NCBI RefSeq assembly: GCF_003337735.1
Contig: NZ_QPJY01000006.1
Coordinates: 171,341 to 224,819 of the forward strand
Source of the DNA: Thioalbus denitrificans
GTDB lineage: Bacteria > Pseudomonadota > Gammaproteobacteria > DSM-26407
Direction: 5' to 3'
DNA: 53,479 nucleotides
Of this stretch, positions 1 through 53,479 are shown in pieces. The position numbers and the translations under genes were made by a program. Position 1 is the first letter of the stretch, and the number at the start of each line of letters is the position of its first letter. Below the pieces are notes generated by a model. That model was not told the origin of the DNA, ran no database searches, and saw nothing but the letters and a program-made list of their open reading frames with translations.

Positions 1-1
1 G

Positions 2-952
2 ACCCGCACGGTGCAGGCCGGTGACCCGGATCCGCTGCCCAACACGGTGACGGTGCACTACAACCCGGACGGGTTCCCGAATGACATCAGCGACAGCGAC
101 GGTCACTCGGTCAACCTGTTCCAGCCGGGCGTGGACGTGGCGAAGGTGTGCTACGACCCCAGCGGCCCCACCGAACCGCCGTATGACACGGTGGTTGTCC
201 ACGGTGACCCGCTGGAGTACCGGTTCACCATCACCAACGACGGGTCTTCCGACTCGCCCAGCCTGGTCCTCGCCAGCGTGCTCGACCAGGTGACGGTGGG
301 CAGCGATCCGCCGCTTCCGGCCGACAACCTCACGGCGGCGGCCACGGCGGCAGGATGCGCCAGCCTGGCCTACGGTGAGAGCTGCAGCTTCACGGTGCAG
401 TTCGACACCTCGGGCGTGATGGCCATGGACGATGTGACGGTCTCCGACCGGGTGGATGTGCTCTACAACCCGGACGGCTTCCCGAACAACATCACCGACT
501 ACGCCACCGCGAGCTGCACGGTGACCCCGGGACTGGAAGGGTGCACGCCCGGCTTCTGGCAGGGCGGATACGGGAGGAATCTGTGGAATGAGCCCACGGA
601 TCCCGACTGGCCCGACCGCACGGGCGAGGGCGGAACCGCCACCAACCCGTTCACTCACGATACGCTCTTCTGCGACTACTTCGGCTGCAAGGTCGGCACG
701 AAGCTCGCGGGTCTGACGATGATCGAGATTGTGGGCACGGGCGGCGGCGAGATGCCTGAGCGCAAGGCAGCGCGCAACGTCATCGCGGCCTACCTCAACA
801 CCGCGTGGAGCATGCGCTACGACTTCGGTCTGTACGACGAGCCGGGCGAGATCGCGGCGCTGTGGACCAGTGCAGTGAGCGGCGGCATCAGCTACATGGA
901 TGTGCACCTGCTGCTGGGCGGCTACAACAACCAGGAGTGCCCGATTCCGTAA
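2..952 (+). CDS. Surface/secreted repeat protein, C-terminal part (5' end outside window)
   Basis: The reading frame is open from the first bases of the window, so the start lies upstream; the GTG at 11 is only the first in-frame start codon. The visible 300-odd residues hold two copies of a beta-strand motif, V-x-V-x-YNPDGFPN-[DN]-I-[ST]-D, about 135 residues apart. They bracket an Ig-like segment (ITNDGSSDS...SCSFTVQFDTSG) resembling the DUF11-type repeats of bacterial surface proteins. After it comes a Cys-containing tail opening with CTPGFWQGG, a motif I recognise from the ends of secreted repeat proteins. There is no LPxTG, PEP-CTERM or membrane anchor at the C-terminus. Acidic composition and repeats suggest an extracellular location; the function is unknown. 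It is the only large gene on this side of the secretion operon and could be a substrate of it, which is pure inference. Confidence 0.8.
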   Translation, partial: TRTVQAGDPDPLPNTVTVHYNPDGFPNDISDSDGHSVNLFQPGVDVAKVCYDPSGPTEPPYDTVVVHGDPLEYRFTITNDGSSDSPSLVLASVLDQVTVGSDPPLPADNLTAAATAAGCASLAYGESCSFTVQFDTSGVMAMDDVTVSDRVDVLYNPDGFPNNITDYATASCTVTPGLEGCTPGFWQGGYGRNLWNEPTDPDWPDRTGEGGTATNPFTHDTLFCDYFGCKVGTKLAGLTMIEIVGTGGGEMPERKAARNVIAAYLNTAWSMRYDFGLYDEPGEIAALWTSAVSGGISYMDVHLLLGGYNNQECPIP

Positions 953-964
953 GGATTCAGGCGC

Positions 965-1001
965 GGGTTCCGGCGGCCGGGTGCGCCGGCCACCGGAACC
1001 C
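965..1001 (+). other. Strong hairpin downstream of the surface-protein gene
   Basis: GGGTTCCGG...CCGGAACCC arms with inner GGCCGG/CCGGCC form a long stem with one mismatch and a 5-nt loop, 13 bases after the stop codon. It has no T-run of its own and is followed at once by the intrinsic terminator at 1021-1053. It probably protects or helps end the same transcript. Confidence 0.55.
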
Positions 1002-1020
1002 ATATCTCCGGTAGCCTGAA

Positions 1021-1053
1021 CCGGGCGGCCTGGCGACAGGCGCCCGGTTTTTT
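1021..1053 (+). terminator. Rho-independent terminator of the surface-protein gene
   Basis: CCGGGCG (1021-1027) pairs with CGCCCGG (1041-1047), and CCTG with CAGG inside around a GCGA tetraloop, followed directly by six T (1048-1053). This is a textbook intrinsic terminator for the plus-strand transcript. Confidence 0.9.
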
Positions 1054-1094
1054 ATTCGCCGGCAGGGCGCCCGGGGCCTGGAAAGGATGAATAA

Positions 1095-1130
1095 TCTCTC
1101 TCGCGAAGGCGCAAAGATCGCCAAGAACGC
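1095..1130 (+). repeat. Dispersed TCTCGC-AAGGCGC repeat, copy A
   Basis: The core TCTCTCGCGAAGGCGCAAAG matches the sequences on the minus strand at 8800-8832 and 8677-8716. It resembles the short non-coding repeats of the form CTCGCAAAGGCGCAAAGA that I know from many environmental proteobacterial genomes. It lies in the non-coding gap after the surface-protein terminator. Confidence 0.6.
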
Positions 1131-1225
1131 CCGCACCACACAGGATGGGGCGGCGTGACGGTTGTTCGGTCTTTGCTCTGCGGGCGAAGAGTTGATGCAA
1201 TCCCAATCCGCCCCGAAGCATCCTC

Positions 1226-1525
1226 ATGGGCAGCTACAGCGAACACTCCGGGCCCTGCCAGGGCCCTTTCGCCGCCCGATGTGGTCTTGCGCTTCTACTG
1301 CTGCTTCTGCCGATCTTCGCGGCTGCCGAGCCAGCGGGGAAAAGCGGCGGACAGAGCCGCGCCGCGGCCCTCGCCGCATTGGCCGAAACACGAGGTTTCT
1401 CCCTCTCCGGAGCCGAGCGGCTGGGTGATGCCTCCGCGCCGGTCATGGAGGACGATCTGGCACTCGGGCAGCGCCTGCGCCTCCTGCTGCTGCGGGAGCC
1501 GGAATCACCGACTGGCGACGAATGA
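1226..1525 (+). CDS. Small putative secreted protein, unknown function
   Basis: The 99-residue ORF is the only candidate gene between the terminator at 1053 and the end of gspD at 1665. Residues 17-36 look like a Sec signal peptide: a short basic stretch (AARCG), six consecutive Leu, then an AAA-E cleavage site. The mature part, about 65 residues, is rich in Ala, Leu and Glu/Arg, has no Cys and matches no family I know. Against it, I see no clear Shine-Dalgarno before the ATG, and G+C at third codon positions is lower than in neighbouring genes. It is convergent with the secretion operon and separated from it by a REP-like repeat. The rest of 953-1664 holds only the repeats and terminator listed. 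Confidence 0.4.
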   Translation: MGSYSEHSGPCQGPFAARCGLALLLLLLPIFAAAEPAGKSGGQSRAAALAALAETRGFSLSGAERLGDASAPVMEDDLALGQRLRLLLLREPESPTGDE

Positions 1526-1576
1526 GGCCGGCCCGCACCGTGCAAGGACGCCCTGCCGCGGAGATCCCTCCTCCAC

Positions 1577-1646
1577 CGCAGGAGCGGCTTCCAGCCGCGA
1601 TTCACGCCCTGTGCCGCGGCCGTCGCGGCAGGAAGGCTGTTCTACA
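1577..1646. repeat. REP-like inverted repeat pair between convergent genes
   Basis: The left half, CGCAGGAGCGGCTTCCAGCC and following bases, is the GTAGGAGCGGCTT-AGCCGCGA type of REP sequence common in Pseudomonas and Xanthomonas relatives. The right half (1622-1646, GTCGCGGCAGGAAGGCTGTT...) is a degenerate inverted partner. The element lies between the 3' ends of the small plus-strand ORF and gspD, the usual place for such elements. Confidence 0.6.
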
Positions 1647-1664
1647 CCGGGAACCGGCACCGCT

Positions 1665-3836
1665 TCAGCGGCGCAGCGCCTGTTCCGTCTCATGCTGGAG
1701 GTTCTTCAACCGGCGGCGGAACTCCTCGGTGATCTCGGTGGCGTCCTGCTGGCTCTCCACCACCTGGGGGGTGAGCAGCACCAGCAGCTCGGTGCGCTTG
1801 GTGGACTGCTCGGTCGCACCGAACAGCTTGCCCAGGACGGGAATGCGGTAGAGGCCCGGGATGCCGCGCTCGGAGTCGAGCTTGTTCTCGGTGATGAGGC
1901 CCCCGAGCACGATGGTCTCGCCGCTCTGCACCGCCACGGTGCTCTGGATGTTCCGCTGCAGGAACCGCCGCGACTGGGAGTTCTCGCCCACGATCTCGAT
2001 GTCGCCCACGTCGGTCACCTCCTGGTTGATCTCCATGGTCACCAGGCCGCCGGCATTCACGCTCGGGGTCACCGAGAGCAGCACGCCGGTGTCGCGGTAC
2101 TGCACCGCCTCCAGCACCGTGTCGCCGGTGGTCACCTCGCGACCGGTGGTGACGGGGACCTGCTCGCCCACCCGGATCTCGGCGGTGCGGTTGTCCAGCA
2201 CCATGAGCGAGGGGCTGGAGAGGACATTCACCTTCGAGTCGGTGGCCAGGGCGTTCAGCACGGCGTTGACCGCGCCGGCGGAGTCCACCAGGGCATAGGA
2301 GAAGCCCGGGATGATGGAGCCGATGCCGTCACCCTTGTTCAGGTCCAGCAGCCCCACGCCGTCCTGCCCCCGGGCCAGGGAGTTGTTCTTGAAGAACCAC
2401 TCCAGGCCGTAGCTCAGCTCGTCCTCCAGGGTCACCTCCACGATGGAGGCCTCCACCAGCACCTGCAGCGGCAGCACGTCGAGTTTCTTCAGCGCCGCCT
2501 CCACCACCAGGTACTCCGCGGCGGTTGCCAGCACCAGGACGGCGTTGTTCTGCTCGTCGGCCACGATGCGCACGTCGGTGCCCTCCAGCAGGGTCACCCC
2601 GGCATCCCCCCCGCCGGCCCCGCCCGCCGCCGGTGGCGTTGCCGGGGCCGCCGGCTCGCCCTCGCCCGCGGGGGCGGAGGCCAGGGCGACCGCCGTCATG
2701 CCCGGCGCGGTGCGGGGCGCGGCCGGCTCGCGCTGCCCGCGCCGGCCGGAGAAGACTTCGCTGAGGATGCCGGCCAGGTCGCCGGCCTTGCGGTTCCTGA
2801 CCCGGTAGACGTGGAGCTGTGACCCGGGGCCGGTATCGGCCCGATCCAGGCGGGTGACCCAGGTCTGCACCTCGTCGAGGTAGCGGGGCTGGGGCGTCAC
2901 CACCAGCAGCGCGTTGAGCCGCTCGATGGGCTCCACGCGAATCACCCCGCCCTTCTCGCCCACGCTCTCGCCGATGATCTGTTCCAGCTCGCCGGCGATG
3001 GTCTTGGGGGCGGCGTTCTCCAGCGGGAAGATCCCCACCGAGTAGCCCTTGAGCCAGTCCACGTCGAAGATGTCGATGGTGGCGAGCCAGCTGCGGATGT
3101 CCTGGCTGCTGCCGGAGAGGATCAGGACGTTGCGCCGCTCGTCCACCCGCATCAGGCCGGTCTCGCCCACGAATGGCTCGAGGATCTTCTCCATCTCGGT
3201 GGCGGCGATGTACTGCAGGGGCACCACCTGGACGTGGTAGCCGGGCCCGGCGTGGAGCCGCTGGCGACCGATGCGCGACTTCACCGCGCCCTGGGGCGCC
3301 TTGGAGAGGGGCACCACGCGGTAGAGGCCGTTGTCCTCCATCAGGGCGGCCCCGTTGACCCGCAGCATGCTCTCCACCAGGGGCAGCAGGGCCTCCCGGC
3401 TCACCGGGCGGCTGGTCTGCACGCTCACCGTGCCGCTCACCTCCGGGTCGATAACGTAGTTGACCCCCAGGAGATCACCGAAGATGACCCCCACCACCTC
3501 CTGCACGTCGGCGCGCTCGAAATTGAGGGTGATGTCCCCCTCGGCGGGACCCGTCGCCTGCACCGGCTCGGCGCCGCGGTTGCCCACCAGCATGCCGGTG
3601 CCCTTGCGGATGATGGGGCTGCGTCGAACCGGCGCCGCCGGCGCCTCCACGACCGGCCGGGGTGTCGCCGGCGCGAGCACCGGGCTGCCGGCGCTCGCCT
3701 CGCCGCCGCCGTAGTAGGCGTCCCGTTCCGGCCCGGTCTGCGGCTGCTGCGCGGCGCAGGCCGCCAGCAGCGCGGCGGCGAGCGCGGCGGCGATCGGCTT
3801 GAGCATGGTCGTGACCTCGGTCGTACCCTGGATCAT
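1665..3836 (-). CDS. gspD: Type II secretion outer-membrane secretin GspD, with lipoprotein signal
   Basis: GspD forms the multimeric outer-membrane channel of the type II secretion system. The 723-residue ORF has an N-terminal N0-type domain (LNFERADVQEVVGVIFGDLL...), ring-building N1-N3 domains with a Pro/Ala/Gly-rich insert around residues 365-405, and a C-terminal secretin domain ending IPVLGKLFGA...LLVLLTPQVV. The signal peptide is LAAALLAAC with Cys27, a lipobox, so the mature protein is probably lipidated. I give the longest form. An internal ATG at 3806 also has a GAGG eight bases upstream and gives a more typical short lipoprotein signal, so either start may be real. It is the last gene of the gsp operon, and no separate GspS pilotin gene is seen. 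Confidence 0.95.
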   Translation of the reverse strand: MIQGTTEVTTMLKPIAAALAAALLAACAAQQPQTGPERDAYYGGGEASAGSPVLAPATPRPVVEAPAAPVRRSPIIRKGTGMLVGNRGAEPVQATGPAEGDITLNFERADVQEVVGVIFGDLLGVNYVIDPEVSGTVSVQTSRPVSREALLPLVESMLRVNGAALMEDNGLYRVVPLSKAPQGAVKSRIGRQRLHAGPGYHVQVVPLQYIAATEMEKILEPFVGETGLMRVDERRNVLILSGSSQDIRSWLATIDIFDVDWLKGYSVGIFPLENAAPKTIAGELEQIIGESVGEKGGVIRVEPIERLNALLVVTPQPRYLDEVQTWVTRLDRADTGPGSQLHVYRVRNRKAGDLAGILSEVFSGRRGQREPAAPRTAPGMTAVALASAPAGEGEPAAPATPPAAGGAGGGDAGVTLLEGTDVRIVADEQNNAVLVLATAAEYLVVEAALKKLDVLPLQVLVEASIVEVTLEDELSYGLEWFFKNNSLARGQDGVGLLDLNKGDGIGSIIPGFSYALVDSAGAVNAVLNALATDSKVNVLSSPSLMVLDNRTAEIRVGEQVPVTTGREVTTGDTVLEAVQYRDTGVLLSVTPSVNAGGLVTMEINQEVTDVGDIEIVGENSQSRRFLQRNIQSTVAVQSGETIVLGGLITENKLDSERGIPGLYRIPVLGKLFGATEQSTKRTELLVLLTPQVVESQQDATEITEEFRRRLKNLQHETEQALRR

Positions 3837-3886
3837 GGCGATATATCCTCGGCGTCCCCGTTATCGTTGTAGGTGTGCAGCGATGT

Positions 3887-4453
3887 TCAATCGCCGGGCG
3901 CTTCCTGGCGTGGTGGCCGCGGTTCCTGGCGTGGCGGCCGCGTCTCCGGCGGGCGGGCGGCGGCGGGGGGCGACGAACGTTCCAGCGACAGCTCGGTGGT
4001 GTTCGGCCCCCGTCTCAACATGACCCGGTCCGGCTCGATGGACTCGATCATCCAGCCCTCGATCCAGGACTCCAGCCCCCCCCTGGCGACCTCGTTCCGC
4101 CGGGAGAGCTGGAACAGGGCCTCCTTTTTCTCCGTGGTAATGACGACCCCGATCAGGCGGAAATTCACATCCGGCGCCGGCCCCGCCTCGTGGGGCGCCG
4201 CCACCGTCGGCCGCCGATCCTCGTTGAACAGGGGTCTGTCGATGATATCAGCATATTGCCCGAGGGGCGGCAGCGTGAAGCGGGGCAGATCCCGCTCCGC
4301 GGCGGCGGGCTGGCGGGGGCTGTTGCCGGCAGTTGCGACGGGCTCCGGCTGTTCGCGCCAGCGCAACTCCCAGGCGAGCACGCCGACAAGCACGAGATTG
4401 AGCGCCACCAGCAGCAGCGCCAGTCCCCGGCTTCCGTCTCTCGCACCGCTCAC
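3887..4453 (-). CDS. Type II secretion GspC/GspN-like inner-membrane protein, short form
   Basis: This 188-residue protein has one N-terminal membrane span (about residues 10-28) and a periplasmic segment carrying the ADIIDRPLFNEDRRP motif typical of the GspC homology region (HR). The span then continues VNFRLIGVVITTEKKEALF. In characterised systems the HR domain of GspC contacts the N-terminal rings of the secretin and links the inner and outer membrane parts. No PDZ or coiled-coil domain follows; instead the protein ends in an Arg/Pro/Glu tail. It overlaps gspM by 4 bp (ATGA) and precedes gspD, where a GspC or GspN protein is expected. Whether to call it GspC or GspN is uncertain. Confidence 0.8.
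   Translation of the reverse strand: MSGARDGSRGLALLLVALNLVLVGVLAWELRWREQPEPVATAGNSPRQPAAAERDLPRFTLPPLGQYADIIDRPLFNEDRRPTVAAPHEAGPAPDVNFRLIGVVITTEKKEALFQLSRRNEVARGGLESWIEGWMIESIEPDRVMLRRGPNTTELSLERSSPPAAARPPETRPPRQEPRPPRQEAPGD
3902..3943 (-). repeat. 21-bp tandem duplication in the 3' end of the gspC-like gene
   Basis: Two nearly identical 21-bp units (3902-3922 and 3923-3943, TTCCTGGCGTGG-T/C-GGCCGCG) lie in tandem. Each adds seven residues of the PRQEPRP type, so the reading frame is kept and the Arg/Pro tail is lengthened. Confidence 0.8.
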
Positions 4454-5037
4454 GTTCCCGACCCTCCGTGAATGAACCCAGTCAGGGTGAAACGGACATC
4501 CAGCTGCCAGTCGAGCTCCACCCCGGGAGAACCGGGACGGCGGCGCTGGGGACGCCGGTTGACGGAGACATCCTCGACCAGGACCAGGGGCCGGCCGGAC
4601 TCGAGACGATGGAGGATTGCCTGCAGGGCCCCGATGGAGCCGGTCATGCGCACCCGCACCGATACCCGGCTGGAAGCCTCCTCCCCCTGCTCCACCGTCA
4701 GTGGCTGGGTACTCACCAGGCTGCCCTCGGCCCCCTCCACCGTTTCGCGGGCGTAGGCCTGGAGCTCGGCCGCGGCCAGGGCGCGCGAGCTGTTGCGCAG
4801 GAAGAGATCCTCCTGCTCCCGTTCGGACCCGGCGTTTTCCAGCGCCTGCTCCAGCTGCGGCCGCTGGGCGGCCACCCGCTGGTAGCCGGCCAGCCGCTTA
4901 CGCAGCACCTGCAGGGACTCTTCGCTGTCCCGGTAGGCGACCAGCAACGGGTCCACCACCACCAGGTAGACAGCGGCCAGGAGCGCGGCCAGCAGAGCGA
5001 TTGCGAGTCCCTTGCTGAGCGGGGGGCTGAGTGTCAT
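4450..5037 (-). CDS. gspM: Type II secretion platform protein GspM (GspMb-type)
   Basis: GspM is a bitopic inner-membrane component that pairs with GspL to build the assembly platform. The 195-residue product has a short cytoplasmic N-terminus, one hydrophobic span at about residues 9-29 (AIALLAALLAAVYLVVV), a helical stretch rich in Glu, Arg and Gln, and a C-terminal ferredoxin-like fold (GSIGALQAILHRLESGRPLVLVEDVSV). The pattern fits the PilO-like GspMb family rather than classical GspM. It overlaps both neighbours by ATGA contacts (gspL upstream, the gspC-like gene downstream), indicating translational coupling. Confidence 0.9.
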   Translation of the reverse strand: MTLSPPLSKGLAIALLAALLAAVYLVVVDPLLVAYRDSEESLQVLRKRLAGYQRVAAQRPQLEQALENAGSEREQEDLFLRNSSRALAAAELQAYARETVEGAEGSLVSTQPLTVEQGEEASSRVSVRVRMTGSIGALQAILHRLESGRPLVLVEDVSVNRRPQRRRPGSPGVELDWQLDVRFTLTGFIHGGSGT

Positions 5038-6152
5038 GGCGGGCCCCCTGCGGTAGCGCTGACGCTCACGACCACCTGGAAGCGGTAGCGGCCGCTGCGC
5101 GGGTCACGGATCACGGGCGAGCGGAAGGTGGCGTTCTCGAACAGCGCCGAGCCCTCCAGCAGGCCGATGAGCGCGGAGGCGTCGGCGGAGATGCCCTGGA
5201 TGCTCACCTGGCCGTCCTTGAGTTCGAAGCGCTCGAGCCAGGTGTCGTCCGGTATGAGCGCGGTCAGCTCGCGCAGCACCTCGATGACGATGGCCGTCTG
5301 CCGCCGCTGCCGCAGCAGCGACCCGGTCTCGGAAACCCGCCGGTCGATATCGTCGCGGAGCGACTGGGCGGAGCGGGCATCGGCGGCTACCGCCTCGATG
5401 CGGCGCTCCACCTCGGCGATGCGCAGCTTCTGCACGGCCAGGGGCAGCGCCGCCACGGACACGGCCAGCAGCAACGCCAGGATGCCCAGGATCCTGTTCA
5501 GGCGGCCCCAGCCCGTGCTCCGGCGTTCCTGGCGGCCGGGTCGCCAGAGGTTGAATGCCGGGGGCGCGCAGGGATGCGCGGCGCCCCCGCTGCCGCTCTC
5601 GTCGAAGGTGACCGCCGTGAGGGACAACCCCCACTCCTCCACCCGTTCCCGCGCCCGATCCAGGTGACTCCGGGGAACCACGACCAGCGTGACCCGCAGC
5701 CGTCCGTCCTGCTTGTCGATGCCCTCGTTGCGATAGTCGTAGTAGACCTGATCGGCCGGGAAGGGCGTCTGCCGGTCCATCTCGAAGCCCAGCACCTCGC
5801 GCAGGTTCTCCTCCGCCTCCGCCGGCAGGGCGACCGTTTTCACCAGCACCTGGGCCCGGGGCAGCCGCACGACGACCTCGATGCGCTCCCGGCGCAGCCG
5901 CCGCAGCAGCAGCTGCAGATCGGCGGGCACCTCGCGCCGTTCGGGAGCCAGGACAAAGCGGCCGAGCTCCGAGTCACGCATTCCCCGGCACTCGGTGGCC
6001 CGCAGGTGCCCGGTCTCCATGTCCAGGATCACCCGGTGGCCTGCAGCCACGGCCTGCCCCCGCGACAGGGACGGCAGCAGGGAACGCAGCTCCGCCAGCC
6101 ACCAGTGGAGGAATCCGGAGATGACACCCTGCCGTGTTGCGCTAGCGGCCAA
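5034..6152 (-). CDS. gspL: Type II secretion platform protein GspL (PilM/PilN-like)
   Basis: GspL recruits the ATPase GspE to the membrane. The 372-residue protein has a cytoplasmic part with a short actin-like segment (RVEVVVRLPRAQ-type strand, LREVLGFEMDRQTPFP), one membrane span around residues 225-245 (ILGILALLLAVSVAALPLAV), a coiled-coil-like helix and a PilN-like periplasmic domain. I place the start at the TTG at 6152 because a strong GGAGG lies 9 bases upstream and no ATG or GTG occurs in frame nearby. It follows gspK by 24 bases and overlaps gspM by 4 bp. Confidence 0.9.
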   Translation of the reverse strand: MAASATRQGVISGFLHWWLAELRSLLPSLSRGQAVAAGHRVILDMETGHLRATECRGMRDSELGRFVLAPERREVPADLQLLLRRLRRERIEVVVRLPRAQVLVKTVALPAEAEENLREVLGFEMDRQTPFPADQVYYDYRNEGIDKQDGRLRVTLVVVPRSHLDRARERVEEWGLSLTAVTFDESGSGGAAHPCAPPAFNLWRPGRQERRSTGWGRLNRILGILALLLAVSVAALPLAVQKLRIAEVERRIEAVAADARSAQSLRDDIDRRVSETGSLLRQRRQTAIVIEVLRELTALIPDDTWLERFELKDGQVSIQGISADASALIGLLEGSALFENATFRSPVIRDPRSGRYRFQVVVSVSATAGGPP

Positions 6153-6176
6153 ACCGGCCCCTCCTTCCGTCGAGAA

Positions 6177-7169
6177 TCATCCGCCCGCCACCATCGATGC
6201 CCCATCCCCGGCCTGCTGGCCGGGTTGCGGCGGCAGGGCGCGGGTCCAGCTCAGCACCTCGTAGGGCTGGCCGTTTCCGGTGCGGGCAGCCGCTCCCAGG
6301 CGCACCACCGCCAGGAGCGTCTCCACCGCCCCGCCCTCCGTCTGCGCCTCCACGCGGATGCTGTAGACCGGCCCCGACACCTCGGAGAAGTAGCGTCGGT
6401 CCGCCAGCGTCGGCAGGGGCGGCGGCAGGCCTTCGGCGGCATTCAGTTCCCGGGCGCGGATGTACTCGTCCACCTGGGCCGAATCCACGTCGGGAAGCGC
6501 CAACAGTACCCGGCGGGTCGCAACCAGCGGATTGATACCTGAAACATACGCATACAGCGTCACGGAATCCCTCAGGCAGTAGTAAAGATCTGTGTCCACC
6601 CCGAATACCAGCGCCAGTTCCTCCAGGCTCTCGAAGGGAGCGTCCTTGGCCCCGTAGCCGAGACCGGCGCGCCGGTAGTCGTCGTCCTCGGCGCCGTTCA
6701 GGTGCACCAGCGAGTCCGGATCCCGCCAGTCCAGTATCGCATCCAGGATTGCCTGGCGCGCTTCGGGTTCCGCGCCGCACTGGGACAGCAACCCGCCGAG
6801 GAGATCGGTGCGGCCCACGTTGAGGTCCACCTTGCCGGCCTCGTCGCTGACGACGATCCGCAACCGGGTCTGCCCGAACACGGTTTCGTACACCGTGCCG
6901 TCGGGACGCCAGCGCTGGGCGGGATCGGCAATCCCCGGGGCCCGCAGCAGCGCGTGGACCGCCAGGCCGACACCCGCGTCCGCCGCGCTCCGACCCCTGG
7001 CCGCCTCCAGCCAGTTGCGCGCCAGCGCGGTCTCGGTGCGGGTGGCGAAGGAGAAGGCGGCGGCAATGGTTCCGAGCAGGGCCAGCACCCAGAGCACCAC
7101 CACCAGCGCCACGCCGCGCGAGGCTGACGGCCGGCGCGGCGCGGGTCTGTCACCTGTCTCCTGTCGCAT
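6177..7169 (-). CDS. gspK: Type II secretion minor pseudopilin GspK
   Basis: GspK caps the pseudopilus tip with GspI and GspJ. The ATG at 7169 is preceded by a purine-rich GGGAGGGG site and lies 17 bp after gspJ. An upstream in-frame extension to 7295 would have no pilin logic. The protein (330 residues) has a class III signal ending SASRG, cleaved before VALVVVLWVLALL. It lacks Glu at +5, as GspK proteins typically do, and has a large alpha-helical domain (VDLNVGRTDLL, AILDWRDPDSL) matching the T2SSK fold. Confidence 0.93.
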   Translation of the reverse strand: MRQETGDRPAPRRPSASRGVALVVVLWVLALLGTIAAAFSFATRTETALARNWLEAARGRSAADAGVGLAVHALLRAPGIADPAQRWRPDGTVYETVFGQTRLRIVVSDEAGKVDLNVGRTDLLGGLLSQCGAEPEARQAILDAILDWRDPDSLVHLNGAEDDDYRRAGLGYGAKDAPFESLEELALVFGVDTDLYYCLRDSVTLYAYVSGINPLVATRRVLLALPDVDSAQVDEYIRARELNAAEGLPPPLPTLADRRYFSEVSGPVYSIRVEAQTEGGAVETLLAVVRLGAAARTGNGQPYEVLSWTRALPPQPGQQAGDGASMVAGG

Positions 7170-7186
7170 TTCCGGCCCCTCCCTCC

Positions 7187-7843
7187 TCAGCGCGGCGCAT
7201 TGCCGTGCAGGGCGATGGTCTCCGTGCCACCGGTCCCGTCGGGGCGCTCCAGCACCACCCGCACCAGCAGCGGCAGGCGATCCTCCCGCGGCCATTGGGC
7301 GACCCAGCCGGGGGCCTCCCGTCGATCCGCGGCGCCGAAGTATTCGAAGCTCCCGCCCGCCAGATCCCGCGCCAGGATCACCCGCCCCTCCGGTTCCGGC
7401 ATCTCCCCCGGGGCGAAATCCGGCGCAAACAGGACATAGGAGAGCTCCAGTTCCGCCGCTCCCGGTCCCGCGTCCCGGAACTCGAGTGTATAGAGGTAGA
7501 GCCCGGCGAGTCGCCCCTGCTGGTTCGGCATCGGCGCCACGAAGCGCAGCCGCTCCCGCTCACCCCAGAAGGCGAGCCGGTGCTCCTCGTCCCGGCCGAT
7601 GGAGACGGCACGCGCCTGCTCCACCTGCCGGCGCAGGAAGCCCTCGGTCATGCGCAGGCGCTCGGAGTCCTCGAGCACGGCATCGGCCGCCGCCCAGCTG
7701 CGGGCGCCCATGCGCATCCCGGCGAAGGTCAGCGCCAGGATGATGCCCAGCAGACTGAGCGCCACCAGGAACTCCACCAGCGTCAGCCCGCGGTTCCGGC
7801 GCCCCATGGCCCGGTCCGGCATCCTGGCGCTTGTGCGCATCAT
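7187..7843 (-). CDS. gspJ: Type II secretion minor pseudopilin GspJ
   Basis: This is a 218-residue minor pseudopilin of the tip complex. The type IV pilin-like signal ends NRG and the mature protein begins LTLVEFLVALSLLGIILAL, with Glu at +5 but Leu instead of the usual Phe/Met at +1. The globular part contains the GspJ-type segments RFVAPMPNQQGRLAGLYLY and ELSYVLFAPD. Its start overlaps the gspI stop codon by 4 bp. It needs the prepilin peptidase GspO/PilD, which is not encoded in this window. Confidence 0.92.
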   Translation of the reverse strand: MMRTSARMPDRAMGRRNRGLTLVEFLVALSLLGIILALTFAGMRMGARSWAAADAVLEDSERLRMTEGFLRRQVEQARAVSIGRDEEHRLAFWGERERLRFVAPMPNQQGRLAGLYLYTLEFRDAGPGAAELELSYVLFAPDFAPGEMPEPEGRVILARDLAGGSFEYFGAADRREAPGWVAQWPREDRLPLLVRVVLERPDGTGGTETIALHGNAPR

Positions 7844-8241
7844 GGCGCCTCCGCGAGCCGCAGCGTCGCCAGGGAGACGGTGCGCGGCCCCAGCAGGCTG
7901 TCCCAGGCGATCTCCACCTCCACCCGGTAGAGACGCGCCGCGCCGGGCCCGCCGGGCTCGTCCACGGGATCCAGCTCCACCACTTCAGAGCGCCAGCGGA
8001 ACGGCCCGGCGCCGGCGCCCTCCTCGATGCCCGGCGCCAGGGGCGAGGTCACTCCCAGCTCCGCCAGCCGCGACTCGGCCAGGGCCACCGCGGCGCTGTA
8101 GTCCGCGGCCAGCCGGGTATTGCGCAGGCCGGCGGAGAAGATGCCGAGCAGCACGCCGAGGGAGAGGGCGAGGATCACGAAGGCCACCAGCACCTCCAGC
8201 AGCGTGAAACCCCGGCACCGCTTACTGCGCATCCCGTTCAT
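7840..8241 (-). CDS. gspI: Type II secretion minor pseudopilin GspI
   Basis: GspI is the core of the pseudopilus tip complex. I start it at the ATG at 8241; a second ATG at 8232 is equally near the cleavage site. Both overlap the 3' end of gspH (stop at 8222), so translation is probably coupled. The open frame up to 8298 would add a Trp-rich leader without pilin character. The leader ends KRCRG and the mature protein begins FTLLEVLVAFVILALSLGVL, with Glu5. The C-terminal domain has the AVALAESRLAELG helix typical of GspI. Length is about 132 residues, normal for the family. Confidence 0.92.
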   Translation of the reverse strand: MNGMRSKRCRGFTLLEVLVAFVILALSLGVLLGIFSAGLRNTRLAADYSAAVALAESRLAELGVTSPLAPGIEEGAGAGPFRWRSEVVELDPVDEPGGPGAARLYRVEVEIAWDSLLGPRTVSLATLRLAEAP

Positions 8242-8800
8242 GAATATCGATACGTCCGCTGAGCCAGTCCACGTCCACCATCCAGCCGCCCCGCTCATCG
8301 CCTAGGGTCACCCGTCCGCCGGTGGAGCTGCCGTCGGGATAGAAGCGGATCGCGCCCACCCGCTCGTCCAGCAGCTCCTCCCGGGCCGTTACCAGCTCCA
8401 GCTCCAGCGCCCCCGGCAACTCGGTCACCCGCCCGGACCCCTGCCGCTGGTAACGCCTGTTCTCGAGATCGAATATCAGCGCCTGGTCGTGCCCCGAGAA
8501 TACCGCCTCGCTGCGCGCGTTGCGCAGGCTGGCCGCCAGGCTGCGTGCCGCACCCCGGGCCTCCAGGCCCGGAAAGGCGCGGCTGAACAGGGGCGGCACC
8601 ACGGCCAGGAGCAGCGACAGCAGCAGGAGCACCACCAGCAGCTCCACTAGGGTGAAGCCGCCCGGCCGCGCGCGGCTTTCGTTTGCGCTCTCGGCGCCTT
8701 GGCGAGAGGATGGAAAGTTTCTCCCGCCACGGCGCCGAGGGGGCCCGGAAAGGCGGAGCCCCTTCGACCTGTCGGCAGACGGCACACTCACGCTGCTCAT
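8222..8800 (-). CDS. gspH: Type II secretion minor pseudopilin GspH with an unusually long leader
   Basis: The pilin core is clear: GG then FTLVELLVVLLLLSLLLAV with Glu5, followed by RSLAASLRNARSEAVFSGHD and a beta-rich domain ending before gspI. The start is not clear. Between the end of gspG and the cleavage site there is no ATG, GTG or TTG close to the pilin core. The nearest are ATG 8800 (chosen), GTGs at 8791 and 8785, and TTG 8842. The leader is therefore about 48 residues, not the usual 6-15. It reads through sequence made of dispersed repeats (8677-8753 and 8800-8832). The AAAGGA before 8800 also comes from the repeat. Confidence 0.9.
   Translation of the reverse strand: MSSVSVPSADRSKGLRLSGPPRRRGGRNFPSSRQGAESANESRARPGGFTLVELLVVLLLLSLLLAVVPPLFSRAFPGLEARGAARSLAASLRNARSEAVFSGHDQALIFDLENRRYQRQGSGRVTELPGALELELVTAREELLDERVGAIRFYPDGSSTGGRVTLGDERGGWMVDVDWLSGRIDIHERDAQ
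8677..8753. repeat. Inverted pair of TCTCGC-AAGGCGC repeats inside gspH (copies C and D)
   Basis: Copy C (8677-8716) reads CTCTCGCCAAGGCGCCGAGA on the minus strand. Copy D (8717-8753) reads TTTCTCCCGCCACGGCGCCG on the plus strand. Together they form a long imperfect inverted repeat centred near 8714. In the gspH frame they encode the leader residues RNFPSSRQGAESANES. Confidence 0.7.
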
Positions 8801-8832
8801 TTCCTTTGCGCTCTCCGCGTCGTGGCGAGAGA
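8800..8832 (-). repeat. Dispersed TCTCGC-A-GCGC repeat at the gspG/gspH junction (copy B)
   Basis: On the minus strand this reads TTCTCTCGCCACGACGCGGA then GAGCGCAAAGGAAA. It is closely related to copy A at 1095-1130 and copy C at 8677-8716. It overlaps the presumed gspH translation start and provides the AAAGGA that looks like a ribosome binding site. Confidence 0.65.
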
Positions 8833-8861
8833 ACCGGGACAACTCCGGCTCCGGCTTCCCG

Positions 8862-9293
8862 TCACTCCCAGCTGAGAATGTCGGCGTCCTCGCCGCTGCC
8901 GCCCTCGCTGTTGTCGGCCCCGAGGGAGTAGAGATCGTAGGGGCCGTGGTCGCCGGGCGACTCGTAACGGTACTCGTTCCCCCACGGGTCCTTGGGCACG
9001 TAGCTCTTCTTCAGGTACGGGCCGTTCCAGCGGTCGGTGCCCGGGGGCTGCGACACCAGGGCCTGGAGCCCCGCGTCGGTGCCCGGATAGCGCCCCGTGT
9101 CGAGGGAGTAGAGATCCAGGGCCGCACCCAGCTCCTCGAGCTGCAGGCGCGCGGTCCTGGACTTCGACTCGCCCACGTACTTCATCACCCGCGGTCCCAC
9201 CAGCCCCGCCAGCAGCCCCAGGATGACCAGGACCACCAGCAGCTCGATCAGGGTGAACCCCCGCTGCCGGACGCTCCGGCTTCCGCCGTCCAT
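8862..9293 (-). CDS. gspG: Type II secretion major pseudopilin GspG
   Basis: GspG is the main subunit of the periplasmic pseudopilus. The ATG at 9293 gives a 15-residue-class leader ending RQRG before FTLIELLVVLVILGLLAGLV (Glu5). A GTG at 9317 is possible but less likely. The family's C-terminal signature is complete: LYSLDTGRYPGTDAGLQALV, then DPWGNEYRYESPGDHGPYDL, then GADNSEGGSGEDADI, which holds the calcium-binding loop, and SWE at the end. About 143 residues is the normal size. It lies 37-60 bases after gspF. Confidence 0.95.
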   Translation of the reverse strand: MDGGSRSVRQRGFTLIELLVVLVILGLLAGLVGPRVMKYVGESKSRTARLQLEELGAALDLYSLDTGRYPGTDAGLQALVSQPPGTDRWNGPYLKKSYVPKDPWGNEYRYESPGDHGPYDLYSLGADNSEGGSGEDADILSWE

Positions 9294-9354
9294 TCGCTTC
9301 TCTCTCACCGCACCCACCTCTTCGCAATTCGCCTCACATGGACTCCCGCCGCAA

Positions 9355-10563
9355 TCAGAACACCAGCTGGTTGACGCTGAGCAGCGCCATCAGGATGGAA
9401 ATGATGATGGCGCCGATGAGCAGCCCCAGGCCGATGATGATTACCGGCTCCAGCAGCGCCAGCGCGCGCTGGATGGCGAGCTTCACCTCGCGGTCGTAGA
9501 TGTCCGCCACCCGCAGCAGCGCCGACTCCAGGCGGCCGCTCTCCTCGCCCACCTTCACCATGTGCCCCACCAGGCGCGGGAAACGGCCGTCGGCCAGCAG
9601 CGTCTGGGCCAGGCCGTGCCCCTCCTTGGCGTTTTCCATCACCCGGGTCACCACCTCCACCAGGCCGCGGTTGCCCAGGGTATCCCGCACGATGGCCAGC
9701 GCGCTGAGCAGCGATACCCCGTTGCTGAGCAGTGTGCCCAAGGTGCGGGCGAAGACGGCCGCCTCCACCCGGGCGATGAGCGCCCCGACCACGGGCAGCC
9801 CCAGCAGCCAGTTGTCCCAGCGCTCGCGGAAGGCGGGCTCCCCCAGTTTCCGGCGCAGCAGCAGCGTCCCTCCCGCGATGATCGCCAGCAACAGCCACCA
9901 GTAGCCCTGCAGCAACCCGCCGGCGGCGAAGACCACCCGGCTCACCAGCGGCAGCTCCTGGCCCATCTCCTCGAACAGCGAGGTGAACTGGGGCACCACG
10001 AAAACCATCAGGACGATGAGCGAGGCGGCGCTGATGAACGCCAGGATGGCGGGGTAGATGAGCGCGGTCCTGACACTGCTCTTCAGGCTGTCGTACTGGG
10101 CATGAAACTCCGCCAGCCGCTCCAGCACCGACTCCAGCGCCCCCGCCGCCTCGCCGGCGCGCACCATGTTGACGGAGAAGCGGCCGAACACCGCCGGCTG
10201 CCGTTCCATGGCCTCGGCCAGCCCGGCCCCGCCGCGCACCTGGTCCAGCAGCTCGCCGATGACCGCCGCGGCGCGTTCGTCCTCCGCCAGCTCCACCAGC
10301 ATTTCCAGGGCCCGGTCGAGCGGAATGCCCGAGCCCAGCAGGTTGGCCAGGTCACGGGTGAAACTCACCAGCGACAGGGTCCGGCGCCGGCTCCACGCCG
10401 GCCGCCAGCCACGCTGCCCGGCCGCCTCGTCCCGCTCCGCCCGGATCGGGGTGTGGCCGAGCTCCTTGAGCCGCTCGATCACCGCCTCCCGGCTGGCCGC
10501 CTCGAGCCGTCCCTCCAGGACCTCGCCTTCCGCGCTGACTGCCTTGTAGTTGAAAGTGGGCAT
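9355..10563 (-). CDS. gspF: Type II secretion inner-membrane platform protein GspF
   Basis: GspF is the polytopic platform protein on which the pseudopilus is assembled. The 402 residues match the family's usual length. They hold two T2SSF repeats (starting FTRDLANLLGSGIPLDRALE and FARTLGTLLSNGVSLLSALA) and hydrophobic spans near residues 165-190, 215-235 and 370-395. The start MPTFNYKAVSAEGE is the canonical GspF N-terminus. The gene begins two bases after the gspE stop, so the two are coupled. Confidence 0.96.
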   Translation of the reverse strand: MPTFNYKAVSAEGEVLEGRLEAASREAVIERLKELGHTPIRAERDEAAGQRGWRPAWSRRRTLSLVSFTRDLANLLGSGIPLDRALEMLVELAEDERAAAVIGELLDQVRGGAGLAEAMERQPAVFGRFSVNMVRAGEAAGALESVLERLAEFHAQYDSLKSSVRTALIYPAILAFISAASLIVLMVFVVPQFTSLFEEMGQELPLVSRVVFAAGGLLQGYWWLLLAIIAGGTLLLRRKLGEPAFRERWDNWLLGLPVVGALIARVEAAVFARTLGTLLSNGVSLLSALAIVRDTLGNRGLVEVVTRVMENAKEGHGLAQTLLADGRFPRLVGHMVKVGEESGRLESALLRVADIYDREVKLAIQRALALLEPVIIIGLGLLIGAIIISILMALLSVNQLVF

Positions 10564-10565
10564 GG

Positions 10566-12272
10566 CTACCGGTCACGGGCGACCCGCAGGACCTCCTCCA
10601 GGCTGGTGGTGCCGTCAAGCGCCTTGAGCAGCCCGTCCTCGTACATGGTGCGCATGCCGCCCGCCACGGAGGCGGCGGCGATCTCGCGGGCATCGGCGCT
10701 CCTGAGCACGAGACTGCGGATGGCATCGTCCATGACCAGGATCTCCATCACGGCGGTGCGCCCCCGGTAGCCCGTCCCGTTGCATTCATTGCACCCCACC
10801 GGGCGGTAGAGTGTGACGGGTCCCCCGGCCAGTCGCCCGAGGCCGGTTTCCGCCACCAGCCCGGGCAGGGGCTCGTAGGTCTCCCGGCAGTGGGGGCAGA
10901 GACGCCGGACCAGGCGCTGGGCCAGGACACCGTTGACCACCGAAGTGACCAGGTAGCCCGGGATGCCCATGTCCAGCAGGCGGGTCACGCTGCCCGCCGC
11001 GTCGTTGGTGTGCAGGGTGGAGAGCACCAGGTGGCCGGTCAGGGCGGACTGCACGGCGATCTCGGCCGTCTCCAGGTCGCGCATCTCGCCCAGCATGATC
11101 ACGTCGGGGTCCTGGCGCACGATGGCGCGCAGGGCCCGGGCGAAGGTCAGGCCGATCTGCGGCTTCACCTGGATCTGGTTGATGCCCACCAGCTGGTACT
11201 CCACCGGGTCCTCCACGGTGACGATCTTGCGCGTGGGCCGGTTCAGTTCGCTGAGCGCCGCGTACAGGGTGGTGGTCTTGCCGCTGCCTGTGGGACCCGT
11301 GACCAGCAGGATGCCGTGGGGCTGCTTCAGGGTCTCGAGGAACCTTGCCAGGACCCGCTCGGAGAAACCGAGGGCGGCGAAATCCCGCACCGCGCTGTCC
11401 TTGTAGAGCAGGCGCAGGACCAGGCTCTCGCCGAACATGGTGGGCAGGCTGGAGACGCGGATATCGATCTCCCTGCCCTGTACGTGGACCCGGATGCGGC
11501 CGTCCTGGGGCAGGCGCCGCTCGGCGATGTCCAGCTTGGCCATGATCTTGATGCGGGATACCACGGCCGCGTAGAGGCGCATGGGCGGGGCCTCCACCTC
11601 GTGCAGCACCCCGTCCACCCGGTAGCGGACCTTGAGCTCGTTCTCGAACGGCTCGACGTGGATGTCGGAGGCCTGCTGCTCCACGGCGTTCTGGATGACC
11701 AGGTTGACCAGGCGGATGACCGGGGCCTCGCTGGCCAGGTCCTTGAGATGGGCGATCTCCTCCTCGCTGGCCTCGTCCCCGGGGCCAGCCAACCCCTCCA
11801 CGATCTGGGCCATCCGGGTCCGGCCACTGCCGTAGAGCCGCTCGATGGCGGCGTGGATATCGGCGGCGGTGCCCACCCTGCACACCACCTGCTTGCCCAC
11901 CAGCAGCTCGATGGCACGGATGGCATAGTCGTCCAGCGGGTCGGCCACCGCCACCTCGACGGTGCTCTCGCCCATTTGTATGGGCAGGACCGTGTGGAGC
12001 TTGAGGAAACGCAGGGAGAAGTGGTTCTCCAGGAGGGGGATCTCGGGATAGTCCTCGGGCCCGGCGACGGCGAGATTCAGCTTTTCTGCCAGCACCTCGG
12101 CCAGGTCGCGCTCGGAAACCAGCCCGAGGCGGGCGAGGATGGTGCCGATCCGGCCCTGCTCATTGCGTTGCAGCTCGAGCGCCCGTTCCAGGTTGGACAG
12201 GCTGATCTTGCCCGCTTCCACCAGGATCTCGCCCAGCCGCTTGTCACGCTCGTGGTGTGGAACCTCTTGCAT
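10566..12272 (-). CDS. gspE: Type II secretion ATPase GspE
   Basis: GspE is the cytoplasmic hexameric ATPase that powers pseudopilus extension. The ATG at 12272, with a GAGAGGGG-type site upstream, gives 568 residues; the open frame runs on to 12350. In order: an N-terminal MshEN/T2SSE-N domain (RLGEILVEAG...), the N2 domain (ASDIHVEPFENELKVRYRVDG), Walker A GPTGSGKTTT at about 326, Asp and His boxes, Walker B DVIMLGEMRD, and a zinc-binding module CPHC...CNEC (about 459-497). All catalytic motifs are intact. It is the first gene of the eleven-gene operon; I could not place its promoter with confidence. Confidence 0.96.
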   Translation of the reverse strand: MQEVPHHERDKRLGEILVEAGKISLSNLERALELQRNEQGRIGTILARLGLVSERDLAEVLAEKLNLAVAGPEDYPEIPLLENHFSLRFLKLHTVLPIQMGESTVEVAVADPLDDYAIRAIELLVGKQVVCRVGTAADIHAAIERLYGSGRTRMAQIVEGLAGPGDEASEEEIAHLKDLASEAPVIRLVNLVIQNAVEQQASDIHVEPFENELKVRYRVDGVLHEVEAPPMRLYAAVVSRIKIMAKLDIAERRLPQDGRIRVHVQGREIDIRVSSLPTMFGESLVLRLLYKDSAVRDFAALGFSERVLARFLETLKQPHGILLVTGPTGSGKTTTLYAALSELNRPTRKIVTVEDPVEYQLVGINQIQVKPQIGLTFARALRAIVRQDPDVIMLGEMRDLETAEIAVQSALTGHLVLSTLHTNDAAGSVTRLLDMGIPGYLVTSVVNGVLAQRLVRRLCPHCRETYEPLPGLVAETGLGRLAGGPVTLYRPVGCNECNGTGYRGRTAVMEILVMDDAIRSLVLRSADAREIAAASVAGGMRTMYEDGLLKALDGTTSLEEVLRVARDR

Positions 12273-12568
12273 CCCCTCGTCCCCTCTCCGCCAGACCCGG
12301 CGTGCACCCGGACCGGCGCTCCAACGCCGGCGGCATTGTGCCCGTGGCATGCGTAATCATTGTTAAACACGGTGACAACGTCCCTTTTACCCGATCCCAT
12401 CCGCACACGCAGGGCCCGGCGGGCGACAATGACCGTCCAGAGGTCGCTTACCTGATATTAGTGTACTGCGTCACTCCTGGAGGCACATTCAGCGGCTCGC
12501 CCGCCGGCGAGGCGGGAGAGAGGAATCGATGCCGATCCCGGCCGTTGCAGCGCATCCGGCCGGGGCAA

Positions 12569-14374
12569 TCAGCCGGACAGATCGGCGCAGACGCGGTTGC
12601 GACCGCTGTTCTTGGCCTGGTACAGAACCCGGTCGGCACGACCAATCAACGACTCCAGGTCCTCTCCGCTCCGGCGACAGGCCACGCCGGCGCTGAGGGT
12701 GATTCGCTGCCCGGCGAGCTCACCCTCGAACCGGATTTGCTCCACCGCCCGCCGGACCCGCTCGGCCATGGTGCCCACGTTATGGGCGGACTCGCCCAGG
12801 ATGAAGACCGCGAACTCCTCGCCGCCGAGACGCACGGGGAGATCGGCCTCGCGCACCACGTCACGCAACGCGGTTGCCACCCCGCGCAGCACCACGTCGC
12901 CGGTATTGTGGCCCCAGGTGTCGTTGACGCGCTTGAAATGATCGATATCGAACAGGGCCAGTCCGATGGCCGCTTTGGCATCACGGTCGTGGATGCGCAT
13001 CTGCCGCCCCACCACTTCATGCATGTACAGGCGGGTGAACAGGCCCGTCAGCGGGTCGCGGATGGAACGCTCGAAGAACTCCCGCCGCTCGATATCGAGT
13101 GTGCGGTAGAGGGCTTCCCGCTCCACCGCCACCTGCAGGGGCACGCTCATCTGCTCGGCCATCTCGTCGATGCGCTCGTCGTCCGGCAACTCGCCGTCGA
13201 GGCGGACGATGGCCACCGACTCGACCACCCCCGCCGAGGGGGCGAACAGCGGGATGAGCAACTGGTGGTCGTTCCCGCCGCCATCGCCGTCGAGGGGTTG
13301 GGAGGACCCGCGGTGCCGCCCGGACCAGGCCTTGCGATCCTGGCCCAGCACGGCACGCACTTCGGGCGGCGGCTCCACCAGCGCCCCGCGGTAGCGTGAG
13401 GCCGGCGCCAGGTGGAGGGCCTGGCCCTCCTCCGCCCGGGCATAGAACTCCAGCGAGGTGGCGGGAAGGAAGCGGCGGGCGATGTCGAGCAGGGCGGCGG
13501 CGATGTCACGGAAGTCCCGGTACAGGATCATGGCCCGGGTGATATCGCGCAGCGCGGTGTTGAGCTGCGAAAGCCGATGGATGTCCGAATCGCCGCCGGC
13601 CAGCAGGTAGAGACCGCAGTCCAGCGTCTTGACCTTCTCCATCATGAACGCCACCAGGTGCTCGGGGATGATGGAGCCGTGCTGGGGCGCGATGCGGCGG
13701 ATGGGCACCTCCTGCAGCCGGGTCAGGGCATAGTCGAGAATCTCCCGGCTCGGCATGTAGTGCTCGTGGAACGGGCGCAGGGCCTCGAAGTAGCTCTCGT
13801 CGCGGGCATAGAGGGAAAACCCCTCGGTGAACCCGCCGAACAGGTCGCTGGAGAAGAGCGTACCGGTCTGCTCGTCGTAGGTGCAGAAGGCGCCGGGAAA
13901 GTGGGCGTAGGGGGTGAAGATGAAGCGCAGCCGCCGCCCGCCGAGATCCAGCTGCCAGCCGTTGCGATCCACCAGCCAGAACGGCAGGGAGAGCCCGTAG
14001 TGCTTGAGCAGCGCCTCCGCGCGCCAGTGGGTGACCACCACCGCGTCATCCCGGCTCACCAGCTGGTCCACCAGCGGCAGGGCCGCGGCGATGTCCGGGT
14101 CCTGGTGGTGGCAGACGAAGTAGCGGATGTTGCTGAAGGGCGTGACCGCCTCGATCTTGCGCAGGGTGTGGCGGAAGGTCAGCGCCGAGCCGGGGTCGAA
14201 GAGAATCGACTGGTCGCCGTGCTCGATGAGGTAGACATGGCACTGGAACGGATCGCCGGGCTGGTAGTGCCCCACCCACCACACCCGCTCGGCGATCTCC
14301 ACCGGGCGCCCGGGATCGAGATCATCACCCATCATGTTGTAGGGCCCGTTCGTCAGCGGATACCCACCCGGCAC
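12569..14374 (-). CDS. Diguanylate cyclase with flavodiiron-type di-iron metallo-beta-lactamase sensor domain
   Basis: The protein is predicted to make cyclic di-GMP under control of a di-iron site. Residues about 20-245 are a metallo-beta-lactamase fold of the flavodiiron/ODP kind: H90-Q-D92-P-D94, H158 in PYAHFPGAFCTY, D177 in LFSSDLFGG and H232 in APQHGSI. Compared with the flavodiiron ligand set HxExDH, Glu is Asp and the last His is Ile (I95). No flavodoxin domain follows. Residues 265-425 are a helical, GAF-like linker, and 435-600 a GGDEF domain with DPLTGLFTR, catalytic GGEEF (517-521) and an intact inhibitory site RxxD (508-511). The start is GTG 14374; ATG 14335 is an alternative. 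It lies upstream of, and is co-oriented with, the gsp operon. Confidence 0.9.
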   Translation of the reverse strand: MPGGYPLTNGPYNMMGDDLDPGRPVEIAERVWWVGHYQPGDPFQCHVYLIEHGDQSILFDPGSALTFRHTLRKIEAVTPFSNIRYFVCHHQDPDIAAALPLVDQLVSRDDAVVVTHWRAEALLKHYGLSLPFWLVDRNGWQLDLGGRRLRFIFTPYAHFPGAFCTYDEQTGTLFSSDLFGGFTEGFSLYARDESYFEALRPFHEHYMPSREILDYALTRLQEVPIRRIAPQHGSIIPEHLVAFMMEKVKTLDCGLYLLAGGDSDIHRLSQLNTALRDITRAMILYRDFRDIAAALLDIARRFLPATSLEFYARAEEGQALHLAPASRYRGALVEPPPEVRAVLGQDRKAWSGRHRGSSQPLDGDGGGNDHQLLIPLFAPSAGVVESVAIVRLDGELPDDERIDEMAEQMSVPLQVAVEREALYRTLDIERREFFERSIRDPLTGLFTRLYMHEVVGRQMRIHDRDAKAAIGLALFDIDHFKRVNDTWGHNTGDVVLRGVATALRDVVREADLPVRLGGEEFAVFILGESAHNVGTMAERVRRAVEQIRFEGELAGQRITLSAGVACRRSGEDLESLIGRADRVLYQAKNSGRNRVCADLSG

Positions 14375-14543
14375 GAACAGTGCGCCGAATGCGGTATTTC
14401 GCCACAGGGCGCACAGGGGTCACCGATAACGGGATCGGGCATGCCGGAGAACCGTCACCCACCCCGCCGGTTCCCATGCCGATTCGGCCCCCTGCAGGCC
14501 CAGTGAACCCGGTGCGCTCCGTGGCGGAAAATCCGGCAGCCTG

Positions 14544-15011
14544 CTAGAACGGAATGTCGTCGTCGAAGTCGTCCATGCCGCGGCCGCCGGAGGCCGGCTG
14601 CTGCGGCTCGGAGCGCTGCGGCTGGGACCGCTGCTGCCCGCCGCTGTCCTGGGCGTCGAAATCGGCGCTGCCCGGACGACCATCGAGCATCTGCAGATCG
14701 TTGGCCACGATCTCGGTGGTGTAGCGATCCTGTCCCGACTGGTCCTGCCACTTGCGGGTCTGCAGGCGGCCCTCGATGTAGACCTTCGAACCCTTCTTGA
14801 GGTATTCGCCGGCAATTTCGCCCAGCTTGCCGAACAGGACGACCCGGTGCCACTCGGTCCGCTCCTGCTGCTCGCCGGTGTTCTTGTCGCGCCAGCTCTC
14901 GCTGGTGGCCAGGCGCAGGTTGGCAACGGCGGAACCGCCCGCGGTGTAGCGCACTTCCGGATCGGCGCCCAGGTTGCCGATGAGAATGACCTTGTTGATG
15001 CCTCTTGCCAT
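14544..15011 (-). CDS. ssb: Single-stranded DNA-binding protein
   Basis: SSB coats single-stranded DNA in replication, recombination and repair. The 155-residue protein has the OB-fold opening [22 protein letters not shown], a Gln/Ser/Gly-rich flexible linker and the acidic protein-interaction tip DDDIPF. Its length is a little below E. coli SSB (178) because the linker is short. The order ssb - MFS gene - divergent uvrA is conserved in many gammaproteobacteria. I saw no LexA-type box in the 69-bp gap upstream. Confidence 0.97.
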
Positions 15012-15080
15012 GCATGCCTCTCCCGTGTCTTATGGTCACCGTCCCCGCACCCCCGGTGGGACCGGTCTGTCACCCGCCTC

Positions 15081-16457
15081 TCAGGCGACGGCGTACTGCT
15101 GCAGAGCCTCCACGTCGAGGCGGCTGCGATCCACCTTCAGGTAGGCTGTCTGGTCCTCCGCCACCACCACCGCCTCGGCCACCCCGGCCACCCCGGCCAG
15201 GCGCTCGCTCAGCAGGCGGGCCTGGGCATCGTCCACCGGTCCGACCCGCAGCAGATAGCTGCTCAGATAGCTGGGGTGCCGCATGCCAGCGGCCACCAGC
15301 CACCACAGCGCCGCCACCACCGCGGAGCCGAGAAACACCCCCTCGATGCCGTAACGGCCATGGAGCCAGCCGCCCATGGCGCCGCCGATGAAGGCGCCCA
15401 GGAACTGGGAACTGGAGTAGAAACCCATGGCCGTGCCCTTGCTGTCGGGTGGCGCCACCTTGGACACCAGAGACGGTAGCGTAGCCTCGAGGATATTGAA
15501 AGCGGCAAAGAAGACGAACAGGGCGGCGACAATGGCGGAGAGGGAGCCGTGCAGCTGCCAAAGGCCCAGCTCGGCGGCGGCGAGCAGGGCGACGGCGGCC
15601 AGGAATACGGTTTTGATCCGACGTTTCTTCTCCGCCAGGATGATGGCGGGCACCATCACCAGCAGCGATCCGGCCATTACGCCCAGGTAGACGAAACTGT
15701 GGTAGCCGGAGGCCAGGCCGGCGAAATCGCGCAGCGCCAGGGGCACCACGGTGAAGCTGGCGGTGAGCAGGAGATGGAGGCTGAAGATGCCGTAGTTGAG
15801 CCGCAGCAGCTCGCCGTTGCGCAGGACCTTGCCGAACAGCGCCGGCACCGGCTCGGTATCCCGGTGCAGCCCGCTCCGGTGGGGCGTCGGGACCAGCAGG
15901 ATGACCACCGCGATGGCCGCCAGGGCCAGCGCACCGGTGAGCCAGAAAATGCCCGGCACCCCGATCCAGTGGTTCAGCACCGGCCCGGCCACCATGGCCA
16001 CGGCGAAGGAGACGCCGATGCTGGCGCCCATGAAGGCCATGGCCTTGGTGCGATGCTCCTCGCGGGTGAGATCCGCGAGCAGGGCCATGACCGTGCTGGC
16101 GATGGCGCCGGCACCCTGCAGGGCCCGTCCCACGATGACCCAGTGGATGGTGTCGGACATCGCCGCGAGCACACTGCCGGCGGCGAACAGGAGGAGCCCG
16201 GCCACCATCACCGGCTTGCGGCCGATGCGGTCGGAGAGCATCCCGGCCGGGATCTGCAGCAGCGCCTGGGTCAGGCCGTAGGCGCCGATGGCCAGCCCCA
16301 CCAGGGTGGGCGTCACCCCGTCCAGGTGCTCGGCGTAGAGGGCGAACACCGGCAGGATCATGAACAGGCCCAGCATGCGCAGGCCGAAAATGCCCGAGAG
16401 GGTCGCGGCGGCACGGCGCTCGCCGATGGTCATCTGTTCGTGTGCTGAGGGGGTCAT
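15081..16457 (-). CDS. YajR-type major facilitator superfamily transporter
   Basis: This is a 458-residue exporter with twelve predicted membrane spans. MFS motif A is intact in the loop after the second span ([16 protein letters not shown]), and [20 protein letters not shown] matches the fourth to fifth spans. The last 65 residues ([21 protein letters not shown]...[11 protein letters not shown]) form a soluble ferredoxin-like domain, as in E. coli YajR. Its substrate is unknown; a proton-driven drug or metabolite efflux role is inferred from the family. It sits between ssb and the divergent uvrA, a conserved neighbourhood. An internal ATG at 16433 could also serve as start. Confidence 0.9.
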
Positions 16458-16507
16458 GGCTCGGTGTCGGGGTAGCGCCCCCAGCCCGTGGGGAGAGGGC
16501 TCCGCTT

Positions 16508-16537
16508 TTGCCTGCCGGCGTCGTGAAAACGTATAGT
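16508..16537 (+). promoter_or_regulatory. Putative sigma70 promoter of uvrA
   Basis: TTGCCT (16508-16513) and TATAGT (16532-16537) are separated by 18 bases, 34 bp before the uvrA ATG. No CTG-N10-CAG LexA operator is visible around it, so SOS control of uvrA is not supported here. Confidence 0.5.
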
Positions 16538-16570
16538 ATCAGGTTCTTCGCTGGCTACTACAAGGCATCC

Positions 16571-19402
<2,832 letters not shown>

Positions 19403-19487
19403 CCGGCACTCAGGGCCGGCGCGCAAAACCGCAGGGAAACCGGACCGTCAGCGCGCCGCCCCCTATCCGGGCGCCTCGCCGTCCCCG

Positions 19488-19567
19488 AAACACGGAACAC
19501 GGAACCCTGAACACTGAACAGGGATTGTAGACCCCCACTGGCCCAACCCTTATCCCTTATCCCTTAA
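19488..19567. repeat. Simple repeats downstream of uvrA: GAACAC-type and CCCTTAT heptamers
   Basis: 19488-19523 contains short repeats of the type ACACGGAACAC-GGAACCCTGAACACTGAAC. 19547-19567 contains three tandem heptamers, CCCTTAT, CCCTTAT and CCCTTAA. Both lie in the 179-bp gap between the convergent 3' ends of uvrA and the aminotransferase gene; nothing else is recognisable there. Confidence 0.75.
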
Positions 19568-19581
19568 TCCATCAGCCCTCC

Positions 19582-20763
19582 TCACGCCTCCCGGTACGCC
19601 GCGTCGGCAGCCGCCACGGCGGCGCCGCGGGTGATGTGGGCCCCCATCTCGCCGAGCACGCTCTCCAGGGCCGTAAGGCAGGTATAGACGTTCTCCGGGC
19701 GGCTGGCATAGCCCATCAGGCCGATGCGCCACACCTTGCCGGCCAGCTCCCCCAGCCCGGCGCCGAGTTCGAGGTTGAAGCGCTCCAGCAGCCGGGCGCG
19801 AACCGCCGCCTCGTCCACCCCGTCCGGAACCAGCACCGCGTTCAGCTGGGGCAACCGCGCTTCGGGGCGCACCAGCATCCCGATACCCATGGCCTCGAGG
19901 CCGGCCCGCAGGGCCTCGTGGTTGTGCCGGTGGCGCGCCCAGGCATTGGCGACTCCCTCCTCGCGCACCATCAGCAGCGCCTCGTGCAGGGCATAGAGGG
20001 CGTTGACTGGCGCCGTGTGGTGATAGGCGCGCTTGCCGCCGCCCCAGTAGCCCATCACCAGGTTCAGATCCATGAACCAGCTCTGCACCGGCGTCCTGCG
20101 CAGGCGAATGGCCTCCACGGCCCGCTCGCCGAACGTGACCGGCGCCAGCCCCGGGGTACAGGAGAGACACTTCTGGGTGCCGGCGTAGACCGCGTCCAGC
20201 CCCCATTCATCCACCAGCACCGGGCTGCCGCCCAGCGCCGTCACCGCGTCCACGATGACCAGGCAGTCGTGGCGGTGGGCCAGCTCCGCCAGTGCACGCG
20301 CGTCCGATTCCACGCCCGTGGAGGTCTCCGCCTGCACGAACGCCACCAGCCTGGCGTCGGGATTGGCCTTGAGGGCCGCCTCCAGCTTCTCCGGGTCGAC
20401 CGGCTCCCCCCAGGCGTCCTCCACCATCACCGCCTGCCCGCCGCAGCGCTCGACATTCTCCTTCATCCGGCCGCCGAAGACCCCGTTGCGGCAGACGATG
20501 ACCTTGTCCCCCGGCTCCACCAGGTTGACGAAGCAGGTTTCCATGCCCACGGAACCCGGGCCGGACACCGGCAGGGTAAGGGGGTTTCCGGTCCGGAAGA
20601 CCTCCTGCAGCAGGACCTTGAGCTCGTCCATCATGGCGACGAAGGCGGGATCCAGGTGGCCGATGGTGGGCCGCGACATGGCGGCGAGCACCCGCGGGTG
20701 CACATCGGAGGGTCCGGGGCCCATGAGGGTGCGGACGGGGGGGTTAAAGCTCTGAATCTCCAT
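19582..20763 (-). CDS. Class V PLP aminotransferase, alanine/serine-glyoxylate type
   Basis: The 393-residue fold type I enzyme resembles alanine-glyoxylate and serine-glyoxylate aminotransferases: MGPGPSDVHPRVLAAM at the start, SGPGSVGME for phosphate binding, QAETSTGV, the Asp in VIVDAVTALGG, and the Schiff-base lysine in AGTQKCLSCTPGLAP. It would transfer an amino group from Ala or Ser to glyoxylate, giving Gly. The exact donor cannot be read from sequence. The ATG at 20763 has GGAGAG upstream and lies 20 bp inside the 3' end of the SAM hydroxide adenosyltransferase gene, so the two form a coupled pair. Confidence 0.9.
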   Translation of the reverse strand: MEIQSFNPPVRTLMGPGPSDVHPRVLAAMSRPTIGHLDPAFVAMMDELKVLLQEVFRTGNPLTLPVSGPGSVGMETCFVNLVEPGDKVIVCRNGVFGGRMKENVERCGGQAVMVEDAWGEPVDPEKLEAALKANPDARLVAFVQAETSTGVESDARALAELAHRHDCLVIVDAVTALGGSPVLVDEWGLDAVYAGTQKCLSCTPGLAPVTFGERAVEAIRLRRTPVQSWFMDLNLVMGYWGGGKRAYHHTAPVNALYALHEALLMVREEGVANAWARHRHNHEALRAGLEAMGIGMLVRPEARLPQLNAVLVPDGVDEAAVRARLLERFNLELGAGLGELAGKVWRIGLMGYASRPENVYTCLTALESVLGEMGAHITRGAAVAAADAAYREA

Positions 20764-21532
20764 GCTGACTCTCCGGTTCTGCCGGTCTGCCTGCCGGCAT
20801 CTGGTTGTCGATGTGTATGGGCGTACCCACCTGCAGCCCGAGCGCCTGGGCCGCGTTGCCGCGGCTGACCGCCAGCTCCACCAGCCCGCTGGAATTGACG
20901 TACCAGAAGGGCGTACCCGGCCGCAGTTCGGAAAAGGTGCGCCCGTGGGCCAGTACCCGCCCGTTGACCCTGATGCGCGCGGCCGGGCTGACCGTTCCTC
21001 CCCGCAGAGCGGTCATGGCGTTGCCGTAGGGATCCAGATAGATGACTTCCGCCAGTTCCACCGGCCAGTCCGCGCCGACCATGACGCCGGGGTCCGGGGC
21101 GGCGAGGGCGAGCGGGCGCCCCTGGTGGATGCGCACGGCTGCCGGCGCGAAGAGATCACGCCCGTGAAAGGTGTCCGACAGCGATTCCGGTCGCCAGAGG
21201 ATCTCCCGCCAGCGCGGCCCATGGGCCTGCCGGGCGACGATGGCGAAGAGCCCGTTGTCGGGACCCACGTACCAGCGCCCGTCCGCCTCCAGCACAACCG
21301 CCCTGCGCTCGCTTCCCACCCCCGGATCCACGACCCCGACGATGACCGCACCGCGGGGCAGTCCCGGGGCGAGAGCGGCGAGCAGGTAGGCGGCGGCGCG
21401 GGGGTTGTAGCGGGGAGCATCGGAGCAGAGCTCCACCACGGGCAGCGGACGCCCGGACGCCCGCAGGAGGGCGGCCTGCATCTGGCCCTGGTACAGGCTG
21501 CCGACGCCGAAATCGGTGAACAGGACGATCAT
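20744..21532 (-). CDS. SAM hydroxide adenosyltransferase (DUF62 family)
   Basis: The 262-residue protein belongs to the fluorinase/chlorinase-like superfamily. It has MIVLFTDFG with the ribose-binding Asp, VVDPGVGSERR, GPDNGLF, FHGRDLFAPAA and, in the C-terminal domain, YLDPYGNAMT and WYVNSSGLVELAV. The hydroxide type of this family hydrolyses S-adenosylmethionine to adenosine and methionine. The FHGRD motif is the feature that points to hydroxide rather than halide. Its ATG is only about ten bases after the terminator of the alpha cluster, so there is no room for a promoter of its own. The aminotransferase gene overlaps its 3' end. Confidence 0.9.
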   Translation of the reverse strand: MIVLFTDFGVGSLYQGQMQAALLRASGRPLPVVELCSDAPRYNPRAAAYLLAALAPGLPRGAVIVGVVDPGVGSERRAVVLEADGRWYVGPDNGLFAIVARQAHGPRWREILWRPESLSDTFHGRDLFAPAAVRIHQGRPLALAAPDPGVMVGADWPVELAEVIYLDPYGNAMTALRGGTVSPAARIRVNGRVLAHGRTFSELRPGTPFWYVNSSGLVELAVSRGNAAQALGLQVGTPIHIDNQMPAGRPAEPESQHGDSEL

Positions 21533-21543
21533 GCCGGCTCGCG

Positions 21544-21573
21544 AAAAAAAAGCCGGGCGAGCCCGGCTTTTTT
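21544..21573 (-). terminator. Intrinsic terminator after rplQ
   Basis: The 7-bp GC stem GCCGGGC/GCCCGGC (21552-21558 with 21561-21567) is flanked by A8 on the left and T6 on the right, so it works in both directions. For the minus-strand ribosomal cluster it gives a U8 tract and ends the alpha unit. Confidence 0.92.
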
Positions 21574-21598
21574 CTTGATGCCTTCCACCGCCTGTGCC

Positions 21599-21982
21599 TC
21601 AGTCCTCGGACTCCGCCTCGGCCACGGGACGATCAACCAGCTCCACGTAGGCCATGGGGGCGGCATCGCCGGCGCGGAAGCCGCACTTGAGGATGCGCAG
21701 GTAGCCGCCGGGGCGCGCCTGGTAGCGGGGACCCAGCTCGCCGAAGAGCTTGGTGACCGCGTCGTTGTCGCGCAGGCGGGCGAAGGCCAGGCGGCGGTTC
21801 GCCACGCTGTCGTTCTTGGCCAGGGTGATGAGCGGCTCCGCCACGCGGCGCAGCTCCTTGGCCTTCGGCAGGGTGGTCTTGATGATCTCGTGCTCGAACA
21901 GCGAGCTGGCCATGTTGCGGAACATGGCGGTCCGGTGGCTGCTGTTGCGGTTCAGCTGCCGTCCACTCTTACGATGACGCAT
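21599..21982 (-). CDS. rplQ: 50S ribosomal protein L17
   Basis: L17 lies at the outer surface of the 50S subunit near the exit tunnel. The 127-residue product begins [20 protein letters not shown], the family signature, and has the same length as E. coli L17, with an acidic tail (EAESED). It is the last gene of the alpha cluster, 65 bp after rpoA, and is followed by the strong terminator at 21544-21573. No irregularity is seen. Confidence 0.98.
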
Positions 21983-22047
21983 GACGAATTACCTTTATAG
22001 AGTAGTTATCCTACGCGGCCCGAAGGCCCGTGGTGTGCCGTCGTGCC

Positions 22048-23055
22048 TCAGGCGGAGGTCTTGTCCTTGTCCCTCAGCCCGGGCGGAGGCCAGTTCTCCA
22101 GGCGCATGCCCAGGGACAGCCCGCGGGTGGCCAGAACGTCCTTGATCTCGGTCAGGGACTTCTTGCCCAGGTTCGGCGTCTTCAGCAACTCCACCTCGGT
22201 GCGCTGGATCAGATCGCCGATATAGTAGATGTTCTCGGCCTTCAGGCAGTTGGCGGAGCGCACGGTCAGCTCGAGATCGTCGACGGGACGCAGCAGGATG
22301 GGATCGAACTCCATCCCCTTCTCCTTGCGCGTATCCTCGGCGAGCTCGTCCCCTTCCAGTTCCACGAAGGTGGAGAGCTGGTCGCGGAGAATGCTGGCCG
22401 CGCGGCGGATCGCCTCGTCAGCCTCGATGGTGCCGTTGGTCTCGATATCGATCACCAGCTTGTCGAGGTTGGTGCGCTGCTCGACGCGGGCGCTCTCGAC
22501 GGTGTAGGCGATCCGGGAGACGGGGCTGAAGGAGGCATCCAGCTGCAGGCGGCCGATGGGACGGTCCTCGCCTTCCACCTCTTCACGGGCGGCGACCGGC
22601 TGGTAGCCGCGTCCGCGCTCCACCTTCAGGCTCATGCTCAGCTCGCCGGACTTGGTGAGATGGGCGAGCACATGGTCCGGGTTCACGATTTCGACGTCGT
22701 GATCCAGGGTGATGTCGCTGGCCGTGACCGGCCCGGGCCCCTTCTTCTTCAGGGTCAGGGTCGCCTGGTCGCGATTGTGCATCTTGATCGCCAGGCCCTT
22801 GAGGTTCAACAGGATGTCGATGACATCCTCCTGCACGCCCTCGATGGTGGAGTACTCGTGCAGCACACCGTCAATCTCCACCTCGGTCACGGCGCAGCCG
22901 GGCATGGAGGAGAGAAGAATGCGGCGCAGCGCATTGCCGAGCGTATGCCCGAAACCGCGTTCGAGCGGTTCGAGCGTCACCTTTGCATGTGTAGGCGAAG
23001 CGTGCTGCACATGCACCAGGCGCGGCTTGAGAAATTCAGTTGCTGAACCCTGCAT
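22048..23055 (-). CDS. rpoA: RNA polymerase alpha subunit
   Basis: Alpha dimerises to nucleate RNA polymerase assembly and binds promoter UP elements and activators. The 335-residue protein (E. coli 329) has the N-terminal assembly domain ([35 protein letters not shown]) and the C-terminal DNA-binding domain ([32 protein letters not shown]). It is in its usual place between rpsD (19 bp upstream) and rplQ. It completes the core enzyme with rpoB and rpoC, encoded 17-25 kb away in the same cluster. Confidence 0.98.
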
Positions 23056-23074
23056 CTAAAGAAACCCTCCGGCG

Positions 23075-23695
23075 TTACTTGGAGTAGAGCTCGACCACCA
23101 GCGACTCGTTGATGTCGGAAGGCAGGTCGCTCCGATCCGGGACCGACTTGAAGACGCCTTCCATCTTGCCGGCGTCCACCTCGATCCAGCCCGGGATGCC
23201 GCGCTGCTGGGCGAGCTCGAGCGCGGCCTGGATGCGCAGCTGCTTGCGGGCGGCTTCGCGCACGGTCACCACGTCCTCGGGCTTGACCTGATAGGAGGGA
23301 ATGTTCACGGTCTTGCCGTTGACCAGGATCGCCTTGTGGCTCACCAGCTGACGCGCCTCGGAACGCGTGGAGCCGAAGCCCATGCGATAGACCACGTTGT
23401 CCAGCCGGCACTCCAGGATCTGCAGCAGGTTCTCACCCGTGGAACCCTTGCGCCGATCGGCCTCCTGGTAGTAGCGGCGGAACTGCCGCTCGAGGACGCC
23501 GTAGATGCGGCGCAGCTTCTGCTTTTCGCGCAGCTGGCCGGCGTAGTCGCTCAGACGGGCGCGACGCTGACCGTGCTGGCCGGGGACCTGCTCCAGCTTG
23601 CACTTGGTTTCGAGCGCGCGAACGCCGGACTTGAGGGACAGGTCAGCGCCTTCACGCCGACTCAGCTTGCATTTGGGACCAAGATATCTCGCCAC
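23075..23695 (-). CDS. rpsD: 30S ribosomal protein S4
   Basis: S4 is a primary 16S rRNA binder and, in E. coli, the translational repressor of the alpha operon. The 206 residues equal E. coli S4: [16 protein letters not shown] at the start, and an S4 RNA-binding domain ([20 protein letters not shown]...[20 protein letters not shown]). The start codon is GTG, supported by the canonical N-terminus. It lies 15 bp after rpsK. Only one Cys remains in the N-terminal region that binds zinc in some homologues (C9), so this is the zinc-free form. Confidence 0.98.
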
Positions 23696-23710
23696 TTTGA
23701 GACTCCTACC

Positions 23711-24100
23711 TTAGACGCGACGCTTCTTGGGGGGACGGCAGCCGTTGTGGGGAATCGGCGTAACGTCCGTGATATTGGTGATCTTGTAGCCGGCGGCATT
23801 GAGCGCGCGGACCGCGGAGTCGCGACCCGGACCCGGGCCCTTGACCATCACCTCGAGATTCTTCAGCCCGTATTCCAGGGCCTTCGTGCCGGCACGCTCC
23901 GCGGCCACCTGGGCGGCGAACGGGGTGCTCTTGCGCGAGCCGCGGAAGCCGGAGCCGCCCGCGGTCGCCCAGGACAGGGTATTGCCCTGACGATCGGTAA
24001 TGGTCACGATCGTGTTGTTGAAGGAGGCGTGGACATGCGCCACACCGTCAACAACCGTCTTCTTTACTTTCTTCCGGGTACGTGTCGTCTTCGTTGCCAT
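23711..24100 (-). CDS. rpsK: 30S ribosomal protein S11
   Basis: S11 forms part of the platform of the 30S subunit, near the E site. The 129-residue protein matches E. coli S11 in length. It contains the signature [19 protein letters not shown], the [14 protein letters not shown] segment and the basic end [15 protein letters not shown]. It lies 28 bp after rpsM and 15 bp before rpsD. Confidence 0.98.
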
Positions 24101-24128
24101 GCCGGTATTCCTGGGAGTGCCTTTGCTG

Positions 24129-24485
24129 TTAGCGCTTGATGGGCTTGCGCGGGCCCTTGCGGGTGCGGGCGTTGGTCTTGGTCCGCTGACCGCGCAGCGG
24201 CAGACCGCGGCGGTGACGCAGCCCCCGATAGCAGCCGAGGTCCATGAGACGCTTGATGTTCATGGAGATCTCGCGGCGCAGGTCTCCTTCAACCACATAC
24301 TTGGCGACCTCGTTGCGGATGGCATCGAGTTCCTGTTCGGTGAGCTCCTGGATCTTCACATCCGGCTTGATACCCACGTCCGCGCAGATCTTGCGGGCAC
24401 GCGTGTCACCGACGCCGTAGATGGCGGTGAGGGCCACCCAAGCGTGTTTCTTAACCGGGATGTTGACGCCTGCTATACGGGCCAT
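24129..24485 (-). CDS. rpsM: 30S ribosomal protein S13
   Basis: S13 sits in the head of the 30S subunit and contacts the P-site tRNA and the 50S subunit. The 118-residue protein starts [20 protein letters not shown], has the helix-two-turn-helix region and the basic tail [20 protein letters not shown] used for tRNA contact. An AGGAG lies 8 bp before the ATG. It is the first gene of the alpha cluster and has its own promoter at 24537-24565. Confidence 0.98.
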
Positions 24486-24536
24486 TCAAACCACTCCTAG
24501 TACTGACGCCTGAACGCTACTTGCGAAAAGCGCGAA

Positions 24537-24565
24537 ATGATACCGTCAGATCACCATAAAATCAA
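24537..24565 (-). promoter_or_regulatory. Sigma70-like promoter of the alpha cluster (upstream of rpsM)
   Basis: On the minus strand TTGATT (24565-24560) and TATCAT (24542-24537) are spaced by 17 bases. Transcription would start near 24530, giving a leader of about 45 nt before rpsM. Confidence 0.7.
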
Positions 24566-24568
24566 GCA

Positions 24569-24604
24569 CCGGCCGCGGCGTCCGCGTTTCGGACCCACGG
24601 CCGG
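24569..24604 (-). terminator. Hairpin between rpmJ and the rpsM promoter, probable weak terminator
   Basis: CCGGCCG (24598-24604 side) pairs with CGGCCGG, with an inner GTCCG/CGGAC stem, followed on the minus strand by TGCTTGATTTT. The U-run is interrupted, so it may end the spc transcript only partly. Confidence 0.45.
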
Positions 24605-24647
24605 CTGCCACCCTCTGCCGTTCGCCTGACGGCGACCGGCGACTTGT

Positions 24648-24761
24648 TCAGCCCTGGCGCTGCTTGTGCTTCGCGTCCTTGCAGATGACGCGAACCGTAC
24701 CCTTGCGGCGGATAATCTTGCAGTGCCGGCAGATTTTCTTTACCGAAGCTTGTACTTTCAT
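24648..24761 (-). CDS. rpmJ: 50S ribosomal protein L36 (zinc-ribbon form)
   Basis: The 37-residue product, [20 protein letters not shown] followed by [17 protein letters not shown], is a complete L36. The zinc ligands C11, C14, C27 and H32 are all present, so this is the zinc-dependent form rather than the Cys-less paralogue. It lies between secY and rpsM, its usual place at the end of the spc cluster. Confidence 0.97.
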
Positions 24762-24806
24762 TTCAGACTCCAGAATGCTAACGCGCTACAGATGCCAGGC
24801 CGTCTC

Positions 24807-26144
24807 TCAGCGCAACAACCCGCCACGGCCCTTGAGATTGGCCTTTTTCATCAGCGAGTCGTACTGGTGCGACATCAGGTGCGCCTGCACCTGGGCCATG
24901 AAGTCCATGATCACCACCACGATGATCAGCAGGGACGTGCCGCCGAAGTAGAACGGAACGTTCCAGTACAGGATCAGGAACTCCGGCAGCAGCGACACGG
25001 CGGTGATGTAGACGGCGCCCGCCAGGGTCAGCCGGGTCATCACCCCATCGATGTAGCGCGCGGTCTGCTCGCCGGGCCGGATACCCGGGATGAAGGCACC
25101 GGACTTCTTCAGGTTGTCGGCCGTCTCCTTGGGATTGAAGACCAGCGCGGTATAGAAGAAGCAGAAGAAAATGATGGCCGCGGCATAGGACATCACGTAC
25201 AGCGGCTGCCCCGGTGACATGGTGTTGGACAGGTCACGCAGCCAGCCCATGCCCTCCGCACTGCCGAACCAGCCCGCGATGGTCGCCGGGAACAGGATGA
25301 TGCTGGAGGCGAAGATGGGCGGAATCACGCCGGCCATGTTCACCTTCAGGGGCAGGTGGCTGGTCTGCCCGGCATACATCTTCCGCCCCATCTGGCGCTT
25401 CGCGTAGTTCACCGTGATCCGGCGTTGGCCCCGCTCCATGAACACCACGAAGCCGGTCACGCCCATCGCCAGGGCGAACAGGACGAACAGGGTGATGATG
25501 TGCAGCTCGCCCGTGCGCGACAGCTCAACGGTGCCGCCGATGGCCGCCGGCAGACCGGCGACGATGCCCGCGAAGATGATGAGCGAGATGCCGTTGCCGA
25601 TTCCGCGCTCGGTGATCTGCTCACCCAGCCACATGAGGAACATGGTGCCCGTGACCAGCGTGATGACCGCCGTGAAGCGGAACGCGAAGCCCGGATCGAT
25701 CACCACCGGCAGGCCGCCCGCGCTCTGGCTCTCCAGCGCGATGGAGATGCCCAGCGCCTGGAAGGTGGCCAGGATCACGGTGCCGTAGCGGGTGTACTGG
25801 GTAATCTTCCGCCGCCCGGATTCGCCCTCCTTCTTCAGCTGCTCGAGCGTCGGCGAAACCACCGTCAGGAGCTGCATGATGATGGAGGCGGAGATGTAGG
25901 GCATCACCCCCAGGGCGAAGATCGTCAAGCGCTTGAGCGCACCGCCCGAGAACATGTTGAACATGTCCAGGATGGTTCCGCGCTGCTGATCGAACAGGGT
26001 GGCGAGCGCCACCGGATCGATCCCAGGCACGGGAATGTGCGCACCGACCCGGTAGACGAACAGAGCACCGAGGACGAACAGCAGTCGCCGCTTGAGCTCT
26101 GACAGCCGTCCCAGGCTGCCGATTGCTGACCCTGGAATGGACAC
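24807..26144 (-). CDS. secY: Protein translocase channel subunit SecY
   Basis: SecY is the pore of the Sec translocon that exports unfolded proteins, including the GspD and pseudopilin precursors encoded here. The 445-residue protein has ten membrane spans, the plug region ([11 protein letters not shown]), [15 protein letters not shown], the cytoplasmic loop [15 protein letters not shown] used for ribosome and SecA binding, and a C-terminal [11 protein letters not shown]. The start is GTG directly after the rplO stop, with a purine-rich GGAAGAGG in the rplO end as likely ribosome binding site. Its partner SecE is encoded at 51697-52074. Confidence 0.98.
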
Positions 26145-26582
26145 TTAGGCCTCTTCCACCTTGCCGCCGGCGGCTTCGATGGCGGCACGGGCACCCTTGG
26201 TCACCGCGACGCCACGCAGGGTGACGGCCTTGCCCAGCTCACCGGAGAGGATCACCTTCGCAGTCTTGGTCTGCTGCGGCACGACACCGGCGCTGATCAG
26301 CGCCAGCAGGTCGATGACCTCGGCGTCAATGCCGTTCAGCTCGCCCAGGCGCACCTCGGCACGGGTCGCTGCGATGCGCGACTTGAAGCCGAACTTGGGC
26401 AGGCGGCGCTGCAGCGGCATCTGGCCGCCCTCGAAACCGGGCTTGACGGTGCCGCCGGCGCGGGATTTCTGGCCCTTGTGGCCGCGACCACCGGTCTTGC
26501 CCAGACCGGAACCGATACCGCGGCCGACGCGGCGACCCTCGGGACGCGATCCCGGTGCGGGCTTGAGGCTGTTCAGGCGCAT
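26145..26582 (-). CDS. rplO: 50S ribosomal protein L15
   Basis: L15 is a late-assembly protein of the 50S core. The ATG at 26582 ([20 protein letters not shown]) is preferred over the ATG six bases earlier because GAGG lies seven bases before it and E. coli L15 begins MRLN. It has the Gly/Arg-rich extension [20 protein letters not shown] that threads into rRNA. Length is 145 residues (E. coli 144). It starts two bases after rpmD ends and abuts secY. Confidence 0.97.
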
Positions 26583-26584
26583 GG

Positions 26585-26770
26585 TCATTCCTCGACTTTC
26601 AGCATGTAGGACACCTTGTTGATCATGCCGCGCACGGCCGGGGTGTCCTCCACTTCGACGGTGTGCTGGAGACGGCGCAGGCCCAGACCGGCCACGCAGG
26701 CCTTGTGGTCGGGCAGGCGGCCGCTGAGGCTCCGCACCAGGGTCACACGCAGGGTTTTCTTGTCAGTCAT
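26585..26770 (-). CDS. rpmD: 50S ribosomal protein L30
   Basis: L30 is a small 61-residue beta-alpha-beta protein of the 50S subunit: [20 protein letters not shown], then [20 protein letters not shown] and [13 protein letters not shown]. The start at 26770 gives the family length (E. coli 59). The frame is open for another 43 codons upstream, but that segment overlaps rpsE and has no homology. It lies 5 bp after the rpsE stop. Confidence 0.97.
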
Positions 26771-26775
26771 GGCGG

Positions 26776-27282
26776 TCACCCCAGAATCTCGTCCACGCTC
26801 TTGCCACGCTTGGCGGCAACCTGTTCCGGCGAGGACATGGAGGTCAGGGCCTTGAGCGTGGCGCGAACCACGTTCACCGGATTGGTCGAGCCGATGCACT
26901 TGGCCAGCACGTTGTGCACGCCGAGCATCTCGAACACGGCGCGCATGGCGCCGCCGGCGATGATGCCGGTACCCTCGGAAGCCGGCTGCATGAAGACCTT
27001 GGAGCCGGCGTGGCGGGCAGTGACCGGATACTGCAGGGTGTTGCCCTTCAGCTCCACGCTGACCATGTTCCGGCGCGCGTTCTCCATCGCCTTCTGGATG
27101 GCGGCAGGCACTTCACGGGCCTTGCCGCGACCGAAGCCGACGCGGCCATTGCCGTCGCCCACGACGGTCAGCGCGGTGAAGGAAAAGATGCGGCCGCCCT
27201 TGACCACCTTGGCCACGCGATTGACGTTGACCAGCTTTTCCTGGAGTCCGTCACTGTTCTTCTGTGAGTCGAAACTTGCCAT
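26776..27282 (-). CDS. rpsE: 30S ribosomal protein S5
   Basis: S5 lies on the solvent side of the 30S subunit and affects decoding fidelity and mRNA entry. The 168 residues (E. coli 167) carry the double-stranded RNA-binding-like N-domain [39 protein letters not shown], and the C-domain with [20 protein letters not shown]. The region where spectinomycin-resistance changes map (VVKGGR) looks wild type. It follows rplR by 11 bp. Confidence 0.98.
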
Positions 27283-27293
27283 TGCCTATCCCT

Positions 27294-27647
27294 TCAGAAC
27301 TCGAGGCCGTTTTCACGGGCTGCGTCGGCCAGCGCCTTCACACGACCATGGTATTTGAAGCCGGAGCGATCGAAAGCGACCCGGGTGACGCCGGCCGCGC
27401 GGGCGCGCTCGGCGATGAGCCGGCCCACCACGGCGGCGGAGGCCGCATTGCCGGTGTAGGTCTCGCCGTTGCGCAGGTCCTTCTCCAGGGTCGAGGCGTT
27501 AGCCACCACCTCGGAACCGTTGGGCGCGATGAGCTGGGCATAGATGTGCCGCGGCGTGCGATGAATGCACAGGCGGTACTGGCCAAGCTCGCGAATCTTG
27601 TAGCGGGCGCGGCGGGTGCGGCGATTGCGGGATGTCTTCTTGTCCAT
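27294..27647 (-). CDS. rplR: 50S ribosomal protein L18
   Basis: L18 binds 5S rRNA in the central protuberance together with L5 and L25. The 117-residue protein has the same length as E. coli L18: basic N-terminus [17 protein letters not shown], then [20 protein letters not shown] and ending [20 protein letters not shown]. It lies between rplF (9 bp) and rpsE (11 bp). Confidence 0.98.
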
Positions 27648-27656
27648 AGCCTAGTC

Positions 27657-28190
27657 CTACTTCTTCTTCGCCTCTTTGAGCGAAATGGTCTCATCCGCGT
27701 AGCGGACACCCTTGCCCTTGTACGGTTCGGGGGAGCGGAAGGCGCGGATCTTCGCCGCCGCCTGCCCCACCGCCTGCCGATCGATACCCTTGACCAGAAT
27801 CTCTGTCTGGCTCGGGGTCTCGAAGGTGATACCTTCGGGCGCCTCATAGCTGACCGGGTGAGAGAAGCCGAGGGTGAGGTTCAGGGTCTTGCCCTGCGCC
27901 TGGGCTCGATAGCCCACGCCCACCAGCTGCAGCTTGCGCTCGAAACCCTCGGTCACGCCCTTGACCATGTTGTTCACCAGGGCCCGGGTGGTGCCGGCGA
28001 AGGCCCAACCGTCCTTGCCGCCGTTGCGCGGCGAGAACTTGAGCTCTTCCCCGTCCCGCACCACTTCCACGCGGGGATGCACATCCCAGTTCAGGGAGCC
28101 CTTGGGACCCTTGACCGTGATGCTCTGACCGTTCAGGGTGACGTCGACCCCCTTGGGGACCGCCACCGGACTTTTTGCGACTCGCGACAT
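27657..28190 (-). CDS. rplF: 50S ribosomal protein L6
   Basis: L6 sits at the base of the L7/L12 stalk near the factor-binding site. The ATG at 28190 ([20 protein letters not shown]) gives 177 residues, exactly E. coli length; the open frame to 28259 overlaps rpsH and is not used. Two L6 repeats are visible ([14 protein letters not shown] and [20 protein letters not shown]). It ends with the signature [14 protein letters not shown]. Confidence 0.98.
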
Positions 28191-28206
28191 TGCCTGGCTC
28201 CTCCCG

Positions 28207-28602
28207 TTACGATACGACGCAGAGGATCTCGCCGCCCTGGTGGGCGGCGCGAGCGGCACGATCGGTCATCACGCCCCGGGAGGTGGAGACGATCGCGACG
28301 CCGAGCCCGTTGTTCACCTTCGGGAGGTGAGCGGCGTCCTTGTAGATACGCAGGCCAGGGCGACTGACACGCTGCAGGCTTTCGATGACGGGCTTGCCCT
28401 GGAAGTACTTCAGGGCAACAGTCAGCACCGCCTTCACACCCTCTTCCGCCACGCTGTAGTCAGCGACGTAACCTTCTTCCTTCAGCACTTCGGCGATTGC
28501 CACCTTGAGCTTGGAGGAAGGCATGCTGACTTCCTTCTTAGCAGCGGCCTGGCCGTTGCGGATACGGGTCAGCATATCCGCGATGGGATCTTGCATGCTC
28601 AT
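28207..28602 (-). CDS. rpsH: 30S ribosomal protein S8
   Basis: S8 binds the central domain of 16S rRNA. In E. coli it also represses the spc operon by binding near rplE, though I did not resolve such a site here. The 131-residue protein (E. coli 130) starts [20 protein letters not shown] and ends with the C-terminal rRNA-binding motif [20 protein letters not shown]. It lies 16 bp before rplF and 59 bp after rpsN. Confidence 0.98.
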
Positions 28603-28661
28603 TGTCTGATTCCTGCTTCAGCAACTCTGTCCTGCGCGCCGGCACCCCCGGCGCGGGAAAC

Positions 28662-28967
28662 CTACCAGCTGGCCTTCACGAGGCCAGGCACGTCACCGCG
28701 CATGGCTGCCTCACGGAGCTTGTTACGCCCCAGACCGAACTTGCGGTAGAAACCGTGAGGACGACCGGTGAGACGGCAGCGGTTGCGCAGCCGGGAGGGG
28801 GAAGCATTGCGCGGCAGCTTCTGCAGCTGCTGCTGCGCCTCCATCCGCTCCTCGATGCCCAGGCTGATGTTGTTGACGATCGCCTTCAGCTCCTGGCGTT
28901 TCGCCGCGTACTTCTGGACCAGGCGCTCGCGCTTGCGTTCGCGGTTGATCACGGATTTCTTGGCCAT
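28662..28967 (-). CDS. rpsN: 30S ribosomal protein S14 (zinc-free form)
   Basis: S14 is in the head of the 30S subunit. The ATG at 28967 ([20 protein letters not shown]) gives 101 residues, the long Cys-less type seen in E. coli; the CxxC motifs of the short zinc form are absent. The conserved end [20 protein letters not shown] is present. The open frame to 29126 overlaps rplE and is not used. It follows rplE by 16 bp. Confidence 0.97.
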
Positions 28968-28983
28968 GGACCCCTGCCTCTCC

Positions 28984-29523
28984 TTAACTCTTGAACGGGA
29001 AGTTGAACGCCGCCAGCAGGGCGCGCCCCTCTTCGTCGGTCTTGGCGGTGGTGGTGATGGTGATATCCAGCCCCCGCAGAGCGTCGATCTTGTCGTAGTC
29101 GATCTCCGGGAAGATGATCTGCTCACGAACGCCCATGCTGTAGTTGCCGCGCCCGTCGAAGGACTTCGGGTTCAGACCGCGGAAGTCGCGCACACGGGGC
29201 AGCGCGATGGCCAGCAGACGGTCCAGGAACTCGTACATCCGCTCCCGCCGCAGGGTCACCTTGCAGCCGATGGGCCAGCCCTCGCGGATCTTGAATCCGG
29301 CGATGGACTTCCGGGCATTCGTGACGATCGGCTTCTGGCCGGTGATGCCCGCGAGGTCCGAGAGCGCGTTCTCGAGCACCTTCTTGTCGGCGACCGCCTC
29401 ACCCATCCCCATGTTGAGGGTGATCTTGGTGATCCGGGGAATCGCCATCACGCTGGAGTAGTTGAACTGCTCCTGCAGCTTCGGGACCACCGTGCTCTTG
29501 TAATAATCCTGCAGTCTGGGCAT
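28984..29523 (-). CDS. rplE: 50S ribosomal protein L5
   Basis: L5 binds 5S rRNA and contacts S13 and the P-site tRNA. I start it at the ATG at 29523 ([20 protein letters not shown]), because it aligns with the E. coli N-terminus, gives exactly 179 residues and has AGG eight bases upstream; an ATG at 29529 and a GTG at 29538 are less likely. The signature [19 protein letters not shown] and [20 protein letters not shown] are intact. Confidence 0.97.
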
Positions 29524-29538
29524 GTTCATAACCTGCAC

Positions 29539-29856
29539 TTAGACGTCAACGACTTCACCGTTGGACTTGTAGACGCGCACCTTCCGCCCGTCCTCCAGAG
29601 TCCGGATACCGACCCGATCGCCCTTGCCGCTCACCGGGTTGAAAAGCGCCACGTTGGAGACGTGCACGGACGCCTCCTTCTCCACGATGCCGCCGGCCTG
29701 GCCCCGCTGGGGGTTCGGGCGGGTATGACGCTTGATGATATTCACGTTCTCGACCACGACCCGGTCGTTGGGCAGCACGCGGACGATCTTTCCACGCTTG
29801 CCCTTGTCCTTTCCGGCCAGGACGACAACATCGTCACCTTTGCGAATCTTGCGCAT
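29539..29856 (-). CDS. rplX: 50S ribosomal protein L24
   Basis: L24 initiates 50S assembly and sits near the peptide exit tunnel. The 105-residue protein (E. coli 104) has a KOW motif at its start ([20 protein letters not shown]) and the conserved [20 protein letters not shown] segment. It lies between rplN (14 bp) and rplE (15 bp). Confidence 0.98.
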
Positions 29857-29870
29857 GACTGTCTCCTGCC

Positions 29871-30239
29871 TCAGAGCACTTCCGGCGCCAGCGAAATAAT
29901 CTTCATGAACCGCTCGCTGCGCAGCTCCCGGGTCACGGGCCCGAAGATACGGGTTCCGATGGGCTGGAGCTGGTTGTTCAGCAGCACTGCAGCGTTGCCA
30001 TCGAAGCGGATGACCGAACCGTCGGCACGGCGCACGCCCTTGCGGGTCCGCACCACCACCGCGTTGTACACGTCACCCTTCTTTACCTTGCCGCGCGGAA
30101 TGGCTTCCTTTACGGTAACCTTGACGATGTCGCCAATGCCGGCGTAGCGCCGGTGCGAACCACCCAGCACCTTGATACACATGACCCGACGGGCACCACT
30201 GTTATCCGCCACGTCGAGCATTGACTGCATCTGGATCAT
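29871..30239 (-). CDS. rplN: 50S ribosomal protein L14
   Basis: L14 forms an intersubunit bridge with 16S rRNA. The ATG at 30239 ([20 protein letters not shown]) gives 122 residues, the family length. The signature [20 protein letters not shown] is present, as is the end [12 protein letters not shown]. It is the first gene of the spc cluster and has a promoter at 30297-30325, the same place as P-spc in E. coli. Confidence 0.98.
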
Positions 30240-30296
30240 TGTTATCTCCGATACCCAGTTTGCGACCCCCTGGGGCCGCACGAGCAAAGACCGCGA

Positions 30297-30325
30297 ATAC
30301 TACCACGAAAATACGCCCGACCCAA
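30297..30325 (-). promoter_or_regulatory. Sigma70-like promoter of the spc cluster (upstream of rplN)
   Basis: On the minus strand TTGGGT (30325-30320) and TAGTAT (30302-30297) are 17 bases apart, in the rpsQ-rplN gap where P-spc lies in E. coli. The start would be near 30290, about 50 nt before rplN. Confidence 0.65.
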
Positions 30326-30343
30326 GAGCCAGGCGCATCCCTG

Positions 30344-30378
30344 GAGCGGTCCTGGTAGTGCCGGTATATGGACCGCTC
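30344..30378 (-). other. Hairpin at the rpsQ stop codon
   Basis: GAGCGGTCC and GGACCGCTC form a perfect 9-bp stem around a 17-nt loop. The stem begins inside the rpsQ stop codon and has no U-run, so a role in RNA processing or stability at the end of the S10 transcript is more likely than termination. Confidence 0.5.
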
Positions 30379-30637
30379 AGCCGGCCTTCTCGATAACCTG
30401 AACCAGGCGCCAGCACTTGGTCTTGGAGAGCGGACGACACTGCTCGACCATGACCACATCGCCCTCGCCGCACTGGTTCTGCTCGTCGTGAGCATGCAGC
30501 TTGGTGGAACGCTTGATGAACTTCCCGTAGAGGGGATGCTGCACCTTGCGCTCGACCAGCACGGTGATGGTCTTGTCGGCCTTGTTGCTGATGACCCGCC
30601 CGATCATGCCGCGGGTGGACTTGTTCTCTTCGCTCAT
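30377..30637 (-). CDS. rpsQ: 30S ribosomal protein S17
   Basis: S17 is an early-binding OB-fold protein of the 30S body. The 86-residue product (E. coli 84) has [20 protein letters not shown], the [16 protein letters not shown] signature and the ending [20 protein letters not shown]. It overlaps the rpmC stop region by 4 bp (ATGA type contact) and is the last gene of the S10 cluster. Confidence 0.98.
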
Positions 30638-30837
30638 TGTGCTGCACCTGCTTTCTGCTGCAGAACCGTCTTTACCCGGGCGATGTTGCGACGCACAGCC
30701 TTGAGCTGGTGCGTGGCGGACAGCTGACCGGTGCCCTTCTGCATACGCAGGTTGAACTGCTCGCGGAGGAGCTCGGTGAGCTCCTGGCGCAGTTCTTCTT
30801 GCGTCTTCTGCTTGAGTTCGCTTGCATTCAGTTTCAT
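30634..30837 (-). CDS. rpmC: 50S ribosomal protein L29
   Basis: L29 lies at the tunnel exit beside L23, near the docking site for SRP and trigger factor. The ATG at 30837 overlaps the rplP stop by one base (TGATG). The 67 residues form the two-helix L29 fold: [20 protein letters not shown], then [16 protein letters not shown] and [15 protein letters not shown]. coli L29 has 63 residues. Confidence 0.97.
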
Positions 30838-31250
30838 CACAGCACCGTCCGCGTCACAAAAGTGGTCTTGAACGGGAGCTTCGCGGCCGCCAGGCGGAAC
30901 GCCTCGCGGGCGATCTCCTCGGATACGCCCTCCATCTCGTAGAGGACCTTACCCGGCTGGATCTGGGCCACCCAGTACTCCACGTTGCCCTTGCCGGAGC
31001 CCATGCGCACTTCGAGCGGCTTCTCGGTGATCGGCTTGTCCGGGAAGACCCGGATCCAGATCTTGCCGCCGCGCTTGATGTGGCGGGTCATGGCACGACG
31101 GGCAGCCTCGATCTGGCGCGCCGTGAGGCGACCGCGACCCTCGGCCTTGAGCCCGAACTCGCCGAAGCTCACGCGGTTGCCCGAGGTGGCGAGACCGCGG
31201 TTGCGGCCCTTGTGCTGCTTGCGGTATTTGGTACGTTTCGGCTGTAGCAT
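30837..31250 (-). CDS. rplP: 50S ribosomal protein L16
   Basis: L16 positions A-site tRNA and is needed for peptidyl transfer. The 137-residue protein (E. coli 136) starts [20 protein letters not shown] and contains [20 protein letters not shown] and the [20 protein letters not shown] signature. The conserved R in MGSGKG-type loop that is hydroxylated in E. coli L16 cannot be judged from sequence alone. It follows rpsC by 11 bp. Confidence 0.98.
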
Positions 31251-31261
31251 CTGAGTTCCCC

Positions 31262-31936
31262 TTACTTGGCAGCAGCCTTGGGCGCAGCACCCTCGGCTTC
31301 GGCCTCGCCCCCGAGGATCTCACCCTTGAAGATCCACACCTTCACGCCGATGACACCGTAGGTGGTCTTCGCCTCGGCGAAGCCGTAGTCGATGTCGGCA
31401 CGGAAGGTGTGCAGCGGCACGCGGCCCTCGCGGTACCACTCGCTGCGGGCGATCTCGGCCCCGCCGAGGCGGCCGCCCACGTTGATCTTGATGCCCTGGG
31501 CGCCGAGGCGCATGGCGTTGCCGACCGCGCGCTTCATGGCGCGGCGGAACATCACGCGGCGCTCGAGCTGCTGCGCGACGCTCTCGGCCACCAGCTGGGC
31601 ATCGAGCTCGGGCTTGCGGATCTCCTCGATGCTGATGTGCACCGGCACGCCGATCTTCTCCGCCACTTCCCGGCGCAGCCGCTCGATGTCCTCACCCTTC
31701 TTGCCGATGACGATACCGGGGCGGGCGGTGTGGACGGTGATGCGGGCGTTCCGTGCGGGACGCTCGATCTGGATCCGGCTCACCGAGGCATGCGCGAGCT
31801 TCTTGCGCAGGAACTCCCGCACCGAGAGATCGGTGTAGAGCAGGTCCGCGTAGTTCTTGCTGTCGGCATACCACTTGGACGTCCAGTCCTTGACGATGCC
31901 GACCCGAATACCGATTGGATTAACTTTCTGACCCAT
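31262..31936 (-). CDS. rpsC: 30S ribosomal protein S3
   Basis: S3 lines the mRNA entry tunnel and takes part in mRNA unwinding with S4 and S5. The 224-residue protein (E. coli 233) starts [20 protein letters not shown], has a KH domain with the loop [16 protein letters not shown] and the C-domain ending [10 protein letters not shown] plus an Ala-rich tail that is shorter than in E. coli. It follows rplV by 11 bp. Confidence 0.98.
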
Positions 31937-31947
31937 GGCGCACTCGC

Positions 31948-32280
31948 TTACTTGTCTGAGACCGTCACGGTGATGTGGCTGGTCCGCTTCAGGATGCGGT
32001 TGGCACGGCCGCGGGCACGGGCGTGAAGCCGCTTGTGTGTCGGGCCCTCGTCAACCATGATGGCGGAGACCTTGAGCTCGTCCACGTCTGCGCCCTCGTT
32101 GTGTTCCGCGTTGGCAATGGCGGACTCGAGCGTCTTGCGCACGACACCGGCAGCCTTCTTGGTGCTGAAAGTCAGCACGTTGAGCGCCTTTTCCACGGGC
32201 AGTCCGCGGATCTGGTCGGCCACAAGGCGGGCCTTCTGGGCGGAGATGCGCGCGTAGCGATATTTTGAAAAAGCCTGCAT
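31948..32280 (-). CDS. rplV: 50S ribosomal protein L22
   Basis: L22 has a globular part and a beta-hairpin that forms the narrowest part of the exit tunnel with L4. The 110-residue protein equals E. coli in length: [20 protein letters not shown], then [20 protein letters not shown] and [15 protein letters not shown]. The hairpin tip, where macrolide-resistance deletions occur, looks complete. It follows rpsS by 11 bp. Confidence 0.98.
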
Positions 32281-32291
32281 GGCAAATCTCC

Positions 32292-32567
32292 TTAACGCTT
32301 CGCCTTCTTGTCCGCGGCGTGCCCCCTGAAGGTGCGCGTCGCCGCGAACTCGCCCAGCTTGTGTCCCACCATGTTCTCATTGACGTAGACGGGGACGTGC
32401 TGACGGCCGTTGTGGACAGCGATGGTCAGACCGACCATATCCGGAATGACCATGGAACGCCGGGACCAGGTCTTGATCGGGCGCTTGCTCTGGGAGGCGC
32501 GCGCCTCCTCCACCTTCTTCAGCAGAGGAAGGTCAATGAACGGTCCTTTCTTGATTGAACGTGGCAC
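32292..32567 (-). CDS. rpsS: 30S ribosomal protein S19
   Basis: S19 forms a complex with S13 in the head of the 30S subunit. The 91-residue protein starts [20 protein letters not shown] from a GTG codon; the match to the family N-terminus supports it. The signature [20 protein letters not shown] and [16 protein letters not shown] are present. It lies between rplB and rplV. Confidence 0.98.
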
Positions 32568-32584
32568 GTTACCAGCCCTCTCGT

Positions 32585-33412
32585 TTACTTGCGGTTACGA
32601 CGGCGCACGATCAGATTGTCGGTACGCTTGTTCTTGCGCGTCTTGTGGCCCTTGGTGGGCACGCCCCAGGGGGAGACCGGATGGCGGCCACCGGAAGTCC
32701 GGCCTTCGCCACCGCCGTGCGGATGGTCGACCGGGTTCATGGCGACACCGCGCACGGTGGGACGGACACCACGCCAGCGCGCCGCACCGGCCTTGCCCAG
32801 GGAGCGCAGGCTGTGCTCGCCGTTGCCCACCTCGCCGATGGTGGCGCGGCAGTCGATGAGCACCTTGCGCATCTCGCCGGAACGCAGGCGCAGGGTGGCG
32901 TAGGCGCCTTCCCGGGCCACGAACTGGACACCGGCGCCGGCGCTGCGGGCGATCTGGGCGCCCCGCGAAGGCTGCAGCTCCACGCAATGCACGGTGGAGC
33001 CCACCGGGATGTTGCGCAGTGGCAGGCAGTTGCCGGACTTGATGGGCGCCTCGGAACCGGACATCACCTCGTCGCCGACGCTCACGCCGCGCGGAGCGAT
33101 GATGTAGCGACGCTCGCCATCGGCATATTTCAGCAGCGCGATGTTGGCGGACCGGTTCGGATCGTATTCCAGGCGCTCGACCAGGGCGGAGATACCGTCC
33201 TTGTTGCGCTTGAAATCGATAATGCGGTAGCGCTGCTTGTGGCCGCCGCCCTGGTGACGAACAGTCACGCGGCCGGCGTTGTTGCGGCCACCGTTCTTGC
33301 TCTTCTTGTCCAGCAGCGGCGCGTAAGGCGCGCCCTTGTGCAGATCCGGGTTCGTCACCTTGACCACAAAGCGACGCCCCGCTGATGTCGGCTTTACCTT
33401 TGAAATTGGCAT
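32585..33412 (-). CDS. rplB: 50S ribosomal protein L2
   Basis: L2 is a conserved core protein close to the peptidyl transferase centre and needed for subunit joining. The 275 residues (E. coli 273) include [20 protein letters not shown], holding the conserved active-region His (H in DHPHGGGEG), and the basic end [18 protein letters not shown]. It follows rplW by 13 bp. Confidence 0.98.
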
Positions 33413-33425
33413 GCCCGTAACCCCT

Positions 33426-33722
33426 TTACTCGCTGCCCACGAAGTCGATGTCGAAACCCGGCTTCAGGGACACATAAGCCTTCTTCCAGCCGCTACGGCG
33501 GCCCTGGCGCTGACCAAAGCGCTTGGTCTTGCCCTTCACGTTGGTCACCTGAACGCACTCGACCTCGACGCTGAAGAGCTTCTCCACCGCCGCCTTGACT
33601 TCGGGCTTGGTGGCGTCGCTGACGACGCGGAAGACGAACTGGCGGTCGCGCTCGGCGGCCATGGCGCTCTTCTCGGAGACATGCGGCGCGAGCAGCACCT
33701 TCATCAAGCGTTCCTGATTCAT
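33426..33722 (-). CDS. rplW: 50S ribosomal protein L23
   Basis: L23 at the tunnel exit is the docking site for trigger factor and SRP. The 98-residue protein (E. coli 100) has [20 protein letters not shown] and the rRNA-binding signature [20 protein letters not shown]. Its ATG overlaps the rplD stop by 4 bp, so translation is coupled with L4. Confidence 0.98.
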
Positions 33723-34321
33723 CCCAGCATCTCCTCAAACCGACGGACAGCACCCACCGTCATGAGCACCTTCTCGTGGGCGATGAGACTCACCGGGTCG
33801 GCCCGGTTGACCGAGCAGGCATTCACCTTCTCGAGGTTCCGGGAAGCCAGGTAGAGATTCTCGCCCGTGGTCTCGGTGACGATCAGGACATCGTTGAGCC
33901 CCATGCCCTTGAGCTTCTCCACCAGGATCTTGGTCTTCGGCGTATCAACGTCGAAGTCCTCAACCAGCACCAGGCGCTCCTGGCGGGCCAACTCGGAGAG
34001 GATGCTGCGCATGGCGCCGCGATACATCTTCTTGTTGACCTTCTGGCTGTGGTCCTGGGGACGGGCCGCGAAGGTGATGCCGCCGCCGCGCCAGATGGGA
34101 CTGCGGCTGGAACCGGACCGTGCGCGGCCGGTGCCCTTCTGGCGCCAGGGCTTGGCGCCGCCACCGCTTACTTCGCTGCGGGTCTTCTGGGCGCGGGTGC
34201 CGGAACGGCCCCCGGCCAGATAGGCCACCACCACCTGGTGCACAAGCGATTCGTTGAATTCACGGCCGAAAGCGGCATCTGAAACCTCGACGCTGCCGGC
34301 ACCCTGCAAATTCAGCTCCAT
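33719..34321 (-). CDS. rplD: 50S ribosomal protein L4
   Basis: L4 contributes the second arm of the tunnel constriction. In E. coli it also represses the S10 operon by promoting termination and blocking translation in its leader. The 200-residue protein (E. coli 201) contains the extended loop [20 protein letters not shown] and [18 protein letters not shown]. In this genome the usual leader position before rpsJ is occupied by tuf; a terminator-like hairpin lies after rpsJ instead, at 35052-35091. Confidence 0.98.
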
Positions 34322-34335
34322 GATTCAGACCCCTC

Positions 34336-34980
34336 TCAGCTACGCGCTTTCACTGCGGGACGGACCAGCACATCGCTGCCGATGGAACCGGGCACCGCAC
34401 CCTTGATCAGGAGAAGGTTGCGCTCGCTGTCGACACGCACCACCTCGAGGTTCTGGGCCGTGCGGCGCACGTTGCCCATTTGACCGGCCATCTTCTTGCC
34501 CTTGAACACGCGTCCCGGGGTCTGGTTCTGACCGATGGAACCCGGCGCGCGATGGGACAGGGAGTTGCCGTGAGTGGCGTCCTGGGAGGAAAAGTTGTGG
34601 CGCTTGATAACGCCTGCGAAACCCTTGCCGATGGTGGTGCCGGTGACATCCACCATCTGGCCGGCCTCGAACAGGTCAACCTTCAGCTCGGAACCCACCT
34701 CGATGCCGTCACCCTCGCCGTCGGTGAGACGGAACTCCCACAGGCCGCGACCGGCTTCGACGCCGGCCTTCGCGAAATGCCCGGCCATGGGCTTGGTAAC
34801 GCGGCTAGCGCGACGGGTGCCGGTGGTCACCTGCACGGCGCGGTAGCCGTCACCCTCGGCGTTTTTCACCTGGGTGACGCGATTGGGCTCCACTTCTACG
34901 ACGGTGACGGGTACAGACGCGCCAGCGTCGGTGAAAACGCGGGTCATGCCGCGCTTGCGACCAACAAGTCCGATAGTCAT
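34336..34980 (-). CDS. rplC: 50S ribosomal protein L3
   Basis: L3 is an early assembly protein whose loop reaches the peptidyl transferase centre. The ATG at 34980 ([20 protein letters not shown]) gives 214 residues (E. coli 209). The signature [20 protein letters not shown] is present, including the segment that holds the methylated Gln in E. coli. AGG lies 9-11 bases upstream. The 149-bp gap before it, from rpsJ, carries the hairpin and T7 described separately. Confidence 0.97.
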
Positions 34981-35051
34981 CTTCTGAACCTCGTTATAGT
35001 TCCCGTGCCGATTTCGATTGACCGACACGCCGAATCGTTACCCGGTACGGG

Positions 35052-35091
35052 AAAAAAACAAGCCGACGCCCGCCGCTCAGCGGCGGGCGTC
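35052..35091 (-). terminator. Terminator-like hairpin between rpsJ and rplC, inside the S10 cluster
   Basis: A perfect 12-bp stem GACGCCCGCCGC/GCGGCGGGCGTC (35065-35076 with 35080-35091, TGA loop) is followed on the minus strand by GGCTTG and then T7 (35058-35052). It begins about 40 bases after the rpsJ stop. The six bases between stem and T-run make efficiency uncertain; partial termination or attenuation is likely. Confidence 0.7.
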
Positions 35092-35129
35092 CGGTTCACA
35101 CGCCCCCGGGTTCGGGTAAGCGCGGTATA

Positions 35130-35441
35130 TTAATTCAATTTGAGCTGGACGTCCACACCCGCGGCGAGATCCAGCTTCATCAGGGCGTCCACCGTCTTTT
35201 CGGTGGGGTCCACGATGTCCATCAGCCGCTTGTGGGTGCGGATCTCATACTGATCCCGCGCGTCCTTGTTGACGTGGGGCGAGATCAGGATGGTGAACCG
35301 CTCCTTCTTGGTCGGCAGGGGGATGGGGCCCCGCACCTGGGCGCCGGTGCGCCGTGCGGTTTCCACGATCTCCCGGGCCGACTGATCGATCAGTCGGTGA
35401 TCGAATGCCTTGAGACGGATGCGAATACGTTGATTGGCCAT
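35130..35441 (-). CDS. rpsJ: 30S ribosomal protein S10 (NusE)
   Basis: S10 is a head protein of the 30S subunit and, as NusE, couples ribosomes to RNA polymerase through NusG (encoded at 51160-51693). The ATG at 35441 ([20 protein letters not shown]) gives 103 residues, the same as E. coli; the frame to 35543 runs into tuf and is not used. The signature [20 protein letters not shown] is present. It begins only 7 bp after the tuf stop, so it has no promoter or long leader of its own. Confidence 0.98.
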
Positions 35442-35448
35442 ATTTCTC

Positions 35449-36639
<1,191 letters not shown>

Positions 36640-36729
36640 GGTTAACTACCTCTATCAGCTTTGTTGACCGGCGGCGGCCGCCGGTTTTCGGTTGCGCACA
36701 CCGGCTGCAGCCGGCCACCAAGTTTGGAA

Positions 36730-38829
<2,100 letters not shown>

Positions 38830-38855
38830 GACTCTATCCTTTGAAAGACTGTTGT

Positions 38856-39353
<498 letters not shown>

Positions 39354-39357
39354 TCAA

Positions 39358-39399
39358 CCGCAAACCCCGCCGACGGCAGCAACCGGGCGGGGCCTGCGG
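39358..39399 (-). promoter_or_regulatory. Long hairpin in the rpsL-rpsG spacer, likely S7 regulatory site
   Basis: The minus-strand RNA pairs CCGCAGGCCCCGCC with GGCGGGGTTTGCGG: 14 consecutive pairs, two of them G-U, with a small inner CGG/CCG hairpin in the loop. In E. coli S7 binds this spacer to control rpsG and fusA. The structure seen here is consistent with the same control but is not proof of it. Confidence 0.55.
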
Positions 39400-39417
39400 A
39401 CCATAACCCTCAGGACG

Positions 39418-39895
<478 letters not shown>

Positions 39896-39940
39896 GTCCA
39901 AGCCCCTCGGGGCCCTTCCGCCCACCCAGTGTCGTTCTGC

Positions 39941-44149
<4,209 letters not shown>

Positions 44150-44208
44150 CGTGTCTCCCGTCGACAGCGATCAGCCGGGTGTCCCCGGCTACCTGCTAAC
44201 TGTCTGTC

Positions 44209-44241
44209 GTCCGTCCGCCGGCACTGGACCGGCGGACGGAC
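44209..44241 (-). other. 13-bp perfect hairpin in the rpoB-rpoC spacer
   Basis: GTCCGTCCGCCGG (44209-44221) pairs fully with CCGGCGGACGGAC (44229-44241) around a 7-nt loop. A second hairpin, GCCGGG/CCCGGC near 44174-44192, lies closer to rpoC. Neither has a U-run, so they are not intrinsic terminators; RNA processing or stability is the likelier role. Confidence 0.6.
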
Positions 44242-44263
44242 ACGGCTTGTGCGAACGCCTGTG

Positions 44264-48415
<4,152 letters not shown>

Positions 48416-48602
48416 CAGACTTCCTCAGCTTGACCACCGCCTAGCGGGTGACGGTTCAACGAAACGGGCGAGAATCCGCCCCTCTGTTGTCATCCGGTCC
48501 ATGCCCGTTGCGGATCCGGGCTCTGGTTTCAGCGCTGTAGCGCCCCGGCTCCGGTTCGGCACCGGCGCCGGAACGTCATGGGACATCACGTGCTGCAAGC
48601 AG

Positions 48603-48632
48603 AAAAAGGCCGGTGGCTCAAGGCCACCAGCC
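48603..48632 (-). terminator. Attenuator-like terminator between rplL and rpoB
   Basis: A 10-bp stem (48608-48617 GGCCGGTGGC with 48623-48632 GCCACCAGCC, one G-U pair) with a 5-nt loop is followed on the minus strand by five T (48607-48603). E. coli has an attenuator in the same spacer that lowers rpoBC expression relative to rplJL. The remaining spacer to 48416 has further GC hairpins but no gene. Confidence 0.75.
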
Positions 48633-48689
48633 AATTTCCGTTTTCCTCCCTGTTCCTTGAGGCGCAAGGAAACAAGCAGGTCTTTTCTC

Positions 48690-49070
48690 TTACTTGACCT
48701 CGACAGTTGCGCCGGCTTCCTCGAGCTGCTTCTTGATGCTCTCGGCTTCGTCCTTGTTGACGCCTTCCTTGATGGTGGAGGGGGCACCCTCCACGGCGTC
48801 CTTGGCTTCCTTCAGGCCCAGACCGGTGACGGCGCGAACAACCTTGATGACGCCCACCTTGTTGGAACCGAAGCTGGTCATCACCACGTCGAACTCGGTC
48901 TGCTCCTCGGCGGCGGCGGCCTCGGCGCCGCCGGCGGCCGGAGCGGCCACGGCAACGGCGGCAGCGGCGCTGACACCGAACTTCTCTTCCATGGCGGAGA
49001 TCAGGTCGACGACCTCCATCACGGACATGTTGGCGATGCTTTCGAGAATGTCGTCTTTGGACACGGCCAT
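48690..49070 (-). CDS. rplL: 50S ribosomal protein L7/L12
   Basis: L7/L12 forms the flexible stalk that recruits translation factors. The ATG at 49070 ([20 protein letters not shown]) gives 126 residues (E. coli 121). The order is an N-terminal dimerisation domain, an Ala/Gly-rich hinge ([18 protein letters not shown]), longer than in E. coli, and the C-terminal domain [20 protein letters not shown]. It follows rplJ by about 70 bp. Confidence 0.98.
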
Positions 49071-49143
49071 TGTATTCAACTCCTGTGTACGGTCACCCGG
49101 TCGCTGCTGCGCCCCGGGCAGAATTGCCTAGGAAACAGCAGGC

Positions 49144-49671
49144 TCAGGCAGCCTGCTTCTGATCGCGGATCGCCGCCACGGTGCGAACGAGCTTGCCGGG
49201 CACCTCGTTGAGCGTACGGGCCAACTTCTCCACCGGTGCACGCATAACCGACATCAGCATTGCGATGGCCTGATCGCGGGTCGGCAGTTTCGCCAGTCGG
49301 CTTGCTTCCGAAGCCGGCAGCAACTGACCCCCGATGGACACCAGCTTGATGACCAGTTTGTCGTTGTCCTTGGCGAAGTCACCCAACACCCGCGCCGCGG
49401 AACCCGGGTCCTCCATGGAGAACGCGAGCACCAGCGGCCCGACCAGTCCCTCGCTCATACATTCGAACTCGGTACCGGCCAGGGCACGACGCGCCAAGGT
49501 GTTCTTCACGACGCGGAGATAGACGCCGCCATCACGTGCGGTCACGCGCAGCTTGTCCATCTTCTCGACCGTGAGGCCCCGATACTCGGCTGCCAGCGCG
49601 GAATGCGCCTGCGCCGCGACCTCGGACACTTCGGCGACGATCGACTTCTTCTGTTCCAGGTTCAATGCCAC
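49144..49671 (-). CDS. rplJ: 50S ribosomal protein L10
   Basis: L10 anchors the L7/L12 dimers to the ribosome and represses its own operon by binding the mRNA leader. The 175-residue protein (E. coli 165) starts MALNLEQKKSIVAEVSEVAA from GTG, with AGGAGG eight bases upstream, and has the rRNA-binding domain (KMDKLRVTARDGGVYLRVVK) and the helical C-terminus for L7/L12. It is preceded by the L10-type leader described at 49672-49870. Confidence 0.98.
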   Translation of the reverse strand: MALNLEQKKSIVAEVSEVAAQAHSALAAEYRGLTVEKMDKLRVTARDGGVYLRVVKNTLARRALAGTEFECMSEGLVGPLVLAFSMEDPGSAARVLGDFAKDNDKLVIKLVSIGGQLLPASEASRLAKLPTRDQAIAMLMSVMRAPVEKLARTLNEVPGKLVRTVAAIRDQKQAA

Positions 49672-49870
49672 TGGATATTCCTCCTACATGGCGGGCCGGC
49701 GCTGCCGGCACGCCCCCCTGGGTTTCGGGAACACCGTTGCCGGTGTCCACCTCCCACGGTGACCGTCACCAGGAAAACCTGTTTCGGGCTCACCGTCTGC
49801 GCAGGCAGGTCATTCCATTAAGCCTTCCGGATTCGCACCCGTCCGGCGCCTGCGGTCTTTGACAGCCACC
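49672..49870 (-). promoter_or_regulatory. Ribosomal L10 leader RNA (autoregulatory site)
   Basis: On the minus strand this region contains AAAGACCGCAGGCG (about 49865-49850), GCTTAAT (about 49830), and CCTGCCTGCGCAGACGGTGA (about 49808-49789). This order (GACCGCAGG, CTTAAT, CCTGCGTAGACGGTGA) is that of the E. coli rplJ leader to which L10-L12 binds. The rest, to the AGGAGG before rplJ, contains GC-rich hairpins. I could not place the promoter reliably. A symmetric hairpin GGAACGCC/GGCGTTCC at 49914-49932 follows rplA. Confidence 0.75.
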
Positions 49871-49938
49871 GGCCCCTGAAGCGGGACCGGCGACCCAAAG
49901 CCTGTATGTCTCCGGAACGCCGCGGGCGTTCCGCAGCC

Positions 49939-50634
<696 letters not shown>

Positions 50635-50637
50635 GGC

Positions 50638-51069
50638 TTACACCCCCTCCACGTCAAGGCCCATGCTGCGGGCGCTGCCGGCGATGGTCCGCACCGCGGC
50701 ATCCATATCGGCGGCGGTCAGGTCGGGCATCTTGGTCTTCGCGATCTCCTCGAGCTGCTCGCGGTTGACCTTGCCCACCTTGTTGGTGTTGGGGTTGCTG
50801 CTGCCCTTGGGGATGCCGGCGGCCTTGCGCAGGAGCACGGAGGCGGGTGGCGTCTTGGTGATGAAGGTGAAGCTGCGATCCGAGTAGACGGTGATCACCA
50901 CGGGCGTCGGCAGACCCGGCTCGAGCTGCTGGGTCTTGGCGTTGAACGCCTTGCAGAACTCCATGATGTTGACACCGTGCTGACCCAGCGCGGGGCCCAC
51001 CGGCGGGCTGGGGTTGGCCTGGCCGGCCTTCACCTGCAGCTTGATGTAAGCCTGGATTTTCTTAGCCAT
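50638..51069 (-). CDS. rplK: 50S ribosomal protein L11
   Basis: L11 binds the GTPase-associated region of 23S rRNA and is needed for RelA stimulation. The 143-residue protein (E. coli 142) starts [20 protein letters not shown] and has the proline-rich switch [20 protein letters not shown] and the C-terminal rRNA-binding domain. It follows the nusG terminator by about 50 bp. Confidence 0.98.
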
Positions 51070-51115
51070 TGCATACTCCTGGTTCGGGTGCTGGCGCCTT
51101 GCGGCTCCCCGGTTG

Positions 51116-51150
51116 AAAAGCCCCGGCGCCCGCCAAGGCGGGCATCGGGG
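51116..51150 (-). terminator. Terminator after nusG
   Basis: On the minus strand CCCCG-AT-GCCCGCC pairs with GGCGGGC-GC-CGGGG (51150-51121), loop TT, and is followed by CTTTTC (51120-51116). Four T only, so partial termination between nusG and rplK is likely. Confidence 0.65.
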
Positions 51151-51159
51151 TTACTGCAT

Positions 51160-51693
51160 TCAGCCTTTCTCGACCTGACCGAACTCGAGCTCGACGGGGG
51201 TGGAACGGCCGAAGATGAGCACCGCCACGCGCATGCGGCTCTTCTCGTAGTTCACCTCTTCCACCACGCCGTTGAAATCGGCGAACGGCCCGTCGATGAC
51301 GCGGACCACCTCGCCCGGCTCGAACAGGACCTTCGGCCGCGGCTTCTCGACCCCCTCCTGCACGCGCTGCAGGATGGCGTCGGCCTCCTTCTCGGAGATC
51401 GGCGCGGGGCGGTCGCTGGTGCCGCCGATGAATCCCATCACCTTCGGCACTTCCTTGACCAGGTGCCAGGTGGCGTCGTTCATTTCCATCTGCACGAGCA
51501 CGTATCCGGGGAAGAACTTCCGGTCGCTCTTGCGCTTCTGCCCGGCGCGCATCTCCACCACCTCCTCGGTGGGGACGAGGATCTGCCCGAAGTGCTCCTC
51601 CATGCCGTGCATCCTGATGCGGTCCTCGAGCGAGCGCTTGACCTGCTGCTCAAAGCCCGAGTAGGCATGGACTACGTACCAACGCTTGGCCAT
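51160..51693 (-). CDS. nusG: Transcription termination/antitermination factor NusG
   Basis: NusG binds RNA polymerase through its NGN domain and Rho or S10 through its KOW domain. The 177-residue protein (E. coli 181) starts [20 protein letters not shown], has [20 protein letters not shown] and the KOW segment [20 protein letters not shown]. It lies 3 bp after secE, forming the usual secE-nusG pair. Confidence 0.98.
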
Positions 51694-51696
51694 CCG

Positions 51697-52074
51697 TCAA
51701 CCTCCCTGCCCGGTGAGCATGCGCACGGCCCAGAACAGGAACATGTCCAGGAACCACAGAATGATGGCCACCACGACAACCATGGCGATCACCATCAGGG
51801 TGGTCTGGATGGTTTCCTGCCGGGTGGGCCAGACCACCTTGCGCACCTCGGTACGCGCGTCCTTGAAGAAGCCGATCGCGCCGCGCCCCTTCTCGGTCTG
51901 GGAGGCGATCACCAACGCCACGGCGGCGACCACCAGCAGGCCGCCGACGCGGACCACGGTGATGGCGTCGCTGAAGTAATAGAAACCGACGATGCCGACG
52001 GCCAGCACCAGCACCGCCACAAGCAACTTGGCGCCATCGAACTTGTTGCCGCTGACCTCGGTTTTAGCGTTCAT
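51697..52074 (-). CDS. secE: Protein translocase subunit SecE
   Basis: SecE clamps SecY in the translocon. The 125-residue protein (E. coli 127) is of the long type with three membrane spans (two N-terminal spans at about 14-31 and 36-54, and the conserved third span near 90-115) and the amphipathic segment FFKDARTEVRKVVWPTRQET that gives SecE its essential function. It is located between tRNA-Trp and nusG. Confidence 0.97.
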   Translation of the reverse strand: MNAKTEVSGNKFDGAKLLVAVLVLAVGIVGFYYFSDAITVVRVGGLLVVAAVALVIASQTEKGRGAIGFFKDARTEVRKVVWPTRQETIQTTLMVIAMVVVVAIILWFLDMFLFWAVRMLTGQGG

Positions 52075-52089
52075 GGACCCTTAACAGAA

Positions 52090-52132
52090 AATAACGAAGC
52101 AGGGGGACTCCCACATGGGAAGCCCCCGCTGC
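52090..52132 (-). terminator. Hairpin with U-rich tail between tRNA-Trp and secE
   Basis: GGGGG-CT-TCCCA pairs with TGGGA-GT-CCCCC (52127-52102), extended by GCA/TGC, followed on the minus strand by TTCGTTATTTTC. The T-run is interrupted, so it may end the tufB-tRNA transcript only partly. Confidence 0.5.
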
Positions 52133-52153
52133 CCGCATGCTTGATGCGCTGTT

Positions 52154-52229
52154 TGGCAGGCCAGGAGGGAATCGAACCCCCAACCTGCGGTTTTGGAGAC
52201 CGCCGCTCTGCCAATTGAGCTACTGGCCT
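52154..52229 (-). tRNA. trpT: tRNA-Trp (CCA anticodon)
   Basis: The 76-nt gene has a 7-bp acceptor stem AGGCCAG/CTGGCCT, D arm AGCTCAATTGGCAGAGC, anticodon loop CTCCAAA (anticodon CCA), T arm GGGGGTTCGATTCCCTC, discriminator G and encoded CCA. Its place between tufB and secE is the same as in Pseudomonas and relatives. Confidence 0.97.
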
Positions 52230-52243
52230 AATACTCTGCAGCA

Positions 52244-52277
52244 CGCCGAGGCGGGATGTCGCCACCCCGCCCCGGCG
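52244..52277 (-). other. Hairpin between tuf copy 2 and tRNA-Trp
   Basis: CGCCG-A-GGCGGG (52244-52255) pairs with CCCGCC-C-CGGCG (52266-52277), with single unpaired bases. No U-run follows. It could mark an RNA processing point that frees the tRNA precursor from the tuf mRNA. Confidence 0.5.
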
Positions 52278-52288
52278 GAAGCATTTCG

Positions 52289-53479
<1,191 letters not shown>

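Follow-up and report, generated by a model that had tools for sequence, protein, structure and literature searches.

In this analysis, we have identified a gene in the window (the whole 53,479-nucleotide stretch of the Thioalbus denitrificans genome that was analyzed) whose product is predicted to be a cytoplasmic diguanylate cyclase with an N-terminal ODP-type non-heme di-iron sensor that would alter c-di-GMP synthesis; we give this reading about three chances in four. An ODP domain, a GAF-fold linker, a signaling helix, and an intact GGDEF domain follow one another in a single open reading frame. The domains present, the invariance of the presumed metal ligands, and the pairings of ODPs with signaling proteins argue for the proposal of the first-pass annotation that an ODP-type di-iron sensor is fused to a complete diguanylate cyclase, with oxygen or redox state as the most likely input. 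We infer that the domain holds iron, that O2 is its ligand, that it signals as a dimer, and that the cyclase is active.

The reading frame lies on the minus strand, is read from a GTG start at 14374 to 12569, and encodes 601 amino acids (Table 1). Homologues begin farther in, near two ATG codons at about 14335/14332, one of which is suggested as the likely true start. The gaps to the flanking ssb-like and gspE-like genes are 169 and 296 bp, so the gene is probably its own transcription unit.

Table 1. Features of the ODP-GAF-GGDEF gene and its product (window coordinates; residue numbers are those of the 601-residue reading frame)
Feature	Coordinates	Strand	Remarks
ODP-GAF-GGDEF protein gene	12569..14374	-	601 aa, stop included; likely true start 14335 or 14332
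ODP / metallo-beta-lactamase-fold sensor domain	13613..14332	-	About aa 15-254; Pfam, PDB sequence matches, AF2 model
Motif 2, HHQDPDI (aa 89-95)	14090..14110	-	Presumed ligands H90, D92, D94; I95 replaces flavodiiron His
Motif 3 (YAHFPG), presumed ligand H158	13901..13903	-	81/81
Motif 4 (SSD), presumed ligand D177	13844..13846	-	81/81
Motif 5 (APQHG), Q231-H232	13679..13684	-	Both 81/81; Gln presumed to replace lost His ligand
GAF-fold linker with flanking helices (aa 262-426)	13097..13591	-	AF2 and fold matches
Long signaling helix into GGDEF (aa 400-438)	13061..13177	-	AF2 model, H386-424 of model
GGDEF domain (aa 438-594)	12593..13063	-	Pfam 3.9e-41; SadC 4wxw Z 26.4, 3ign Z 26.2
Active-site motif GGEEF (aa 517-521)	12812..12826	-	Intact
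RxxD inhibitory-site motif, R508-E-A-D511	12842..12853	-	R 77/81, D 78/81

The ODP-type identity of the N-terminal domain is borne out by a match to the full Pfam ODP profile (PF19583; E = 3.7e-57, aa 43 to 233, profile positions 1 to 194 of 194, 193.8 bits against a cutoff of 27.2) and by the ranking of ODPs as the best matches in both PDB sequence and structure comparisons. The closest PDB sequence relatives are the ODPs of T. maritima and T. denticola (1.8e-20 and 7.5e-16, respectively; 6qrq, 1.8e-20). Consistent with the first-pass annotation, the ligand pattern H90, D92, D94, H158, D177, and H232 is found at these positions, and a Pfam search up to E = 1 returned only ODP/lactamase and GGDEF matches and no flavodoxin domain. 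That annotation also noted Asp for Glu and Ile for the last His of the flavodiiron HxExDH motif. The substitutions are real; their reading as an anomaly is not upheld, and Q231 had been overlooked. According to a published comparison (PMC7785958), a Gln of motif 5 takes the place of the third His of motif 2 in ODPs. The solved ODPs carry HQDPDV and PQHG at the matching positions; HTEPD and PGHG stand there in a flavodiiron protein. We therefore rejected the idea that the metal site has degenerated, since D92 and I95 are hallmarks of the ODP family, are found in 81 of 81 aligned sequences, and lie in a motif whose HQDPD is shared with the solved ODPs. H90, D94, H158, D177, Q231, and H232 are likewise invariant in all 81, against a mean column identity of 55% (subset of 51 of the 81 sequences). 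Because Q231 is present and the ligand positions never vary, the presumed seven-ligand site is, as judged from sequence, complete by ODP standards. In this family, the residues around the site differ from those of the solved ODPs (FQCHVYL, HFPGAF, and SSD instead of SGD), so the affinity or the ligand may differ as well.

When 84,980 species genomes were scanned once with the ODP and linker as the query, 120 relatives were returned, of which 80 were kept (49 to 90% identical to the query). They come from Rhodospirillales, Competibacteraceae, Chromatiaceae, Magnetococcales, Mariprofundus, Desulfuromusa, Scalindua, and other taxa, and nearly all end in a GGDEF domain with GG(E/D)EF and RxxD; in a few, the GGDEF motif is degenerate. 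Matches from phyla seen solely in metagenome bins, which may be misbinned (Chloroflexota L070, Actinomycetota L127 and L135), were left out of the evidence; the Chloroflexota match resembles that of the alphaproteobacterial locus L080. The ODP-linker module was found in 30 of 48 sampled genomes of the Magnetococcales class (full-length matches), compared with 3 of 369 sampled gammaproteobacteria, a distribution that suits a role in oxygen gradients. It was also present in 14 of 39 sampled Competibacteraceae genomes and in 7 to 8 of 78 sampled genomes of the Mariprofundus class (the Magnetococcales, Competibacteraceae, and Mariprofundus group names are inferred).

We postulate that two irons would be held by H90, D92, D94, H158, D177, H232, and Q231 and that this site would bind O2 or undergo a change in occupancy or redox state. 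The resulting change of shape in the ODP dimer would be relayed by the GAF domain and the long helix to the GGDEF dimer, altering c-di-GMP synthesis, with product feedback via the RxxD site. Bound O2 takes the form of a peroxo di-ferric adduct in the one characterized ODP. If the present cyclase behaves like the hemerythrin cyclase of Vibrio cholerae, on which O2 acts negatively (PMC8846402), its active form would be the O2-free di-ferrous state, a guess at little better than even odds. Another input is a real, if lesser, prospect: the ODP domain may gate the cyclase by sensing iron availability (holo versus apo) or NO rather than O2. The paper characterizing the ODP speaks in its title of an Fe[II] and oxygen sensor, and the ODP fold is close to that of the flavodiiron NO reductases; however, O2 accounts at least as well for the occurrence of the family in oxygen-gradient bacteria, and these ligands are inseparable by sequence.

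The strongest evidence that the ODP domain is an input comes from its swapped outputs, its operons, and the ODP-domain tree. In L149 and L150, the same ODP and linker are fused to a hybrid histidine kinase that carries receiver and Hpt domains; in L106, L114, and L154, their partner is a class III nucleotide cyclase; and in L153, an ODP from the same branch is fused to a PAS-kinase. Standalone ODP genes overlap or abut PAS- or GAF-GGDEF genes (L057, L058, L166, L167) or histidine kinase genes (L158, L159, L161, L163 to L165, L172); others lie among the MCP, CheB, and CheR genes of che clusters (L170, L177, L050). In the tree, the fused ODPs form one group (100/100), within which non-GGDEF outputs arise at three places, and this group belongs to a larger branch (100/100) together with the operonic cyclase- and kinase-partnered ODPs; the chemotaxis and lone ODPs fall apart from that branch. 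The output has thus been swapped while the ODP input was kept, and because ODPs are repeatedly fused to, or in an operon with, varied signaling outputs, the domain is very probably sensory. The same pattern bears on the idea that the ODP domain is an enzyme, an O2/NO reductase or a hydrolase, merely joined to a cyclase. Its membership in the metallo-beta-lactamase superfamily and its flavodiiron structural neighbors would suit an enzyme; however, the domain is without a flavodoxin partner and in this branch is repeatedly fused to or paired with signaling outputs, and we regard this explanation as improbable. Apparent fusions in some single-domain ODP matches (L017/L048, L049, L050) were rejected as read-through of an open frame upstream of an ordinary ODP. 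One Magnetococcales genome carries two copies of the ODP-GAF-class III nucleotide cyclase fusion (L106:7944-10328, L114, L154), whose output is neither chemotaxis nor c-di-GMP.

The predicted structure agrees with this domain order. The AF2 model, which is metal free (pLDDT 88.4), comprises a metallo-beta-lactamase-fold domain, a GAF-like domain, a long helix, and a GGDEF domain. VIA-align ranked ODP structures first (Zn-ODP 6qwo, Z 31.0; peroxy-diiron 6r9n, Z 29.7), and superposition of the model on ODPs in the apo, Zn, and peroxo-diiron forms gave Z scores of 27 to 31; flavodiiron proteins, through their metallo-beta-lactamase di-iron core, reach Z 26 to 29. With the full-length model, the top Foldseek match was the diguanylate cyclase Dcsbis. 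The GGDEF domain is intact, as had been claimed: both the GGEEF motif and the RxxD site are present, and the match (PF00990) covers profile positions 2 to 161 of 161. Predicted alone (AF2 pLDDT 90.6), the linker matches the GAF fold of 3k2n (Z 13.7, rmsd 2.6, 143 aligned) and 3cit, another GAF domain (Z 12.8), which agrees with its earlier description as GAF-like, although the Pfam GAF profile finds no match in this protein and detects the domain in 2 of 52 members of the family. A single column of the linker is invariant, and its mean identity is 39%; since the linker is far more variable than the ODP domain, it is better read, on conservation, as a transmitter than as a second conserved ligand pocket. 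Were the ODP domain instead a zinc-binding structural relic and the GAF domain the true sensor, for which Zn-reconstituted ODP structures (6qwo) and the GAF fold itself could be cited, one would expect the reverse of the conservation that is seen, with its invariant presumed ligands and variable linker, and this alternative is very improbable.

The first-pass annotation, noting the neighboring type II secretion operon, further suggested that oxygen or NO could tune secretion or surface behavior, and proposed as a check to look for the same fusion near gsp genes in other genomes. The tuning of type II secretion is not supported. Among the 80 related loci, the flanks differ and no neighbor is conserved across the family; the closest relative, which is the one congeneric genome, is alone in sharing the gsp neighbor, and a pseudopilin-like gene cluster lies nearby at a single distant locus, in a planctomycete (L137). 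A conserved link with type II secretion was therefore rejected. That the protein is a dedicated regulator of this operon is the least probable of the explanations considered: gspE does lie 296 bp downstream on the same strand, likewise in the congeneric genome, but the adjacency is not common to other relatives and c-di-GMP acts in trans. Elsewhere, EF-P, EpmA-like, and EpmB-like genes flank the ODP-cyclase in 11 to 13 loci; in Competibacteraceae-type genomes (L068, L083, and about 11 more), it lies between efp and the EpmA-like gene, and the gene upstream encodes an EpmB-like radical SAM protein. A cytochrome c gene adjoins the ODP-cyclase in nine Chromatiaceae-type loci (L092:9949-10797 and eight more).

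The protein shares its fold, the HQDPD(V/I)...PQHG signature, and PF19583 with the ODPs of Treponema denticola and Thermotoga maritima (6qnm, 6r9n, 6qrq, 6qwo). The solved ODPs are separate proteins, that of T. denticola acting via a chemoreceptor, whereas here the ODP is covalently joined to GAF-GGDEF, and HFPGAF replaces their H-S-x-G-x-F near the site. ODPs fused to signal transduction domains are already known, in outline, from Muok et al. (2019) and the TREND case study (PMC7319448), published in 2019-2020; as those outlines describe them, they are of the same general kind, with an ODP joined directly to a signaling domain, and the ODP-GAF-GGDEF protein is a further member. A literature search for PF19583, ODP, or flavodiiron with GGDEF yielded no paper on an ODP-GGDEF cyclase, and no characterized fused ODP was found in the literature searched. 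Heme, flavin, and hemerythrin inputs are treated in a 2022 census of c-di-GMP sensors, from which the word "lactamase" is absent (PMC8846402). The hemerythrin-diguanylate cyclase VcBhr-DGC (PMC8846402) likewise combines a non-heme di-iron oxygen/redox input with a GGDEF output, but its sensor is a four-helix hemerythrin of a fold unrelated to ODP; the globin-coupled cyclases DgcO and BpeGReg are oxygen-responsive GGDEF proteins with a heme globin input. Flavodiiron proteins (ROO, FprA, FlRd) share the metallo-beta-lactamase di-iron core; unlike the present protein, which has HQDPDI, they are enzymes with HxExDH and a flavodoxin domain.

If our reading is correct, diguanylate cyclases that respond to oxygen or redox state would gain, with this protein, a further structural class alongside the globin- and hemerythrin-coupled ones. 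ODP-cyclases are common in magnetotactic cocci and occur in purple sulfur bacteria, Mariprofundus, and Competibacter-type bacteria; the finding would bear on how such bacteria hold their position at an oxygen interface, and the output-swapped relatives offer ready comparisons of one sensor on several outputs. More speculatively, it can be envisioned that ODP plus GAF is a modular, widely shared di-iron oxygen-sensing input for c-di-GMP, phosphorelay, and cyclic-nucleotide outputs, and that magnetotactic and other oxygen-gradient bacteria use it as a main oxygen gauge for c-di-GMP, a broad proposal that we hold only tentatively.

The T. denitrificans genome has a second, standalone ODP gene (contig C3, L056:5294-6079) with no signaling neighbor; genes resembling aprBA and sat, recognized by eye, lie near it and suggest a sulfur-oxidizing host. 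The lone ODPs at two other gammaproteobacterial loci (L182:3709-4464 and L188:5070-5690) follow a protein of about 205 amino acids that resembles a truncated chemoreceptor tip; the MCPsignal profile gave no match to one of these neighbors and a weak match to the other, and this small protein is perhaps a minimal chemoreceptor partner of the lone ODP.
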